Below the pieces are notes generated by a model. It made no database searches. It saw only the letters and a program-made list of their open reading frames with translations, and had not been told where the DNA came from. Positions 1 through 64,000 of a stretch of DNA of 64,000 bases are shown here, in pieces. The stretch lies in the NCBI GenBank assembly GCA_026004775.1, contig BPJU01000001.1, forward strand, positions 186,001-250,000, given 5' to 3'. Made by a program: the position numbers and the translations under genes. Source of the DNA: Pirellulaceae bacterium. Lineage in GTDB: Bacteria; Planctomycetota; Planctomycetia; Pirellulales; Pirellulaceae. Within the stretch, counting starts at the first letter, position 1. Each line of letters opens with the position of its first letter.

Positions 1-1638
1 CTGGCTATACCTTGCGGCGGTATTGCGGCGGCTTTAGCCGCGGGCAATACGGTGATTCTCAAGCCGGCCTCGGATGCGGTGCTGCCGGCCTATATTCTGT
101 GCACCTGCTTCTGGAAAGGCGGGGTGCCACAAACGGCTTTACAGTTTCTGCCGTGCTCCGGTAGCGGATCGGCCCGACGGCTGGTGCGCAATCCCTCGGT
201 CAACAGCGTCATCCTCACCGGAGGTACGGCCACCGCCCAGGCGATTCTCGCCGATCGTCCCGATTGTCCGTTGCACGCAGAAACAGGGGGAAAGAACGCC
301 ACCATCGTCACGGCGATGTCAGATCGAGACCAGGCAATCAAGCATATCTTGGTCTCCGCCTTCAGTCACAGCGGCCAGAAGTGCTCGGCCACGTCGCTGC
401 TGCTCTTGGAAGACGAAGTTTACGAAGACCGCACTTTCCGCGATGCGTTGTGTGATGCCGCTGCCAGCCTCCATGTAGGATCGGTCTGGGACCTCCGCAC
501 GCGAGTCGGACCCTTGATCCGGCCGCCGCGAGGGGACTTGGAGAAAGGACTGAAAGAGCTCGAGCCGGGTGAATCGTGGGCGTTGATGCCGGAACATCGC
601 GACGGCAATCCCCAACTCTATTCGCCCGGCATCAAATGGGGAGTCCAGCCCGGAAGTTTTACGCACATGACGGAACTCTTCGGACCTGTGCTGGGTGTCA
701 TGAAATATCGGACGCTAGCCGAAGCGATTTCCCTGGTTAATGCCACCGGCTACGGATTGACCTCCGGACTGGAGTCGCTGGATGACCGGGAGCACGCCGA
801 ATGGTTGCGTGGCATACGTGCCGGCAACCTGTATATCAACCGTCCGACTACCGGTGCGATCGTGCTGCGCCAGCCGTTTGGCGGAATGGGCAAGTCGGCT
901 TTTGGACCGGGCATAAAAGTGGGAGGACCGAACTACGTGGTTCAATTCATGCATATCACCGAGACGGAACCGCCGCGTGCCTCGTCAGCCGCTCTGCAAC
1001 TGGAAGATGCGTTGCTGGAAGAATTCCTCTGGCAGCTACGTTCCCGCGCTTCCCGAATCGGCCTTTCCGCCACCGACATATCAAGGCTAGTGGCGGCCAT
1101 TTATGATTATGAAACGGCCGCCAAGACCGAATTCCGGCAGAAGCACGATCACTTTCGCCTGGTGGGCCAGGATAATTTCCGCCTCTATTTGCCGGTGCGC
1201 GAATTGCGAATCCGGTGGGATCCGCAAGACTCCTGGCCGGACGTTTTTCTGCGGATTGCCGCCGCGCGAGCCGCCGGTTGCCGTCCCACCATCAGTTATC
1301 CTCCAGACATCCCCCACGAAAAACTCGAACTGCTCGAGCAAATGACCGACAGTTGGGCCGCCTCCATCGAATTTGTAGAGGAAACCGATCCGCAACTGGC
1401 CCAGGCCATGAGAGAAAAGCATACCCAACGTGTCCGCTACGCGCATCCGGAAAAAGTGCCTCACGTCATCCGGATTGCCTCGGCAGCCACCGGTATCTAC
1501 ATCGCCGATGCGCCGGTGCTGACCGTAGGGCGCATCGAGCTTCTCTGGTACGTTTACGAACAGAGCCAAAGCATCAACTATCACCGCTATGGAAATCTGG
1601 GGGAACGGGCCAGCGAAACGAGAGCTCAGCCCCACTAG
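1..1638 (+). CDS. putA: Proline dehydrogenase/P5C dehydrogenase PutA, C-terminal part (5' end outside window)
   Basis: The frame is open from base 1 (LAIPCGGIAAALAAG...), so the gene starts upstream; 545 residues are visible. The first ~300 are the second half of an NAD-dependent aldehyde dehydrogenase: the general-base Glu is in ETGGKN, the nucleophilic Cys in SGQKCSA, and a GGMGKSAFGPGIKVGGPNY segment lies near the end of the fold. In PutA this domain oxidises glutamate semialdehyde/P5C to glutamate after proline dehydrogenase. A further ~220 residues follow the ALDH fold, as in long PutA proteins with a C-terminal extension. The FAD-dependent proline dehydrogenase half is not visible, so a monofunctional RocA-like enzyme with an extension is possible, but the length and tail favour PutA. 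No terminator was seen after the stop. Confidence 0.85.
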   Translation: MAIPCGGIAAALAAGNTVILKPASDAVLPAYILCTCFWKGGVPQTALQFLPCSGSGSARRLVRNPSVNSVILTGGTATAQAILADRPDCPLHAETGGKNATIVTAMSDRDQAIKHILVSAFSHSGQKCSATSLLLLEDEVYEDRTFRDALCDAAASLHVGSVWDLRTRVGPLIRPPRGDLEKGLKELEPGESWALMPEHRDGNPQLYSPGIKWGVQPGSFTHMTELFGPVLGVMKYRTLAEAISLVNATGYGLTSGLESLDDREHAEWLRGIRAGNLYINRPTTGAIVLRQPFGGMGKSAFGPGIKVGGPNYVVQFMHITETEPPRASSAALQLEDALLEEFLWQLRSRASRIGLSATDISRLVAAIYDYETAAKTEFRQKHDHFRLVGQDNFRLYLPVRELRIRWDPQDSWPDVFLRIAAARAAGCRPTISYPPDIPHEKLELLEQMTDSWAASIEFVEETDPQLAQAMREKHTQRVRYAHPEKVPHVIRIASAATGIYIADAPVLTVGRIELLWYVYEQSQSINYHRYGNLGERASETRAQPH

Positions 1639-1799
1639 CCGCAGATATCGCCATTCGTCATATACCACTTCCAACAAGTCGCAACGCGAGGGAAGGTATT
1701 CGAATAACAATGGCCCGTTTTCCCACCGCAGAGGATAGAGATTCTCAGACCTCCGGCTGCTTCAGGACGTCACGCAGGTCGGGTCGCACTTCCACCCGG

Positions 1800-2849
1800 T
1801 CAACTGACTTTTCGCAACTTGGTGACACGACCCGTCTGCACCCACTCGGTGACAAAGATATTGCCATCCCGATCGAAGCAGGCGTCGTGTGGATGCACGA
1901 ACTTGCCCGGTTGCCATAGCTCGGGGCGACCGCGCATGCGGAACCCTTCCAAAGCACGGGTACGCCACTCGGGATCGTCGCCCAGATGCACGATTACCTG
2001 GTTATTCTTGTCCAGCAGCGTAATGCGGCAGTGCAAGTCGGGCACCAACATGATATCACCTTGGATGTCAATATCGGCGGGAAAGAGAAAGCCGTCCAGG
2101 GTGGAAAGATGTTTGCCGTCCAGGTCGAAGAATTGCAGCCGTTTGTTGGCACGATCGCACACTACCACTTTCGGGACACCGTCCCGCTGGTCGAGCCACT
2201 GGCCATGCGGCGTCTGGAATCTTCCGTTCTCCGTGCCGGTCCCTCCAAATGACAACACGTACTGGTCGTTCTTGTCGTACTTGTGGATATAGCCGCTGCC
2301 ATAACCGTCACCCAGAAAGTAGCCGCCGTCCGGGCTGAAGTTCATGTTGGTGGCACGGAAACGGGCCCCTGCCGGATAGAGCCCGCTATCGCGAGCGATC
2401 GAGTTACGGTCCTTCTGCCAGACCAGTTCGCCGGTGAGCGTCATTTTGGCGAAACCATAAGTGTCATTATCCGGAGAAAGATACAAAAACTCTTCGTTGC
2501 CTTCGCGGCGGATGTCAATCCCGTGACCGACCCCCATATCTTTTTCCATGAATTGGTGCCCCATGGCGCGTATGAATTTGCCGTCCGGGTCGAAAACGAA
2601 AATCGAGCCGGGCGTGCCATGATGGGTGATATAAATCAACCCGTTGCTGTCGATGGCTACGCCATGGGAAGCGCCGCCGTAGGTGTGGCCTGCCGGCAGC
2701 TCGCCCCAATTATGGTGGCACTCGTACGTGAACTCGCCGGCGCCGATTACTGGGAATTTCGGATCCGTCTTGCGGGCAAGCAAAAGTTGCGGGACGGCCG
2801 CCGCCGCGGTGCCCGCCGCGGTTCCCAGCACAAACCGCCGCCGATTCAT
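1800..2849 (-). CDS. Tat-exported NHL-type beta-propeller protein
   Basis: 349 residues from the ATG at 2849, preceded by GAGGAAAG directly upstream; a longer reading to 2909 would add 20 residues ahead of the leader. The N-terminus MNRRRFVLGTAAGTAAAA is a twin-arginine leader, so the protein is probably folded in the cytoplasm and exported to the periplasm. The rest consists of repeated blades with motifs such as HGVAIDSNGLIYITHHG, HGIDIRREGNEEFLYL, DGYGSGYIHKYDKNDQYV and HPHDACFDRDGNIFVTEW, typical of NHL/6-bladed propellers related to peptidylglycine lyase-like proteins. No catalytic residues can be assigned. It stands alone between putA and the MurJ-like gene, with 160-base gaps on both sides. 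The function is unknown; planctomycetes carry many paralogues. Confidence 0.8.
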   Translation of the reverse strand: MNRRRFVLGTAAGTAAAAVPQLLLARKTDPKFPVIGAGEFTYECHHNWGELPAGHTYGGASHGVAIDSNGLIYITHHGTPGSIFVFDPDGKFIRAMGHQFMEKDMGVGHGIDIRREGNEEFLYLSPDNDTYGFAKMTLTGELVWQKDRNSIARDSGLYPAGARFRATNMNFSPDGGYFLGDGYGSGYIHKYDKNDQYVLSFGGTGTENGRFQTPHGQWLDQRDGVPKVVVCDRANKRLQFFDLDGKHLSTLDGFLFPADIDIQGDIMLVPDLHCRITLLDKNNQVIVHLGDDPEWRTRALEGFRMRGRPELWQPGKFVHPHDACFDRDGNIFVTEWVQTGRVTKLRKVS

Positions 2850-3011
2850 CTTTCCTCGTGTATCCTTCGCTGTTCTCCCATGCCGGTTGTACTGAGCGCC
2901 AGCTCCCATTAGTCAGTCTCCTGAGTACCTGCGGATCGGCTCCTCCAAACGTTCACCGGTTGCCTTGTGGAACGGCCCAATCAGCTTACCGCGCTTCGCG
3001 CCGCAAAGCCA

Positions 3012-4595
3012 CTATTGGACTACAAGCTTGCGGATCCATTCCAATTGCGGTCGAAGACAGGCAATCCGCCACGCTGCCACCCAGAACGCAGCCAGCACCG
3101 TACTCCATGAAACAATGGCCATGCCGATCGAAGTCCACGGCGACGGCGGCAAAAGTTCCATGATCCCGTAGCTCGTGAAGACCACGGGCAGCGTGATGAC
3201 AAGCGACAGACCGCTTGCCCACAGGATGCTTGGCAGAATTACAGTCCATCGGAACGGCAGATCCAGGCGCACTGCGGTCGCATTGGCCAGCAGCGTGGCC
3301 AGGGCCACCAGCGATGTGGCCAGCGCCAAGCCGACGGCCCCCAGAGGCCGAATCAGCAACAGATTCAGTATCACGTTCAATAACAGATTGGCAAAGATCG
3401 ACAGCAGAACCAGCAGCCGAGTGCGCCTCAGTACGACTAGTGTCTGGTACAAGCAGTTGCTGGCAAGTTGCGCAAAAAGACCGATGACGTATGCTGCAAA
3501 ACACCCCGCCAGCAACTGGACCGCTTTCTGGTCGAGTTGGCCGAAGTGGACATTCCGTGAGAATAAGAAAGCTGCGGCAATTGTGGCACATGAAAATGGC
3601 AGTAACACGACGGCTCCTGCCTTAATCAGGTGGTGAAGATCGTCGGCCGCTTCCTGCCGGCGTTGCATTGCCAATTGTTCTGCCATGTGAGGCAGCATGG
3701 TGCTAAGCAGCCCGGCTACGAGTGTCGTGGAGGCAACGTCGTGCAACAGGGAGGCCCAATGCAACACGGCCACTGCTCCCTCATCAAGCCCAGCCGCCAT
3801 CATGCGGTCGACATAACTGTTGACCTGCGTGGCGATGTTGGCCAGCAGTACGGGGAAGGCGAGCGCCCACAGCGACGAGGTACCGCCGCGCAGCACCAGC
3901 CAGGGTTCCTTGGCACTGTAGAACCCGGTTCGCCTCACAACAAAAAGTAGCCATACCGCCTGGATTGCTGTCCCGTACAAAAGTCCTTCGGCCAGGGCCC
4001 GCCAGGCGAAAGGTGCCGGCAGAAGGAGAATCCCGGCAAGCACGCAGGCGGTGGGCAGAAGGCTGGTAAGCTGCGGCAAGACAAAGCACCGCCGGGCGTG
4101 CAGCAAGGCTGTCCAGGCACTGGTGACGGCCACAGCTACGACCAGCAGGGAGACCGGCAACAGCATGCGCCTGGCGTAATAGGCCACCTGGGGACTGCTC
4201 CATGGAAAAAGCCGATCCCAAGCTAACCACAAGATGGTTCCGCCACACGCCGCCGCCAGCAAGCCGGCAAGACCGAGCTGGAGGACGAACGCATGGGCAA
4301 ATCGCTGTCCCGCCGCCGGGCCGCGCTTCTCCTGGAAAGGAAACTCAGTCAGGAACGCGCTGCGGGCCGACTGGAACACCAGCGAGGTGACGAGTCCCGG
4401 CAACAGCATCACCAGCGCGAATGCATCGGTAACGGCACTTGCCCCCAGGACGTAGGCCACTGCCAGTTCTTTGACAACCGACGCGCTGCGACACACCAGA
4501 TTCACGGCGCCCAGCCGCAGGCCGGTACGCGTTGCCGTTTCCAGTGCTCCGGAGGCGCCGGGGCGGGATGCGTCGCTCGAAAGCTCGGCGTTCAT
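3012..4595 (-). CDS. murJ: MurJ/MviN-like lipid II flippase family protein
   Basis: 527 residues with about 13-14 hydrophobic segments. The N-terminus carries the MOP/MviN pattern (SVVKELAVAYVLGASAVTDAFALVMLLPG) and an internal repeat of it. The family flips lipid-linked cell-wall precursors across the inner membrane; planctomycete paralogues may instead export polysaccharide units. The ATG at 4595 follows GGAG closely (CCGGAGAT); a GTG at 4607 with AGGCG upstream is an alternative and changes only four residues. It runs in the same direction as the prenyltransferase-repeat gene upstream, with a gap of about 100 bases, so co-transcription is possible. A role outside peptidoglycan synthesis, for example exopolysaccharide export, cannot be excluded because no polysaccharide cluster is visible. 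Confidence 0.75.
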   Translation of the reverse strand: MNAELSSDASRPGASGALETATRTGLRLGAVNLVCRSASVVKELAVAYVLGASAVTDAFALVMLLPGLVTSLVFQSARSAFLTEFPFQEKRGPAAGQRFAHAFVLQLGLAGLLAAACGGTILWLAWDRLFPWSSPQVAYYARRMLLPVSLLVVAVAVTSAWTALLHARRCFVLPQLTSLLPTACVLAGILLLPAPFAWRALAEGLLYGTAIQAVWLLFVVRRTGFYSAKEPWLVLRGGTSSLWALAFPVLLANIATQVNSYVDRMMAAGLDEGAVAVLHWASLLHDVASTTLVAGLLSTMLPHMAEQLAMQRRQEAADDLHHLIKAGAVVLLPFSCATIAAAFLFSRNVHFGQLDQKAVQLLAGCFAAYVIGLFAQLASNCLYQTLVVLRRTRLLVLLSIFANLLLNVILNLLLIRPLGAVGLALATSLVALATLLANATAVRLDLPFRWTVILPSILWASGLSLVITLPVVFTSYGIMELLPPSPWTSIGMAIVSWSTVLAAFWVAAWRIACLRPQLEWIRKLVVQ

Positions 4596-4697
4596 ATCTC
4601 CGGGCACTTCGCCTGTTGGGTATCCTGTTACGAAGTTGACCAGATCACTCTATTTCAGCAGAAGATGCGATGCCTTTCACGCGCACCGGCTGTAGCG

Positions 4698-6449
4698 TCA
4701 AGGCGCGGCATTTTCGTCGGCCGGCAAAATGATCTCGTCAGGGATTTCCAGATCGGGTCGAATCGACTTGATGTAATCGCGCCACGCCAGTTGCTCCTGA
4801 CGCTGCTGAAGCCGTGTGGGACGGTCCGGCATCCCGAACCCGGCAATACGCCCTGTCAGCAACCGCAATCCATCCCGCGCTTCACGCGCCACGCGCCAAT
4901 CCGGATCGCTCAAGGCGTAGATCAACACCGGAGCCTGTTCCAGGTCCCGCGTGTTGGCCAGGCTTCTGACGGCCGCCAGGCGGGCCAGGTAGTTACCGTT
5001 GGAGACGACTTTTTTCAGAGCCTCCAGCCGACTGCGATCCACCGGTCGATCGGCGCGAAGCTGGATATGGTCGATCTGCGCCACCAGGTTCCGCACATCT
5101 ACCGCCTCGCCGCTCTTAACCAGGTCCATCAGCGTATCGAAGTCAGTGGCGTCTTGAGTGCCGACAACCTTGCCGTCTTCCAGGCGGATTTTACTCAAGT
5201 CTTCCGGCAAGTATCTGCCGCCGACCAGCGCCCCCTCCGACAAGATGATTTTCTTCGTTGACCGCATGAGGAACAAACAGGCGAACCCGGTGGCGATGCC
5301 CGGCCCCGTATTGTCACTCCAACTACCATCTCCAGCCTGATGCCGTGACAAAAATTCTACGCCGGCCGTATACCACCGAGGTTCCGGGTCTTCCCGATTC
5401 TCAAATTTTTCACGCAAGCTGAAGTACCGCTCTACGGAATAAAGATAGTAGTATTGATAGGAATACATCCCCCCTTCTACATCAATGCGAAAATTTCTGT
5501 CATAAAAACTATTGCCGTCACGGATTGCCCGCCGCCACAGATTGACATCCACGGAACTCCTATTCGGACCTCGTTCATCGATCTCCGAAGCTTTCCGGAA
5601 GACCGGTGCCTGGTTGCCAGAATCGGCCAGAGTCAAACCAAGGATGTCACCGGCAATATACAGAGCGCCCAAAGCAGCCGGCATCATGCGGTAAGCGGCA
5701 TCCGGCTGGGCGACGCGATTCGGTTGGGTGACGCGATTGTAATGACCGGGGTCCGTCCCCTGATACGGAAACATCCCGTTGCTGTCTTGGATACGGATCA
5801 ACCAATTGGCATAGGCGGCCACGGAGCCGAAAGGCACCTGGACGCCTCGCATTCGAGCAAGCCACATGCTCAACGCTCCGTATTGAGTCTGGGACGTGTC
5901 TCCAGTCGGATAGTCAGGGAAATAGCTCCAGGCTCCGTCCGGACGCTGGCGACGAGCCATAAGATCGACCAGAATTTCAATTTCTCGCTTGTAAGTAACC
6001 GGATCCAATTCGCAAAGAAAGATAATAGCGATACCAAGACTGTAGTTAAAGTCGCGCTCGAAGTTCTGATTCGGATTGGCTGCCACCGCTCGGCACATGG
6101 CCACGGCGTTCTGCACTACCGGGTGCTGCGGGTTCTTGCGGAACTTATAAATCGCCATCGCCGTCAAGCAGCGGCCGCCCAAACGGGCAACATTCGGATC
6201 GTTCTGGCCGTTTCCTTCCAGAAAAGCCACCGCTTTTTCCAACATCGCGGTTACTTTCGGATCGTCCGGGCGAATCGCCAGTAATGGATGAGTAACCAGG
6301 AATACAGCAAGCAACGGCAAGGTGCAGCGCAATACCATCGAGGTATAACTCTTATATTGTTGGCACATCCGGAAAGTTCCCGTTCTGAGAATGTGCCAAT
6401 GTCCTGACAATGGGTTCCCGGTTTGAAAGCTAATTCTTGTAAAGGCCAT
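4698..6449 (-). CDS. Secreted prenyltransferase/squalene-oxidase repeat protein with HEAT-like tail
   Basis: About 583 residues. The hydrophobic segment MVLRCTLPLLAVFLVTHPLLA is a Sec signal or anchor. The start at 6449 is chosen for a GGAG six bases upstream; starts at 6368 and 6338 have no SD but give a tidier signal peptide. The mature part has alpha/alpha-toroid repeats like prenyltransferase/squalene oxidase proteins (GGRCLTAMAIYKF, YSLGIAIIFLCELDP, DGAWSYFPDYPTGDTSQTQYGAL, GDGSWSDN..GPGIATGFACLFL). The last ~100 residues (LARLAAVRSLANTRDLEQAPVLIYAL) look like HEAT repeats. No DxDD cyclase signature is visible, so a structural or binding role is likelier than terpene cyclisation. Such proteins are common in planctomycetes, with unknown substrates. 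Confidence 0.75.
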   Translation of the reverse strand: MAFTRISFQTGNPLSGHWHILRTGTFRMCQQYKSYTSMVLRCTLPLLAVFLVTHPLLAIRPDDPKVTAMLEKAVAFLEGNGQNDPNVARLGGRCLTAMAIYKFRKNPQHPVVQNAVAMCRAVAANPNQNFERDFNYSLGIAIIFLCELDPVTYKREIEILVDLMARRQRPDGAWSYFPDYPTGDTSQTQYGALSMWLARMRGVQVPFGSVAAYANWLIRIQDSNGMFPYQGTDPGHYNRVTQPNRVAQPDAAYRMMPAALGALYIAGDILGLTLADSGNQAPVFRKASEIDERGPNRSSVDVNLWRRAIRDGNSFYDRNFRIDVEGGMYSYQYYYLYSVERYFSLREKFENREDPEPRWYTAGVEFLSRHQAGDGSWSDNTGPGIATGFACLFLMRSTKKIILSEGALVGGRYLPEDLSKIRLEDGKVVGTQDATDFDTLMDLVKSGEAVDVRNLVAQIDHIQLRADRPVDRSRLEALKKVVSNGNYLARLAAVRSLANTRDLEQAPVLIYALSDPDWRVAREARDGLRLLTGRIAGFGMPDRPTRLQQRQEQLAWRDYIKSIRPDLEIPDEIILPADENAAP

Positions 6450-6873
6450 CGTCGTCTCCGGAAGGCCCCCATAAGTTGCAAAGCAGCAAGCGCCATACGG
6501 TGACACCCTGGGCTCATGCTGCTCTGCGGTGCATGCTATCGGCCTACCTCAGCCGTGTCAACCAAGCCGACCAGCCAAGAGGGTCGATTGCCAGAAGGAC
6601 GCAAATCTCCGTTCCCTTACTGGATCGCACGGCCAAGCCCAAGCTGCAAACTTGCTCCCCCTTTTTCCCCATTATACGCTAACGGCCGCGGCCGTTTACC
6701 CGCGGCGAGCAGGGGGCTTTTGCCCTGAAATTGGGAGGTGCCGGGAGCGGCTACCAGTTGGCCCGCTACAAGTAAAATAGGGTAGCTCGGCAGGAACGCA
6801 CGGGCGTCCGTCGGCTGCCGGCAAGGCAACGGTTCTGGTGGGCGGGCGCAGGTCGGTCAAAGGTGCGAACACC
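6450..6873. other. Intergenic region between divergent genes
   Basis: About 420 bases separating the prenyltransferase-repeat gene (minus) from the membrane glycosyltransferase (plus). It must hold both promoters, but no sigma-70-like hexamer pair stood out. Short ORFs here overlap one another in several frames and look like chance. No repeat or RNA structure was recognised. Confidence 0.5.
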
Positions 6874-8779
6874 ATGGCACGACGTCGGGCGAACTCGAGG
6901 GGCCAACGATGGCCGGCAATCGGGGAAGTGGCGGTCGCCACTCTCCTGGTGGCAGGCCGCGCGGTAAGCGTGCCGTTCCGCGCCACAGATATTCCGGCAA
7001 CGGATTGGGTTCTACTGGTTTGTCTTTGGGGAGCGTGGCTCTACGCTATACGACTTCTGCGGTGCTGGTTCGTCTGGGGAAGGTTGCCGGACAGAGTGCG
7101 TGGCTGGCCCGAGGGGTTGGCCGTTTGGGTGTGGCTCGTGTTGCTCGTCGTGTCGATGTTCCTCTGGCCGACGAAAACCACCTCGATCCACAAGCCGTTG
7201 ACGGCTTGGTTTGTCGGCTCGTCACTGTTGGGAGCGGTTACCGGGTGGCTGATGGCATGGTGTTCCTTGCCGTTGGCCCGGCGGATTCTCCGGTCGGGGG
7301 CTTTCCTGTGGTGCCTGATCGTTGGGGTGAGCGCCGCCGTATATGCGTGGCAGGTGCGCCGGTACGTGACGGGGGCGGACTTCTACTACTACCTGGTGTG
7401 CGCTCGAGACATGATTTGGTACCCGAACGATTTCTGGAGCGGTTGTTACGCGTATTTCCCCGGTGTCTACGTTTTTTGGCGGGGGATGTGGATGGTCACC
7501 CAGGGGGAGCTTCGAGTGGTTGCGGTCGATTCACGTGGCGGTGGTGGGTGCTACGGCGCTGGCGACCGGATGGGCGGTGTGGCGCGGGTGCGGCAGCGTG
7601 TTACTCGGTTGCGTATCGACCTTGCTCTATTGGACAATTGCCTCCCGCTACGAAGCGCTACTGGGCGTGGTCGAGCCATTGGCAACGCTGCCGGTTGTGG
7701 TGGCTTTGGGTTTTTGGCAAGGCCGGAACACCGAACGGACGGAGTCGTATCTGAGATTGGTACTGTTGGGGGCGGCGTGGGGAATTGCTGTCTGGATCCG
7801 CCAACATGCCGGCTTGTTGGCTTTGGGTTGGATTCCGCTGGTGGTAGAGTGGTTGCGGCGCCCTGGTTGGAACTACCGTGTTTTGGGTGTGCTTCTTCTG
7901 GTACCTGTAACGGCGACCTGTATGCTGCTGGTGGGAATCTTGTATGAAGGCCACGGCCTTCTGCCGTTGCGGTTGGGACTGGCAGCCAGCGCCGCCTATG
8001 CCACGCGAGGCGGTTTCTGGCTAAACTTGTACCACCAGTTCCGCAATGACGAAGCGTCCAGCTTCCTGGCACTGGTCTCGGTAGCGAGCAGTCTCGTTTT
8101 GGCCGGAATAGCCCTTGCAAAACAACAAAGCTTGACTTGCCCCCAGCGGCTCTCGATAGTGGCGGCAACCGGTGCGCTTGCCGGACTTTATCTTTTTCGC
8201 ATGCGCGAATACTATCACTATTCGATGTTGATAGTTCCTGCCATTCTCCTATCACAATGTGCCGTGGCTGAAGCTGTGCGGCGTTATCTAGTTCGTGCTC
8301 AAGGGGTGTGGAGCCTTTGGGCGATCATGGTATTTTATCTATTAGTATTTCATTACACGGGTGGTAGTGAGACGACGTTTTACTATGCTCGGTGGCGGCC
8401 GCCCGATGGGAGTCCGTGGCGGGCTTGGCATGAAGAACCGGCCGTTTCTGCCGATCTGGAAAAGGTGCGTTCGTTGCTCGAGGACGCTGACGGAAAACTG
8501 TATGTCATCCCGCCTCACCGTATCGAGCCGTATCTGTTGTGGCAGGTGCGGGGGTCGCCGAAAATCGGATACGGCTTCGATGCACCCGAGCCCGAGGCAT
8601 TTCCATGGGAGGAGGTTCGTTATGTGCTTGTGATCGACTCGCGTTTTGATGCGCCCAGCCATCGGGCCCCGCGCCACGCTGCTTTGCTGGAGGAACTGAT
8701 CGCGGCACTGCCCCAGCGGGGATTTCGGGCGGTTTGCGTTTTACCCACGATGACACTGTATGAGCGGCAAGGACCTTGA
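6874..8779 (+). pseudogene. Polytopic GT-C-like membrane glycosyltransferase, interrupted by a +1 frameshift
   Basis: Two overlapping ORFs make one protein. The first half reads from the ATG at 6874 (AAGGTG upstream) to about 7507 and has several membrane helices plus the lumenal pattern GADFYYYLVCARDMIW...YAYFPGVYVFWRGMW typical of GT39/GT87-like GT-C enzymes. From about 7508 the sense continues one base over (SFEWLRSIHVAVVGATALATGW...) through more helices to a soluble C-terminal domain ending at 8779. Removing one G from the five-G run at 7503-7507 restores a single frame of about 635 residues. GT-C enzymes move sugars from polyprenyl-phosphate donors to lipids or proteins outside the membrane. 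The break may be a sequencing error, a recent mutation or programmed slippage; the downstream half shows no other damage. Confidence 0.7.
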
Positions 8780-8867
8780 AGCGAAAGCCGGCCGTAGCGG
8801 GCGGCGGCCGGCTTCTGAGTGTGCATCGGGCGTAGCAGAGGCTTGTCGCTCTGCCACCGCAAGCCTG

Positions 8868-11786
8868 TCAATCAAGGGAAGGGAATTCCGCCAGGGCATC
8901 CACGCGGATCGCAGCCTCGTGCGGGCACTCACGCACACAAGCCGGTTGCCGCCCGGGCAGGTCCGAACACAGATCGCACACTACGGCTCGGGCTGCCTGA
9001 AGCTTGAATTGGGCGGCCTGAAGGTCCTCGATAAACTGCCGCGTCAGTTGCGTTACTTGCGGCAACGCTCCCAACCATATCCGCAGGAACGGAGTGTCAT
9101 AGGGTAGTGGCGGCGCCTTTTCCGTCGGCTTTAGCTTCACGCACAGCGTATTACGGCCGGCGGCTAGTCGTTGTGCGTCAATGCGCCCCGAGCCTCGTTC
9201 CAGTTCACATGGCTGTCCATTGAACCACGCCTCCACCTCGCCCACCTTCGTCGTGCACTCGATCACGAAACCCGGCTTGCGCCGCCAACTGGAATCGGCC
9301 CGGAAGTCATACCGGAAACAGAGCGGTTCCAGCAGCCGATCGGCCGATTTCCAATCTCGGCTACAGCGGCTGTGGCGTGCCAACGCCTCGGCCATGTCGG
9401 GCGACCAGTAGAACGGGGCCGCCAACACCGGCCAATTGCCGCAACGGTAGCCGGGTTCCCACCAATGGTCATCCGCCAAAGCGCTTTCGGGGATGACCCG
9501 CCATCCGACCGCCGACTCCGGCACCAATCCCAAATCATGCATCTGGATCGACTCGTAAGGACACTGTCGGGCACACAAGCCGCAGCCGATACACCATTCC
9601 CGGATGACGATCTGCCCATTGTCGCCTCTTTGGATGGAGCCGACCGGACAGCCGATCATGCACAACGGATCGCGACACTGGCGGCAGGCGGCCGGCACGA
9701 GAAAGCGATCGAAGCGAGGTCCGTCCAGATAGAGCCGGGTATGGCCGTCGTCATGGGTATTGATGCACGCGCGGACGCAATCGCCACAGCGCGTACAACG
9801 GTCCAGGTCGATGAGTAACAGTTTTTGCCCCTGAGCCAGCCCCAAATCGCCGAACTCCGGCGTGCCGGTGACTCCCGGGGTACTCAACGGACTGACCACG
9901 GCTCGTTCCTGATCCAATCGCTGGTAGTGCGCTATCTGGGAGCGGACGCGGTCGGCCAAGCGCGGCACGCGTTGTAAAAAGGTGCGGAACGCTTCAGCGG
10001 GGATCCGAACCAACTCCACGCGCGAAGCGGCGCGGCGCTGTTCATCACCCGGATGGTCGTAGGCAATAGCCGCAGCAGTACGCGGCGTCTGGAGCACGAC
10101 TCCCAATTCGCCGAAGCATTCGCCACGGCCAATGTAGCGAATAATCCGAGGCGGAGCAGAGGCTCGGCTGCGCGGGGGAATAAACTCCGGCGCCAATACA
10201 TGCAGCAACTCCCGCCCCGCCGTACGCACCTGCATGTCGCTCCAATCCTTGCCGATCCCGTCCACACCTTTCGGAAAGGCAGCGACTAAAGTCGAAAGGC
10301 CGGGGGACTGCCAAAGCGGTTTTACAGAAGCACCAGCCAACCACTTGCGGTTTCGAGCCAGTTCGTTCAGTGCCTGTGTCAACAACAGGCAATCGTCCGG
10401 ATCGGGTTCGCTGCTGTGGGCAATCCGTTCGACCGCCTGTTGCACCCCGGGAGCCAGCCAATACCAGAGCCAGCCGATCGGGGATAAGCCTCCCGAGGCG
10501 GCCGGTTCACGGACAAGTGCCTCTCTGTCGGCCGCCGGTTCGTCCGAACTTTCCTTGTTGTCGGCCGGCTGCGGTTGAGCTTGCGACGGCTCGGAGGCCG
10601 GTTTGGGAGCAGAAGCGGCGCCCGCTGCCCGCGCACGCGCCAGGATATCCGCCGGGGAAACCGAGCCGGATGGCGCGGGCGGTGGTTGGACGCTCTTATC
10701 GGGCTGGGGCGGCGAGGGACTCGAGTCGGGCGGGCCCGAAGGGGCAGGGGAACCTTCCGGCGCCTTCGCCGAGCGCAGTTTGGCCATCAAAGCCGCGGCC
10801 GCTGATGAGCCTGCCGCCGCCGCCACAGGCTTCTCCTGCTTGGCCTCACACAGCCGCTGGCAAAATGCCGGCAGGCGAGGAATGTGGCGCGGCTTGAGCG
10901 ATACCTCCAAATTCTGGACAATCTGTACAAAGCCACTGCGGACGATATAAGCGGCGTGCGGAGGATCACCCTCCTCGAAAATCACCTCGCCCGGTTGCCG
11001 CACTTCCAACTCCACGTGCGGGCGCAAAAACGAAAGCTCCTCATCCGTCACATCGCTCAAGAATTGCAGCCGTTTCAAATGGCTGTCCAATACCCTTTGC
11101 CGGTAGGCAGCGTCCATCTGCTGCCGGAACGATTCTTCTCGCTGAAGACTATCCAGCACACTGCGCAAAAACTCCACCGCAAAACATTCTCGCTGTGCGA
11201 TGATGGTGGCCGAACGAGGCGTAAACATCAGACAGCTCATTTCGCCGAAAATATCGCCTTCGCAAAGATCGGCTGTCCGGCTGGCGGTGGCTATTTCCAC
11301 AGGAGCGTCCACGGCGATCGTTTCCGGCAGCTTGCTCGATGGTCGCCTGCCCGACCAGAATCGCCACCACGACCGCTTCGGCTCGCGCTCTTCAAAAAAC
11401 AGATAAGCCCTTGCCACCACCGGCCGTTCCGCGCCGTGCGGCAGCGCTTCGAGCTGGGCCAGGTCTTGCTGCCAACGACGGCGGCGCTCTTGAGGCAAAT
11501 CCTCCGGTGCATGCTCCAACTGATACCGCCGCAATTTCAGCATGTCTTCGGCCGGTACCAGGTAGAACGCACTGTTACCCGGTTCTCCCTGCCGGCAGAT
11601 TACTTCGCCCGGGCGGAATCGGCGCAGAACCAGGCTCCCCGGCGCCTCTTCCACCTTGATCTTCCGCTTCAAAGCGCCGAACAACCCGATCTGCGCCAGC
11701 TCCTCGGACGATATGAGTTCGTCGTCGGCGTCGGGAACAAGGTTGGCTTCTGGGTATAAGGGACCGGTACGACCTTTCGCGGCCAT
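8868..11786 (-). CDS. Cyclic-nucleotide-binding domains fused to a multi-cluster 4Fe-4S ferredoxin module
   Basis: 972 residues from the ATG at 11786, chosen because AGGTGG lies about 8 bases upstream; the ATG at 11795 abuts that SD. Two cNMP-binding (CAP_ED) domains are visible, each split by insertions: the first has FRPGEVICRQGEPGNSAF and GDIFGEMSCLMFTPRSATI, the second RQPGEVIFEEGDPPHAAYIV and GRGECFGELGVVLQTPRTAA. A low-complexity Pro/Ala/Ser linker spans ~320-435. Then come Cys sets CxxCxxCxxxC (~664-674), CxxCx4CxxxC (~701-713), CxxCxxCxxxC (~732-742) and, after a ~195-residue insert, CxxCx9CxxxC (~937-954), enough for four 4Fe-4S clusters. The insert contains EVEAWFNGQPC and LAAGRNTLCVKL, like a sugar-binding jelly roll. 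It is probably a cytoplasmic electron-transfer or redox protein gated by cAMP/cGMP. It is divergent from a phosphodiesterase. Confidence 0.85.
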   Translation of the reverse strand: MAAKGRTGPLYPEANLVPDADDELISSEELAQIGLFGALKRKIKVEEAPGSLVLRRFRPGEVICRQGEPGNSAFYLVPAEDMLKLRRYQLEHAPEDLPQERRRRWQQDLAQLEALPHGAERPVVARAYLFFEEREPKRSWWRFWSGRRPSSKLPETIAVDAPVEIATASRTADLCEGDIFGEMSCLMFTPRSATIIAQRECFAVEFLRSVLDSLQREESFRQQMDAAYRQRVLDSHLKRLQFLSDVTDEELSFLRPHVELEVRQPGEVIFEEGDPPHAAYIVRSGFVQIVQNLEVSLKPRHIPRLPAFCQRLCEAKQEKPVAAAAGSSAAAALMAKLRSAKAPEGSPAPSGPPDSSPSPPQPDKSVQPPPAPSGSVSPADILARARAAGAASAPKPASEPSQAQPQPADNKESSDEPAADREALVREPAASGGLSPIGWLWYWLAPGVQQAVERIAHSSEPDPDDCLLLTQALNELARNRKWLAGASVKPLWQSPGLSTLVAAFPKGVDGIGKDWSDMQVRTAGRELLHVLAPEFIPPRSRASAPPRIIRYIGRGECFGELGVVLQTPRTAAAIAYDHPGDEQRRAASRVELVRIPAEAFRTFLQRVPRLADRVRSQIAHYQRLDQERAVVSPLSTPGVTGTPEFGDLGLAQGQKLLLIDLDRCTRCGDCVRACINTHDDGHTRLYLDGPRFDRFLVPAACRQCRDPLCMIGCPVGSIQRGDNGQIVIREWCIGCGLCARQCPYESIQMHDLGLVPESAVGWRVIPESALADDHWWEPGYRCGNWPVLAAPFYWSPDMAEALARHSRCSRDWKSADRLLEPLCFRYDFRADSSWRRKPGFVIECTTKVGEVEAWFNGQPCELERGSGRIDAQRLAAGRNTLCVKLKPTEKAPPLPYDTPFLRIWLGALPQVTQLTRQFIEDLQAAQFKLQAARAVVCDLCSDLPGRQPACVRECPHEAAIRVDALAEFPSLD

Positions 11787-12073
11787 CGTTTGCATCCACC
11801 TGTTTAATATTGACGTGCACGACCAGCAGGGCCATTGTACGTGATGAACGCAGCCAGTAACAGCGCAAGTCAGGCGGCTGCTCTGCGATGCTCAGCCGTC
11901 CCGTGCCATGATTGACCGCCAGCCACGGGAAAGGAGCCGGGCTGACTTTACGCCTTCCCTGATTGGGCTGCCGGGGGTGTCTCTACCGTTTAATACCCAA
12001 CCCAGTCATACTATCTATTGGCGGATGCACGAGCGAACCTGCCGCCGGTGTGCATTGTGGCGGAGCACCTTCT

Positions 12074-12826
12074 ATGAGAATCCACATTGTGGCTACTGCC
12101 GAAAGTCAGCCCCACCAATCGCTCACCACGCTCGTGGTGGACGAAACCGTGGCGTTGGATGCCGGCTGTTTGGTGCAATTGCCTCTGGCGGCACAGCGGC
12201 GTATCGAGCATGTGGTGTTGACGCACGCCCACATGGATCACATCGCCAGCCTGCCGATGTTCCTGGACAATGTCTATGAGTTTGGCCCGCGGTGCCCGAG
12301 CGTTTACGCATCGCGGGAGACATTGAACGCGATGAGCCAACACCTGTTCAATGACGCTCTTTGGCCCAATGTCATGGCACTGGGGGCGGCCGAAAGCCCG
12401 TTTGTGCGATTTGTCGAGCTGCCGGCCGAGTCGCCTGTGGCCATCGGCGAGCTATCGGTCACCGCCGTGCCGCTGTCGCACCCGATACCCACGTACGGGC
12501 TCGTGCTGGAACGAGACGGCCGGCGAGCAGCACTGCTTACCGACACCGGTCCTACCCATCGAATCTGGGAAGTTCTGTCGTCAAAGCCGCCCCACCTGTT
12601 ACTGATCGATGTAAGTTTTCCCAATCGGCTAAGTGGCTTGGCGGAAAGGTCCGGGCATCTGTCGCCGAAACTGTTGTGCTGTGAACTGCAGAAGCTACCT
12701 CATGTCGTACCTACTCTCGCCATACACATCAAACCGCCGTTTTATGACGAGGTGGTGCGCGAGATCGAACAGCTCAATCTCCCCCACGTGACCGCAGCGC
12801 GGTTGGGGGAAACCTACCAGGTGTAG
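12074..12826 (+). CDS. Class II 3',5'-cyclic-nucleotide phosphodiesterase (metallo-beta-lactamase fold)
   Basis: 250 residues. The ATG at 12074 has GGAG eight bases upstream; the open frame extends further upstream without protein-like character. The metal site HxHxDH is present as HAHMDH, and later metal ligands appear in PLSHPIPTYG, LLTDTGPT and AIHIKP. The pattern (TSFLVDE-like strand, DAGC, VLTHAHMDHIASLP, GHLSP) matches the yeast PDE1/bacterial CpdP class II phosphodiesterases, which hydrolyse cAMP or cGMP to 5'-NMP. No signal peptide is evident, so it should be cytoplasmic. It is transcribed away from the cNMP-binding iron-sulfur gene with 287 bases between starts, so the two may share control. 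A generic MBL-fold hydrolase is the alternative. Confidence 0.8.
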   Translation: MRIHIVATAESQPHQSLTTLVVDETVALDAGCLVQLPLAAQRRIEHVVLTHAHMDHIASLPMFLDNVYEFGPRCPSVYASRETLNAMSQHLFNDALWPNVMALGAAESPFVRFVELPAESPVAIGELSVTAVPLSHPIPTYGLVLERDGRRAALLTDTGPTHRIWEVLSSKPPHLLLIDVSFPNRLSGLAERSGHLSPKLLCCELQKLPHVVPTLAIHIKPPFYDEVVREIEQLNLPHVTAARLGETYQV

Positions 12827-12874
12827 GCGGTCTGAGCTCCAACAGACGGTAGGCTCGCCGGTGCCGTGCCCGGC

Positions 12875-14360
12875 TCAAGCCATGATGTCCCAGATTGGCT
12901 GACCATAGTCCATTTCCAAACGCCTGCGGCCAGGATAATGCAACCGCCGGTTGTCCAAGCCCAAAAGGTATAACACCGTGGCATGCAGATCCGTCACGTA
13001 GTGGCCTTCGCCCAGGGCATGGTAACCGAGTTCGTCGGTCGCGCCGTGCACGTAGCCCTTTTTCAGGCCGGCTCCGGCCAGCCAGATAGAAAAACCATGG
13101 GGATGATGGTCGCGGCCGTCTTTGCCGCCGTTACGCTGTTCCAAACCCGGCGTCCTACCGAATTCGGTACAGAATACCACCACGGTCTGTTCCAGCAGCC
13201 CCCGCTGCTTGAGGTCCTGGATCAGGCCGGCTACCGGTTTATCGAGCTGGGCACAGAGTCGTGCGTGATTTTCTTTCAATTTCTGATGAGAGTCCCAAGC
13301 ACCGTAAGGCGAAGGATAGACCTGCACGAAACGCACGCCCCGCTCGACTAACCGCCGGGCGACCAGCAAGCGGCGCCCCGCCACCCGAGTCTGCTCTTGA
13401 TCCAATCCGTACAGGCGATGACGTTGCTTCCGTCTCTTGACTCAGCTCTACCGCCTCGGGGACAGCCGACTGCATCCGGAAAGCCAGTTCATACGCGCGC
13501 AGCCGGGCCTCCAGCTCGCTGTCCTCCGGATAACGCCGCATTGCCAGCCGGTTCAATTCCGCGATCAACTGATATTCGGCAGCCTGCTCCTGGTGTGGTA
13601 GCCCCGCAGGGGCCTGGGCAAAAGGCAAGGGTGGGCCGCCATCGACATTGATCGGGATTCCTGCGTGCTGCGGTCCCAGGTAGTAGGCGTCGATCGACCA
13701 GCGCGTGGTCGAATTCGTGGGGCCGCCCAAGACGACAAATTTCGGAAGGTTGTCGTTGAGCGTTCCCAGGCCATAGTGGGCCCACGAACCGAGGCTCGGT
13801 TGCGGTTCATCCAGGCGATGCCGGCCAGTGTGCATCTGGTTTTCAGCCCAGTGGTCGTTGTCCGTAGTCCACATGTTGCGGACGATGCAAAGCTCGTCGA
13901 TGCACCCGGCCAGATGCGGCCACCAGTCGGTGATTTCGATCCCATTTTCCCCGTGCTTTTTCCAACCGACCTGCATCGGAAAAATCACCGGATAGACATC
14001 GCGCACATTGATCTCTTCCGCCGGTACCGAGCGGAACCGCTGTTTATGCAAAGGTGAATCGAGCGGGTTGGGGTAGGGCGTTTCAGAAAACGTTTTTCCC
14101 GCGTAACGGTTCAGTGCCGGTTTCGGATCGAACGTTTCCACGTGGCTATAACCACCCGACAAAAAAATCCAGATTACCGACTTGGCACGAGCCGGATGGT
14201 GGAGTCCCTGGTGCACAGCGGTGTCGGAGGCTCCAGCCTGATCTTGGGCGAGAATCGCCGCAGCGGCCATCCCGCAGAATCCCAGACCCATATCTGCCAG
14301 GAAGGCGCGACGCGTCTTTGCACAACACGCACATCCGCCGGTTGCCATAGGGCGTACCAT
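12875..14360 (-). pseudogene. DUF1501 (sulfatase-like) Tat-exported protein, interrupted by a +1 frameshift
   Basis: The ATG at 14360 has AAGGAG eight bases upstream and follows the PSD1 stop by 15 bases, a typical planctomycete PSD1-DUF1501 operon. The leader KTRRAFLADMGLGFCGMAAAA is a Tat signal. The first part continues with VIWIFLSGGYSHVETFDPKP, a hallmark of DUF1501, down to QETEAT near 13424. There the frame is lost, and the rest (LYGLDQEQTRVAGRRLLVARRL...VVVFCTEFGRTPGLE...DLHATVLYLLGLD) lies one base over, to 12875. One extra base within 13416-13424 explains it, giving QETEAT-HRLYGLD when removed. DUF1501 proteins belong to the alkaline-phosphatase/sulfatase superfamily; their substrate is unknown. 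No homopolymer is present at the break, so a real mutation is possible. Confidence 0.8.
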
Positions 14361-14375
14361 GTCGCGGCTCCTTAT

Positions 14376-17300
14376 TCAACGGATCGCCACAAAATCGTTG
14401 TGGTTGAACAAAACCCGTACCACGGCTGCTCGGCGCATGGCTGCCAGCCGATCGCCGTCGGGTTGGCCGTTCGGGGCCTCCCGGTTCAGCCAGGCCCGGC
14501 ACACGGCCAGTTCTTCGGCCGTGGGCTCCCGCGTCAGAATGCTGCGAAACGCTCGGCGCAAAAACTGCTCCTCGGGATTCTCCGCCGTGCGGCATTCGGC
14601 CCACAACCGCTCGGCCAGGCGGCTGCTCATTTGGTGGATCCACTCGGAGTTGGTCAGGATAAGCGCTTGCTGCGGCACCACGGTCCGGCTGCGCCGATAA
14701 CATTCGTTCGGATCCGGCCCGTCGAACCACTCGCCGATCGGACTTTTCCCACCCACCTCCGGATGGCAACTGTAGTAAAGGCTCCTCCGACGGGTTGTGA
14801 GGGCTTCGCTGTTTTCCAGCTCCTGGCCGCCCATCGTAAAATCCAGCATCCCGCATGCCGCGAGCACCGCATCCCGCACGACCTCCGCTTCCATCCGCCC
14901 GGTGTGGGCTCGCCACAAGTAGCGGTTGTCGGGATCCAGACGGGGCGAGACCGTAGCGCCTTGCGGCGAACTGGAGAGCCGGTACGTTCGACTGGTGGTA
15001 ATCAGCCGGTGGAGGTGTTTCATGCTGTAGCCGGACTCCACGAACTCGCACGCCAGCCAGTCGAGAAGTTCCGGAAACAGCGGTTTGGCGCCGTTGGTGC
15101 CAAAGTCGAACACGGTGTCGACCAGCGGTTGCCCGAAGTGGCGCATCCAGATGTGATTGACCGCTACGCGTGCCGTCAGCGGGTTGCTGGGCGAGGCGAT
15201 CCAGCCGGCCAGAGCTGCACGCCGGCCGGAACTGCGAGTCGGGTATTGGGGCGACAGCGGCGTGTAATCGGCGGGCAGTTCTGCGCCCCGCGATTCGCCG
15301 GTGATCGCCTGCAACCGCGACGCTGTTTGAATAAGCTGCTGGCGGGCCGCTGACAGTTTCTTTTGGTGATCGGCTGCCGTCGTCTCCTGAACAAGCAGAC
15401 CAAGCCAATCATTCCAGGCCATTGCCTGTCGAGCTATCGCTTCGGCGTGCTTGGCGCTCCGTTCTGCCTCGACCGCACGGCGTACGAAAAACTCGACGTC
15501 GCCCTGCTCAGGACGAAGATAACGCCGTTCGTCAGCCGCCACACGACATTCAACCGATTGTTGTTCTGCCACGGCGGCCTCCCATTCGGCTTCGGCACGC
15601 ATCAGCCGCGAGGCAGCATGAGCCGCTCTCCAGGCCGTCACGGCCCACTGCCGTTCGAACACTTCCGCTTCCACAGGTCCTCCCAAACACCACGTAATAT
15701 ACGACTTCCCTTCCGCGTGGCTGCCCGTTCCCTCTTCCCAGCCATCGAGGCCGGCCACGTCCAGTTGCGCCACGTACGGCAGGCGGCTGAAATCGACCCA
15801 ATGGCTCGCAATCCGCTCGCTCGTGTCGGAACCCGAATCGTCGGCGACCTCGATCCGCAGATCCTTGACGGCTGCCACAGAACCAGCGCGCGCGTCAAAC
15901 GCCATCGGTTGGTGCGGCGATCGAGCCGGGCTCCAGCCGTTGAGTGCGACCGGAACCGCATTCACCAGCGGCTCGCTTTGACTATCTGAATGAATAGAAA
16001 CAACCGCCACGTCACGTTGTGTATCGATTTGCAAAGAAACATGTAAGAGAATCGGCGGCTGGCGAGAATAGTTGCCGATAGGTATCTCCGTGAACGACCC
16101 CGGTTGATATGCCAAAATCTGACCTTCTTGAAAACCAAGGTACAGCGCTGTGAGCGATTGTTTTACATCTTTCAATAATTGGAAGTTCACATGGTTGTCG
16201 CATAGCAATGCCAGGTCGAATTCAATAGCAGTTCGGCCGGTAGCGGGAAAGTCAACCGGCAACCATTTCAGTAACAACCGCCGCCCCTGTTTGGCATTGA
16301 CCAGCAGCACCGGCTGGCCGAACCACGGATGCGGTGGCGCTTGCTTCCAGGGCTGCAACTTCTGTTGCAATTCCTGGTGAGCCTCATCCCATTGTTGTTG
16401 CCAGTTCGCCGATTCTCCTTGCACCTTTTCCAGAACCGATCGGGCAGCATCGACACGCGCCGCTGCCTCTTGCAACAAAGTTTCTTTCAGCCGGGGTTGC
16501 AACGCCGGGTACCAGCCGGCCGGAGGCAGGTCGATCGGCTCGATAGTCAACCTCTCGCCGAAGAAAGCCGGGATTCCCGGGGAAACGCTGCCCCGGTCGG
16601 TTTGTCGGTTGCGTTCGTCGCCACCGGTATAGAACCAGGTGGGGGCATCGACCCGCTGGTCGAAGGCGCGCACCATTCCCAGCCGCTGCACTCGGCGCAC
16701 CTTGCTGTATTGATACTCTTCAAACACTCCCGGATCCGGTTCGCCGGCCACTCGGTCTTGACGTACGCCCAGCGGTTCAAAGAAGGCACGCAACCGGAAA
16801 TAGTCCAGTTGGGTGATCGGATCATACTTGTGGTCATGGCAGTGAGCACAGTTGAACGTCAGACCCAGAAAAGCTTTGGCCGTATGTTCCACGTTCGCCC
16901 GCATCCAGTCGTTGGGATTTAGGGCATACCAATTGCGTACCAGGTAGCCTGTGGCCACGGTCACATCCGGGTCGTCCGGCGCCAGTTCATCGCCGGCCAA
17001 CATCTCCAGAATCATGCGGTCGTAACCCTTGTCCTGATTGAGCGAGCGGACAATCCAGTCCCGCCACCGCCAGATTTGCGGAGCACTGTTCCACACGTCG
17101 GGTACCATGCGGCGGCCGTACCAGTCGCTGTAGCGCCACACGTCCATCCAGTGCCGCCCCCAACGCTCGCCATACTGCGGCGAACTCAGCAGCCGGTCGA
17201 CTATCCGCGACCAGGCTTCCTGGGAGCTGTCTTCCAAAAATTCTTGAAGTTGCGCTTCGGTGGGTGGCAAGCCGACCAGATCCAGATAGACGCGCCGCAG

Positions 17301-17939
17301 TAGCTCTGGCGGTTCAGCCATCGGTTGCGGGACCAGGCCGAGTTTTTCGTAATTGGCCACCACAAACGCATCGATCGGATTGGCGACCCATTCCCGGTGG
17401 CTCACGTCCGGAATCGGCGGGCGCTTCGGCACACGAAAGGCCCAATGCTCCCGCGGGTCACTTTGCGGAGCTTCGTTTTCCGGACCGGGAGCGCCGGCCG
17501 CGATCCAACGCCGCACTTTGTCCAGTTGCTCGCGCGTAAGCGGGGCAGCTTCCTGCGGCATTCGCTCGGATGGGTCTGCCGAGGTCAATCGCCGCATCAG
17601 CAGACTGTTGTCCGGATCGTTCGGATCGATTACAGACCCTGAATCACTTCCGGACCGCAGAAGCGCGGCCGTATCCACACGCAGCCCCGCCTCCTGCCGC
17701 AGTACCCCGTGGCAGACGTAACACTTGTCCCGAAAAAGTGGTTTGATCTCCCGCAAGTAATCCACGGCCGGCTCTTCCGATTGTGCTCTGGACGGCACGA
17801 AGCAACTCACTACGCACCACACGCACAGACAGAGCCAATTCGCAGGCTTTCCGAAACCGTGCCGGAACAACGCGCGCCGAACGTCGCGAAGCCGTTCGGG
17901 AAAACCGCACATTCCCGGTTGCAAGCTGGTGCTTGACAT
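14376..17939 (-). CDS. Planctomycete cytochrome C/DUF1549/DUF1553 (PSCyt1-PSCyt2-PSD1) protein
   Basis: 1187 residues. The N-terminus has a hydrophobic export segment (NWLCLCVWCVVSCF), then a cytochrome c-like domain with heme site CYVCH and distal Met region SERMPQE. PSCyt2 (DUF1549) follows (NPIDAFVVANYEKLGL, RRVYLDLVGLPPTEAQLQEFL, ERWGRHWMDVWRYSD) with a second CAHCH in FNCAHCHDHKYDPI. A middle section with coiled-coil and beta-rich stretches leads to PSD1 (DUF1553) at the end (RRAALAGWIASPSNPLTARVAVNHIW, DFGTNGAKPLFPELLDWLA). This family is nearly confined to planctomycetes and relatives, is exported, and its role (polysaccharide breakdown or extracellular electron transfer) is unproven. 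No SD was found; the ATG at 17939 is preferred over the GTG at 17948 or ATG at 17912. It is translated just ahead of the DUF1501 gene. Confidence 0.88.
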   Translation of the reverse strand: MSSTSLQPGMCGFPERLRDVRRALFRHGFGKPANWLCLCVWCVVSCFVPSRAQSEEPAVDYLREIKPLFRDKCYVCHGVLRQEAGLRVDTAALLRSGSDSGSVIDPNDPDNSLLMRRLTSADPSERMPQEAAPLTREQLDKVRRWIAAGAPGPENEAPQSDPREHWAFRVPKRPPIPDVSHREWVANPIDAFVVANYEKLGLVPQPMAEPPELLRRVYLDLVGLPPTEAQLQEFLEDSSQEAWSRIVDRLLSSPQYGERWGRHWMDVWRYSDWYGRRMVPDVWNSAPQIWRWRDWIVRSLNQDKGYDRMILEMLAGDELAPDDPDVTVATGYLVRNWYALNPNDWMRANVEHTAKAFLGLTFNCAHCHDHKYDPITQLDYFRLRAFFEPLGVRQDRVAGEPDPGVFEEYQYSKVRRVQRLGMVRAFDQRVDAPTWFYTGGDERNRQTDRGSVSPGIPAFFGERLTIEPIDLPPAGWYPALQPRLKETLLQEAAARVDAARSVLEKVQGESANWQQQWDEAHQELQQKLQPWKQAPPHPWFGQPVLLVNAKQGRRLLLKWLPVDFPATGRTAIEFDLALLCDNHVNFQLLKDVKQSLTALYLGFQEGQILAYQPGSFTEIPIGNYSRQPPILLHVSLQIDTQRDVAVVSIHSDSQSEPLVNAVPVALNGWSPARSPHQPMAFDARAGSVAAVKDLRIEVADDSGSDTSERIASHWVDFSRLPYVAQLDVAGLDGWEEGTGSHAEGKSYITWCLGGPVEAEVFERQWAVTAWRAAHAASRLMRAEAEWEAAVAEQQSVECRVAADERRYLRPEQGDVEFFVRRAVEAERSAKHAEAIARQAMAWNDWLGLLVQETTAADHQKKLSAARQQLIQTASRLQAITGESRGAELPADYTPLSPQYPTRSSGRRAALAGWIASPSNPLTARVAVNHIWMRHFGQPLVDTVFDFGTNGAKPLFPELLDWLACEFVESGYSMKHLHRLITTSRTYRLSSSPQGATVSPRLDPDNRYLWRAHTGRMEAEVVRDAVLAACGMLDFTMGGQELENSEALTTRRRSLYYSCHPEVGGKSPIGEWFDGPDPNECYRRSRTVVPQQALILTNSEWIHQMSSRLAERLWAECRTAENPEEQFLRRAFRSILTREPTAEELAVCRAWLNREAPNGQPDGDRLAAMRRAAVVRVLFNHNDFVAIR

Positions 17940-18111
17940 CCCGCGCACTTCAGTTAAGCCCCGGTGCGAAGAATCGGCTCGTGCCCCGCTGAAAACAGAT
18001 CCATAAGCGGCTCTCGGATGAAGACGAAACCGCCATCTCCACCGCCGCCAACTCGCTTACCTTCCAACTGACCGCAACGCTCTGCTGAGCTCGAAGGCGC
18101 CCGTGCCACTT

Positions 18112-18226
18112 GCTTCAATGTATCGACAGTCTTTGATTCGATGCAAGCGCTTTCGGCGCTTTCTTTGCGCTTTGCACTCGTGTTTCAAGGTGCGTGGTAT
18201 CGACAGTCGTTGATTCGATGCGAGCG
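18112..18226. repeat. Two-copy CRISPR-like direct repeat
   Basis: A 29-base core at 18121-18149 recurs at 18198-18226 with two mismatches. Each core has a GCTTCAA or GTTTCAA heptamer upstream (18112-18118 and 18182-18188). On the minus strand the unit therefore reads towards TTGAAAC/TTGAAGC, the ending typical of many CRISPR repeats. If the unit is taken from the heptamer to the end of the core, the sequence between copies (18150-18181) is 32 bases, a normal spacer length. The second unit carries about 7 extra bases between heptamer and core. No cas gene is adjacent. It could be a decayed mini-array or an unrelated intergenic repeat. Confidence 0.5.
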
Positions 18227-18403
18227 TTTTCCCGGGTGGGCGACAAGAGTCTGCTTGGCCGGCGGTTGGCTGTGCTCGTGCTCGTCTGGTAACTTGTAAA
18301 GATGCCGGCGAAAACCGGTAGACCCCACGCTGTTGTGCGATTTGCCGAAACGGCGCATGCGTCGCAACCCGTGCGCTACTTGCCAGAGAAGGGGAAGGTC
18401 GCG

Positions 18404-19735
<1,332 letters not shown>

Positions 19736-19843
19736 AAAAACGTGATAGAACATGGAAGTGCTGTTTACACGGGTGATTCTGCCCGCGCCGTACATGGAGG
19801 CGTAGTAATTCTTGATCGCTTGGCGACTGATGGTGGGTTTGTC

Positions 19844-20506
19844 ATGGATGTTTCGGCCGTAGTCAATCTGGAACAAGCCCGATTGCTGCAACGAAGGCGA
19901 ATCTATCTTGGGGCAAGTTTTGTGTTGTTTGTTGCGGCTGCGGTAGCCGTGGCGGTAGACCTGCCGCTGGCTCGCTGGTGGCACACAGATCCATTGCCGG
20001 GAGACATCAAGCGGGTCGTGAACAGCGCCGAGTTTTTCGGCCACGGCTTGAGTGTGCTGCTGGTGATATGGGCCGCCTCCGTGTTGGACGGAAGAGGTTG
20101 GAAGGTGGCGTGGCGGTTGGCCGGTAGTGCTTTTCTTGCCGGAGCGGCGTCGTCTCTTGTGAAGGTGTTTGTAGCCAGGTTGCGCCCTTCGGCAGCTCTG
20201 GAACTTTCGTCGATCGGCGATACATTCGCCGGCTGGCTTCCTGTCTTGTCACTTGGCAAGAGCTGGGGATACTCGTTCCAATCGTTCCCCTCTTCTCATA
20301 CCGCGACCGCTGCGGGATTAGCGGTCGCTCTTTGCACGTTGTATCCGCGCGGAAAGTATGTTTTTGTCATCATGGTGATTTTGGTGGCCTGCCAGCGCTT
20401 AAGTGCCGAGGCGCATTTTCTCAGTGACGTCTTGTCAGGCGCCGCTATTGGAATGCTGGTGGGCGGGCTGTGGTGTACAAGTCGGCTGTTCCGAAGCGGG
20501 CTGTAG
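19844..20506 (+). CDS. PAP2-family membrane phosphatase
   Basis: 220 residues from the ATG at 19844; the open frame reaches back to a GTG at 19742, but the extra 34 residues look non-coding. About six hydrophobic segments are present. All three PAP2 motifs are visible: KVFVARLRP (KxxxxxxRP), FPSSHTATAAG (PSxH) and RLSAEAHFLSD (R-x5-H-x3-D) with the catalytic histidines. Members dephosphorylate phosphatidic acid, phosphatidylglycerophosphate or undecaprenyl pyrophosphate at the outer face of the inner membrane. The sequence does not discriminate among these; undecaprenyl-PP recycling is one plausible role. The SD upstream is weak. Confidence 0.85.
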   Translation: MDVSAVVNLEQARLLQRRRIYLGASFVLFVAAAVAVAVDLPLARWWHTDPLPGDIKRVVNSAEFFGHGLSVLLVIWAASVLDGRGWKVAWRLAGSAFLAGAASSLVKVFVARLRPSAALELSSIGDTFAGWLPVLSLGKSWGYSFQSFPSSHTATAAGLAVALCTLYPRGKYVFVIMVILVACQRLSAEAHFLSDVLSGAAIGMLVGGLWCTSRLFRSGL

Positions 20507-20672
20507 TTTCGGGTGTTGCTGGTGAAGGTTATTGGCACGCTTCATGCATTCCTGCACTCGATGCCAAAGCCAACACCCAATGCCCGGCCAAGCGGGCCAT
20601 CGGGCAAATCCACGCAACAAGAGAATACCGGCAAGGCGGTGGGCTATTCTGCACCAGCCAAGGTCAAGGTTG

Positions 20673-21764
20673 TTATCCGTGGAGCAGAGCGGGATCGGTC
20701 ATGTGGTGCAGGGCCGTTTCCCAACTGATGCGGCCTTCCTGCCAGAGACGCTTGACCGATTCGTTAAGCGTCACCATGCCATCGGCCCGGCCGGTGATGA
20801 TATGGTTGTCGATCTGTTCGATGCGCCCCGTCCGGATAGCCGCGGCAATGGGGGAAGTATTGAAAAGCACCTCCAGAGCCAATTGCCGCTTGGCCCCCGG
20901 CTCGCGGTTGGGTAACAAGTGCTGGCACACCACAGCCCGCAAACTCAACGCCAACTGCGCGCGGATTTCTCCCTGCACCGACTGCGGGAATAGATCGGTA
21001 AACCGCGAAATCGCTCCCTTTGCGTCCCGCGTGTGCAACGTGGAAAACACCAGATGCCCCGTTTCCGCGGCACTCAGGGCTAACTGAGCCGTTTGGCGGT
21101 CGCGGATTTCGCCCACCAGAAAGACATCCGGATCCTGGCGCAAACCATACTTCAGCCCGTCGGCGAACGACGGCACGTCGCGTCCGACCTCCCGCTGCGT
21201 GACAATCGAGCCGCCACTGCCGGTAAAGAGATACTCGATCGGTTCTTCGATCGTAATAATCCGATAACCACCTCGGCGGGCCAGCCGGTCGATCAAGATC
21301 GCCAGCGTCGTTGTCTTGCCGGATCCGGTAACACCGGTAATCAGGACCAAACCGTCGCGCTGCGAAATAAGCCGTTCGGCCAGATCTTGCGGAAAACCCG
21401 CCCATTCCAGGGACGGTATCGAGTGGGGGATGATTCGCAGGCAGGCTCCGGGCAGGTCGCCGCTGAAAAAATAGTTGACCCGAAACCGTTGCCGCCGCCC
21501 GTCCAGATCCAGTTCCAGCGCGAAGTCCAGGTTCTTTTCGGCCAAGAAGCGAGCGAACGCCTCGTCGGAACAAAGCTCCTGAAGCACGGCTCGAAGCCGA
21601 CCCTCATCCAAGGGCGGTTCATCGAGCGACACCAGTTCATCGTGCAGGCGAAACGTCGCCGGATAACCCGCCACCAAATGGATATCGGAAGCTCCGCCTT
21701 CCACCGCCGCACGGAGCCAAGCGAGCGTTTCGTCGCTGACGCGCTCGGAACTCGACCGTCCCAT
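20673..21764 (-). CDS. pilT: PilT-type twitching motility ATPase
   Basis: 363 residues. It contains the N-terminal PAS-like domain with SDIHLVAGYPATFRL, the Walker A motif GVTGSGKT (~144-151), the Asp box IITIEEPIEYLF, the Walker B region DPDVFLVGEIRD and the His box TGHLVFSTLHT, all hallmarks of type II/IV secretion ATPases of the PilT subfamily. PilT hexamers drive type IV pilus retraction from the cytoplasmic side of the inner membrane. The ATG at 21764 lacks an SD; a GTG at 21779 is the alternative. The SMP-30 gene ends only about 30 bases upstream, so the two may be co-transcribed, though the functions are unrelated. No other pilus gene apart from the DUF1559 pseudopilin is in the window. 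Confidence 0.88.
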   Translation of the reverse strand: MGRSSSERVSDETLAWLRAAVEGGASDIHLVAGYPATFRLHDELVSLDEPPLDEGRLRAVLQELCSDEAFARFLAEKNLDFALELDLDGRRQRFRVNYFFSGDLPGACLRIIPHSIPSLEWAGFPQDLAERLISQRDGLVLITGVTGSGKTTTLAILIDRLARRGGYRIITIEEPIEYLFTGSGGSIVTQREVGRDVPSFADGLKYGLRQDPDVFLVGEIRDRQTAQLALSAAETGHLVFSTLHTRDAKGAISRFTDLFPQSVQGEIRAQLALSLRAVVCQHLLPNREPGAKRQLALEVLFNTSPIAAAIRTGRIEQIDNHIITGRADGMVTLNESVKRLWQEGRISWETALHHMTDPALLHG

Positions 21765-21794
21765 GCAATGAGCCAACACCCGGTGACCGGTTGC

Positions 21795-22721
21795 CTATTG
21801 CCCGTAGCGGTGGCCCGCCACCTCCATCGGCACCGCGTACAAGGACGTGCGCGCTGTGACGTATAACGTCTTCATGTCCGGACCGCCAAACGTGCAGTTG
21901 GCCGGCTGTTCGGGCAATTCGATGATTCCCAGCAATTGGCCTTGGGGCGACACCACCTGGATTCCCAGAGCTGAAGTGATATACACATTCCCCTGGCTGT
22001 CGACCGTGCCGCCATCGCCTCCCAGGTTGTCTCGCCCTTCCGGTTGCACCAGTGAGAAAAAGACCCGCCCCGCTCCCAACTTGCCCGGACCTTCCACCGC
22101 ATAGGCCATCATCTCCTTTTGGAGCGATGGCAACACATAGAGCGTTTTTTCGTCGGGTGACAGCAATATGCCGTTCGGAGCTTTCAGGTCCTCGATCAAC
22201 CGAGTAACATTTCCGTGCGCGTCGCAATAATAAACGCACGTCTTCTCTTGCGGCAGTGGCATCGGGGCACGGAAGTGCGGGTCAGTAAAATAGACTCCGC
22301 CATGCTTGTCCAGCACCAGATCATTCGGTGCGTTGAAACGTTTTCCCTGATAGCCGGCGGCAAGAACCTTTACGTCTTTCGTCTTGACGTTGATCTCCAC
22401 CAGTCGGCCGTCCATTTCGCATGCTACGATGTTGCCTGCTTTGTTGACCATTAGGCCGTTGGTATGGTTGGACGGCTCGAGAAATACCTCCAACTGGCCC
22501 GCACTGTCGAGGCGGTAAATCCGATTGGCCGGGATGTCGCTGAAGTAGAGCGCCCCGTGGCCGTCCCAGGCGGGTCCTTCGGTGAACTGCAAGCCCGAAT
22601 GAAGCTTTCGGATCTCGCCGGCTGGTCCGATTCCTTTAATCGGATCGGCTGCCGAGAGAAGTACGGTGCCCACACAAAGAACGCCTGATACCACGACGCC
22701 GACACACAATAGCCGCTTCAT
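21795..22721 (-). CDS. SMP-30/gluconolactonase-like beta-propeller, secreted
   Basis: 308 residues from the ATG at 22721, which has GAGGGG five bases upstream; the frame stays open to 22871. The signal peptide MKRLLCVGVVVSGVLCVGTVLLSA is followed by the six-bladed SMP-30 fold. The calcium-site Glu lies in FTEGPAWDGHGALYFSDI, Asn in RFNAPNDLVLDKHGGVYFTD and in APNGILLSPDEKTLYV, and GGDGGTVDSQGNVYI corresponds to the metal-binding Asp region. Family members are lactonases such as gluconolactonase. Export suggests a periplasmic sugar-lactone hydrolase, but the substrate is not readable. The gap to the pilT start is short. Confidence 0.85.
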   Translation of the reverse strand: MKRLLCVGVVVSGVLCVGTVLLSAADPIKGIGPAGEIRKLHSGLQFTEGPAWDGHGALYFSDIPANRIYRLDSAGQLEVFLEPSNHTNGLMVNKAGNIVACEMDGRLVEINVKTKDVKVLAAGYQGKRFNAPNDLVLDKHGGVYFTDPHFRAPMPLPQEKTCVYYCDAHGNVTRLIEDLKAPNGILLSPDEKTLYVLPSLQKEMMAYAVEGPGKLGAGRVFFSLVQPEGRDNLGGDGGTVDSQGNVYITSALGIQVVSPQGQLLGIIELPEQPANCTFGGPDMKTLYVTARTSLYAVPMEVAGHRYGQ

Positions 22722-23021
22722 AATTCCCCTCACCCTCGTTCGCTCTTCCCATGACTGCTGTGTCCGAACGAGCCATGCCACAGCCCGGACCCTTAAATTG
22801 GAATGGTTTTTCCCACCACGGGCAAGCCCCGGATCTTGGCCGTCGCAGCCCAACGCCGGCATGCGCCGCACGTTCTGTCAACGCCTGCCCATGGGTGAGA
22901 ATTGCCCTACAATGAGAAAGGACGAAGCCGACCGGCGGGGCGGAGGATTCGCACAGTTATGCGGCATGAGGTCGCGGCTATCCGGGGTTCCGTGGTGTAA
23001 AGCATCGGTGGTTTGTGTACC

Positions 23022-23804
23022 GTGCGTCAACCAGTGGATCGGCAAAGCGACGACCAGCTTGTGGTGGCTCGATGGCAAGGCGGTCCTGAAATTTTCGCCA
23101 GTTTCCAAGGTGAGGGGCGCCACGCCGGCCAGCCGTGTGTCTTTCTGCGCTTGTCCCGATGTAATCTGTACTGCGTGTGGTGCGATACCGACTACACCTG
23201 GAATTGGGTGGGGACGCCTTTTGTGCATCGCCGCGACCAGGAGCCCGGTTACCGGAAATACGATCCTGTCGAGGAAACGGTCAGGATGCCGGCGGCCGCT
23301 GTGGCCGAAACGCTGCGGCGGTTTCCACAGCGACACCTGGTGATCACCGGAGGCGAGCCGCTGTTGCAGCAGGCAGGCTTGACGGCATTGCTGGGTGCAT
23401 TAGCAGGCGAATCGTGGTTTGTAGAGGTCGAGACCAACGGCACGATTGTACCGGTGCCGCAACTGGATCGCTGGATCTCGCAATACAACGTCTCACCCAA
23501 ACTGGAGAATTCCCAGGTGCCGCTGCGCCTGCGTTACCGGCCCGATGTCATCGATGCTTTCGCCGCCAATCCGAAGGCGGATTTCAAATTCGTGGCCGAA
23601 TCGGAAGCCGACTTGGAAGAAGTTGACCGACTGGTCGAGCAGCACCGGATTGCCCGGGATCGAGTCTGGATCATGCCTCAGGCCATGACGCCCAAGGAGC
23701 TTTCCGCAGGCAAGGCAAAGCTGGCTCAGCCTGTCGCACGCCGCGGCTATCATCTGGGCGATCGGCTACATGTGGCTCTGTTTGGAGCGAAGCGGGGAGT
23801 TTAG
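23022..23804 (+). CDS. queE: 7-carboxy-7-deazaguanine synthase (radical SAM) QueE
   Basis: 260 residues. The radical-SAM cluster is CNLYCVWC (CxxxCxxC, about residues 47-54), preceded by [21 protein letters not shown] and followed by [13 protein letters not shown] and FVEVETNGT, which identify QueE. The enzyme turns 6-carboxy-tetrahydropterin into 7-carboxy-7-deazaguanine in queuosine/preQ0 synthesis in the cytoplasm. The insertion after the cluster ([22 protein letters not shown]) matches long QueE versions. The GTG at 23022 is chosen because GGTGG lies ten bases upstream; a TTG at 23013 is the other option. No other que genes are nearby. Confidence 0.92.
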
Positions 23805-23970
23805 CTTCGGCTGTGGTGTGATTGCCGAAGGTGAGGCTGTGGTGCAAAATACGATGAGAGTGGCGTTGGTTCAGCGTCGAAATTATCCGAAATACCATGG
23901 TAATTTTCGCCGTTTAGCGATGAGTTTGCCACACGCGGAACAATCAGTGGAAATCAAGGAGTTGGGTAGC

Positions 23971-25113
23971 GTGGGTTTGTCTGCCGATCGGATGTCGCTT
24001 GCTGATAAAAAAACCTCAACTGGCCGACGGGTAAAGCGATCAGTTGTCGTAACGGTCGTTTCCTGGTTGGGGGTGGCCATCGTATGCTTACCGGCATTGG
24101 GTCAGAGCCGTCATCCAGCGCCGCTCCCTGTGCCGGATGCCGAAGCACGCACGGAAGCCGAGATGAAACCGTACACGGAATTGATCGAACATTCGGATGC
24201 GAAGATCGAGATGGTCCCTATTCCCGGCGGGAAGTTCGTGATGGGAAGTCCCGACGCGGAACCCGGTCGCAAACCCGACGAAGGACCGCAACACGAAGTG
24301 GAGGTGGGGCCGTTCTGGATGAGCAAGTACGAGATTACGTGGGACGCTTATGAAGTGTGGATGTCCGATCTGGATATCGCTCGCCGGCAAGTGCTCGGCA
24401 TTCCGCCCAACGAGCGGGACAAACTGGCCGATCAGTACCAGATCAGCCAGCCCACCAAACCATACACGGACATGACATTCGGCATGGGCAAGCGGGGCTA
24501 CCCGGCTATCTGCATGACCCAGCATGCAGCGCGGGTCTTCTGTAAATGGCTTTCAGCCAAGACCGGACGTTACTATCGCTTGCCGACCGAGGCGGAGTGG
24601 GAGTACGCTTGCCGAGCCGGCACCACGACCGCCTATCATTTCGGCGACGATCCGTCTTTGTTGGGCGAGTACGCCTGGTATTATGAAAACAGCGATGAAA
24701 AATACCATCGTGTCGGGCAGAAAAAACCGAATCCGTGGGGACTTTATGATATGCACGGCAATGTAGCCGAGTGGGTGTTGGATCAGTATGTGCCGGAGGC
24801 TTACCAGCAGTTCGCCGGCAAGACGGTGCGCGATCCGCTGATCATTCCCATGACGCTCTATCCGCGTGTCGTGCGGGGAGGCGGCTGGGACAGCGATGCC
24901 GACGCGTGTCGCAGTGCCGCCCGCGGTTTTTCCGTAGAAGACTGGAGCCAACAAGATCCGCAAGTTCCCCAGAGTATCTGGTACCATACCGATGCACTGG
25001 CCGTCGGATTCCGGATTGTTCGTCCTTTGATTGAACCATCCGATGATGAGAAAGCTAATAAATGGGAAAAAGAGCTGCCGGAATTGAAAGACATTCCCAA
25101 GGAAGAACCGTAA
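23971..25113 (+). CDS. SUMF1/formylglycine-generating-enzyme-like (FGE-sulfatase domain) secreted protein
   Basis: About 380 residues. A GTG at 23971 with AAGGAG nine bases upstream is preferred; the ATG at 23992 is the alternative. A hydrophobic export segment ([20 protein letters not shown]) comes first. The FGE-sulfatase fold follows from [30 protein letters not shown], with [46 protein letters not shown] and [21 protein letters not shown]. True sulfatase-activating FGEs use a Cys pair near the C-terminus that is not evident here, so a binding or other oxidase role is possible. Such proteins are abundant in planctomycetes next to sulfatases, but no sulfatase is adjacent. A 50-residue hydrophilic tail follows the domain. 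The six-repeat protein gene starts 31 bases downstream and may be co-transcribed. Confidence 0.85.
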
Positions 25114-25144
25114 TACATCCGCGAAAACCAATAGGGGCGCCGCC

Positions 25145-25639
25145 ATGCGTTGTGGACTACTTATCGCAATTGCCATTCCGATGCTACTTGTGGAGTGGGC
25201 GTTCGGACAATGGTCCAGCCGGTCAAATATCATGGGCGGGCAGGACGTGTCTGGTCCGGGGGGACAACGATGGACCAGCCGTAGCAACATTTTTGGAGGT
25301 CAAGAGTGGAATGGGCCGGATGGGCGTTGGACCAGTCGTCCCAATATCTTTGGTGGATACGATGTGTATGGACCGAAAGGCGAACGATTGACAAGTCGCC
25401 GTAACGTCTTTGGAGGCCTGGATTGGCAAGGCCCGGACGGGCGGTGGACCAGCCGGCCGAACATCTTCGGTGGTCAAGACCTCCAAGGTCCCCAAGGCCA
25501 ACGGTGGCAAAGCCGCAGTAACATCTTCGGCGGCTGGGACTGGCAGGGGCCGCGAAAAGATTCTGTTCCGTTGCCGCCACTGATCGGTGGTTTGGAATCA
25601 CGGGGTTCACGACCCGATGCAACCCGGGGGCGCAAATAG
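25145..25639 (+). CDS. Secreted protein of six ~19-residue SR-NIFGG repeats
   Basis: 164 residues with signal peptide MRCGLLIAIAIPMLLVEWAFG. The mature part is built almost wholly from six units of 19-20 residues with consensus (G/Q)RWTSR(S/P)NIFGG-x-D-x-x-GP-x-G, ending in a short Pro/Arg tail. Units differ at the second half (DVSGP, EWNGP, DVYGP, DWQGP, DLQGP, DWQGP) while SR-NIFGG is nearly fixed. The pattern resembles, from memory, the TSRPNIFGG/DxxG repeats of small bacterial beta-flower proteins; this was not verified. It probably forms a small toroidal or solenoid beta structure outside the cytoplasm. Start: ATG at 25145 with AGGGG upstream. It lies 31 bases after the SUMF1 gene, suggesting one transcript. 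The function is unknown. Confidence 0.75.
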   Translation: MRCGLLIAIAIPMLLVEWAFGQWSSRSNIMGGQDVSGPGGQRWTSRSNIFGGQEWNGPDGRWTSRPNIFGGYDVYGPKGERLTSRRNVFGGLDWQGPDGRWTSRPNIFGGQDLQGPQGQRWQSRSNIFGGWDWQGPRKDSVPLPPLIGGLESRGSRPDATRGRK

Positions 25640-26718
25640 GCAGCGGTGTGCCGGCTGGCCGTGATGTACGACCGTCTCTGACTTTCTGCCAGTGTCGCAT
25701 CGAGTGCGGGGGATGCGAGTTGGCGGAAATGCGGCGGGTGGACCGGGGCGTGCACGTGAGATTGACGCGGGCGGGCATCCAGCTGGCCGAGCGACACCGG
25801 CATGTGTCGTATACGTTGCCTGGAATCGATTGATCGAACACCGTCAGCCAGAGATCACCCAAACTTTAACTGTTGCTGACCAACGAGCGGCGACTACTGG
25901 ATGAAACTGATGCTGGATTTACAAAACGACATTGACCCGCACGCGGCGGCGGTATGTACTGATTCGGAACCTATGATTATTCGGATACTTACCGCGCTAT
26001 CTCGCTTGCGACCTATGGCGCATAATTCACGAGTGCGACACCTACTTATTTGGGTTGCACGTGAACCACGTCAACCAGGATGCCCCGTTGCAGAATTGCG
26101 TGCTATGTCGGATGCACATTTGTTGGCCGGAGGGATTCCAGCCGCGCAGCGGGGAAGATTTTGCGCCCATGCCAACTGGTGTTCCGTTGAACTTTGTTGA
26201 TTCAAGGGGCCGTCCATAAAGGCAAAAGTCCCTAATCGGTCCAACCGCGAATCTGCCCTAAGGAACGACTGCTCGGCAAGACTCCCGACAAAGAACATGG
26301 CGGAGCAATTGGTCCGGAAGGAGGCCGAAGTCCGCTAGAAGAGGTGCTGGCAGATGGGGGTGCTAAGGGTGTGCCGTTTTGGTTGCCGGATGCATATTGG
26401 GCCGATGGTTCTGGAACAGTCGGTGAAGTGGGAATCTCAGGAAGCCACCAGATTGGTGTATTAAATTTTTCGTAGTTGGGGATTGATTTTTTTTTTTTTG
26501 CTCCAATAGCGTTCGACAACCGGCCTGCCCGCGTGGCAACGAGCGGCTGGGACGCCAGCGCGGTTGTGGCTGGGACGGTTGACAACCGCCAAGCGCTGCG
26601 TGTCCGAGAGGCGCCATGCTCGCGGGATCCGGTCGCTGGTTTGCCGGTATCCCGATCGCTTTTTCACAGGAGCCAAGCTCTGCTGTCTTCTATGGTGCAG
26701 ATGGGGCGGGGAGGAATT
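25640..26718. other. Long gene-poor stretch with a 13-T run
   Basis: Over 1 kb without a convincing intact gene. Short ORFs at 25648-25833 (a CxC...CxxC peptide) and 25901-26200 lack SDs and recognisable sequence. A run of 13 T occurs at 26487-26499, exceptional in this GC-rich sequence. A protein-like open segment without a start occupies 26236-26475 (listed separately). The region looks like decayed or rearranged DNA between two surface-protein genes. Confidence 0.5.
26236..26475 (+). pseudogene. Protein-like open segment without a start, possible gene remnant
   Basis: An open frame from after the stop at 26233-26235 to the TAG at 26473-26475 encodes about 79 residues (…EHGGAIGPEGGRSPLEEV, WLPDAYWADGSGTVGEVG, SGSHQIGVLNFS). 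The composition (Gly-rich, balanced charge) looks protein-like, but no ATG occurs and no SD precedes the only in-frame GTGs. I do not recognise the family. It may be the 3' end of a surface-protein gene whose 5' part has been lost, or chance. Confidence 0.25.
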
Positions 26719-27054
26719 ATGGCCTTGTTGCTGGCACTGGCCGTCACTGCTGAAGCCCTGGCACCCGACGGAAGCATTGCTCAGCCTACAGCCGGTACTC
26801 AGTTTTTTTCAAATGCCACGATTGGTTGCGGCGGGAATTGCACGCCGTTTAATGCTGGTGTCATGGTTTACGTACGCAGCGGGGGCGTAGACGGGCCGGT
26901 CATGAATAGCGCCCAGGGCAATGCGGTTATGGGTTCGTGGATGTTGTCAATCCAGCCGCCACAGGGGGGATGGACGGTTGGTGCTGCTACCTTGGAGTTG
27001 ATAGTTGTCGACCAGTCGGTCGCAAATGTAGGTATAGAAATCGTAGGAGGGTGA
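26719..27054 (+). CDS. Small secreted protein of unknown function
   Basis: 111 residues. The ATG at 26719 has GGGAGG four bases upstream, which decides the start over in-frame ATGs at 26692 and 26701. The N-terminus [15 protein letters not shown] is a short signal peptide. The mature ~95 residues are beta-rich with one CGGNC pair ([10 protein letters not shown]), no charged clusters, and an Ig-like or jelly-roll feel ([30 protein letters not shown]). It sits just upstream of the DUF1559 pseudopilin gene, with 80 bases between, and before a lipoprotein gene, so it may belong to one surface operon. No function can be assigned. Confidence 0.6.
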
Positions 27055-27134
27055 GTCATAGGAAGCTGGGTAGGAAGGCTACCAACTTGCCGGAATCCCA
27101 CCTGGATCCAATGTTCTGTGAAAAGGGATTGGTC

Positions 27135-28145
27135 ATGGGCTGTGTTGAAGTAAGCGAGCCGGCGGGCCATATCGGTGGAATATGGCCGTTTTGCGGTGTC
27201 TGGCCCAGCAGGTTCCTGTCGATGCGGCGGCGGGCCGCCGGTCGCGGCGGTTGGACATTGGTCGAGTTGGTGGTGGTGATAGCTATTGTGGGCTTATTGG
27301 CGGCGCTTTTGCTGCCGGCCGTGCAGGCCGCACGCGAGTCGGCACGGCGCACCCAGTGCGCGTCGAACTTGCGCCAAGTCGGACTGGCTCTCCAATCCTA
27401 TCTGGGCGTGCACAGGATCTTTCCACCACCTACCGGCAGCGGCCTTCCAAGCATCTTTGTGGCGTTGTTACCCCATTTGGAGTTGGATTCTGTGCAATCC
27501 GAGTTGCTACTTAAAGCCCCGCGATTTAATAACGCACCCTGGCCGTTAATTGGCGATGCCGACGTGGCATGCCCGGCCGTATTGCGTTGTCCGAGTGATG
27601 GAGCGGTCACGCGCGGAAGCAATTATTGTGGCTGCGTGGGAGGGGGCGAACCATGGTATGGTGATAATGGAGTTTTTGGCGGTTCCATGTTTCATGACTG
27701 GGTGTTATTCAGTCGCAGCCTGGCAGATGTTCGCGACGGGTTGTCTCAAACCATCGCCATCAGTGAGACATTACCGGGCGACGGTACGTGGCATGAAAAA
27801 CGCGTTCTCTTCCGTACGCCGCGTATCATCTTGCCGCCAAGTTCTATTGACGAATTCGCCGATCACTGCATGCAAATGTCTATCGACGGTGGATACGCAT
27901 TCGTAATCGCACCTGCTCGATGGAATTGGGGTGCTGATCCTGAAACGCTGTACAACCATGTGCTCACGCCCAACAAGCAGCGGTGTTACAATGGGAGGAG
28001 CCCGCGACGCGGGGCAATGACGGCCGTGAGCAACCACCCGGGCGGAGTGCATTCGCTATTTGTCGACGGTCATGTCCAGTTTGTTTCTGACAGGGTGGAG
28101 CGAACCGTGTGGCGCGCATGGGCGTCACGCGCTGGACGCGATTGA
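27135..28145 (+). CDS. DUF1559 family type II pseudopilin-like protein
   Basis: 336 residues from the ATG at 27135, which has AAGGGA seven bases upstream; the ATG at 27222 would begin directly at the prepilin leader. The N-terminal pattern [20 protein letters not shown] is a prepilin cleavage site and hydrophobic helix, followed by [16 protein letters not shown] and [13 protein letters not shown]. The C-terminus has [16 protein letters not shown], the H-x9-DG signature of the planctomycete DUF1559 family. Members are exported, processed by prepilin peptidase and placed in the envelope; some planctomycetes have hundreds. The exact role is unknown. The leader has Trp instead of Phe at +1. A lipoprotein gene follows about 120 bases later, a frequent partner of DUF1559 genes. 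Confidence 0.85.
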
Positions 28146-28264
28146 GCCGCCCCGGCAGCTTTACAAAACGGCGAACGACGGCATGGCCTCTCCTAGTCCC
28201 TTGACGGTTGCGGTGGCATGGTTACGGAGTGGTCCCCCTGGCTGAGCAAATGTGGGGTAAAGCG

Positions 28265-28741
28265 ATGGTGCAAACTAATCAGGCCCAGTTGTTGCATGGA
28301 CTAATTATAAGCTGGGCTATCGTAACCGCGCTGGCGGGGGTTGGGTGCCAGCGGAACGTCAATGTGATTCCTCCCGGTGAACCGCCGCCGAGTCCGTCAT
28401 GGCCCAAGGAGGTAAAGGTAAGCAATGTCAAGCTGTATGTGCAGGGCAGGCCCATCACGCAATTGGGGATGGAAGAGATTCAAGTCACGACGAACGATAC
28501 TATCGCAGTCCGGGTAGAATTTGCTACCGACAAGCGGATTCTGCATGGCTCCGTCGAGTGCCGTACTCCTCAAGGAGTGATTGCCCAGACCGCCTTGTGC
28601 CGTGTCGACCAGCCTTCCCTGAACCGTACGGTTCTGGCGGCCGACGTGCCGCCGATCAAAAGACCGGGCACCTACCGATTACGCGTTCTGGCCTTTTCCA
28701 CACTTGTTATCGAACAACCGGTGGCGATCCGTGAGCCTTGA
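28265..28741 (+). CDS. Small putative lipoprotein downstream of DUF1559 gene
   Basis: 158 residues. The ATG at 28265 follows a GGGGTAAAG segment. The N-terminus has a hydrophobic helix ending in ALAGVGC, an imperfect lipobox, then a Pro-rich linker (IPPGEPPPSPSWP) and a single beta-sandwich-like domain (VKVSNVKLYVQG...IQVTTNDTIAVRVEFA...GTYRLRVLAFSTLVIEQPVAI). Lipoproteins of this size commonly follow DUF1559 genes in planctomycetes. The sequence gives no enzymatic motif. It ends about 260 bases before the glycosidase-like gene on the same strand. Confidence 0.65.
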   Translation: MVQTNQAQLLHGLIISWAIVTALAGVGCQRNVNVIPPGEPPPSPSWPKEVKVSNVKLYVQGRPITQLGMEEIQVTTNDTIAVRVEFATDKRILHGSVECRTPQGVIAQTALCRVDQPSLNRTVLAADVPPIKRPGTYRLRVLAFSTLVIEQPVAIREP

Positions 28742-29001
28742 AACAGCGGTGCGGGCCGGTACGCCGATTGCCGCGGCTGCGGACGGCCTCATGGCTCGAT
28801 TCGGCAATTGCCACAAGAAGCCGATCGCTTTCTCGTGCGTATCGGCAGATAATCGACTCGCCGCCGGCCCAACTGGAAGACGTCAAGAACGATTGCACTC
28901 GCTCCAGACGCCTCCCATAATAGGCCCAGCGTGAATCTCTCATGCGTTCTCGTGTTGCAGGATCGTGTATTGAAGTAAGGGAAACGGACAAGGTGAGCGC
29001 G

Positions 29002-30423
29002 ATGACAAGGTGGAAGGCGATTGCGTGTGTGGCGGTCGCGTGGGGGCTGGGGACTCTTTTGCATGCAGACGAACCGCCGTTGCGTCCGTGGCCAGAGAAC
29101 CCGTGGTATTGGAGTTACCACGGGCAGCCGGTATTGCTCATCGGTGGAAGCGATGACGATAACCTCTTCCAATGGCCCGAAGCCGAATTGGTCGCGCATC
29201 TGGATCGGCTTGCCGAGGCCGGCGGCAATGTGATCCGCAACACAATGAGCGACCGAAAAGACAAAGGATTCGAGATCTATCCATTCCGGCGGGTTGAAAA
29301 CGGAAAATATGACTTAGAGTCGTGGAACGACGAGTACTGGGAGCGGTTTGAGCGATTGCTTCGCGAAACGGCGCGCCGGCGGATATTCGTGCAGATCGAG
29401 GTGTGGGACCGATTCGATTATACCGATCACGGGGGCCGCAATTCCTGGCAGCAGCATCCCTACAACCCCGCCAACAATGTCAACTACACATACGAAGAGT
29501 CCGGCTTTGCACCGACATATCCCGAGCACGCCGGTGCCAATAAACAGCCGTTTTTCTTCACTACCCCGCGGCAACGTAATAACGTGGTGGTACTGAAATA
29601 TCAGCAACGATTCGTTAATAAGCTGCTCGACCACGCGCTCAAGTACGATCACGTTCTGTATTGTATCGACAACGAAACCAGCGGAGACGAAGAGTGGGGG
29701 CGATATTGGGCGGAATTCATCCGGCAACGGGCTCATCGTGAAAACCGGCAGGTTTTCATCACCGAAATGTGGGATGACTGGTCGTTGAAAGCCGACCGCC
29801 ATAAGAGAACATTCGATCATCCGGAGTTGTATGGCTTTGTGGAGGTTTCTCAGAATAATCATAACAAAGGTCAGACGCATTGGGATAATCTCATGTACGT
29901 GCGGAAGTATATCTCGTCCCAACCGCGGCCGATGAACAATACCAAGATCTACGGGGCGACCGGTAACAAGTTCGGCCATACGGACCAGGACGGAATCGAG
30001 CGGTTTTGGCGGAACTTGTTAGCCGGTTGCGCTTCGGCGCGGTTCCACCGTCCGGATTCGGGCCTCGGCCTGGGCGACAAGGCGGTGGCCTGCCTGCGGG
30101 CGGCTCGGAAAGTCGAGTCCCTCGTGCCTTTCTGGCTGCTGGAGCCGGCCAATGAATTGCTTGTGGATCGCGAGGAGAACGAAGCTTACGCGGCGGCACG
30201 CCCGGGCCAAGCCTACGTGGTCTATTTCCCCTCAGGTGGTGAAGTCCGCCTCGACCCCAAGACGGCGGCCGGGCGGCTTGTGGCCCAGTGGATCAACATT
30301 GACTCGGGCCAGTTGGGACCGCAGGCGACTGTCGAGGGAGGGCGGCTGGTCCGACTGTCGCCGCCCGACAAACAGAACTGGGTGGTAGTGCTTCGGATCG
30401 ACGAGCGGCCGTCGGGGAATTGA
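29002..30423 (+). CDS. Secreted TIM-barrel glycoside hydrolase-like protein
   Basis: 473 residues. The ATG at 29002 has AAGGTG upstream, then the signal peptide MTRWKAIACVAVAWGLGTLLHA. The catalytic-like region is a (beta/alpha)8 fold: NLFQWPEAELVAHLDRLAEAGGNVIRNTM, YCIDNETSGDEEWGRYW (Asn-Glu acid/base pair of clan GH-A) and FITEMWDDWS (second Glu, nucleophile candidate). The last ~80 residues form a beta-sandwich (AYVVYFPSGGEVRLD, AQWINIDSGQLG) like the putative collagen-binding C-terminus of DUF4038/GH140-type enzymes. It probably acts on plant or algal glycans in the periplasm or outside. The exact family is unassigned. Confidence 0.75.
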   Translation: MTRWKAIACVAVAWGLGTLLHADEPPLRPWPENPWYWSYHGQPVLLIGGSDDDNLFQWPEAELVAHLDRLAEAGGNVIRNTMSDRKDKGFEIYPFRRVENGKYDLESWNDEYWERFERLLRETARRRIFVQIEVWDRFDYTDHGGRNSWQQHPYNPANNVNYTYEESGFAPTYPEHAGANKQPFFFTTPRQRNNVVVLKYQQRFVNKLLDHALKYDHVLYCIDNETSGDEEWGRYWAEFIRQRAHRENRQVFITEMWDDWSLKADRHKRTFDHPELYGFVEVSQNNHNKGQTHWDNLMYVRKYISSQPRPMNNTKIYGATGNKFGHTDQDGIERFWRNLLAGCASARFHRPDSGLGLGDKAVACLRAARKVESLVPFWLLEPANELLVDREENEAYAAARPGQAYVVYFPSGGEVRLDPKTAAGRLVAQWINIDSGQLGPQATVEGGRLVRLSPPDKQNWVVVLRIDERPSGN

Positions 30424-30495
30424 AGGGCGTATGAGCCTACGCCTCTGGGTCGCGTAGCGGCAGTACAGCGAGACAAGCGCCGCCGCGTGCGGCGT

Positions 30496-32634
30496 TCATG
30501 GAACCGGGCTGTGCTGGGCGTTCAAAATCGGTACAAGCTCACTTTCTGCCTGGCGTATCAATCGCTGGCGGTCGTCGTAGCTACAGAATGCTGCGCGGAA
30601 CCCGTTACGAATCAGGTGCAAGACTTCCCACCGTGTCAAACCGCCTGGGGTAATGTCGGCGGCCCGCAAGAACTCATCCGACAGCGACGTACGTGAGATG
30701 CCCGGATTATCCGTATTGATCGTCGTTCGTATTCCGCTCTCCATATAGAGCCGCAACGGGTAGGGCCGCTGCCCGTCGCGTTGCATCGGGCAGTCCCGCC
30801 CATAACCGACAATCTGGTCATTGCTCGACGGACATAGCTCAATGGCGACAGCACGGTCCCGCAGTTTGGACATCAGCTCGCAGTCTTCGGCAAGTGACAG
30901 GCCATGCCCTACCCGGTCGGCACACAGATGGTAGACCGCTTCCCAGACATTCTTGACGCTGACTCCTTCGCCGGCGTGTACGGTTATCCGAACCACGTTT
31001 TCCATCAGTGGCAAGAATTCATCGCGGAGCCGGCTGGGCGGCAAAGCCCGCTCGTCTCCCGCCAAATCAAATCCTACGAATCGTTGGCGGAATGAATCGC
31101 GACCGAGCCACTTGCGGACAAGACGAATATGTTCTTTCACTTTTTCCATCCGCCGGTGGCGGCTTGCGATGAATATCAGCCGCAAATCGACTGGCCGCAC
31201 GCCATCTGCGGTAAACCGGGACGATTCGTCTAACAGCACTTCGATCACCTCGTCTTCGCTCATCGACCCGCGCGTGTAATTCCATGGCGAACAGCGAAGC
31301 TCAAGATATCGGATGTTATCTTCGCGGCAATGGTTCCGCAGGATACGGAGTGCCGCCCGAAGCGTTTCTTCACATTGCAACAACCCGGAACCTTGAAGGT
31401 CGCCCAGCGATTCGTAGGTGGCGAATCCAACCCCGCGGAATCGGCTACTGTCCCGAAACGGGCCATAGATCAGTTCGTCCAGTAACTCCTCGGCCTGCTC
31501 GAACACCAAAAGAAAGCCCGCCACACCAAAAGGTTCTGGAACGCCCGGCCATCGCTTTCTTAAACGTTTCCAGCGATCCGTATTCTCTCCCAGGAATTGG
31601 TTCAACCTGTTGGTATCCGCGTTTTCCACCGCCTTTCGCAGTTCGTCCAGTGCATCGCGATACTGCTCGATTTTGTTGCGGTAACTTTCGATCTGGGAGC
31701 GGCACGAGCCGGCGACTTCCACCATTTCTTTGGGAGAAAGCAGTCCGCCCAAGTGACAATGCAATTCGGCTTTCGGCAACATGCGCAGCCACTGCCGATC
31801 CTTTTGGCGGCCTTCGGGATCGGCGCCTATCCGCAGATGCTGTAACGTTCGGATCAGCCGGGGCGAAAAAACGTAGACGGCGCGAAAGCTCCCTACTTGA
31901 GGCGTATGAACAACGTCAGCTACCAAGTGGGCATACGCTTGGCTGCTGTTTTGGAGCGCGCGTTGCACCTCGCAATACAGTCGGTCGGAACCAGTGACGG
32001 CGCCTTCAGGAGGCAACGGGAATTGCTCGCTGTTTATTGACGGCGCTGCTTCCATCACCGCCAAAGGCGCTACGCGGCGCGACAACACCACCGGTTCGAC
32101 ATAGTCGGCGACAACCGAAGGCAGTTCGCGGGCAATTATTTCGGGCGTCAATTCCTGGTGCTGCTTGCGAATCTCAGGCGGCGCGGAGTGCAACATATCC
32201 AGCACATGCAGTAGCGCATCCATGCCGAAGACATAGCCTGCCTGCTGGAGTTCGGCACTCATCGTCTTGCGGCCGCCTGCAAGCGATAAGTACACTTCTC
32301 GGAACGCTTGCCGGGCACACAGCACCACGCGATAGATCAAATCGGCCAGGTAGCGGTTATTCTCCTCGGAGTCAACGTCGTCGATGCCCTCCACCCACCA
32401 AGCTTTTAACGGAACGCCCGCCTCCTTGGCCCATTGGCGGAGCATCCCTAATGACTCTTGCGTGCGTCGATCCTGTGTCGTAACCACCCAGATGGCCTCC
32501 ACCGGAGGGAGGCTGGATCGGGGCCATTGGCCGCGGCTTCGACGAGCGGGCAAGCTGTCCGGATTTGTGAAAGCGAAGATTTCCGGTACCACGAGCCACG
32601 TGGTGCCCAGCGTATTGACAAGCACGGCGTTCAT
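30496..32634 (-). CDS. cad1: CARF domain-adenosine deaminase fusion (Cad1 type CRISPR ancillary effector)
   Basis: 712 residues. The ATG at 32634 has AAAGGGG six bases upstream; an in-frame TTG at 32649 is less likely. The N-terminal ~190 residues are a CARF domain: strand MNAVLVNTLGTTWLVVPE, VEAIWVVTTQD, and the ligand loop LAGGRKTMSAELQQAGYVFG (GGRKxM, typical of Csx/Csm6-type sensors of cyclic oligoadenylate). A spacer (~190-280) leads to a full adenosine/AMP deaminase domain: HxH in ELHCHLGG (H292/H294), HAGEG (H553/E556), VGHG (H577) and NTDNP (D642), so all metal and catalytic residues are present. In characterised Cad1, cOA binding triggers ATP-to-ITP deamination in type III CRISPR defence. 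No cas gene is visible in the window. It is divergent from a ceramidase-like gene. Confidence 0.85.
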   Translation of the reverse strand: MNAVLVNTLGTTWLVVPEIFAFTNPDSLPARRSRGQWPRSSLPPVEAIWVVTTQDRRTQESLGMLRQWAKEAGVPLKAWWVEGIDDVDSEENNRYLADLIYRVVLCARQAFREVYLSLAGGRKTMSAELQQAGYVFGMDALLHVLDMLHSAPPEIRKQHQELTPEIIARELPSVVADYVEPVVLSRRVAPLAVMEAAPSINSEQFPLPPEGAVTGSDRLYCEVQRALQNSSQAYAHLVADVVHTPQVGSFRAVYVFSPRLIRTLQHLRIGADPEGRQKDRQWLRMLPKAELHCHLGGLLSPKEMVEVAGSCRSQIESYRNKIEQYRDALDELRKAVENADTNRLNQFLGENTDRWKRLRKRWPGVPEPFGVAGFLLVFEQAEELLDELIYGPFRDSSRFRGVGFATYESLGDLQGSGLLQCEETLRAALRILRNHCREDNIRYLELRCSPWNYTRGSMSEDEVIEVLLDESSRFTADGVRPVDLRLIFIASRHRRMEKVKEHIRLVRKWLGRDSFRQRFVGFDLAGDERALPPSRLRDEFLPLMENVVRITVHAGEGVSVKNVWEAVYHLCADRVGHGLSLAEDCELMSKLRDRAVAIELCPSSNDQIVGYGRDCPMQRDGQRPYPLRLYMESGIRTTINTDNPGISRTSLSDEFLRAADITPGGLTRWEVLHLIRNGFRAAFCSYDDRQRLIRQAESELVPILNAQHSPVP

Positions 32635-32775
32635 TGCGGCCCCTTTCAAAAAACGGACAATGGCACGGACCGAAGGCGGATGGCCGGAGGGCGTGCCTCG
32701 CGCTTGCCACCGGATTATGGTAGGATGAGGTAACTATGAGGAAAAGCCTGCCTGGGAGTTATCTACGGGAGGTGC

Positions 32776-34167
32776 ATGATGATGAGCTTTGCCAGGGCTT
32801 TCGTTGTGGCGATTGTCGTGTGGGTGGTCGGCAAAGAGGCGTGGAGTGCCGAGCAATCCCCAGCCGAAGCAGGTGCCGTGCGGGTGGGATTCTTCGACGT
32901 CGACGCCTCACCTCCCATCGGCAGTCCGCTCGCTTACGATCCGTGCGTCGCTGTGGAAATGCCCTTGCACTGCAAGGGCATTGTCCTGATCGACGACGAT
33001 GGCCCGATCGTGCTCGTATCCGTCGATTGGATCGGTATTGCCAATGACGGTTATGCGCAGTTCCGAAAGCTCCTGGCAGAAGCGGTGGCAACCAGTCCGG
33101 ATCGGGTTGCCGTGCACGCCATTCACCAGCACGATGCGCCCGAATGTGATTTGTCGGCGGCCGAGTTACTGCGCCCGTACGGATTGACCGAGAAGGTCTA
33201 TGACATAGCGTGGCAGTTGCAAGTCATGCGGCAGGCCGCGCAAGCAGCATCGCAGGCGAAGAAAAACGCTCAAGCCGTTACTCATGTCGGCTTTGGAAAG
33301 GGCGAGGTCCAGATGGTGGCTTCCAACCGGCGGATTCTGGGCCCTGACGGCAAAGTGCAATATATCCGGTGGACGGCCACGCGTGACCCACAGATACGCG
33401 CGATGCCCGTGGGGACGATCGACCCTTATCTGCGGCTGGTGACATTCTGGCACGAGGACCGTCCCTTGGTGGCGATGACCTACTATGCATGTCATCCTCA
33501 AAGTTACTACCGCACGGGAAAAGCTAATCCCGATTTTCCCGGCATGGCTCGGGAAACACTGCAACAGGAAACCGGTACACCTCACATCCACTTCAACGGA
33601 GCCGGCGGCAACATTGGGGCGGGCAAATGGAACGACGGGTCGCCGGAGAATCGCCCGATTCTGGCGAATCGCGTGGCGGAAGGCATGCGGCGAGCGTGGC
33701 AGGACACTAAGCGCTACCCGCTGAAGGCCAGTGACGTGGCATGGCAAGTGGTGCGGGTTCGCCTGCCGGCGGCACGTTTTCTGGAGGAAAAGGCTCTGCT
33801 AGAAACTCTTGGCGACGAGAAGCAGTCGCTGGAAGAACGCAAGTTCGCAGCCCGCTCGCTGGCGTGGCTTCGCCGCTCGCAGCACGGCGACTCGATCGAC
33901 GTCGCTTGCCTGTACCTGGGTGACGGCTGCATTCTGCACATGCCTGGAGAGTTGTTTGTCGAATACCAGCTTGCCGCTCAAAAGATCCGCCCCGACAGGT
34001 TCGTGGCGATGGCGGCGTACGGCGACTACGGCCCCGGTTATATCGGCACGGCGATCGCTTACGAACAAGGTGGCTACGAGACGTCGCGCGTCTCGCGCGT
34101 GGCCCCGGAAGTCGAGCCGGTGCTTCTGGAGGCTATCGAGACGCTTCTAAAATCCAGCAGCCGCTGA
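32776..34167 (+). CDS. Neutral/alkaline ceramidase-like exported hydrolase, single domain
   Basis: 463 residues. ATGs at 32776, 32779 and 32782 follow GGGAGG; the latter two have better spacing. The signal peptide is SFARAFVVAIVVWVVGKEAWSA. The domain matches the N-terminal part of neutral ceramidases: the metal pair is in AIHQHDAPECD, followed by ACHPQSYYRTG, DFPGMARETL and FNGAGGNIGAGKWNDGSPENRPILANRV. Neutral ceramidases cleave the amide of ceramide with Zn2+, but planctomycete homologues with this short form have no tested substrate. It shares these motifs with the convergent gene at 34286-37009, which adds a C-terminal propeller, so the two are diverged paralogues. It ends 118 bases before that gene's 3' end. 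Confidence 0.75.
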   Translation: MMMSFARAFVVAIVVWVVGKEAWSAEQSPAEAGAVRVGFFDVDASPPIGSPLAYDPCVAVEMPLHCKGIVLIDDDGPIVLVSVDWIGIANDGYAQFRKLLAEAVATSPDRVAVHAIHQHDAPECDLSAAELLRPYGLTEKVYDIAWQLQVMRQAAQAASQAKKNAQAVTHVGFGKGEVQMVASNRRILGPDGKVQYIRWTATRDPQIRAMPVGTIDPYLRLVTFWHEDRPLVAMTYYACHPQSYYRTGKANPDFPGMARETLQQETGTPHIHFNGAGGNIGAGKWNDGSPENRPILANRVAEGMRRAWQDTKRYPLKASDVAWQVVRVRLPAARFLEEKALLETLGDEKQSLEERKFAARSLAWLRRSQHGDSIDVACLYLGDGCILHMPGELFVEYQLAAQKIRPDRFVAMAAYGDYGPGYIGTAIAYEQGGYETSRVSRVAPEVEPVLLEAIETLLKSSSR

Positions 34168-34285
34168 TTGCGGCCGATGTGGTTACTGGTGTACCTGAAC
34201 CGCACGAGCCTCGCCCGCCTTGCCGGCCGGCGAGACAACATTCCGCGTAACTCCCGCAAGGACCGGCTTTGTTCCGGAGCCGGTA

Positions 34286-37009
34286 TTAGGGGGCTAGCCA
34301 CCGTAACCGTGCCAATAAGACACTGCCGTCGGCACCTTTCGGGTCGGGGCGCGTGCGGTTATCGGTGCGATTCGGATAGACATATTCGCCCACAGTTACC
34401 CACCACTGGTCAGCCGTAACCGGGGCGGCACCGAAATTGCCCATCTGGGCTCCTCGTTCCGGGAAAACCACCTTCTCGGACGATCGAATAACACACAATT
34501 TTTCGCGGTCGACCCGACCGATAAAAAGCGGCGCGCGGTGGCGGGCAATGTGGTCGTTCTGAGCCCCGCGCCGCGTATAGACCAGATACAACTCCTCCCC
34601 GTGAACAACCCAATGCTGCTGCGTGTTGTAACTCCCCAGATCGCTGCCGTCGTCGAATGTCCAAGGGCGAATCGGTTCCCAATGAAGTCCGTCCTTGCTG
34701 CGCGTCACATAGCCGCGCAGGTCGTTGCGGATCGTCAAGTAGTACTCGGTTCCGCAGCGAACCAGCGACGGTTCGCTCAATCCGCGCACCTCGTTCCATC
34801 GCAGCTCGTCACCATGCTCGACATAGCTCAGCGACTCACCATCAAAACGACAACGAAATACGGTCACGGCATAAGGCACCGCCGGTCGGGCCTGGAAATA
34901 GATCGGGACCAGCAAACTGCCGTCATGGTCCACTAACCACTGGGAACAGGCGCTGCGTGCCAGTTGGAATTTTTCTTCCTGCGGAATGTCCAGAATTTTC
35001 CAACTCGACCACCGGTCGGCGATCGGATCATACACGGCGTACGCCGTCCCCGAATAGCGCGGGCGGTCCTGAAGCTGCCCGCCCTGTGGGCTGTAATAGA
35101 CATAACATCCAATGGCGAGTATTTTACCGGTCGCGGCATGAAAGCCGGGTGTAACATCGACAACGGCGAAGTTGCTGCCGTCCGGTTGCGGCTGCCAATC
35201 CAATGTGCCGACTGCCAGGGGCCCCTTCCAGTTTTTTCCCAGGTCATCGGTGCGCATGTAATAAAGTCCGGAGTAGTAGTCGGATACCGCCAAATGTTTT
35301 TGTAAGGTGACAACGACGGCAGGGCCGCCATTCTTGCCGGCTCCCGGCACTGCTGCCGGTCGCGGATGAAACCACAAAAATTCCGGCGCAAGCTCCTGGT
35401 GAATCACCTCATTGATGATTTCCGGTTGGGTGGTATTCCAGGCGGTTTTCTCGGCCCGTAGCGGCGGCGGAATGCCGCCCTGGCCTTCGGGCACAGCCAT
35501 TACGTGCCGCAGAACGTTGAGGATCGGGCGATCGGTCATGGGAGCCACCCAACAGTAGTCGTCCGCGTAGCCTTCTTTCCAGCACTGGTCGATCGGAATG
35601 TATCCCGGGGCCCCGTCGCCGAAGCCGGCCACCATAACAAACGAATCGGGACGCAAGCCCTGGGCGGCCAGTTGGTAGCCTACGAACGCTTCGGCAGGCA
35701 GGATCACGAACTGGGCTTGACCTGAGTTGAAATCCAGACAGGGCACATCGATCGGCCGGCCTGCGGCAACTCGTTCCCTCCAACTGAGCCCTAAAGCTGC
35801 TGAAATGCGTTGCCATCGTGATGCACGTTCGTCCGCCAGAATCTCGTGCATCCGCGCGATGGTAAACCGCCCCTCGTCGCGCGGCGCAAGATAAAGGGGA
35901 GCTGAGCGGAATTCCACGGATTCCAGCGGAAACCGTTCGGTAGCCTGCCACGCCGCCAGCATGGCTTGGTAGAGTCGATCGGCCAGGATCGGACGATTGG
36001 CCGGATCTCCGTTGTTGTACTTGCCTGCGGTTACATCGCCTGCACAACCCGTGAAGTAAATCTGAAGAGTTGTCGGAGTCTCGCGTTGTCGGCGGGCGCG
36101 AGCCATTCCCGGGAAGTCGGCTGACACTTGGCCCTTGCCGTAGTAGCTCATCGGATGCACCGCGTAACAGCTCCAAGCTACCACGGGTTGATCGTTATCC
36201 CAGAGACTCAGCGTTCTGAGCCACGGGTCGATCTGGCCTTCCGGCTCGCCGCCATAGCGATCACCGCTGGCGCTGCTTCTACCCCAATGCACCCTGCCGT
36301 CGGCGGTCACGATTTTCCGATTCGAGGCGATCTTGTCGACTCGGGCCTTTCCCAAGCCCAAGTGGGTCACGCGGCGAGGAGCGGCGAGCGCCTTGCGCAG
36401 AGCGGTTACGACCCGCTGGACGGCTTGTTCGTGGAATTTTGGGTCGCAATTCCAGCCCGGACGCCCGATGGTGTCCAGAAGTTGCTGCGCACGCAGGTCA
36501 CAGATGGGAGCATCATGTTGGTGGACCGTTGCCAGCAGGACGCGCTGGCGGGTAGTGCCCGCCGCTTCGGCCAACGCCTCGCGCCAGCGGTCATACGAGT
36601 CGTTGTTGCACTGGCACCAATCGAGAGCTACCACCACGATCGGGAATTCATGGGCACGGCGCACGGTAGACCTCCCCTCGGCGGTTTGTGCCGAATTGGC
36701 AGAAGCCGGCCGAAGCACAAATCCTTTGGCCCACAGCGGATCGAGAATCTCCTTGGCATCCGCTATACCGCCGCCCATGCAGGCATGGCCGATCGGAATA
36801 GTAATGTCTTGCTCGAACGTGGCGACTTCCCAGCCACGACTGGACGGTCCCGAAGGGGACTGCGCACCGAGTTGTCCAGTATCGCGGACGCTCGATGCCG
36901 CCGGCTCACCGCTTTGCACTAACTGCGGCGTCGCTTCTTGAGATGCGGCCAACGAAAACCACGTTCCCCACGCTATCCAAAGTGACAGCCACGCGTGGCA
37001 CCTTATCAT
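34286..37009 (-). CDS. Ceramidase-like domain fused to a sialidase-like propeller, exported
   Basis: 907 residues. The ATG at 37009 has AAGGGG about eight bases upstream. A signal peptide and a low-complexity linker come first. Residues ~60-510 repeat the ceramidase-like pattern of the neighbouring gene: TVHQHDAPICDL, AVHPMSYYGKGQVSADFPGMAR, FTGCAGDVTAGKYNNGDPANRPILADRL. Residues ~540-905 are a BNR/sialidase-like beta-propeller with Asp-box-like RTDDLGKNWKGP and SKDGLHWEP, as well as SEPSLVRCGTEYYLTIR and GSYNTQQHWVVHG. The combination suggests a secreted enzyme attacking a glycosylated or acylated polymer. No sialidase Arg triad was assigned. It converges on the shorter paralogue. Confidence 0.75.
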   Translation of the reverse strand: MIRCHAWLSLWIAWGTWFSLAASQEATPQLVQSGEPAASSVRDTGQLGAQSPSGPSSRGWEVATFEQDITIPIGHACMGGGIADAKEILDPLWAKGFVLRPASANSAQTAEGRSTVRRAHEFPIVVVALDWCQCNNDSYDRWREALAEAAGTTRQRVLLATVHQHDAPICDLRAQQLLDTIGRPGWNCDPKFHEQAVQRVVTALRKALAAPRRVTHLGLGKARVDKIASNRKIVTADGRVHWGRSSASGDRYGGEPEGQIDPWLRTLSLWDNDQPVVAWSCYAVHPMSYYGKGQVSADFPGMARARRQRETPTTLQIYFTGCAGDVTAGKYNNGDPANRPILADRLYQAMLAAWQATERFPLESVEFRSAPLYLAPRDEGRFTIARMHEILADERASRWQRISAALGLSWRERVAAGRPIDVPCLDFNSGQAQFVILPAEAFVGYQLAAQGLRPDSFVMVAGFGDGAPGYIPIDQCWKEGYADDYCWVAPMTDRPILNVLRHVMAVPEGQGGIPPPLRAEKTAWNTTQPEIINEVIHQELAPEFLWFHPRPAAVPGAGKNGGPAVVVTLQKHLAVSDYYSGLYYMRTDDLGKNWKGPLAVGTLDWQPQPDGSNFAVVDVTPGFHAATGKILAIGCYVYYSPQGGQLQDRPRYSGTAYAVYDPIADRWSSWKILDIPQEEKFQLARSACSQWLVDHDGSLLVPIYFQARPAVPYAVTVFRCRFDGESLSYVEHGDELRWNEVRGLSEPSLVRCGTEYYLTIRNDLRGYVTRSKDGLHWEPIRPWTFDDGSDLGSYNTQQHWVVHGEELYLVYTRRGAQNDHIARHRAPLFIGRVDREKLCVIRSSEKVVFPERGAQMGNFGAAPVTADQWWVTVGEYVYPNRTDNRTRPDPKGADGSVLLARLRWLAP

Positions 37010-37560
37010 TAGCACACCCCCCTTGGGTGAAAGCCCACGACGGCCGCCCTACGCGCCGACCTCGGTTGACGCCCTTATGCGAATTGGTAGCGGCGTCTGG
37101 CCACTATACACAACGAGCAAACCCGACGATTTTTGCTCGGCATATCGCTGCGGCTCTCAAGATGGCTTTTGAGCCGTCGGGGACTTGCTCGCAGCGCGAC
37201 TTGAAACCTAGCCCATCGGTCTACGAAGGTCAAGCAACAGGGCTAGAGCCGGTGAGCCATTGCAGGTATATCCGCGGGCAAACAAGAACGGGCGGTGTAC
37301 GGACACGCTTGTCCCTGGGCGGCGCAAGATGCCATGACCTGGCGCATACGGATGATGCGCGTCGCGCACGAAATTTGCCCGGTCACGCCACTTGTAAATA
37401 TTATCGGTCACAGAGTCAGAAAACTTTAGCAGAAACAGCTCTCGCGCGAGCCGCAAGATGCCGTCCCACACGAATACTTGGCTTAATGGGAACATCTTGC
37501 CCAGACGATAATTAGGCAGGGCAGTTTGGACGACTCATCTGCGGGAGTTGACCACCGGAA
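37010..37560. other. Intergenic region upstream of divergent ceramidase-like and porin genes
   Basis: 550 bases with no plausible gene on either strand. A short inverted repeat (CGGCTC at 37151-37156, GAGCCG at 37171-37176) is present without a U-tract. The region should hold promoters for both flanking genes; none was recognisable by eye. Confidence 0.5.
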
Positions 37561-38931
37561 ATGGCGGCGCGGAAAATTTCTTTATCCATAGTACTGACGT
37601 GCCTGGCGGCATTGGCCAATTGGGGAAGCGTGTGGGCCCAAATGGCCGCTACCGAACCAATGCCCGCCGCCGACATGGCGTTGCTCGAGCGGTTAGAAGC
37701 GGCGGAAGCTCGCCTGCGTGAACTGGAGCGGGCCCAAGCGAATCGTCCGGCCTGGTTTGCCGGATACAATCGGGGGTTTATTATTCGACCGAGCGACGCC
37801 GAGCAGAACCCCTACGAGTTGCGGATCAATGGCCGCATCCAGTTCCGGCATGTCGGCTTCGCTCGTGACATCGACCAGTGGGTGGACAACGCCGGGGTAG
37901 TGCGGCCGGTAATGAATCGAAACGACTTCGAAATCGAACGCGGCCGTTTGGAGTTTCGCGGTTTTTTTCACGATCCGAACCTTCAGTTCTATATCAATCT
38001 GGACGCCGACACCGACGATAAGCACGTGGTGATTTTTCACGATTTTTGGATGAACTACAAATTCAGTGACGCATTAGACGTCTACATAGGAAAAGCGTTT
38101 GTTCCTGGCAGCCGAGACTGGTTAAGTGGTTCGACGCGCACTCGTTTCACCGACCGGTCCATGGCCACGACGTTTTTTCGTCCCGACCGAACGCTGGGGA
38201 TTTGGGTGATCGGCGAGCCGCGCGACAATCTCTTCTACCGAGTCATGGTGGGAAATGGCTTCAACACCACGGACCTGACGCCGTCCGAGATCGACACGCG
38301 GTTTGTCTACTCCGGTTCGATGTGGGCGCACTTGGGAGACTACGGCGACGGGTACTCCGATTTGGAGTGGCACGAGGAGCCTGCGGCCCAGATCGGCCAC
38401 AGTTTTACCTTCGCCAGCGACGATGGCCGTGACGCGTCAGGGAGGCCCCTGGCTGAAGAGAATTTTGTACGCCTGAGTGACGGAACTCGGTTGACGCAGA
38501 CCGGCGCCCTGGCACCGGGTGTGACGGTGGACCATTTCGAAATCTACCTGTATACGGTCGACGCGGCTTTCAAGTATCGAGGGTTCAGTGCCAATGCTGA
38601 ATATTTCTTCCGCTGGCTGCGGTCAATTCGAGGAGACGGGCCGCTCCCGCTGCACAGTATGTACGACAACGGTTTTTATGCAGAGGCCGGATACTTTTTG
38701 ATTCCCGAGCGATTCGAAATCATAGCACGCCTTTCGCAGATTTACGGTGCCTTTGGTGATGCGCAGCAGTATGCTGGAGGCTTTAATTGGTTTGTGGACG
38801 GAACGCACAACCGCAAACTCACTTTCGAGGCGGCCAAATTGAACCATAACCCTGCCAATAATTCCGGACCGAACTTGCGGGCGGGTGACGATGGGTTACT
38901 GTTCCAGACCCAACTGCAACTGGCGTTCTGA
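37561..38931 (+). CDS. OprO/OprP-type outer-membrane porin
   Basis: 456 residues. The signal peptide MAARKISLSIVLTCLAALANWGSVWAQ is followed by a short coiled coil (MALLERLEAAEARLRELERAQANR) that may anchor to the envelope. The beta-barrel part fits the phosphate-selective porin O/P family: NGRIQFRHVGF, NDFEIERGRLEFRGFFHDPNLQFYINLD, FWMNYKFSDALDVYIGKAFVPGSRDWL, DRTLGIWVIGE and FHFEIYLYTV-like strands, ending in an aromatic residue (LQLAF), the usual C-terminal signal of outer-membrane barrels. It probably passes phosphate or other anions across the outer membrane. The gene stands alone; no pst or pho genes are nearby. A short inverted repeat after the stop (38937-38955) lacks a U-tract. Confidence 0.85.
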   Translation: MAARKISLSIVLTCLAALANWGSVWAQMAATEPMPAADMALLERLEAAEARLRELERAQANRPAWFAGYNRGFIIRPSDAEQNPYELRINGRIQFRHVGFARDIDQWVDNAGVVRPVMNRNDFEIERGRLEFRGFFHDPNLQFYINLDADTDDKHVVIFHDFWMNYKFSDALDVYIGKAFVPGSRDWLSGSTRTRFTDRSMATTFFRPDRTLGIWVIGEPRDNLFYRVMVGNGFNTTDLTPSEIDTRFVYSGSMWAHLGDYGDGYSDLEWHEEPAAQIGHSFTFASDDGRDASGRPLAEENFVRLSDGTRLTQTGALAPGVTVDHFEIYLYTVDAAFKYRGFSANAEYFFRWLRSIRGDGPLPLHSMYDNGFYAEAGYFLIPERFEIIARLSQIYGAFGDAQQYAGGFNWFVDGTHNRKLTFEAAKLNHNPANNSGPNLRAGDDGLLFQTQLQLAF

Positions 38932-39053
38932 AACGCCGTTACCTGGGTGGTAACGCCAGGTTGCGCCCGAAACTCCGCTCACGCCGCGTTTGGATGGCCT
39001 TATGCCCCCAGGTGCGGCTACTCATGGCGCCGTTTATTTGGGTGTGGAAGTCC

Positions 39054-40031
39054 TTATTTCCTGCGCGGAACGTGCCGGTAAACCTGGTCGTGCATCGTGT
39101 ATAAGACGAATCTCCCGCCTTCGTCGACGAGAATGCCGCTCGATTTGTTGTCCTCGATGGGAAACAGCGGGTTGTGGGGATATTTTTCCCAATGGACCAG
39201 GTCCGTCGATGTGGCAACACAGGTACACCACAGGCGGCTTCGTGAGCCGGGTAGCGGTGCACCAGCGCCGTGATAATAGGCATAATAGCGACCGCGGTAC
39301 TTGATGATCTGGTTGAGGGCGACTTGCTCGCTGTCATATTGGCCGGGGCCAAGTCCGATTACCGGGTCGTCCTGCACGTTGGTCCACACCTTCATGTCCC
39401 GGGAAGTGGCCAGCCAAATGCCCAGATCACGACGCTCATAAAAAAGATACCACACGTCGTTTTCCACCCACGCTGTGGGTGTACCGTAAGGCCCAGGCTC
39501 GATCGGCTCGCCGTTTTGTTTGCGGATGTCGAGCTGTCCGAGACGCGTCCATTTCAGGCCATCTTCTGAGACGAGTAGCTGGGCTCGGTCCGCCAATCCC
39601 TCAGCAAACATGTAATAGCGTCCCCGATAAGGAATTACCATCATGTCCTCCACCCAGTGCTCATCGTAAATGGGGTTCTTGTCGTATCGCGTCCAGTGCA
39701 CGCCGTCGGGGCTGGTTGCATAGCCGAGCTTCATAGTCGAGGCGTTGGACTCGTAGCCGGTATACCACATGCGATACAAACCGCCCTCGCGCAGGATCCA
39801 GCCCCGCTCTCGGATGCGGGCATCCCAATGGCCCTCGCCAGCGCCGGTAAAGACCGGTGTGTTCGGTTCGGCAACGAACTCCACCAACTCTCGGGGAAAA
39901 CGGCTGCCAGGTGGCGGGGAACTTTCGAAGGCCGGCTGTTGTCCCAAAACCGCTGCGTGATGGAAAAGCAGACCGCACGCGGCAAGAACACTACAAGTCA
40001 CCGCCATACCGATCAGGATACGCTTGGTCAT
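39054..40031 (-). CDS. Exported glycosidase-like five-bladed beta-propeller
   Basis: 325 residues. The ATG at 40031 has AGGAG nine bases upstream. The signal segment is MTKRILIGMAVTCSVLAACGLLF. Repeating blades show the GH43/GH130-like pattern: WDARIRERGWILREGGLYRMWYTGY, TSPDGVHWTRYDKNPIY, EDMMVIPYRGRYYMFAEG, SEDGLKWTRLG, SRDMKVWTNVQDDPVIG and TDLVHWEKYPHNPLFPIED. No catalytic triad was assigned, so an inverting glycosidase or phosphorylase activity is inference. The GTPTAWVENDVWYLFYE blade fits a sugar-binding cleft. It is followed within 44 bases on the minus strand by nothing; the FloA-like gene lies upstream of it on the same strand with a 43-base gap and may be co-transcribed. Confidence 0.75.
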   Translation of the reverse strand: MTKRILIGMAVTCSVLAACGLLFHHAAVLGQQPAFESSPPPGSRFPRELVEFVAEPNTPVFTGAGEGHWDARIRERGWILREGGLYRMWYTGYESNASTMKLGYATSPDGVHWTRYDKNPIYDEHWVEDMMVIPYRGRYYMFAEGLADRAQLLVSEDGLKWTRLGQLDIRKQNGEPIEPGPYGTPTAWVENDVWYLFYERRDLGIWLATSRDMKVWTNVQDDPVIGLGPGQYDSEQVALNQIIKYRGRYYAYYHGAGAPLPGSRSRLWCTCVATSTDLVHWEKYPHNPLFPIEDNKSSGILVDEGGRFVLYTMHDQVYRHVPRRK

Positions 40032-40074
40032 CTGCCCAATCTCCTGAGGCGTCAAGGAAGGCTGCTGCCAGGTG

Positions 40075-40395
40075 TCAACGCGTATCCAATTGTGCCTTTA
40101 CCAGTTCCACAAGGTCGTCACTGGTAGTGATGCGATTGCGGGCCCCGAGGTACGCTCGTTCCACTTGCCCGATGGTTACCGAATAGTCGTCATGCCTCAG
40201 TGTGCTGTAAGCGTCGATTAACAACAGTGGCGGAGAGCCACGAAGGCGCATCCCGATGATGTCAAAAACGCTCACCGGAGTCCCACGCACCAACGCTCGC
40301 ATCCATGGGGGAAAAACCAGACCGAATACCATCAGTATAGCGACAAATAGCACCAGAATTACGACAAACATGAGAATCAGCAATGGCTGAACCAT
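40075..40395 (-). CDS. Short FloA-like (flotillin N-terminal) membrane protein
   Basis: 106 residues from the ATG at 40395 (AAGGT about ten bases upstream). The N-terminal hydrophobic helix MVQPLLILMFVVILVLFVAILMVF is followed by PPWMRALVRGTPVSVFDIIGMRLRGSPPLLLIDAY, which closely resembles the start of FloA/UPF0365 flotillin-like proteins (GVPVSLxDIIGMRLRxxPP), and then VTIGQVERAYLGARN and DDLVELVKAQLDTR. FloA itself is about 330 residues with a long SPFH and coiled-coil region, absent here; the frame stops normally at 40075. It may be a stand-alone membrane adaptor derived from FloA, or a truncated remnant that still has an intact start and stop. Confidence 0.65.
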   Translation of the reverse strand: MVQPLLILMFVVILVLFVAILMVFGLVFPPWMRALVRGTPVSVFDIIGMRLRGSPPLLLIDAYSTLRHDDYSVTIGQVERAYLGARNRITTSDDLVELVKAQLDTR

Positions 40396-40486
40396 GGTTT
40401 TGGGTACCTTATGGGAGTAGGGGAGCAAACGTCATCTCCGGACAGTTTGCACGAAGCGGTAACGCTGTGCAAGCATTGAAGTGTGG

Positions 40487-40559
40487 CACGGCCGTCTCGG
40501 CCGTGAAAAGTAGCACGGCCGTCCCGGCCGTGAAAAGTAGCACGGCCGTCTCGGCCGTG
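40487..40559. repeat. Three tandem 27-base units with palindrome CACGGCCGTCYCGGCCGTG
   Basis: The 19-base palindromic core occurs at 40487-40505, 40514-40532 and 40541-40559, separated by AAAAGTAG (period 27 exactly). The middle copy has CCC instead of CTC at the centre. A diverged relative lies at 40645-40663 (minus strand reads CACGGGTGTCTCGCCCGT). These look like REP/PALE-type mobile palindromes of the kind scattered in planctomycete genomes. They could fold as hairpins near the 5' side of the FloA-like gene. No coding role. Confidence 0.85.
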
Positions 40560-40637
40560 TGGGTTACCCAAGATGTTGGTCAAAGCCGGTGCACAGCGCG
40601 TGCTGCGCAGCCCTGACCTGCTTGTGATGGAAACTAA

Positions 40638-42146
<1,509 letters not shown>

Positions 42147-42310
42147 AATCCGACCGGTCGACTCTTGTCATCATCGCTCCGACGGGTTGGTGGTATGTCG
42201 ACGGAAGGCAACTGTGGCGGAAGAGTTCCTCGCGGATTGGTCGCGACGGGGTGTCCGGGGCGGGCTGGCGCTTATCGCTTCGAAATGGCGAACGCCGAGC
42301 CAGCGCGCAG

Positions 42311-42334
42311 AAAAGGCTCGCCGAGCGGCGAGCC
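42311..42334 (-). terminator. Rho-independent terminator after the HTH protein gene
   Basis: An 8-base stem GGCTCGCC/GGCGAGCC with loop GAGC at 42315-42334, followed on the minus strand by TTTT (AAAA at 42311-42314 on plus). It lies about 70-90 bases beyond the stop of the gene ending at 42403. Confidence 0.65.
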
Positions 42335-42402
42335 CCAGGCGCAGAATCAGCCTTCCCCAGAAGCCCGTTGGTTCGTAGCGTGGTGTCTGCCAGCAGTTGG
42401 GT

Positions 42403-42738
42403 CTACTGCAAATTGGCAAACGCTTCCAGTGCCTCGCGAGCTTTTTGTACGTCGCCCACCGAGCGCACGAATTTCTTGGCTTCCACTAGGCTCTCATACG
42501 CGACGGCGGCACGGCGTGGAGTGGCACGGGGTGCCGGTGCTGCTGCCGGAGCAGCCGCGGCAGCACGACGGCCACGGCGCCGGCGCGTCAAGCCGAACTT
42601 GGTACGGATCGAACTGATATATTGCGGCTTTACGTCGATCCCCTGCTCTTTCAGCGCGTCGGCAATCTCCCGCGGCTTCGCCTTCGGATTCTTCTTGCAA
42701 AAATCAACGATCGCCTGAGTCTTGTTTACCTTCGCCAC
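42403..42738 (-). CDS. Small basic helix-turn-helix-like protein
   Basis: 111 residues if started at the GTG at 42738, nine bases from AAAGGAG (42748-42754); the ATG at 42747 abuts that SD and is less likely. Residues ~1-50 (KTQAIVDFCKKNPKAKPREIADALKEQGIDVKPQYISSIRTKFG) form a compact winged or homeodomain-like helical DNA-binding unit. An Arg/Ala/Pro-rich basic linker (RRRRGRRAAAAAPAAAP...) and a C-terminal helix (YESLVEAKKFVRSVGDVQKAREALEAFANLQ) follow. Similar short proteins recur in planctomycetes, function unknown; a nucleoid-associated or regulatory DNA-binding role is inference. It has its own consensus promoter and terminator, so it is monocistronic. Confidence 0.8.
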   Translation of the reverse strand: MAKVNKTQAIVDFCKKNPKAKPREIADALKEQGIDVKPQYISSIRTKFGLTRRRRGRRAAAAAPAAAPAPRATPRRAAVAYESLVEAKKFVRSVGDVQKAREALEAFANLQ

Positions 42739-42900
42739 AGCTAACATCTCCTTTCAAAAAAACACACGTCCCTAAAACACGACCTACAGGCGCCCCTATT
42801 CCGCGCAGCCGCAAACGGCTGATCGACTCATGTTATACGGCCCTGTAACAGGTTGGCCTGATATGCACTCAACGCTGCCCCAACCAATTAATCACTAGTA

Positions 42901-42927
42901 ATTATACACTATCCTAACAGATTGCAA
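42901..42927 (-). promoter_or_regulatory. Sigma-70-like promoter for the HTH protein gene
   Basis: On the minus strand a perfect -10 TATAAT (42901-42906) follows a TTGCAA -35-like hexamer (42922-42927) with a 15-base spacer, within a markedly AT-rich stretch. The predicted transcript starts near 42894 and leaves a leader of about 150 bases before the GTG at 42738. The spacing is short, so the -35 assignment is tentative. Confidence 0.5.
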
Positions 42928-43280
42928 TAAGTGGTGGAACGTTTTTCGGATAAAATCTTATCTTTTTCCGGCGGAATGATTCAGTCCAGACTACCCCTTA
43001 TAGGGGATCGAGCTATTTATGGAAAGTACCAGACAGACGTGCGGCTGCATTGTCTTTGGCTTGTCAGGTTCGCTTTTCCCGCAGTTGTTCACAATGCATG
43101 GCAAAGGAGTGTATTTTAGGTGTGGGTCACAGAGGTTTGCACTATTGAGCCTTTATCACGTTGGATATACGCGTCAGGCTACATAGAACACTGCCGATTC
43201 TCAAGAAAGGTTCTGGTTATCGACTTTCCGCCGGACCTGCCACGGTGAGTTACCGCTGAGAGCGACGGAGTATCTGCGGC

Positions 43281-43315
43281 AAAAAAACGGCCGGCCTGAC
43301 ATGATCAGGCCGGCC
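43281..43315 (-). terminator. Strong Rho-independent terminator after the coiled-coil protein gene
   Basis: A perfect 11-base stem (GGCCGGCCTGA 43289-43299; TCAGGCCGGCC 43305-43315) with a five-base loop, and seven A on the plus strand at 43281-43287, giving TTTTTTT after the hairpin on the minus strand. It sits about 80 bases past the stop at 43395. Confidence 0.85.
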
Positions 43316-43394
43316 AGTCGAGAAACGGCTCACGCCCTACCAGTGATCGGTTTTCCGAGTTCTGTTATCGCTCGGCAGTAGCGCCGGGGCCTAT

Positions 43395-44282
43395 TTACTG
43401 CGGTGTTCGTTCTGGGCCAGGTTCTTCCCGGCGCTCGGCGGGGGCATCCGGCCGCGCATCCCGCCGCGGCAGTCGCGGTCCACCTTCCAATCTTTCACGC
43501 ACAATACGCCGCAACTCTTCTACCTCGCGGCGCAATTGCTGGAGTTCCTCGCGAAGTCCGTGAACAATTCGCGGCAACTCTCCGGGAGCCCCCGGGGGGA
43601 ACGGCCTCGGTGCCACTCCCCGCGGATCAATCTCCCCACCGCCGGCTTCTTCTCGCCGCCGAAGCTCTTCCATCAATCGATCTGCCTGTTCATGGAGCCC
43701 AGCGGCCCTCAGATGTTCAATCGCCTGCCGCAGATGTTCAATCTGCTCGCGATCCGGACGGCGTTCAATGGCAGCCGGCCCCTGTAGTTCCAACTGCGCG
43801 ATTTGCTCGGCTACTTCCGCCGCCGCTCGTTCCAGTTCCGCAATTTGTCCCTCCTGTCCGGACTGGCGTGCACGCTCCAGCGCCTGGCGAATATCTTCCA
43901 TACGTTGCTGCAATCGCCTTCGCAATTCTTCACGGAAAGGTGCACCGGGGCGAGGTTGTCGCATCAACTCCCGCATCCGGTTGCGAGCTTCTTGCAGGGC
44001 TCTGCTCAATTCCGCCCGCTCGTCGGGGGAAGCCGTTTCGGCCAATCGCCGCTCGAGGTCCTGTATCCGTTGGCGAAGTTCCTGGAAAATTCTTGGACCA
44101 GCCTCTTCGGGCTCTTCCCGCCGCGCCTCAGATTCCGCTTCCCGGCGTTCTTCCTGAACAGCAGCTTCGGGCCGACGTTCTTCCTCCCTGCGTTCCTGCT
44201 GCGCAGACGCGCGTGGCAAAAATCCCACACCCAAAACACCCGCCAGCACTACACTCAATTGCCACACCCATTGTCGTTTCAT
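43395..44282 (-). CDS. Secreted Arg/Glu-rich coiled-coil protein
   Basis: 295 residues. The ATG at 44282 has GAGAGG about six bases upstream; the frame continues to 44390 without a better start. The signal peptide MKRQWVWQLSVVLAGVLGVGFLPRASA is followed by a highly charged region (QERREEERRPEAAVQEERREAE) and long heptad-rich helices (ELRQRIQDLERRLAETAS, IAELERAAAEVAEQIAQLEL, LREELQQLRREVEELRRIVRE), with a proline-rich break near the middle. The tail is Pro/Arg-rich. No enzymatic motif. It is probably a periplasmic fibrous or scaffold protein. A strong terminator follows it. Confidence 0.7.
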   Translation of the reverse strand: MKRQWVWQLSVVLAGVLGVGFLPRASAQQERREEERRPEAAVQEERREAESEARREEPEEAGPRIFQELRQRIQDLERRLAETASPDERAELSRALQEARNRMRELMRQPRPGAPFREELRRRLQQRMEDIRQALERARQSGQEGQIAELERAAAEVAEQIAQLELQGPAAIERRPDREQIEHLRQAIEHLRAAGLHEQADRLMEELRRREEAGGGEIDPRGVAPRPFPPGAPGELPRIVHGLREELQQLRREVEELRRIVRERLEGGPRLPRRDARPDAPAERREEPGPERTPQ

Positions 44283-44607
44283 CTTTCGCCTCTCCTCTCT
44301 GTTTGCCGCAACCTGAGGCAACCCACACGGCACACAGTCCGATCCGTATCCGGTGGTCGCCGAATTACATTGCAGCAACAAATTTAACATGAAGTCGGCA
44401 TAAAGAAAACTCTACGGCTTATGGGCGTAAACTTTTCCGGCTTCCCCGTGGTGTGCTGTGTATCGGACCGAGGAGATGCCGTTACCGTGTCGCTCCTCAC
44501 ACCTCTTGCCGAATAGAATGTCCGGTGTGCAGAAAGGAATGGCGTGTTCCAAGGCAAGTCGGTTCGGCAAAGGGGGACGTGTCAACGACGATATCAGGTG
44601 TGCTGCC

Positions 44608-45372
44608 ATGGTACGTGTTCGCGAACTCTATGTTTATCCGATCAAGTCGCTGGACGGAGTTTCTGTTGCCAGTGCCCGGATTTTGCCGGGCGGAGCGCTG
44701 GAAGGCGATCGGCGCTATGCTCTATTCGACTCCCAGGGGCGTTTCGTCAATGGCAAACGCACTCCGCGCATTACTCGGTTGCGCACCAGCTACGAACGCA
44801 ATTTTCGGCGTGTGATCATCCGTAGTGAGTTAGACCAGGTAGAAGGTTGCTTTGATATCGACGAGGAGGCGGACGAATTGGCACGGTTCCTGGGCGATTT
44901 TCTGGGTGAGCCGGTACGACTGGCGGAAAGGCGGGATGGAGGGTTTCCGGACGACTTGGAAGCAAGTGGGCCCACCGTAGTCAGTTTGGGTTCACTGGAA
45001 GTGGTAGCCGGGTGGTTTGCACCTCTTTCAGCCGACGACGTGCGACAGCGGATGCGCCCGAACGTTGTGCTGGAAGATTGCCCGCCGTTCTGGGAAGACC
45101 GGCTGGGATCGGAGGGAGGCGTCCCATTTCGGATCGGTTCGGTTTCCTTCCTGGGGATGCGCATCTGCCGCCGATGTGTGGTCCCAACCTTGGAACCGGG
45201 CACAGCCGAGCGTTGGCCCGGATTCGAGCGGCACTTCATGGAGCGCCGCTGGGGTGAACGGCCGGCCTGGTCACCGCTTCGCGACCGTATCGACAGTTAC
45301 CGCTTTGCCATAAATACTCGAGGGCTTTCCACCGGCGTGGTGCACGTGGGAGATCCTGTCACGTTGTCATGA
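44608..45372 (+). CDS. MOSC domain protein (MOSC N-terminal beta-barrel plus MOSC)
   Basis: 254 residues from the ATG at 44608 with AGGTG about nine bases upstream; the frame upstream to 44458 is not protein-like. The N-terminal MOSC_N part starts VRELYVYPIKSLDGVSVASA with GDRRYALFDSQGRFVNGKRTPRITRL. The MOSC part contains MRPNVVLEDCPPFWED and RICRRCVVPTLEPGTAERW, the latter holding the conserved cysteine used for molybdenum-cofactor sulfur or ligand binding. Members relate to the C-terminus of molybdenum-cofactor sulfurase and to mARC/YcbX reductases. A fused ferredoxin is absent. It is convergent with the redoxin/monooxygenase gene, only 10 bases between stops. Confidence 0.88.
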   Translation: MVRVRELYVYPIKSLDGVSVASARILPGGALEGDRRYALFDSQGRFVNGKRTPRITRLRTSYERNFRRVIIRSELDQVEGCFDIDEEADELARFLGDFLGEPVRLAERRDGGFPDDLEASGPTVVSLGSLEVVAGWFAPLSADDVRQRMRPNVVLEDCPPFWEDRLGSEGGVPFRIGSVSFLGMRICRRCVVPTLEPGTAERWPGFERHFMERRWGERPAWSPLRDRIDSYRFAINTRGLSTGVVHVGDPVTLS

Positions 45373-45382
45373 CCTCCTTGCG

Positions 45383-47353
45383 CTAGTCAATAAATTCCAT
45401 AAGTTCCTCTTCGGTAAGCCTTCCGTCCTTGTTCAGGTCCAATCGTTGGAAGACCCGTTGAAGTGAGGGTGGAACTTCGTCTTGGTCGATGACGGCATTT
45501 CCGTTACGATCGAATTGCTGGACCACTTGCCGTGCACGCTCGGCAGCAATCCGCCGCTGGTTCATGGCTTGTGCGATCGGCACAGCAATATCAAAATAGC
45601 CGATCATCATCTCATCCCAGGTCTGGTCTCCCCAGGTTACCCATCGGTCCGGATCAGGGTTGTTCAGATTGCGCTCCGAGTTGTCATAGTGTGCCACACA
45701 ATGCATACGGGTTCCGGCCGGCAATGGCTTGGGATCTTCCAATCGATAGGCGGTTTGCCAGTTGAAATCGTAGCGGGGTACGTCCAGGAGGATTTCTCGA
45801 GTTCCATCGGGGAAGATAGCTTCATACCGAAACGACTTTCCCCGCAAATGCATATGGGGCATCAATCCGAGCAGGAGGCAGTCAAAGGAGAGCGGCGCGC
45901 GTGTGGCCTCCACCCGATAATCCGACTCGCGCGGCGGGATACGCAATCGCCGTTGAACCACGCTGGTGGTCATCACTTCGTGGGTGACTTTTTTCGGGTC
46001 AGCGAAGATCAGACCCAGACGACTCTGATCTTTCTGAGGCGTGCCGATCGGCGTGTAATGCACCTGGAAGACCAGTTTCGAGCCGGCAGGAATTCTCTTG
46101 GCCATCCCAGCCGGCAACGGTTCTACGCGAAGTCCCGGCACATATCCGACGAGAAATCCGCGCAGACCTCCTTCATCGGCGTCCAAGGGGCTGCGCCGAG
46201 CGAAGACCAGGATATGGTGTACCACGGCTCGGTTACCGGGTTGTAGCTCGGCTGCCTCGATCCATTTGTCCTCGGTGAATCCCGGATCCACCACAAAATA
46301 CTGATAGCGCACCTCTCCCGTGGCCGGCACATTAAACGGCTCGGGGGTCACGGGAATGACAAGATCCGGTTCGCGCGGCAATTGCCAGCCTTCCACCCAT
46401 TGAATCGGCTCGGGAAGCTCTGCCGGATCGCCCTGCGGCGCCCCCGCCTCAACCCACTGCCGTATCAGCTCCTTTTCCTGGTCCGACAGGCGATTTTCGT
46501 TACGAAAACGGCCGTATTCCGGGGCGGCGTGCCAAGGAGGCATGCGTCCCTGCTGGACAACTTCCAGGATCATTTCGGCCCAGCCTGCCACTTCATCATA
46601 TGCGGTTAATGAGAACGGTCCGATTTCACCCGGGCGATGGCAGGAAATGCAATGTTTCTGGAGAATTCTGGCAATTTGACGGCTGTAGGTGACTGGCGAC
46701 GATTCGTCGGGCCGGCGGTGCCGTCCGATGATACATCCGACCGCCGGATCGTAGGGCACGCTTACGGGTTTTCCCTGTAGGACTTCTTCGATGGCCTGTT
46801 GGAGGAGAGGCTTTTCGGGACGAGCACGGACGACACTGATTCCGTATTGGTCGTCGATGCGACCGCGATAACGAACACGACGCTCCTTGTCCAACAGGAA
46901 AACTTCCGGCGTTCGCTCTGCTCCCAAGCGATCTGCCAATTCCTGGTCGGCATCTTTGAGCAAGGGGAATTCGATCTGCTGCCGGCGAGCAAAAGCAGCC
47001 AATTCCGCCAGCGAATCCTGCACATTCGCGTCAACTCCCACAAACGCGACTCCGCGGTCGCGATACTGGCTTTCCAACTGGGAGAGCCTCGCTGCGTACA
47101 GTTTCGCCAACGGGCATTCCACTCCCACAAAAGCGATGACTAACACGGGATAATCACGAAAGTCGTCCAGTGTGTAGAGTTTTCCTCGGTAATCCCGCAG
47201 GGCGAAACCGTCCAGACGCTTGCCGATTCCGACTTCATCAGCCTGTTGGCAAAAAGCAGGCGAGCCGCAACGTGTGGCAACCCACCACGCGCACAATACC
47301 AGGCACCATCGGCACCAGCCAGCAGTCGTTTTCCTTGCAAGGTAGCGGCTCAT
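45383..47353 (-). CDS. Redoxin, cytochrome c, PHM-like copper monooxygenase and EF-hand fusion
   Basis: 656 residues. The ATG at 47353 has GGGGGAG nine bases upstream. After an export segment come: an AhpC/redoxin domain (~35-190) with VGVECPLAKLYAARLSQLE and one peroxidatic-like Cys; a cytochrome-like unit with CISCH (C235/C238/H239) and GRMPPWHA; and a copper type II monooxygenase region with VVHHILVF (H379/H380), FQVHYTP (H432), PHMHLRG (H500/H502) and WDEMMIGYF (Met 582/583), covering the six copper ligands of peptidylglycine hydroxylase-like enzymes. The tail has two EF-hand loops (DRNGNAVIDQDE, DLNKDGRLTEEE). It is probably a periplasmic oxygenase with its own electron donor. The substrate is unknown. 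Similar fusions occur in planctomycetes. Confidence 0.85.
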   Translation of the reverse strand: MSRYLARKTTAGWCRWCLVLCAWWVATRCGSPAFCQQADEVGIGKRLDGFALRDYRGKLYTLDDFRDYPVLVIAFVGVECPLAKLYAARLSQLESQYRDRGVAFVGVDANVQDSLAELAAFARRQQIEFPLLKDADQELADRLGAERTPEVFLLDKERRVRYRGRIDDQYGISVVRARPEKPLLQQAIEEVLQGKPVSVPYDPAVGCIIGRHRRPDESSPVTYSRQIARILQKHCISCHRPGEIGPFSLTAYDEVAGWAEMILEVVQQGRMPPWHAAPEYGRFRNENRLSDQEKELIRQWVEAGAPQGDPAELPEPIQWVEGWQLPREPDLVIPVTPEPFNVPATGEVRYQYFVVDPGFTEDKWIEAAELQPGNRAVVHHILVFARRSPLDADEGGLRGFLVGYVPGLRVEPLPAGMAKRIPAGSKLVFQVHYTPIGTPQKDQSRLGLIFADPKKVTHEVMTTSVVQRRLRIPPRESDYRVEATRAPLSFDCLLLGLMPHMHLRGKSFRYEAIFPDGTREILLDVPRYDFNWQTAYRLEDPKPLPAGTRMHCVAHYDNSERNLNNPDPDRWVTWGDQTWDEMMIGYFDIAVPIAQAMNQRRIAAERARQVVQQFDRNGNAVIDQDEVPPSLQRVFQRLDLNKDGRLTEEELMEFID

Positions 47354-47692
47354 CCAAAATTCTCCCCCGGTTTCCATCAAGATCCCCACAAAGCCTCGAT
47401 CACCAGACCAACTCCACGAGTTGTTGCTCTCGCCTGCGAGAGACTCGTCAGCTCGGGAATCATCCTGTTTACAAAGTACACCTGGAGTGTCAAGTTTGTT
47501 TCACCATGGGGTATCGAGCGGCCTGCCGTCATCGGCCGGCGCTTGCTTGGGAAATCTGCACCACACCCCAGCGCGGTGATAATAATTCACCGTGGCACGG
47601 TCCGAGTACGGGAGTCGTTCCGTCATGACGGGGTGGCGGTCACGGGCTGCCTCGCAGCGGGTGAAGGGAAGCCGGAAACGGAGGATGTCTCT

Positions 47693-48121
47693 ATGGAGCT
47701 ATCAGCGGCTGCGGTGTTGTACCGCCGTGGGCCTCGCGGATGGGAAGTGCTGTTGGTACATCCGTCGGGAAATTACAATCGCCGGGCGCCGTGGAGTTTT
47801 CCCAAGGGAGTACCCGACGCTGGGGAGACGGCCGAAGCTGCGGCTCGCCGCGAGTGTTCCGAAGAGACAGGGGTCGTTCCCCAAACGCTCTGCCCGTTAG
47901 GGAGCGTCAAGTACCGGTCGGGGCGCAAGGAGGTGGTGGCTTTTTACGGGCCTGCACCCGAGGATGCCCAACCCCGGTGTGCCTCGTGGGAAGTGGACCG
48001 AGCCGAGTTTGTCCGGTTGGAAGAGGCTCGCCGCCTTCTGCATCCCGATCAAGCCCTGCTCTTGGATAAACTTGCCCAACTTCTTTCTGCGCAAGACGTT
48101 GGGCAGCCAGAATCGAATTAG
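47693..48121 (+). CDS. NUDIX hydrolase, diadenosine polyphosphate-type
   Basis: 142 residues. The ATG at 47693 has GGAGG nine bases upstream; the open frame reaches 47246 but is not protein-like there. The NUDIX box GVPDAGETAEAAARRECSEETGVV (G-x5-E-x7-REx2EExG) is complete, preceded by SFPKG, and the N-terminus ELSAAAVLYRRGPRGWEVLLVHPSG is typical of the Ap4A pyrophosphatase/ADP-ribose subgroup. Members hydrolyse nucleoside diphosphates linked to X in the cytoplasm. The substrate is not predictable from sequence. It lies between the redoxin/monooxygenase gene (minus) and the small cytochrome gene (plus). Confidence 0.88.
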   Translation: MELSAAAVLYRRGPRGWEVLLVHPSGNYNRRAPWSFPKGVPDAGETAEAAARRECSEETGVVPQTLCPLGSVKYRSGRKEVVAFYGPAPEDAQPRCASWEVDRAEFVRLEEARRLLHPDQALLLDKLAQLLSAQDVGQPESN

Positions 48122-48308
48122 CCCAGTCATTTGCTTCCCAGCAACACCGGTTGTTTGAGCGATCCCCCTTGGCGAACCGGCCAAATTGGACTAGTCTGGC
48201 TTGGGGGGTGTCGGTTACTGGCGGCTCCCGGGGTGGCGCTGGAGACGCTCCCAAGAGAAGAGGTGTTGGATCGGTTAGGCGAGTTGTTTTGAGAGGAGTA
48301 GCGAACGA

Positions 48309-48725
48309 ATGAAGAGTTGGCTTATTTGGACTGCGTGTGGGACGCTCCTGGTGCTGGCGGTTTCCGGCTCAGTTCAGGCGTTGCCGAAGTTCCGGCAGGC
48401 CTTCGAGAAGCGGTATGTCGATGCCGCCAAGAACGCGGACTTCGCCGAGGCCGTCAAGAAAGAAGGGTGCAACGTTTGCCACGTCAAAGGCGAGCAGAAG
48501 TCGGTCCGCAATGCATACGGAAAAGTACTAGCCGACCTGATACCCGGTGACGCCCAGGAGCGGCTCAAAGCGGCAGGTGATAACAAGGCTGCCGAAGAAG
48601 AAAAGCTGCTCAAAGAGTTGGAAGAAGCCTTCACCAAAGCCGAAAAGAGGCCCGTCAACGGCAAGGACGGTGAGACGTTCGGCGATCGTATCAAGGCAGG
48701 AAAACTTCCGGCTGGTGACCAATAA
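48309..48725 (+). CDS. Small secreted cytochrome c-like protein
   Basis: 138 residues with signal peptide MKSWLIWTACGTLLVLAVSGSVQA. A CNVCH heme-attachment motif follows (~54-58), in GCNVCHVKGEQKSVRNAYGKVLADLI, then Lys/Glu-rich helices with LLKELEEAFTKAEKRPVNGKDGETFGDRIKAG. A single heme c in the periplasm is expected if the Cys pair is loaded. The axial Met is not evident, so another His may serve or the heme may be absent. GAGAGGAG lies about 11 bases upstream. A strong terminator follows the gene, so it is probably monocistronic or the end of a unit. Electron partners are unknown. Confidence 0.75.
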   Translation: MKSWLIWTACGTLLVLAVSGSVQALPKFRQAFEKRYVDAAKNADFAEAVKKEGCNVCHVKGEQKSVRNAYGKVLADLIPGDAQERLKAAGDNKAAEEEKLLKELEEAFTKAEKRPVNGKDGETFGDRIKAGKLPAGDQ

Positions 48726-48765
48726 CAAGCTCAGCAAAACCACCCTGCCTCCGGTCACGTACCAA

Positions 48766-48797
48766 GCAGCGTATCGGTTCGCCGATACGCTGCTTTT
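48766..48797 (+). terminator. Rho-independent terminator with UUCG tetraloop
   Basis: A perfect 12-base stem (GCAGCGTATCGG 48766-48777; CCGATACGCTGC 48782-48793) around a TTCG loop, followed by TTTT (48794-48797) and preceded by AA that can extend the stem. It sits 40 bases past the stop of the small cytochrome gene. Confidence 0.9.
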
Positions 48798-48988
48798 GTA
48801 CGCAGTCACAGCCGCATCTGAGGTGCTGATGCCATTGGGGCGCTAAGCACCGTGCCAGGTATCTTGTTGCCGGCAGCGGTGATGTTACCATAGCGGTCAT
48901 CCACAAGCTCCAGAATGGGTTCCTGAGGGAGAAAAGATACAGGATCGCGTTGTTTCGGGATAACCAAAGTGTCGGGGAGCGGACCAGC

Positions 48989-49561
48989 ATGAAGCATCCA
49001 ATCGCAGGAGTGCGGCCCTCGGTGGCCGAAGAAGCAACGATTATGATCGTCTGGCCGTCGACGGGCGCTTATGCGCTGGGACGGTGGATGGGACGTTGCT
49101 TGAAAATCCGCTGGCCGGATATCTACTTCATTCGGTTGGGTGTGCTGTTAGCGCCGTTGTTTGTCCCCTTGGCCTTGGCTCTTTATCTTTATCGGTTGGT
49201 GCCCAGCTTTTTCGGGCTGCCGCTGCATGGCAAGTTCTACAAGCTCACCAACCGTCGCGTCGTGGAGATGCGAAACGAATTTCGCGTGGAAAACGGGCGG
49301 ATTCGTTTTGTCTTTGGAGCGGAGACCAAGTCGGTACACCTGGACCGATTTGACTCGATTCGCATCGAGCGCAAGCCGGGGCACGAATGGTTTGACTGCG
49401 GGGACTTGGTGTTTTTACTGGGCCAGACCGAAACCTTCCGGTTGGATGCTGTGTCACGTCCGGAGTCGTTCCGCCACACTTGCCTGAAGGCCCGATTGGC
49501 TTATGTCGGCGTGCAGTCGGCTCTACGGCAACAGGGTACCGCCGAACCGGCAGGAACATGA
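48989..49561 (+). CDS. Membrane protein with bacterial PH-like (DUF304) domain
   Basis: 190 residues. The ATG at 48989 has GGGGAG about ten bases upstream. The N-terminal part is hydrophilic (TIMIVWPSTGAYALGRWMGRCL), then one or two membrane helices (IRLGVLLAPLFVPLALALYLYRLVPSFFGL), then the PH-like fold: YKLTNRRVVEMRNEFRVENGRIRFVFGAETKSVHLDRFDSIRIERKPGHEWFDCGDLVFL. bPH_2/DUF304 proteins are small inner-membrane proteins of unknown function. The position 190 bases after the cytochrome terminator indicates its own promoter. No partner is apparent. Confidence 0.75.
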   Translation: MKHPIAGVRPSVAEEATIMIVWPSTGAYALGRWMGRCLKIRWPDIYFIRLGVLLAPLFVPLALALYLYRLVPSFFGLPLHGKFYKLTNRRVVEMRNEFRVENGRIRFVFGAETKSVHLDRFDSIRIERKPGHEWFDCGDLVFLLGQTETFRLDAVSRPESFRHTCLKARLAYVGVQSALRQQGTAEPAGT

Positions 49562-49914
49562 TCGGCCACCGCAGGCGGCTCGTATCCCCAGCGCGTCAAC
49601 TATATGGAACGCGAGAAGGATCGAGTATACTTGACATGGAAAGGGCACGGCGGTCCGGGATCCCACTGAGAAACGGCCTTCAGCATCCGCCTCCGGGTCG
49701 GCCAAAAGACGCGCCTGCCGTGCCCATTCTTGGATCCATGTGAACGGTACCTGCCTGCCGGATGGGGAAAGAGGTGAGGGGACTGCCTTTTGAAACGGGC
49801 CAAGAGCTGGGCGACGTGGGGCGGCCGTCACGCAGGGGGCGGGAAGGACGAACCCAAACGTTCGAACGTGGTAAGTTCGAGTGAGTCGCCGGGGAACGCG
49901 GAGGTATGACGACC
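49562..49914. other. Intergenic region between PH-domain and LRR genes
   Basis: About 350 bases without a plausible gene. ORFs on both strands overlap each other and lack SDs. The LRR gene's GGAGG lies at its right edge (49900-49904). No terminator or repeat was recognised. Confidence 0.5.
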
Positions 49915-50757
49915 ATGATGTGGAAAAAGTTTTTACGTCTGATGGCGCTTGCTGTCATGGTTTCGGCCGGAGTATCTCGGCTCGGCTGGACCCAAAGCAT
50001 CTTTCCGGACAAGAACCTGGAAGCGGTGGTACGCCAATACGTGTTCGAGAAGCGCAACTCCGACGCCCCGCTTGTCGAGGAAGATGTGAAGAACATCTCC
50101 ACCATTACCGGCAAGAACAAAGGGATCACCAACCTGGCGGGTTTGGAAAAGTGCCGGGCCCTGGCGCTATTGGATCTGGCCGGAAACCAGATCGAAGATA
50201 TTGGCCCGCTCAAAGAGTTGAAAAACCTCCAGTCGCTCGATCTCTCCAAGAATCAAATCCGCGATATTCAGCCGTTGAGCCAATTGACGGGCCTACAGTA
50301 TCTGAATTTAGCGGACAACCAGATATCCGATGTGTCGGCGCTGGAACCGCTGGTTAACCTGAGGACACTCTATCTGTCGAACAATCAGATTACCGATATT
50401 GCTCCTTTGGGGAAACTCACCAAGATCTGGTCGCTGTACATCGACGGCAACAAGATCCGCGATCTGTCCCCGGTGGCGAACATGAAATATCTTTCGTCGT
50501 TGGACGCGCGTGGCAATGGCATTTCGGATCTTACGCCGCTGGCAGGCTTGACGGAGCTTCGGTACTTGATGCTTGACCAGAACGAAATTAGCGACATCAG
50601 TCTGCTGGTCGACATGGCCAAGCGGGACATCGAAGGGCAAAAGCGATTTGCTCCGTTTTGGCGGATCTATTTGACGGGCAATCCGCTGTCCGAGCAGGCC
50701 AAGAGCGAGCAGGTGGAGATGCTCCGCAAGTTCGGCGCGCGTGTGGAGCTCGAGTAA
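49915..50757 (+). CDS. Secreted leucine-rich-repeat protein, SDS22/internalin-like
   Basis: About 280 residues. GGAGG at 49900-49904 favours the ATG at 49915 over that at 49906. After signal peptide FLRLMALAVMVSAGVSRLGWTQS and a short cap (FPDKNLEAVVRQYVF) come seven 22-residue repeats of the form L-xx-L-x-L-xx-N-x-I-x-DI-x-PL (for example LDLAGNQIEDIGPL, LDLSKNQIRDIQPL, LNLADNQISDVSAL, LYLSNNQITDIAPL, LYIDGNKIRDLSPV). This is the SDS22/internalin type, a curved protein-binding scaffold. No catalytic domain. It probably binds protein or glycan ligands in the periplasm or at the cell surface. A capping helix (KSEQVEMLRKFGARVELE) ends it. Confidence 0.85.
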   Translation: MMWKKFLRLMALAVMVSAGVSRLGWTQSIFPDKNLEAVVRQYVFEKRNSDAPLVEEDVKNISTITGKNKGITNLAGLEKCRALALLDLAGNQIEDIGPLKELKNLQSLDLSKNQIRDIQPLSQLTGLQYLNLADNQISDVSALEPLVNLRTLYLSNNQITDIAPLGKLTKIWSLYIDGNKIRDLSPVANMKYLSSLDARGNGISDLTPLAGLTELRYLMLDQNEISDISLLVDMAKRDIEGQKRFAPFWRIYLTGNPLSEQAKSEQVEMLRKFGARVELE

Positions 50758-50830
50758 CAGCCGCCGCGCCGGTTGGGTCTCCGGGTACCCACCGGTCACG
50801 TGGGCGAGGCAGGGTTTGTGCTGATAGCGG

Positions 50831-52417
50831 TCAGAGGGTGGGCAGGATGCGCGTGTCGGCGAATCGGCCGATGGCATCGCGCAGATCACCCGTGCCGCCG
50901 CAGTCGGGGCAGGCCGGTTCATCGTCGTGCGCCGCACGCGGCACTTGCGGCAGCCAGACGGCCTCATCGCAAAACAGCCGCTCGTGATCGGCTCCCTCCA
51001 GCACTTTGGCAAATACCGGTAGATCCAATTGCGGATCCATACGGATCTGGACAAGATTGCGGTGAGCTATCTGTTCCAGCCAACGGGTCCAGCGGGGGTG
51101 ATTGGTTCCGTAGTGTAGCAGAGCCAGAGCGATAAAGCCTTTGATGGCGTTGAGTCGTCCGGTACTGAAAATGGGGGTGCCGCGACTGGATATCTCCGGC
51201 CGGTAACCGGACAGATAGGCGTCATAGCGCATTTTGAGAATGCAGCGGTGGCAGGCGGGTGTTATGCCGGGGTAGGTGAAGGTCACCTCGGCCCCGCGAC
51301 CTTCGGCGTAGAGCTGTGCGCAGAGGCTGGGCAGACCAAACTGCAATGCCAGCCGATTGATGCGCGCTTGAGCAAAAAAATCATCGGTAAAACCGCACAA
51401 AAGGCTCTGACGCGGTTGTACGGTGAGGTTGGCCGGTATGTCCAGGCCGGAGATCCCCCAGTAATCAGCCAATGCGACCGACCAGCGCCGAAGCGGGCGG
51501 ACCAAGATACGGTAAAAGCATTCGTCGTCCAACTCGTCCAGACGCCGGGCAAGCGGCAGCACCTTGATCCAGGGGTTGATCTGTTTGAGTCGTCGAGCCA
51601 GTTGCCGCACTTTGCTCTTGCCCAAGTCACGCAGATAGACCTGTTGCGTGGCCAGGTTTGTTTCGGTGACCAGATCCGGATCGATCAGGACGAAATCACC
51701 GACACCGCTGCGTGCCAAATCTTCTACGAAGGAAGCGGCGCCGCCGACTCCTACGACAATCACACGGCTCAGTGCCATGCGCCGCAAATCCACCGCGTCT
51801 TGCAGTCGGGCGAAGATATCGCCCACGGCCCCGGCACGCGGCAGCGAGCCGCCAGCCAAGACGTTGCGGAAGCCTTCGCCGACCGGCTCCTCGTCGTCTT
51901 CCAACGAGCAGGATTCCGGCTCATCCGGCGGCACAACCTCCAAACGCATCGGCTGGCACGCCTCTACCCCCGCAACACCCCGGACCACCCGGTACGCGTA
52001 TATGCCGAACGGTGCCCCGTCGATGGGACTTTGCACGATCGGCAAATAGAACTGGTCCAGCCACGGGTTGTGGTCCAGGATGGTTTGGGCGTACTGGATG
52101 TCGTAGACCGACGGCCACGTACAGCCTCGCGGCTGCGAATGCACAAAACCGAGCATCCGCACACCGTTTGGGTTCCAGATGCGGGCCAACAACTGGTTGA
52201 GCCTTCCGTGATCGGGGGAGTACGACCCGCGAGAGGTTTCGGCGTGACGATCAAAATAATAGTGGCTTATCAATTCCGACGGCGGGCGACCGCCCAGAAT
52301 ACCCCCTTGTTCGGCGGGCAACCGGCCGATGGTCAGTCGGATGTGATCGTAGACGTCGGCTGTCATCCGCAGGACGGCTTCTGTTTGCGGAGCTGGCCGA
52401 CGTAAGGGACTTTCCAT
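50831..52417 (-). CDS. JAB-domain plus ThiF/E1-like adenylyltransferase fusion
   Basis: 528 residues. The ATG at 52417 has GGTGAG about eight bases upstream. An N-terminal JAB/MPN fold (~15-145) has EQGGILGG (E36) and HSQPRGCTWPSVYD, spaced exactly as H-x-H-x7-S-x2-D but with Gln (Q95) for the second metal His. Residues ~215-330 are an E1/ThiF Rossmann fold: VIVVGVGGAASFVEDLA, VLIDPDLVTETNLATQQVYL, in which the usual NxxRQ is NLATQ. C391/C394 and C503/C506 could bind zinc. E1-like proteins adenylate the C-terminus of a ubiquitin-like partner, and JAB domains cut it. No beta-grasp protein or E2 was identified beside it. The membrane protein gene upstream (52525-52995) is co-directional with a 107-base gap. 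Confidence 0.8.
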   Translation of the reverse strand: MESPLRRPAPQTEAVLRMTADVYDHIRLTIGRLPAEQGGILGGRPPSELISHYYFDRHAETSRGSYSPDHGRLNQLLARIWNPNGVRMLGFVHSQPRGCTWPSVYDIQYAQTILDHNPWLDQFYLPIVQSPIDGAPFGIYAYRVVRGVAGVEACQPMRLEVVPPDEPESCSLEDDEEPVGEGFRNVLAGGSLPRAGAVGDIFARLQDAVDLRRMALSRVIVVGVGGAASFVEDLARSGVGDFVLIDPDLVTETNLATQQVYLRDLGKSKVRQLARRLKQINPWIKVLPLARRLDELDDECFYRILVRPLRRWSVALADYWGISGLDIPANLTVQPRQSLLCGFTDDFFAQARINRLALQFGLPSLCAQLYAEGRGAEVTFTYPGITPACHRCILKMRYDAYLSGYRPEISSRGTPIFSTGRLNAIKGFIALALLHYGTNHPRWTRWLEQIAHRNLVQIRMDPQLDLPVFAKVLEGADHERLFCDEAVWLPQVPRAAHDDEPACPDCGGTGDLRDAIGRFADTRILPTL

Positions 52418-52524
52418 CGCAGATCTCACCAAGCCGAGGTAATCGTCAAGTTTGTGTACTTACCGGTCAGCGGCCGTCCGGCGGGAAGCGGTGCGTTGGA
52501 CACGATGGCTGGCGCTGGTACCGG

Positions 52525-52995
52525 TCAGAAATGCTGGCCGGTCTCGATGTAGTGCTCGGTACCTTCGGCCCACGCCACGGCAATTTTCAAAGCTTCATCG
52601 AACGTGCGTATCGGGCTATCCCAGCAAACATAACGACGCCCCGACGCGTAATCGGTCAAGCGATGCGTGATGTGCGCATCGTCTGCGCGACTGCCGTAAC
52701 CGGGTTGCCCGAGAATGAAAATCCGCCACTGCCCCGGTGCCACCATCTCCATGGCGAACGTAAACAGACTGCGACCGCTGCGGGTGCGATACGAGATGAC
52801 GCGGCGGTCCAGAAGGTTGGCGTCGCCGGATCCGCTGTCACTGTGGGTCTTCACGTAGCCTGGAGGCGGGTCCCCGAACAACTCGACACCCGTGGCCACC
52901 TGAGGAACCCTCCGCCTGCGCTTCCAGACAAGCCACCAAGCCACCGTCGCGCAGAGACTGCCGATCAGTACACCAATCGCGACCGCCTCCCACAC
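52525..52995 (-). CDS. Membrane-anchored protein of unknown fold beside the E1/JAB gene
   Basis: 156 residues. The GTG at 52995 has AGGAG eight bases upstream. A single helix (AVAIGVLIGSLCATVAWWLVW) followed by KRRRR anchors the N-terminus in the membrane with the rest in the cytoplasm by the positive-inside rule. The soluble part has GVELFGDPPPGYVKTHSDS, WRIFILGQPGYGSR, then HITHRLTDYASGRRYVCWDSP with H108, H111 and C124, and FDEALKIAVAWAEGTEHYIETG. The His-x-Gly-x-Cys-Trp arrangement could be read as an E2-like active site, but the YPxxPP and HPN landmarks of E2 are absent, so this is only a suggestion. It lies just upstream of the E1/JAB gene and may be co-transcribed. Confidence 0.55.
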   Translation of the reverse strand: MWEAVAIGVLIGSLCATVAWWLVWKRRRRVPQVATGVELFGDPPPGYVKTHSDSGSGDANLLDRRVISYRTRSGRSLFTFAMEMVAPGQWRIFILGQPGYGSRADDAHITHRLTDYASGRRYVCWDSPIRTFDEALKIAVAWAEGTEHYIETGQHF

Positions 52996-53114
52996 CGGTC
53001 TGCTCCTGGTGGCGATCCTCTGGCTTGCGCTTGCCGCTTACCGGCGGCGGTGGTGGAAACCCGCGCCCGGGCGGTGCCTCCACCTTGCCGCCTACACCAT
53101 CTGATAAGCGCTGA

Positions 53115-53300
53115 TTAGTGGAACGTTCCGACAGGCACGACGTCCGGTGCCGGAAAGACGCGCCGCAGCTCGTCCTGCGAAGGCGTCTCCGAACGCTCCG
53201 GTTTGTCAGCCGAAGGCTGGGCGTTGCGCCGAGGCAGTTCCACTACTTCGGGACGCCGCACCGCACGTTTCCTGGGAGCCAATTCGAGCACACCTACCAT
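53115..53300 (-). CDS. Small hydrophilic hypothetical protein
   Basis: 61 residues from the ATG at 53300, with GGGGGTG about seven bases upstream. The composition is charged and Pro-rich (VLELAPRKRAVRRPEVVEL, PSADKPERSETPSQDELRRV), apparently disordered, ending PVGTFH. It is on the same strand as, and about 120 bases upstream of, the membrane-protein gene, so it might head a three-gene unit with that gene and the E1/JAB gene. It has no beta-grasp pattern and no GG or GGE/GGQ end, so it is not a typical ubiquitin-like or Pup protein. It could be a chance ORF. Confidence 0.35.
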   Translation of the reverse strand: MVGVLELAPRKRAVRRPEVVELPRRNAQPSADKPERSETPSQDELRRVFPAPDVVPVGTFH

Positions 53301-53409
53301 CGCACACACCCCCGTGCAACAAACCCGTGTGGTCCTGGTACCGGGCGCCCGGCGCGCCCGGCCAGCCCAGTCGACCACCCTTTATCCTACGCCAAACCGA
53401 AGCGTTCGG

Positions 53410-54588
53410 CTAGCTTTTTTGCGCCGGCCACCGAAAGTCCACACGCGTCGTCAAGACCATCGGCCATCTCGCCGCTCCGCTCGGCATCGCCGGTCGCGTG
53501 ACCAGGCGACTAACTTCGCAAAACAAAAAGACCTGTGACGAGTCGCCGCGCGCATCTGCACACCTGGCACCGAGCCAGTGGCACTTTCCAAAACGGAACG
53601 CTAGAGCGACTCGGCATCCAAGACACTTGGTTTCCCATCCGGCACACGCTCCAAAGGGACGTGTGCTGGCCGCAACTCGGCCCGCCAAAGCCGTTAGAAT
53701 TTCGGCAAATCGTTGCTCCTGTATCCAACCGGACAGTTGTTGCAACTGCGCTTCTCGACGCCGCTCAAAACTGCGCACCAACAGCGCATACCCCCTATGC
53801 AAACGGCGAGGGATCTTGTCTTGCCACGTACTTAGCCATTGAAGGCAACTTGTTATGTCATTTATTTCGCCGAGCTTTTCCTGCAAGTCTTCTATCAATG
53901 GGTAAATTCGCGCCACTGCCGGTACCAGACGGGCCAGAAATTCGGCAGAGTATCGAAATTGTTTCACTCGAATTCGCAACCGATGCCATTCCTCCCAAGA
54001 ACGACAAGGCTGTGCGAAGTGAGTTGCCAAAGCTAAAGCCTGGTCGGCCAGTTGCTGACTTGCCCATGTGATATACGTTGTTCGGGTTAGTTTTTTTTTC
54101 GGACGGATGATCGAATCGCTCTTTTTTCTGCGTAACTCGCGGTAGAGCTTTTTGAGTTTGCGCACAGAGCGGCGCCAGTGGTTGCGGCGCTGTTTGGGCA
54201 GGATATGTTCCGCTACGTAGCGCAAAACGGGATCGTCTCGGCCGTTGATCGTAGAAGCCAACACATCCAGTTCGCGTACGGTTCCGGCGGTACGGCGTAC
54301 GCGCCGCAGCCATTTTCGCGTGCGGCGCGCAGCTTTGCGCGCTAAAAGCGGCTGAAAGAAGCGAACCGCTGCTATGGCTCGACGGCAAGCCACCCGAAGG
54401 TCGTGCACAAGCTCCATGCGGCGCGGCGCATCACACGACTGTTGCGAAGCCGCCTTAACAAGGCGCTTCAAGATGCGGCGCGCATCGCGACACCGCCGCC
54501 CAATAACAGCACGGGCCGCGTGCGCTCGATCGGCACCGGCCGGAATATCTACCCAGTGCGGCGATGCCTTGGGGGAGCAGGTCACCAT
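53410..54588 (-). CDS. CHAD domain protein
   Basis: 392 residues from the ATG at 54588 without a clear SD. The CHAD fold is a helical bundle with conserved His and basic residues: MELVHDLRVACRRAIAAVRFF, RTRKWLRRVRRTAGTVRELDVL and EEWHRLRIRVKQFRYSAEFLARLV. CHAD proteins bind polyphosphate granules and often pair with CYTH triphosphatases; a CYTH gene lies about 9 kb to the right. The last ~85 residues (from about STRPFGACAGWETKCLG) depart from the CHAD pattern and are Cys/Arg-rich, so the true end may lie near residue 305 with a frame change, or this is a lineage-specific tail. It runs divergently from pcrA. Confidence 0.75.
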   Translation of the reverse strand: MVTCSPKASPHWVDIPAGADRAHAARAVIGRRCRDARRILKRLVKAASQQSCDAPRRMELVHDLRVACRRAIAAVRFFQPLLARKAARRTRKWLRRVRRTAGTVRELDVLASTINGRDDPVLRYVAEHILPKQRRNHWRRSVRKLKKLYRELRRKKSDSIIRPKKKLTRTTYITWASQQLADQALALATHFAQPCRSWEEWHRLRIRVKQFRYSAEFLARLVPAVARIYPLIEDLQEKLGEINDITSCLQWLSTWQDKIPRRLHRGYALLVRSFERRREAQLQQLSGWIQEQRFAEILTALAGRVAASTRPFGACAGWETKCLGCRVALAFRFGKCHWLGARCADARGDSSQVFLFCEVSRLVTRPAMPSGAARWPMVLTTRVDFRWPAQKS

Positions 54589-54975
54589 GCAACGGAATTC
54601 TTCGCGACCAGGTTGCCCCAATCACGGAACGCGACCGCGTCCAGCCGTCCATCGCTGGGCGATTCTTGCAGGGCGATCGGCTGCTTTTCGGCAGTAGCCC
54701 TGTCCCGCGCGGCAACCACGCCGGTTTTTCGGAGTCCCTCTTCACGTTATCATAGTGGACAGATCAAGCACGAGAAAGTTTGGCGGGGACCGGATTGTCC
54801 GGAGAAAGTTCGGACGTTCATGCAGTGGCGGTCCGTTGCTGTTGAGCTAAAGCTACAGCCGGCGGGGCTGGTGCCCATCAAGGAGACCTATTACGGCAAG
54901 AAGCGCCAATGCGGCGGCCGTGGGTCGACCGGCCCAGGGCAAGCCGCAGGTTATGCTGTGTACGGAAACCGGAGT
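54589..54975. other. Intergenic region between CHAD and pcrA genes
   Basis: About 390 bases separating divergent genes. The pcrA frame is open through all of it, but the extra residues have no helicase similarity. Nothing else is recognisable; it must contain both promoters. Confidence 0.5.
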
Positions 54976-57339
54976 ATGGATTCGATACTGCGAAAACTCA
55001 CCGAAGCCCAGCGCCAAGCGGTCACTCATGTGGAAGGTCCACTGCTGGTGTTGGCCGGCCCGGGGAGCGGCAAGACGCGCGTCGTGACGCATCGCGTGGC
55101 CTATCTTTTGAAACAGGGCGTGTGGCCGTCGCAAATCGTGGCCCTGACCTTTACCAACAAGGCGGCTGACGAAATGGCCCGGCGCGTGGCCGATTTGGTA
55201 CCGGGTCGGCGGGTGTGGATCTCGACATTCCACAGCTTCTGCGCCCGATTGCTCCGGGAATTCGCCTCGCTGGTGGGACTGGAACCCAATTTTTCGATCT
55301 ACGACACCGACGCCTCCTTGCAGGTGGCAAAACGAGCTTTGGAGGAGGCGGAGGTTGGCGGTCGATTGGTCACGGCTGAAAAGCTGTTGCAGCGCATCAG
55401 TTATGCCAAAGCACACTTGATGAATCCCGAAGAGTTTGCTGCTTGGGCTCAAGACCCGTTTTCGCGCGCAGCCGCTAACGTCTATCCGATTTATCAACGG
55501 CTGCTTCTGGAAGCCAATGCTGTGGACTTCGACGACCTGTTGATGCACGTGGCGGTTTTGCTGCGAGACGAGCCGGAGCTGCGAGCGGCGCTGGACGAGC
55601 GATATCGTTTCATCCTGGTTGACGAGTACCAGGACACAAACCTCGCCCAGTATGCGATCGTGCGCGGTTTGTCGATCGATCATCCGCATCTGGCCGCCAC
55701 CGGCGATCCGGACCAGTCGATCTACGGCTGGCGGGGCGCGGACATCAGCAACATCGCTCGGTTCGAAGAGGATTATCCGCAGCGACGTGTGGTGCGGCTG
55801 GAAGAAAATTTTCGCAGCACCCAGCGGATCGTACGCGCAGCAGCGGAATTGATTGCCCACAACCGGCGGCGTAAAGCCAAATCGATGTTCACACGCAATC
55901 CGCCCGGAGCGCCGGTGCGACTGGTACGCTACCGTTCGGCCGAAGAGGAAGCCGAACAGATCGCGGCGCAGATTCTGTTCGCATTGTCTCAGGGCCGCCA
56001 GCCGGCCGACTTCGGCATCTTCTATCGTACCAATGCCCTGTCACGCGTTATCGAACAAGCATTGCGACGGGCGGGGATCCCGTACCAGGTCGTGCGCGGA
56101 TTGGAGTTCTACCAACGGCGTGAAATCAAGGATCTCTTGGCCTACCTGTACTTGTTGCATAACCCGAGGGACGACGAGGCCTTTCGGCGTGTCATCCATG
56201 TACCGCCGCGGGGCATCGGCCAGCGGACGCTGGTGAAACTGCTGCACTTCACCTCCGAACGTCCGATGCCGCTGCTGGCGGCGTCGCGCCGTCCTGAATT
56301 TTTGCAGCGCGTCGGCAGACAGGTGGCCGACGCGTTCGAGGAGTTTCACCGCCTTTTCGACGGTTGGCGCGGCATGGTGGACCAGCCGGTTCACGAGATA
56401 TTGCAGCGAATCATCGACGACATCAACTATCTGGAATACTTGCAAGCGCTGGATGACGCGGCCGACGTTGACCGCCCCGCCAACGTTCGGGAACTGTTGG
56501 CTGACGCTCAGGCATTTCACGAGGCCCACGGGCAGACGGCCACGCTGGAACGGTTCCTGGAGCGGATGGCGCTGGTCAGTGATACGGATCGATGGGATGA
56601 GCGCGCCTCGAAGGTCTCCCTCATGACACTCCATGCCGCCAAGGGCCTGGAATTCCCGGTGGTGTTCATTGTCGGGATCGAGGACGGCTTGTTGCCTCAC
56701 GAGCGGTCTAGACAGGATGATGAAGCTTGGGAGGAGGAACGGCGGCTGCTGTTCGTGGGGATGACCCGGGCTCAGCAAGAGCTGCAACTGAGTTTCGCGG
56801 ATCGCCGAGCGGCTTACGGCAACAATTTCCATCGCATTCCCAGTCCGTTTTTGCAGGAATTGCCGCTGGCGGAAATGGAGCGCGTCGGCTGGGGGGCGAC
56901 CGTCGGTGCTGTTTGCGAATCGGAAACAACCGACGACCTGGCGCATGAGCCACCGATCGACGATGTACCTTCGTGGCAAGTCGACGGCGAGCGGCCTTCG
57001 GAAATCTCACACGACGAAGAGGCGAATGCGTATATTATTCCCTGGCCCGGTACGATAACCCGCAAAACGAAACGCCGCCGCCGGGTGGCCCGTAATCGCC
57101 CCGAAGCGAACGACCGGTCCCGTCCTCAATGGCGATATTACAAATGGCAGGCCGGCGACCGGGTAGTGCATCCGACCCACGGTCCGGGCACCGTTGTCCG
57201 CACCAGTGGGCGCGGCAAGCGCTGCATAATCACGGTGCAGTTCGACCGCCAGCCGGACTCGACCTTGTCCTTCTGCGCGGCCTATAGTCCGCTGGAGCCA
57301 TACGGCGGGCCGGTACCGGACGATGATCAGCGCTTGTGA
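54976..57339 (+). CDS. pcrA: ATP-dependent DNA helicase PcrA/UvrD (superfamily 1A)
   Basis: 787 residues. Motif Q (LTEAQRQAV) and Walker A (AGPGSGKT, ~29-36) are at the start; then TFTNKAADEM, FHSFCARLLR, Walker B DEYQDTN (~215), GDPDQSIYGWRGAD, and C-terminal motifs LMTLHAAKGLEFPVVFIVG and EERRLLFVGMTRAQQEL. The C-terminus has GDRVVHPTHGPGTVV, the Tudor-like domain found in PcrA. The helicase unwinds 3'-5' in nucleotide-excision repair, replication restart and RNA-polymerase removal. The ATG at 54976 has GGAG only one base away, so the start is uncertain by a few residues. It is followed by an OYE-type gene 46 bases later. Confidence 0.95.
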   Translation: MDSILRKLTEAQRQAVTHVEGPLLVLAGPGSGKTRVVTHRVAYLLKQGVWPSQIVALTFTNKAADEMARRVADLVPGRRVWISTFHSFCARLLREFASLVGLEPNFSIYDTDASLQVAKRALEEAEVGGRLVTAEKLLQRISYAKAHLMNPEEFAAWAQDPFSRAAANVYPIYQRLLLEANAVDFDDLLMHVAVLLRDEPELRAALDERYRFILVDEYQDTNLAQYAIVRGLSIDHPHLAATGDPDQSIYGWRGADISNIARFEEDYPQRRVVRLEENFRSTQRIVRAAAELIAHNRRRKAKSMFTRNPPGAPVRLVRYRSAEEEAEQIAAQILFALSQGRQPADFGIFYRTNALSRVIEQALRRAGIPYQVVRGLEFYQRREIKDLLAYLYLLHNPRDDEAFRRVIHVPPRGIGQRTLVKLLHFTSERPMPLLAASRRPEFLQRVGRQVADAFEEFHRLFDGWRGMVDQPVHEILQRIIDDINYLEYLQALDDAADVDRPANVRELLADAQAFHEAHGQTATLERFLERMALVSDTDRWDERASKVSLMTLHAAKGLEFPVVFIVGIEDGLLPHERSRQDDEAWEEERRLLFVGMTRAQQELQLSFADRRAAYGNNFHRIPSPFLQELPLAEMERVGWGATVGAVCESETTDDLAHEPPIDDVPSWQVDGERPSEISHDEEANAYIIPWPGTITRKTKRRRRVARNRPEANDRSRPQWRYYKWQAGDRVVHPTHGPGTVVRTSGRGKRCIITVQFDRQPDSTLSFCAAYSPLEPYGGPVPDDDQRL

Positions 57340-57385
57340 CACGCCTGGCCACCTCCCAGCAGCCGGCCCGAATGGGATTGTACGG

Positions 57386-58843
57386 ATGTATCCGAGAATC
57401 GCACAACTGCGGGACGTAGCTGCTTTCCGTGCCCGGCTGGAAGAATTACGGATCGAGTTGCCGGTGGACGAGCGGATACTGACGGTGGCCGACGGGTCCC
57501 CCATGGCCCAACCGCTGTGGGTAGGGGGATTTCGCGTGGGGAACCGCTGGTGTATTCATCCCATGGAAGGGTGGGATGCCCAGCCCGACGGGCTGCCGTC
57601 GCCGCTGACACTGAGGCGGTGGGCCAATTTTGGCCGCAGCGGGGCCAAGTGGATTTGGGGCGGGGAGGCAGCCGCCGTGCGGGCCGACGGCCGCGCTAAT
57701 CCCCGGCAAACCCTGGCCACCCCCGAACACCGTCGAGGTTTGGCGCAACTGCTGGAAACCGTCCGTACCGTCCACCGGCAAACGTACGGAAGCGATAGCG
57801 ATCTGTTCGTGGGACTGCAGCTTACTCATTCGGGGCGCTTCAGCCGGCCCACCACGAACGGCCCGCGCCCCCGTATCGCTTACCATCATCCCCTGCTCGA
57901 TGGCCGCTTTGGGATCGATCCCGAGGACCTCACGGTGGTTTGGACCGATGGGGAATTGGACCAGCTTGTCGAAGATTTCGTGGCTGCTGCCCGAGCGGCG
58001 GCCGATGTCGGATTCCAATTCGTCGACGTCAAGTGCTGCCACGGATATTTGCTCCACGAATTCCTCAGCGCTCGATGCCGCCCGGGCCGATACGGTGGTG
58101 ATTTCGAGGGGCGCACTCGGCTCTTGCTATCAATCATCAGCCGCATCCGCCAGGAAATCCCTTCCTTGGCCGTAGCCGTGCGACTGAGCGTTTATGATTC
58201 TGTCCCGTTCGAATGCCGCGGCGACATCGGACGTCCGGCCGACTACCAGCGGTTACTGCCGTACCGTTGGGGGTTCGGGGTGAGGGAGGACGACCCGTTG
58301 GAAGTGGATCTGGACGAACCGCTGCGGTTATTGGAATTGTTGCGAGCCGCGGGGGTGGTGGCCGTGAATCTTTCGTGCGGCAGCCCCTATTACACGCCGC
58401 ACATGCAACGCCCGGCTCTGTTTCCTCCCAGTGATGGATACCCGCCGCCTCATGACCCCCTGATCGAGGTGGCTCGCCAAATCCACGTCGCCCGCCAGTG
58501 CCAGCAGCATTTTCCCGATTGGCCCATGGTGGGATCGGGTTACAGTTACTTGCAAGAGTTCTTGCCGCTTGTTGCCCAGGCCGTGGTGCGGGCCGGCTGG
58601 ATTTCAGCCGTCGGGATTGGTCGAGCCGTACTGGCTTATCCGGAACTACCGGCCGACAGTCTGTTGCGCGGGCAGTTGGATCGCAAACGAATCTGCCGAA
58701 CTTTCAGCGATTGTACCACGGCGCCACGCTCCGGGCTGGTTTCCGGATGTTATCCACTGGATCCGTTTTACAAGAATCTGCCCGAATACGAAATATTGTC
58801 GGAAATCAAGCTGCGGATGCGCCGCGCAGAGAGGGACACGTGA
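57386..58843 (+). CDS. NADH:flavin oxidoreductase (Old Yellow Enzyme family)
   Basis: 485 residues. The ATG at 57386 is the likeliest start; only GGGATTG precedes it. An FMN-binding TIM barrel is visible: NRWCIHPMEGWDAQPDGLPSPLTLRRWANFGRSGAKWIWGGEAAAV, FVGLQLTHSGRFS, DVGFQFVDVKCCHGYLLHEFLS, LAVAVRLSVYDS and VVAVNLSCGSPYYTPHMQRP. This is the bacterial 2,4-dienoyl-CoA reductase/trimethylamine dehydrogenase-like branch, which reduces activated C=C bonds using NAD(P)H. The C-terminus has CRTFSDCTTAPRSGLVSGC, which could hold an iron-sulfur cluster, as in long members, but the second FAD/NADPH domain is absent. It lies 46 bases after pcrA, possibly co-transcribed. Confidence 0.82.
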   Translation: MYPRIAQLRDVAAFRARLEELRIELPVDERILTVADGSPMAQPLWVGGFRVGNRWCIHPMEGWDAQPDGLPSPLTLRRWANFGRSGAKWIWGGEAAAVRADGRANPRQTLATPEHRRGLAQLLETVRTVHRQTYGSDSDLFVGLQLTHSGRFSRPTTNGPRPRIAYHHPLLDGRFGIDPEDLTVVWTDGELDQLVEDFVAAARAAADVGFQFVDVKCCHGYLLHEFLSARCRPGRYGGDFEGRTRLLLSIISRIRQEIPSLAVAVRLSVYDSVPFECRGDIGRPADYQRLLPYRWGFGVREDDPLEVDLDEPLRLLELLRAAGVVAVNLSCGSPYYTPHMQRPALFPPSDGYPPPHDPLIEVARQIHVARQCQQHFPDWPMVGSGYSYLQEFLPLVAQAVVRAGWISAVGIGRAVLAYPELPADSLLRGQLDRKRICRTFSDCTTAPRSGLVSGCYPLDPFYKNLPEYEILSEIKLRMRRAERDT

Positions 58844-59077
58844 TGGTCGCGATCGAGGGCTGATCCGGTGCAGACCATCCGATTGATGATTTGGGCGCAG
58901 GTCAACCGTGCCGCGTAGCGGGGGGGCCCACAGTTCCATCGTACCGGCTCGAACCGATTCGCTGGAGCTGCCTGTAGCTGCGCGCTGCCCTGCCTCCCGG
59001 TGAGGTAAAACGGGGCGTTTCTGGCGTATTATCTGGCAGCATGAAGCGCCCGATGGCCTTGGTTTACCGGAGGCGGG

Positions 59078-62000
59078 GTGGCTAAGATGAATAAGGGGGC
59101 TGCTGGAGATGTCTGCTGGATGAATCTGACCATGGACGGTGCGTCGGCGTCGCCGCCGTTGCGCGAATTGACGCTTCGATTGGCGGCACACGAGCGGTTC
59201 CGTGCCGCAGCGCTGGAACTCTGCGCCGGCCAGCGGGTCGCTCTGGAGCCTGTGGTGGGTGGTGCACGGGCCTTCTGTTTGGCCGCTCTAGAAAAACTCT
59301 GCCCGCGCCCCTTGCTGGTCGTATTACCCACGCTGGTCGAGCTGGAACGTCTGGAAGACGAGTTTTCGTTGTTTTCTGATGCACCTGTCGAGGTGTTTCC
59401 GCCCTGGGAGGTTGAACCCCAGGCGCGCCGGCCTTCGGATCCGGTGTTCGGACGCCGCCGTCGGATCCTGAAAAAACTGGCGGCCGGCGTGGATCGGGTG
59501 GTGCTACTTAGCACGTTCGGGGCGTTGCAGCAACGAGTCTTATCGCGAACGGATGCCATGCTGCCGATCGAACAATTGGCGGTGGGGCGAACCTGCGACC
59601 TGGAAAAGCTGCGGCGCAGGCTGTTGGAACACGGTTACCAGCACGTGACTGCCGTAGCGGCTCCCGGGGAATTCTCATGCCGCGGCGGCATTTGGGATGT
59701 CTTCTCGGCCGACGCACTCTATCCGGTGCGGATCGAGTGGTTTGGCGACGAAGTAGATTCGTTGCGGCAATTCGACCTCCACACCCAGCGGACGGTGGCT
59801 GTCGTCGACACGTATGAAATTTCCAGTGGATTAGTGGGTGAAGACTCGGCCAAATCGAGTCTGGTCGATTATTTGCCGGACAATACCGTCTGCGTTTTTA
59901 TAGAACCGGAATCGCTGCACCGCGAAGCCGTAGCGCTATTTGAACAGTCGCGTGATGTGGAAGAGCTGTTGCGGCCGGAAGAAGTTTTTGCCCCTCTCGA
60001 AAAATTTCCGCAGGTCGAGATGTCGGTTATTTCCACAAGTGGGGCGGGCAGGGCCGTGCGGCTGCCGCTGGAGACCGTCGAGCGATTCAGCGGTGAAGTG
60101 GGGCGAGTGGCCGAAGAGTTGGACCGTACGGCGCAGGATCACCGAGTCTGGCTGGTGGTCGAAACGCAGGCCGAGCGGGACCGGTTGTACGAGCTGTTCG
60201 AATCGACTCAGCTCGCCCAGCAGCAGCGGCTGGGGTTTCTTATCGGACGGCTTTACCAAGGGTTCCGCTTCCGGACCGAACAGACGATTGTGTTGAGCGG
60301 TGCCGAGCTTTTCCAGCGTACCCAGTTGCGGCGGCGGCCGGTGACCGGCCGCCCTGCGCGGCCTGCGGACGGCTACACCGATCTCCAGCCGGGTGACCTG
60401 GTGGTGCATGTCACCTACGGCATCGGCCGGTACCGAGGGCTGGAATTGGTCGAACGCGACGGCGGTGTCCAGGAACATCTGGTTCTCGAATTTGCGGATG
60501 ACGTTCGCATTTATGTGCCGGCCACCCGTATCTATCTGGTGCATAAATATGTAGGCGGCACGCAACGGCGTCCCCGCCTGGCCCGATTGGGAAGTCGGAC
60601 GTGGGTCAAACAGAAAGAAGCGGCCCAGCGCGCCGTGATGCGACTGGCGGTCGAGATGCTCGAGCTCCAGGCTCATCGTATGGCCCATCCGGGGCACGCA
60701 TGCGGACCGGATTCCCTGTGGCAGCACGAATTCGACGCTGCTTTCCCCTACGCGGAAACACCTGACCAATTGGAAGCGATTGCCGCCATCAAGCGTGACA
60801 TGGAGTCGCCTCGGCCGATGGACCGACTTCTGTGCGGCGACGTCGGCTTTGGCAAGACGGAGGTGGCCATGCGTGCCGCTTTCAAAGCGGTCGATAACGG
60901 TTACCAAGTGGCATTGATTGCTCCGACCACCGTTCTTGTCGAGCAACACTACCAGACGTTTCGCGAGAGGATGGCCGAGTTCCCGGTGACGATTGGCCGG
61001 TTGAGCCGGTTCTGCACGTCGGCCGAAGAGCGCCGTATCCTCCAGGGGCTCGCCAGCGGGGGTGTCGATATCGTTATCGGGACTCATCGATTGGCATCGG
61101 GGGACGTAAAGTTTCGCAACCTCGGATTGCTGATTATTGACGAAGAGCAGCGGTTTGGCGTACGGATTAAGGAGTACTTGAAGAGCCTGCGTGCCAACGT
61201 GGACGTGCTCACGTTGAGTGCCACGCCAATACCCCGCACCCTCCACATGGCTCTGGTGGGGGTACGTGACATTTCCAACTTGCAAACGCCGCCACAAGAC
61301 CGCTGGGCGGTGGAAACGGAGGTTCTTCGGTGGGACGACGAGGTGATTCGTCACGCGGTGCTTCGGGAACTGAACCGCCACGGGCAGATCTTTTTCGTCC
61401 ACAATTGCATTCAGGAAATTCCCAAGGTCGCCAAGAAACTCCGTTCCCTGGTCCCGGAAGCCCGAATCGGCATTGCCCACGCTCAGTTGCCCGAGGAGGA
61501 ATTGGAGCAGGTAATGGTCGATTTCGTGCAACACCGGTTCGACTTGCTGCTGTGTACCACGATTGTGGAAAACGGACTGGATATCCCCAATGCCAACACG
61601 ATTTTCGTCAGTCCGGCGCAACGCTATGGGCTGGCGGATCTGCACCAGTTGCGCGGGAGGGTGGGCCGCTACAAGCACAAGGCGTATTGTTATTTGCTGA
61701 TCGACCCGCGCGGCAACCTGACGCCCAACGCCACGCGGAGGTTGTTGGCCATCACGGAATTCCAGGAGTTAGGGGCCGGCTTCTCCATCGCTATGCGGGA
61801 CCTGGAAATCCGCGGAGCCGGAAATTTGCTCGGCACGGAACAAAGCGGCCATATCGCGGCGGTTGGGTACGAGCTTTATTGTCAGTTGTTGGAAAATGCC
61901 GTACGCGTTCTGAAGAACCTGCCTCCGAAGTCGGTGTGGGACGTGGAAATCCGCCTGCCCATCGAAGCCTATCTGCCCGCGGACTACGTCGAAGACTCCC

Positions 62001-62431
62001 GAACGCGAATGGAGCTGTATCGGCGGTTGGCACGGGTCAGTGAATTGAGTGAACTTGAGGCGATTGGGGAAGAATTGCGCGATCGTTTCGGGCCGTGGCC
62101 GGCACCGGTGCAGGGGCTATTCCGGTTAGTAAAATTGCGACACTGGGCGGCCAGTTGGGCGGTTCAGGCAATTTACGTTGAAGACAACGCTCTGGTACTC
62201 CGATACTCGGATCAAAGCCAGCGGCAGCAATGGAAACGCCAGCGCGCGCCGGCGGCACGCTTGGTGGGAGACGATTTGGCCTACGTGCCTTTGGGCAAGC
62301 GGCACGCTACCGATGGCCAGATCATCCGTTTGGCTGAAACGCTGTTGCAGCCCGAAACCGGGGCTCCCTATAATGGCCACCCCGCCGGTGAGCGGGAAAG
62401 CGCTGATCCGGTTCAGCTTCGAAAACAGTGA
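59078..62431 (+). CDS. mfd: Transcription-repair coupling factor Mfd
   Basis: 1117 residues. The GTG at 59078 has GGAGG four bases upstream; the ATG at 59087 is the alternative. The UvrB-like N-terminal part (QRVALEPVVGGARAFCLAAL, RTCDLEKLRRRLLEHGYQHV, FSCRGGIWDVFSADA) is followed by the CarD-like RNA-polymerase-interaction domain (~437-500: LQPGDLVVHVTYGIGRYRGLEL), a helicase core with Walker A GDVGFGKTEVAMRAAF (~587) and DEEQRFGV (~688), and the C-terminal TRCF domain. Mfd pushes stalled RNA polymerase off damaged DNA and recruits UvrA. It lies between the OYE and PpiC genes, with 234 and 65 bases of gap. Confidence 0.96.
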   Translation: MAKMNKGAAGDVCWMNLTMDGASASPPLRELTLRLAAHERFRAAALELCAGQRVALEPVVGGARAFCLAALEKLCPRPLLVVLPTLVELERLEDEFSLFSDAPVEVFPPWEVEPQARRPSDPVFGRRRRILKKLAAGVDRVVLLSTFGALQQRVLSRTDAMLPIEQLAVGRTCDLEKLRRRLLEHGYQHVTAVAAPGEFSCRGGIWDVFSADALYPVRIEWFGDEVDSLRQFDLHTQRTVAVVDTYEISSGLVGEDSAKSSLVDYLPDNTVCVFIEPESLHREAVALFEQSRDVEELLRPEEVFAPLEKFPQVEMSVISTSGAGRAVRLPLETVERFSGEVGRVAEELDRTAQDHRVWLVVETQAERDRLYELFESTQLAQQQRLGFLIGRLYQGFRFRTEQTIVLSGAELFQRTQLRRRPVTGRPARPADGYTDLQPGDLVVHVTYGIGRYRGLELVERDGGVQEHLVLEFADDVRIYVPATRIYLVHKYVGGTQRRPRLARLGSRTWVKQKEAAQRAVMRLAVEMLELQAHRMAHPGHACGPDSLWQHEFDAAFPYAETPDQLEAIAAIKRDMESPRPMDRLLCGDVGFGKTEVAMRAAFKAVDNGYQVALIAPTTVLVEQHYQTFRERMAEFPVTIGRLSRFCTSAEERRILQGLASGGVDIVIGTHRLASGDVKFRNLGLLIIDEEQRFGVRIKEYLKSLRANVDVLTLSATPIPRTLHMALVGVRDISNLQTPPQDRWAVETEVLRWDDEVIRHAVLRELNRHGQIFFVHNCIQEIPKVAKKLRSLVPEARIGIAHAQLPEEELEQVMVDFVQHRFDLLLCTTIVENGLDIPNANTIFVSPAQRYGLADLHQLRGRVGRYKHKAYCYLLIDPRGNLTPNATRRLLAITEFQELGAGFSIAMRDLEIRGAGNLLGTEQSGHIAAVGYELYCQLLENAVRVLKNLPPKSVWDVEIRLPIEAYLPADYVEDSRTRMELYRRLARVSELSELEAIGEELRDRFGPWPAPVQGLFRLVKLRHWAASWAVQAIYVEDNALVLRYSDQSQRQQWKRQRAPAARLVGDDLAYVPLGKRHATDGQIIRLAETLLQPETGAPYNGHPAGERESADPVQLRKQ

Positions 62432-62496
62432 TTTCGAAGCTCGGCATGTCGAGGAAAAGCCGACGTGAAAAAAGTTGTAGGCCTGGCCGAACCGAA

Positions 62497-63540
62497 ATGA
62501 TCGATCGACCTTCGATGCATAACATCGGCTGGCCAGTCATTGTTCTGGCCCTTTTGCCGGCGCTGGTGCTGTGGGCCGAGCCGTTTGAGGAAGCGAAGAT
62601 TGTAGCGCGGGTCGGCGATGAAGTGATCCTGCTGGGCGACGTATTGGGGCCGGTCAATATGGTGCTGGCTCCCTACCGTGACCGGCTGCCGGAGGCGGAA
62701 TTCCAGCAACAGCGCGAACTGTTGCTGGAACAGCACGTGCGCGTGGCCGTGGAAAACAAGCTCCTTTACCTCGCTTTCCTGCGGGATATCCCGCCTGACA
62801 AGAAATCCGAAGCCCTTCCCAAAATCTGGCAAGAGGTGCATCGGCGGTTTGACGAATCGGAGTTGCCTCAGTTGCTGGAAAAACATCGAGTGGCTTCGGA
62901 ACCGGAGCTGGACGCTTTCTTCCGGCAGTTCGGCTGGTCGCTGGCCAAACAGCGCCGCATGTACGGCGAGCGGGCGTTGGGAATGGCGGGCCTATATCAG
63001 AAAGTGGATCTCAATCCGGTGGTGACGCACCAGGAGTTGCTGGCCTACTACCAGCAGCATCTGGAGGAGTATTCGTTTCCCGCACGGGCTCGCTGGGAAG
63101 AACTGGCCGTACGCTTCGACCGCTTCCGAACTCGCGAAGAAGCCTACCAGGCGATTGTGGCGATGGGCAATGAGGTGTTGCTGGGCGGCGCCCCGTTGTG
63201 GGCTGTGGCCAAACGCAGTTCGCAAGGCTTTACCGCCCGCGACGGCGGCCAGCACGACTGGACTTCACAAGGCAGCCTGGCTTCGGAAGCCCTGGATCGG
63301 GCCTTGTTCGAACTGCCCGTGGGCCAATTGAGCCCGATTATCGAAGACGAAACAGGCTACCATATCATACGGGTACTGGAACGGCACGGCCCGGGACGCA
63401 CCCCCTTTACCGAAGTGCAAAAGGAGATCAAAAAGAAGCTTCAGGAGGAAAAGCGCAAGGCGGCAATAGCGGAGTACGTGGAGCGGTTGCGGCGCGAAAT
63501 TCCGGTTTGGACCATTTACGACGGGCCGTCCGGCTCGTAA
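62497..63540 (+). CDS. Exported parvulin-type peptidyl-prolyl isomerase (SurA/PrsA-like)
   Basis: 347 residues. The ATG at 62497 or 62515 is possible, neither with an SD. The signal segment IGWPVIVLALLPALVLWAEP is followed by a chaperone part (ARVGDEVILLGDVLGPVNMVLAPYRDRLPEAEF, LYLAFLRDIPPDKK) with long helices, then one parvulin domain (ARARWEELAVRFDRF, GGAPLWAVAKRSSQGFTARDGGQHDWTSQGSLASEALDRALFELPVGQLSPIIEDETGYHIIRVLERH). SurA-type proteins fold outer-membrane proteins in the periplasm. It is close to mfd (65 bases), probably on the same transcript. The C-terminal helix is Lys-rich. Confidence 0.85.
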   Translation: MIDRPSMHNIGWPVIVLALLPALVLWAEPFEEAKIVARVGDEVILLGDVLGPVNMVLAPYRDRLPEAEFQQQRELLLEQHVRVAVENKLLYLAFLRDIPPDKKSEALPKIWQEVHRRFDESELPQLLEKHRVASEPELDAFFRQFGWSLAKQRRMYGERALGMAGLYQKVDLNPVVTHQELLAYYQQHLEEYSFPARARWEELAVRFDRFRTREEAYQAIVAMGNEVLLGGAPLWAVAKRSSQGFTARDGGQHDWTSQGSLASEALDRALFELPVGQLSPIIEDETGYHIIRVLERHGPGRTPFTEVQKEIKKKLQEEKRKAAIAEYVERLRREIPVWTIYDGPSGS

Positions 63541-63578
63541 GCTGTCGGGCTGAGGGCGGCTGTAATGTGGCTGTGCCC

Positions 63579-64000
63579 ATGCGTAAGAATCTGGAACTGA
63601 AGGCTCGCATCGACGATCTGGCCCAGGCGCGTCGGACTGCCCAGCAACTGGCGACCCAGCCGCCGGTGCATTTGAAACAAGTCGACACCTACTTCCATTG
63701 CCGATCCGGACGGCTGAAACTCCGCGAAACGGTTGGCAGGCCTGCTCAGTTGATCTGGTATGACCGAGCCGACCAACCGTCGGCACGCATCAGCCGCTAC
63801 TTGTTGGTGGAAATACCGGACGCCGAGGCGACTCGAGACCTGCTGTCGGCCGCCTGTGGCGTTCGCTGTGTCGTCAAGAAGCGTCGCGAAGTCTACCTGC
63901 ACCGGTTTGTGCGGATACATCTGGACCAGGTGGAAACACTGGGCGAGTTTATCGAGTTCGAGGCGATGTTGCAGCCGGAGGTTGACGAGCTGGACGCCCA
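63579..64000 (+). CDS. CYTH-domain protein, class IV adenylate cyclase-like (3' end outside window)
   Basis: 140 residues visible from the ATG at 63579 to the window end, no stop. The CYTH signature ExExK appears as NLELKARIDD, followed by VHLKQVDTYFHCRSGRLKLRE, a basic strand VVKKRREVYLHRFVRIHLDQVETLGEFIEFEAML and PSARISRYLLVEI. Members are class IV adenylate cyclases, thiamine or inorganic triphosphatases. The QVDTYF and LGEFIEFEA elements favour the cyclase/CyaB branch, making cAMP from ATP, but activity cannot be told from half the domain. It begins 38 bases after the PpiC gene. Confidence 0.8.
   Translation, partial: MRKNLELKARIDDLAQARRTAQQLATQPPVHLKQVDTYFHCRSGRLKLRETVGRPAQLIWYDRADQPSARISRYLLVEIPDAEATRDLLSAACGVRCVVKKRREVYLHRFVRIHLDQVETLGEFIEFEAMLQPEVDELDA

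Follow-up and report, generated by a model that had tools for sequence, protein, structure and literature searches.

A reverse-strand gene in a Pirellulaceae genome raises the question of why cyclic-nucleotide-binding (CNB) domains should be joined in one polypeptide to the cluster-binding module of an electron carrier, and what the folded insert that interrupts this module might do. Second messengers control transcription, channels and kinases; we know of none that acts directly on a soluble electron carrier. The gene lies in the window analyzed here, a 64,000-nucleotide stretch of contig BPJU01000001.1 (GCA_026004775.1), and its parts are given below with residue numbers that start from the ATG at 11795.

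8868 to 11795, minus strand: CNB-ferredoxin gene, 975 aa (972 aa from the probable start at 11786)
11139 to 11720, minus strand: CNB-A, residues ~26-219, with a ~94-residue insertion after residue 80 and the cassette FGEMSC...PRSAT (Glu185/Arg194)
10896 to 11135, minus strand: N-terminal half of CNB-B, residues ~221-300
10485 to 10820, minus strand: disordered Pro/Ala/Ser-rich linker inside CNB-B, residues ~326-437, with the short motif SPADILARARAAGA at 380
10194 to 10484, minus strand: helical insertion continuing the CNB-B insertion, residues 438-534
9894 to 10151, minus strand: C-terminal half of CNB-B, residues 549-634, with the cassette FGELGVV...PRTA (Glu563/Arg572)
9531 to 9830, minus strand: 4Fe-4S Cys sets I-III, residues ~656-755
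9060 to 9530, minus strand: GH2-type galactose-binding-like jelly-roll insert (predicted), residues 756-912
8898 to 8987, minus strand: 4Fe-4S Cys set IV, residues 937-966

The gene probably extends from 8868 to 11786, the second ATG, because an upstream AGGTGG suits this start better as judged by eye. The preliminary description had placed two CNB domains and four 4Fe-4S Cys sets in one chain, and the Pfam matches (cNMP_binding, PF00027, at 88.6 bits against a cut-off of 27.5; Fer4 families above cut-off) and the Cys positions agree with it. By eye, the protein has no recognizable signal peptide. The phosphate-binding residues of both cassettes are kept in most of 42 aligned relatives (Glu185 and Arg194 in 41 each, Glu563 and Arg572 in 38 each), and on this sequence evidence both domains are predicted cyclic-nucleotide sensors. 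A disordered linker of ~115 residues had also been described; disorder is borne out by pLDDT below 50 at residues 326-337 and 340-427, but the linker sits inside CNB-B rather than between domains, since single CNB domains of PKG, PKA and MlotiK align with model residues 224-631 straight across it (Z up to 19.5). We did not adopt a role in defense, for which PADLOC returned weak matches of the CNB domains alone to PycTIR/TIR effectors (E 4e-4).

The four Cys sets (I, 667/670/673/677; II, 704/707/712/716; III, 735/738/741/745; IV, 940/943/953/957) are unlikely to have arisen by chance, since all 16 cysteines are conserved in 42 of 42 aligned relatives and the III-IV spacing in the family is two-peaked, at 27-60 or 174-220 residues. 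In the window protein it is 194 residues, close to the ~195 first reported. The whole-protein model was weak in the ferredoxin part (mean pLDDT of 10-residue blocks mostly 43-59) and was replaced there by a second model of residues 639-971 built with more sequences (63; pLDDT 87). This model aligns with the HycB-type chains 7z0s_B (Z 14.6, 154 residues, rmsd 5.7) and 7qv7_A (Z 14.3, 140 residues, rmsd 3.7) over model positions 18-333, or residues 656-971, straight through the insert, so the Cys sets are predicted to pair across it in one HycB-type fold. Many of the best NCBIfam matches fall in the HycB/HydN/NrfC/DmsB group, and none of the 25 listed scores reaches the equivalog cut-off of a named subunit such as DmsB, HydN or ArrB, with shortfalls as wide as that for DmsB (45.9 against 214.1 bits).

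The insert itself, for which structure prediction had been proposed as a check, is modeled as an ordered jelly roll with pLDDT of 90-97. Both motifs quoted from it in the preliminary description, including EVEAWFNGQPC, are present in the open reading frame, and the kinship claimed there with sugar-binding domains of glycoside hydrolases is upheld by profile matches to rhamnosidase 3w5m (E 7e-5) and to beta-galactosidases and by fold similarity (Z ~12-13 overall; 5t99_A, Z 12.9 over 135 residues, rmsd 2.9). The insert is thus, by profile and model, a GH2-type galactose-binding-like jelly roll, and neither a disordered insert nor Cys sets lacking a ferredoxin fold was found. A Pfam search of the window's own insert matched no family; among 20 insert-bearing members, four match Glyco_hydro_2_N and one Glyco_hydro_2_N2. 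Most likely, the insert provides a surface for docking or regulation, placed between the last two Cys sets; a sugar ligand is no more than a possibility. We also considered whether, in the clade without the insert, the jelly roll had been relocated to the cytochrome b, which is enlarged there, and rejected this, as matches of the insert profile among the open reading frames of the fetched loci were solely to carriers and one LTD/CotH protein; the enlargement is a repetitive linker.

The protein is a member of a family that appears undescribed, mostly from Planctomycetota, with 116 distinct loci, 21 of which carry the insert. One locus is that of Singulisphaera acidiphila DSM 18658 (L131, 9944-13333). 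The suggestion that the protein has no precedent holds in part: the open literature searched, with most subscription journals outside its reach, described neither the family nor direct action of a second messenger on a soluble electron carrier, but the protein is not a one-off. PMC6295460 counts CbcL-type homologues, 2 of them in Planctomycetes, and a look through its passages for "cyclic" gave no match. The insert is an accessory, lacking from a sister clade. Its distribution on the tree takes at least two changes, a number as low as which was reached in 0 of 500 shuffles, and the simplest history is one gain and one loss. The position of one long-branched member (L033) is unsure. No relatives of the family were found on viral contigs.

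Genomic neighbors point to a membrane electron pathway. Across the 116 loci, a di-heme cytochrome b is linked in 93, multihaem cytochromes c in 97, a cyclase in 18, NqrF-like genes in 25 and NuoEF-like genes in 12; the 15 control stretches gave no cytochrome b, no multihaem cytochrome c and one cyclase. Among cyclases listed in carrier-holding genomes, 13 of 32 lie within 15 kb of a carrier, against 0.14 expected. The four HX13H histidines of the cytochrome b are kept in 59, 60, 61 and 61 of 62 sequences, and the linked class III cyclases retain both metal-binding Asp residues (22/22 each), Arg (22/22) and Asn (20/22). The linked cytochrome b scores 17.1 bits against the Ferric_reduct cut-off of 28 and matches no flavin domain; the copy in the window's own genome has no Ferric_reduct match. 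None of the 21 insert-bearing loci has a linked NqrF- or NuoEF-like dehydrogenase, and five show neither cytochromes nor cyclase. In G003, an insert-bearing carrier adjoins a cyclase, a cytochrome b and three cytochromes c.

Neither cytochrome nor cyclase genes are linked to the window gene, and its one linked partner is a phosphodiesterase-like gene that diverges from it.

11787 to 12073, no strand: shared divergent intergenic region, ~290 bp
12074 to 12826, plus strand: putative phosphodiesterase gene of the metallo-beta-lactamase fold, 250 aa from a probable ATG at 12074 (frame open from 11963), PDEase_II over cut-off, also resembling PhnP

A promoter scan found no sigma-70 consensus in the intergenic region. 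The neighbor holds the only above-cut-off PDEase_II match in the genome, at 49.5 against 23.7 bits and over profile positions 80-161 of 340 only; Lactamase_B_2 scores higher, and the match to PhnP (E 8e-7) is slightly better than that to yeast PDE1 (7.5e-6). Two of 11 over-cut-off PDEase_II genes in genomes with a listed carrier lie within 15 kb of a carrier, against 0.05 expected, but these statistics are weak because the test was framed after the adjacency had been seen. Linkage to just two of 116 loci led us to reject the gene as a conserved partner; an apparent third case (G016) was dropped because its supposed cyclase had no Pfam match. In another locus (G032), a phosphodiesterase-like gene lies beside the cyclase within the carrier's cluster.

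On balance, we think it somewhat more likely than not that the protein is a cytoplasmic, cyclic-nucleotide-controlled electron carrier supplying a transmembrane cytochrome conduit, a reading drawn from sequence, models and gene linkage. A cytoplasmic reductant, NAD(P)H by way of a flavin/Fe-S dehydrogenase, would supply the four clusters with electrons, which would then move to the di-heme cytochrome b, with its two HX13H pairs, and on to extracytoplasmic multihaem cytochromes. The cyclic nucleotide made by an FHA-GAF cyclase would bind CNB-A and CNB-B and shift helix 611-634, which connects to the first ferredoxin strand (658-663), altering how the cluster module docks on its partner, whether dehydrogenase or cytochrome b. 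The jelly roll between Cys sets III and IV would serve as a docking or regulatory surface, and the adjoining phosphodiesterase-like enzyme may terminate the signal. In the window's own genome, dehydrogenase matches are weak or resemble complex I NuoE/F. We are more hesitant about the complete circuit, a conduit of dehydrogenase, four-cluster carrier, NOX-like di-heme cytochrome b and multihaem cytochromes c in which the soluble carrier is switched allosterically by a messenger whose synthesis and breakdown are both encoded in the same gene clusters, with the jelly roll recruited as a further input or docking module. Such a circuit would amount to a new class of control over energy metabolism; we offer it tentatively and lean against it in its entirety.

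An unlikely alternative, to which we nevertheless give some weight, is that the CNB domains act by way of the linker and jelly roll to control how the cytochrome complex is assembled, recruited to the membrane or kept stable, with no direct gating of electron flow. The long disordered linker inside CNB-B and the surface position of the jelly roll as a module would suit such a role, as would related S-x-x-[DE]-[IL]-[LM] motifs that recur in the linkers of some carriers and in those of the enlarged cytochrome b subunits of other species. Basal family members, however, have neither linker nor jelly roll, and in the model CNB-B joins the ferredoxin module through one helix, which favors direct coupling. 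Slightly less likely still, to our minds, is a reversed flow in which the Fe-S module senses redox state and alters the CNB domains, the protein thereby reporting electron pressure to cyclic-nucleotide signaling instead of serving as the wire. FHA or GAF input domains, or both, are present in some of the linked cyclases, making a feedback loop possible, and in L033 the ferredoxin open reading frame itself includes an FHA-like domain; yet four complete HycB-type cluster sites exceed what a sensor needs, and cytochrome linkage is far commoner than cyclase linkage.

We give little credence to the idea that the jelly roll acts as an input by binding carbohydrate, so that the carrier would be gated by a sugar or glycan as well. 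Its GH2-type kinship by profile and fold invites this reading, but only 10 positions are invariant in the aligned insert region of 20 members, mostly structural-looking by eye, the sister clade does without the insert, and jelly-roll domains of this kind in glycoside hydrolases often bind no sugar themselves. The distance of the window gene from cytochromes and cyclase might instead mark an orphaned, decaying paralogue bereft of partners, which we regard as the least probable of these explanations: the 16 cysteines, the four cassette residues and the full-length frame are intact, and the genome encodes a cytochrome b and three multihaem cytochromes c in a cluster on contig C2 and a class III cyclase on C25 (59.7 against 21.9 bits). 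If the gated-carrier reading is true, cAMP or cGMP would act as a post-translational switch of respiration or extracellular electron transfer, and would do so in a large phylum of poorly known physiology, and cyclic nucleotides and cyclases in Planctomycetota would have found a use; the compact gene set is one on which the idea is testable.

The protein shares Cys sets I-IV and the fold as a whole with the HycB/HydN/NrfC/DmsB four-cluster subunits (7z0s_B, 7qv7_A), to which it adds N-terminal tandem CNB domains and, between the last two sets, a jelly roll of 157 residues. The CNB fold and the cassette with Glu and Arg are shared with the tandem domains of the PKA regulatory subunit and PKG and with MlotiK, SthK, Crp and PycTIR, but here a ferredoxin serves as the output, CNB-A and CNB-B each hold a long insertion and CNB-B is split by ~250 residues. 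The insert resembles GH2 N-terminal and galactose-binding-like jelly rolls in profile and fold (Z 12-13), whereas it is found in a non-enzyme protein without a recognizable signal peptide and has no Pfam match of its own. Finally, the linked cytochrome b keeps two HX13H pairs, the pattern of NOX and ferric reductase (NOX/FRE) cytochromes, but unlike those proteins it has ~280 residues, no flavin domain and multihaem cytochromes c as its partners.

The gene analyzed here encodes a protein (the carrier) that holds two cyclic nucleotide-binding domains, CNB-A and CNB-B, and four 4Fe-4S Cys sets, I to IV, in one chain, as the preliminary description had it: Pfam cNMP_binding scores 88.6 bits against a cut-off of 27.5, several Fer4 families lie above cut-off, and the Cys sets can be located, with a gap of 194 residues between III and IV.

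Window 8868-11795, minus strand: carrier ORF, 975 residues (ORF listing and translation)
Carrier residues 667-677, 704-716, 735-745 and 940-957, minus strand: Cys sets I to IV (Cys pattern)

Residues are numbered from the ATG at 11795; judging the upstream sequence by eye, the second ATG, at 11786, seems the likelier start. The linker had been thought to separate the domains. In the predicted model, disorder (pLDDT <50) is found chiefly at residues 326-427, which fall instead within CNB-B: model residues 224-631, linker included, superpose on single CNB domains with Z up to 19.5, the best seven rows having rmsd 1.8-3.0 across 130-148 residues. In the family alignment, CNB-A is likewise broken by an insertion of ~94 residues. 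A short motif, S-x-x-[DE]-[IL]-[LM]-x-x-[AQK], recurs in carrier linkers (window 10485-10820, minus strand, and loci L031, L114, L115 and L117), the window copy being SPADILARARAAGA and L031 having two. In the clade without the insert, several loci have related SPLELMKQQAAAKKA-like repeats in the linker of an enlarged cytochrome b; L133, one of these, has six copies. The linker motif is possibly a docking motif.

The ferredoxin part was of poor quality in a first model built from 42 sequences; a second, of residues 639-971 from 63 sequences, reached pLDDT 87.3 and pTM 0.80. Two chains align to it, 7z0s_B (HycB of E. coli formate hydrogenlyase) at Z 14.6 over 154 residues with rmsd 5.7, and 7qv7_A (HycB3) at Z 14.3 over 140 residues with rmsd 3.7; the alignments cover model positions 18-330 or 18-333, that is, residues 656-971. 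Because they span the insert, Cys sets I-III and set IV are predicted to share a single four-cluster fold from which the insert, placed between III and IV, loops out. The insert itself proved akin to the sugar-binding domains of glycoside hydrolases, as first suspected. Residues 756-912 of the model superpose on N-terminal domains of GH2 enzymes with Z 12-13 (5t99_A: Z 12.9, 135 residues, rmsd 2.9), Foldseek matched such domains at E about 1e-6, and a PDB sequence search with a profile of 20 inserts found a rhamnosidase (7e-5) as well as beta-galactosidases and mannosidases. Pfam matched no family in the window's own insert; among the 20 inserts it recognized Glyco_hydro_2_N in 4 and Glyco_hydro_2_N2 in 1. 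In the own genome the profile matched one other place (E 2.3e-4), the C-terminal domain of a frame that reads to us like a GH2 enzyme.

Of 98 related genomes, 82 gave matches to the query protein P0001 at E 0.001, many of these matches being plain ferredoxins, and 41 places matched at E 1.3e-24 or better; 40 neighborhoods were retrieved around P0001 matches. A scan of named genomes confirmed at least 159 loci, 80 of which were kept; among the matches listed, these are mostly from Planctomycetota, with others in MAGs labelled Verrucomicrobia, Acidobacteria and Deltaproteobacteria. The set came to 121 loci once the window was added, and to 116 after removal of five duplicates. Spacing between sets III and IV is two-peaked, at 27-60 residues in 68 loci and 174-220 in 21, the remaining 27 being unclassed as their Cys pattern is not continuous within one ORF. 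Mapped onto a tree of 89 carriers, the insert requires no fewer than two changes, and none of 500 shuffles got by with so few; the simplest account is a single gain plus a single loss, the loss in a clade of 24.

All 16 Cys are retained in each of 42 aligned members, and the cassette residues are kept in nearly as many: Glu185 and Arg194 in 41, Glu563 and Arg572 in 38 (in 19, 20, 20 and 20, respectively, of 20 insert-bearing members). Ser or Thr directly follows the cassette Arg in 41/42 members for CNB-A and 24/42 for CNB-B. Since such a residue permits either nucleotide, its presence in most members would allow cAMP or cGMP as messenger.

Several carriers depart from this plan. That of genome G019 (L033:6911-10877) is spread over two ORFs, CNB-A alone and then a second with an FHA-like domain (18.6 bits, below cut-off), a second CNB half that is degenerate, the ferredoxin part and the insert. 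One Planctomycetaceae MAG has two adjacent carrier-like ORFs of 961 and 943 aa (L154:8318-13964). The NuoEF-linked type (L037:5761-8328 and six similar loci) has, by eye, an apparent N-terminal NuoG-like 2Fe-2S/4Fe-4S part, so its chain would have more clusters than the window protein, plus two CNB domains.

Across the 116 loci, with those at contig ends counted like any other, multihaem cytochromes c occur near the carrier in 97 and a transmembrane cytochrome b in 93; NqrF-like reductases accompany it in 25, class III cyclases in 18 and NuoE-NuoF fusions in 12. Neither cytochrome turned up in the 15 stretches used as controls, of which 12 were phosphodiesterase loci and three were parts of the window; one control gave a cyclase-like match without Pfam support. 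Of 32 listed cyclases from carrier-containing genomes, 13 are within 15 kb of a carrier (0.14 expected). In the alignment, linked cyclases keep both metal-binding Asp and the Arg (22/22 each), and some bear FHA and/or GAF domains. The 21 insert-bearing loci include 13 with cytochrome b, 13 with cytochromes c, 7 with cyclase and none with NqrF-like reductase or NuoE-NuoF; five, the window included, have neither cytochrome nor cyclase. In G003, an insert-bearing carrier adjoins a cyclase, a cytochrome b and three cytochromes c (10, 4 and 5 CXXCH motifs). The window's own genome has a cytochrome group on contig C2.

C2:438482-439330: cytochrome b, grouped with cytochromes of 10, 5 and 4 CXXCH motifs

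A GAF-cyclase is on contig C25, and thus all main parts are in this genome, but dispersed. A donor dehydrogenase was not found there: a NuoEF query returned apparent complex I subunits and an NqrF query weak matches. Divergent from the carrier and ~290 bp off is a metallo-beta-lactamase-fold gene with the genome's sole PDEase_II match over cut-off. A similar gene adjoins a cyclase inside the carrier's cluster in G032; linkage was seen in 2/116 loci and in no others, and by comparison PhnP is an equally near or nearer relative of the protein. A role for this neighbor as signal partner of the carrier is suggestive only.

Elsewhere in the window, 30496-32649 (minus strand) encodes a 717-aa fusion of CARF (Cas_NE0113) and adenosine deaminase (PADLOC CARF5--CARF_ADA, 633 bits; Pfam A_deaminase, 170 bits), which we take to resemble Cad1-type type III CRISPR effectors; by eye, no Cas genes were recognized among the window's listed ORFs. 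At 50831-52432 (minus strand), a protein of 533 aa combines a ThiF/E1 domain (60 bits) with a weak JAB domain and is similar to the E1 parts of bacterial ubiquitin-like systems.

Linkage and cofactors suggest that electrons would pass from a dehydrogenase to the carrier, then to cytochrome b and the multihaem cytochromes; that cyclic nucleotide would gate the carrier is suggested by its domain fusion, by the conservation of the cassettes and by the cyclases linked to it. On balance we lean toward reading it as the carrier of a transmembrane electron chain under cyclic-nucleotide control, a reading whose weak points include the isolated window gene and the missing donor. Each module is already known; the combination was not found in searches of open-licence literature, and as far as these show it is new. 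The two HX13H pairs of the linked cytochrome b, four His kept in 59-61 of 62 sequences, form a pattern that we take to be that of NOX and ferric reductases, with which the protein shares this feature although it scores under the Pfam Ferric_reduct cut-off.

Follow-up and report, generated by a model that had tools for sequence, protein, structure and literature searches.

The ubiquitin-type cascades known so far use a folded beta-grasp domain as the tag or else, as in CBASS, a large enzyme's tail. In that system, it is the C-terminus of a protein other than a ubiquitin-like modifier (Ubl) that is activated (PMC12355090). Five types of E1/JAB operon were described by Iyer et al. in 2006 (PMC1779556), among them type 6e, in which JAB stands ahead of E1 and is accompanied by a polyUbl and by an RWD-like partner devoid of the cysteine (PMC1779556). 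Here, a 64,000-nucleotide stretch of DNA from a Pirellulaceae bacterium (the window) was analyzed, in which a JAB-E1 fusion gene lies beside genes for an E2-like protein and a micropeptide. We rate the chances as even that a sporadic E1/E2/JAMM cassette is represented by one copy in the window and acts on a micropeptide rather than on a beta-grasp modifier.

The fusion gene occupies positions 50831..52417 on the minus strand and encodes 528 residues from the ATG at 52417; a TTG 15 bases upstream, at 52432, is also a possible start. A sequence-only reading of this DNA had proposed a JAB-E1 fusion with both catalytic halves modified. The fusion itself was upheld, as the E1 half matched ThiF (PF00899, E 2.5e-16) and a profile built from the JAB halves of the family matched JAMM1 (5lda, E 2.5e-8). 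Translation confirmed the motifs on which the proposal was built, with H93-S94-Q95-P96 followed by S103-x2-D106, then N254-LAT-Q258 and the zinc pairs C389xxC392 and C503xxC506. The JAB/JAMM domain (51974..52375, minus strand) is N-terminal to the E1/ThiF adenylation domain (50885..51820, minus strand), the order found in Bub and in type 6e. When the fusion was modeled with AF2 (pLDDT 77), Cap2 and BubCD (E 1e-14) were the top long Foldseek matches. The VIA list for this model spans the E1 half only and is therefore uninformative on the JAB fold.

The E1 half is a member of the ThiF fold. A profile of the family's E1 halves matched UBA5 and MoeB at E-values below 1e-23, structural comparison gave Z scores of 23.6 with MoeB and 21.3 with MccB, and MccB was also matched by phmmer (1.4e-7). 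K269 and D345, which occupy the places of MoeB Lys86 and Asp130 (for the role of these positions, see PMC12355090), are invariant across the family alignment. The place of MoeB Arg73 in the NxxRQ motif, equivalent to UBA1 Arg515 (PMC12355090), is taken by Thr257, and the motif is absent from the window protein. This substitution removes an arginine that contacts ATP, and adenylation in the window clade is therefore uncertain. Thr or Ser stands at this place in 10 of 10 clade relatives and Arg in 13 related E1s outside the clade, and a midpoint-rooted tree splits the two groups with local support of 0.82 and 1.0. The conservation of NLATQ was thus borne out, and the idea of an E1 with unusual chemistry is kept alive for the whole clade. 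The fused outgroup L056 has Arg; fusion and Thr are therefore not strictly coupled. No conserved cysteine other than the zinc ligands was found in the alignment of family E1s, and therefore no E1 thioester is evident. The family E1 is proposed to catalyze adenylation.

Taken alone, the window JAB half scored 16.5 bits, below the Pfam cut-off of 25. The predicted assignment to the JAB/MPN fold nevertheless holds, because the family profile matches solved JAMM proteases in the PDB; the window domain can be aligned to the family over its entire length. Of the JAMM zinc-site set E...HxH...SxxD, E36, H93, S103 and D106 are present, and the second His is Gln95. Among the 24 relatives that carry a JAB domain, none has lost HxH. 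On this alignment, Q95 is private to the window copy and represents either a recent change or a sequencing error, the latter being possible since the searches turned up no genome from the genus itself. The relatives thereby separate what had been read as a single modified-catalysis feature: as judged from the aligned sequences, NLATQ is a trait of the clade and Q95 a local change in one copy, two oddities unlike in kind. With one His ligand missing from the zinc site, hydrolysis by the window copy is probably impaired. The altered metal or non-cleaving binding domain that had been suggested is possible for this copy only and does not extend to the family.

That H95Q taken alone is functionally meaningless, being a sequencing or assembly error or the first step in the decay of this copy, seems to us as plausible as its contrary. 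Gln is confined to one of 25 sequences, and its codon, CAG, is a single base from a His codon; against this, all frames are open, the peptide, the E2 cysteine and the E1 residues are intact, and the rest of the JAB domain conforms to the family. The window copy deviates at 2 of 20 conserved JAB columns, compared with 0 to 5 in other members. Q95 is therefore a single change and not part of an erosion of the domain, and general decay of the window JAB domain was rejected.

The sequence-only reading had seen no obvious E2 or Ubl partner. This did not stand for the E2, since an E2-like gene lies directly upstream of the fusion gene on the same strand, preceded by a candidate modifier peptide. No beta-grasp gene was recognized by Pfam or PADLOC models among the scanned window neighbors. 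The E2-like gene (52525..52995, minus strand; GTG start at 52995) encodes 156 residues, with a hydrophobic N-terminal segment, which suggests that the protein may reside at the membrane, followed by a mini-E2 domain of ~92 residues (52528-52809, minus strand) bearing a conserved His and a cysteine within YVCW. The AF2 model of this domain (pLDDT 94) had the CBASS protein CdnG-E2 as its best structural match (Z 7.1, rmsd 2.7, 90/94 residues). Further E2s scored Z 3.5-4.5, and unrelated SycE chains reached up to 4.3. Foldseek alone and sequence searches gave no significant match, and no model for the small domain was found in Pfam or NCBIfam, E2 models included. In an alignment of 21 sequences, the cysteine is present in 20 domains and the upstream His is invariant; the HPN tripeptide is not conserved. 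On a moderate match of the predicted fold, the product is best termed E2-like and not a proven E2.

Mini-E2 homologues adjoin JAB-E1 in the loci of relatives. When 397 genomes were searched with a mini-E2-only profile, every genome with a match had a JAB/E1 neighborhood, and the only copy lacking one was an orphan in genome G687 (L092:7573-7851, minus strand), which has no JAB, E1 or peptide nearby and is separated by 11 kb from a complete locus. Two loci (L098 and L102) carry a tandem pair of mini-E2 genes, and one of the L098 copies has Ser for Cys.

The candidate modifier or precursor is encoded by a micropeptide ORF of 61 residues (53115..53300, minus strand), which ends in ...PDVVPVGTFH; the ATG at 53300 is a chosen start, the frame being open to 53378. 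In all complete loci, a peptide with a C-terminal motif, G[IV]EE[LIV]xxGTLH or xVPxGTFH, precedes the gene for mini-E2 or that for JAB, and the motif forms a unit of about 11 residues that is often repeated in tandem. The peptide is upstream of mini-E2 in the window clade and mostly between mini-E2 and JAB in the clade with split loci. Four DVVP[E/P]GTFH units are found in G687, xIPPGTFH units in G548 and G963, GGDSVPPGTFH twice in L054, three GEEVLPPGGFR units in G761 and DLPxGTW[Y/H] in Bythopirellula. The split-locus peptides carry G[IV]EE[LIV]xxGTLH with 0-4 trailing residues. In a Spirochaetaceae fusion protein, PVLPTGTFR stands inside the chain, ahead of the E2 domain.

Repeat units within a peptide differ nearly only synonymously, for example with 9 of 11 codons changed and zero residue changes, which is strong evidence that the peptides are translated and selected as protein. 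ORFs ending in the motif were enriched in the expected zone (17/590 versus 18/8850), with zones that were defined after the motif had been seen. Two loci (L123 and L124) were found after the motif had been noticed, and both contain it. Elsewhere in the host genome, P.GTFH tails were rejected, the remaining matches lying in frames without sense. No description of such a peptide was found in full-text literature searches, whose coverage was thin for subscription papers and for the Bub pathway, and the novelty of the micropeptide cassette is provisional.

Peptide, mini-E2, JAB and E1 were found as a set in 20 loci, mostly in Planctomycetota; the peptide is free in 19 of these and internal to a longer chain in one. 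In many loci, mini-E2, JAB and E1 each have a gene of their own, and in the Spirochaetaceae fusion (L055:2576-4777, plus strand) they form one 734-residue chain; the E1 of this chain has lost its CxxC zinc cysteines, and GTFR motifs stand on both sides of the mini-E2 domain. Full-length relatives were found in Bythopirellula polymerisocia (two copies), in the Planctomycetota genomes G548, G687, G761 and G963, and in metagenome-assembled genomes labeled Acidobacteria, Candidatus Eisenbacteria, uncultured bacterium and Spirochaetaceae. The gene is rare, with a full-length match in 2 of 296 genomes of the order, the window counted. A 247-genome sample of the phylum of L054 yielded the known member alone, viral contigs held no relative, and phage and plasmid collections gave ThiF or JAB fragments only.

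Some loci lie near conjugation-type genes (L123:2903-4273, plus strand; L124:3027-4931, plus strand; L038:1099-3832, minus strand), including a type IV secretion system coupling protein (PF02534, E 1.9e-55), weakly matched TrwB-like ATPases and Replic_Relax; the cassette may therefore be carried by mobile elements. In Bythopirellula, each of the two copies is followed by a ClpB-like AAA+ ATPase (PF07724, E 2.1e-33; L036:8401-9795 and L037:8630-10042, both plus strand) and by a small membrane protein. A further, unrelated JAB-E1 protein (L036:11615-13090, minus strand) lies 3 kb from the first of these copies and adjoins a 138-residue protein (L036:13102-13518, minus strand) that may be E2/RWD-like. 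The split loci L093-L103 contain a fourth gene of ~70 codons upstream of mini-E2 (for example L094:6761-6967, plus strand, and L101:7476-7700, minus strand), whose product carries EC..GEAVEIS..LLRF or TCDLT..EVW. No Pfam, NCBIfam or PADLOC model matched this gene, which is absent from the window clade; it could be the real Ubl of the split loci.

In its boldest form, to which we give somewhat less than even odds, the micropeptide reading is that of a ubiquitin-style E1/E2/JAMM pathway in which a free micropeptide without a beta-grasp fold serves as the modifier, and in one clade of which the E1 has replaced its conserved Arg. Comparison of sequences shows the parts, their co-occurrence, the predicted folds, the selection on the peptide, the private Q95 and the clade-wide Thr257; we infer the steps, target and biological role from the parts and their analogues. 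The three window genes would be transcribed together. On the model of Cap2 acting on its CD-NTase (PMC12355090) and of MccB acting on MccA, the E1-like domain would adenylate the C-terminus of the micropeptide, whose mature end would lie near PxGT[F/L]H. Once activated, the peptide would pass to the conserved cysteine of the mini-E2, the likely acceptor, and from there onto a target protein or another nucleophile. In the relatives, the JAMM domain would trim precursors with tandem units and variable tails, remove the tag, or both. The window peptide is a single unit already ending at His, and no trimming should be needed. A tie between the JAMM loss and a peptide that needs no trimming was considered but gained no support: in L098, L099, L102 and L124, a single unit ends exactly at His, yet HxH is retained.

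The same parts might instead serve RiPP-like biosynthesis, which we regard as unlikely. The micropeptide would then be a precursor, and the pathway would yield a modified peptide instead of a protein tag; the E1-like domain would activate either the precursor's C-terminus or one of its side chains, in the manner of MccB on MccA, the mini-E2 would act as a carrier or recognition element, and JAMM would cut tandem precursors into units. The very short, repeated and strongly selected peptides and the nearness of the E1 half to MccB by structure and by phmmer fit such a pathway, as does the short precursor-like ORF that adjoins the ThiF gene in every complete locus, and ThiF-type RiPP enzymes are known (PMC12250964). 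However, E2-like and JAMM partners mark conjugation cassettes, that same review of ThiF-type RiPPs makes no mention of JAB, and in the loci that were read no gene for an exporter was noticed. Ordinary Bub- or 6e-like conjugation, with a folded beta-grasp modifier encoded elsewhere or unrecognized and the micropeptide as an accessory (a regulator, an inhibitor or a substrate tail of the E1), is improbable: JAB ahead of E1 is the 6e and Bub layout (PMC1779556), with BubCD among the top matches, and the split loci offer the ~70-residue candidate, but that gene is missing from the window clade, 6e partners are without the E2 cysteine that the mini-E2 has (PMC1779556), and the constant small gene is the peptide.

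If the micropeptide reading is true, no other tag system of this kind would be as stripped down as one in which an E1, an E2 and a JAMM protein work with only a peptide, 17 to about 60 residues long, and the cassette would form a bridge between Ubl conjugation and ThiF-type peptide chemistry. The cassette is small enough to be rebuilt in E. coli, and the clade-wide loss of the E1 Arg provides a natural comparison for adenylation chemistry.

Among known systems, microcin C7 resembles the cassette in pairing an E1-type enzyme, MccB, with a very short gene-encoded peptide, MccA. The peptides described here are repeated and unrelated to MccA in sequence, and MccB is not known to have an E2 or JAMM partner. 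CBASS shares the E1, E2 and JAMM logic (Cap2, Cap3 and CdnG-E2), and CdnG-E2 is the best match of the mini-E2. In contrast to CBASS type II, no CD-NTase was matched by PADLOC or Pfam among the scanned window neighbors, the candidate modifier is a free micropeptide, and the E2 is not fused to the E1 except in L055, where JAB stands between them. Types 6a-6d of Iyer et al. are likewise sporadic operons of E1, JAB and E2-like genes, but the E1 scored 17.5 bits with the ThiF model of the PRTRC system, to which type 6d is similar, far below its cut-off of 144.75. The nearest system in layout is type 6e and the nearest in fold are the Bub structures (BubA, BubB and BubCD), a comparison drawn, for Bub, from structures and titles only; both share with the window a JAB domain ahead of E1 and an E2/RWD-like partner gene. 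Type 6e, however, combines a Ubl with an RWD-like partner that lacks the cysteine, whereas the cassette described here has a Cys-bearing partner domain of ~92 residues and, in the place of the Ubl, a micropeptide.
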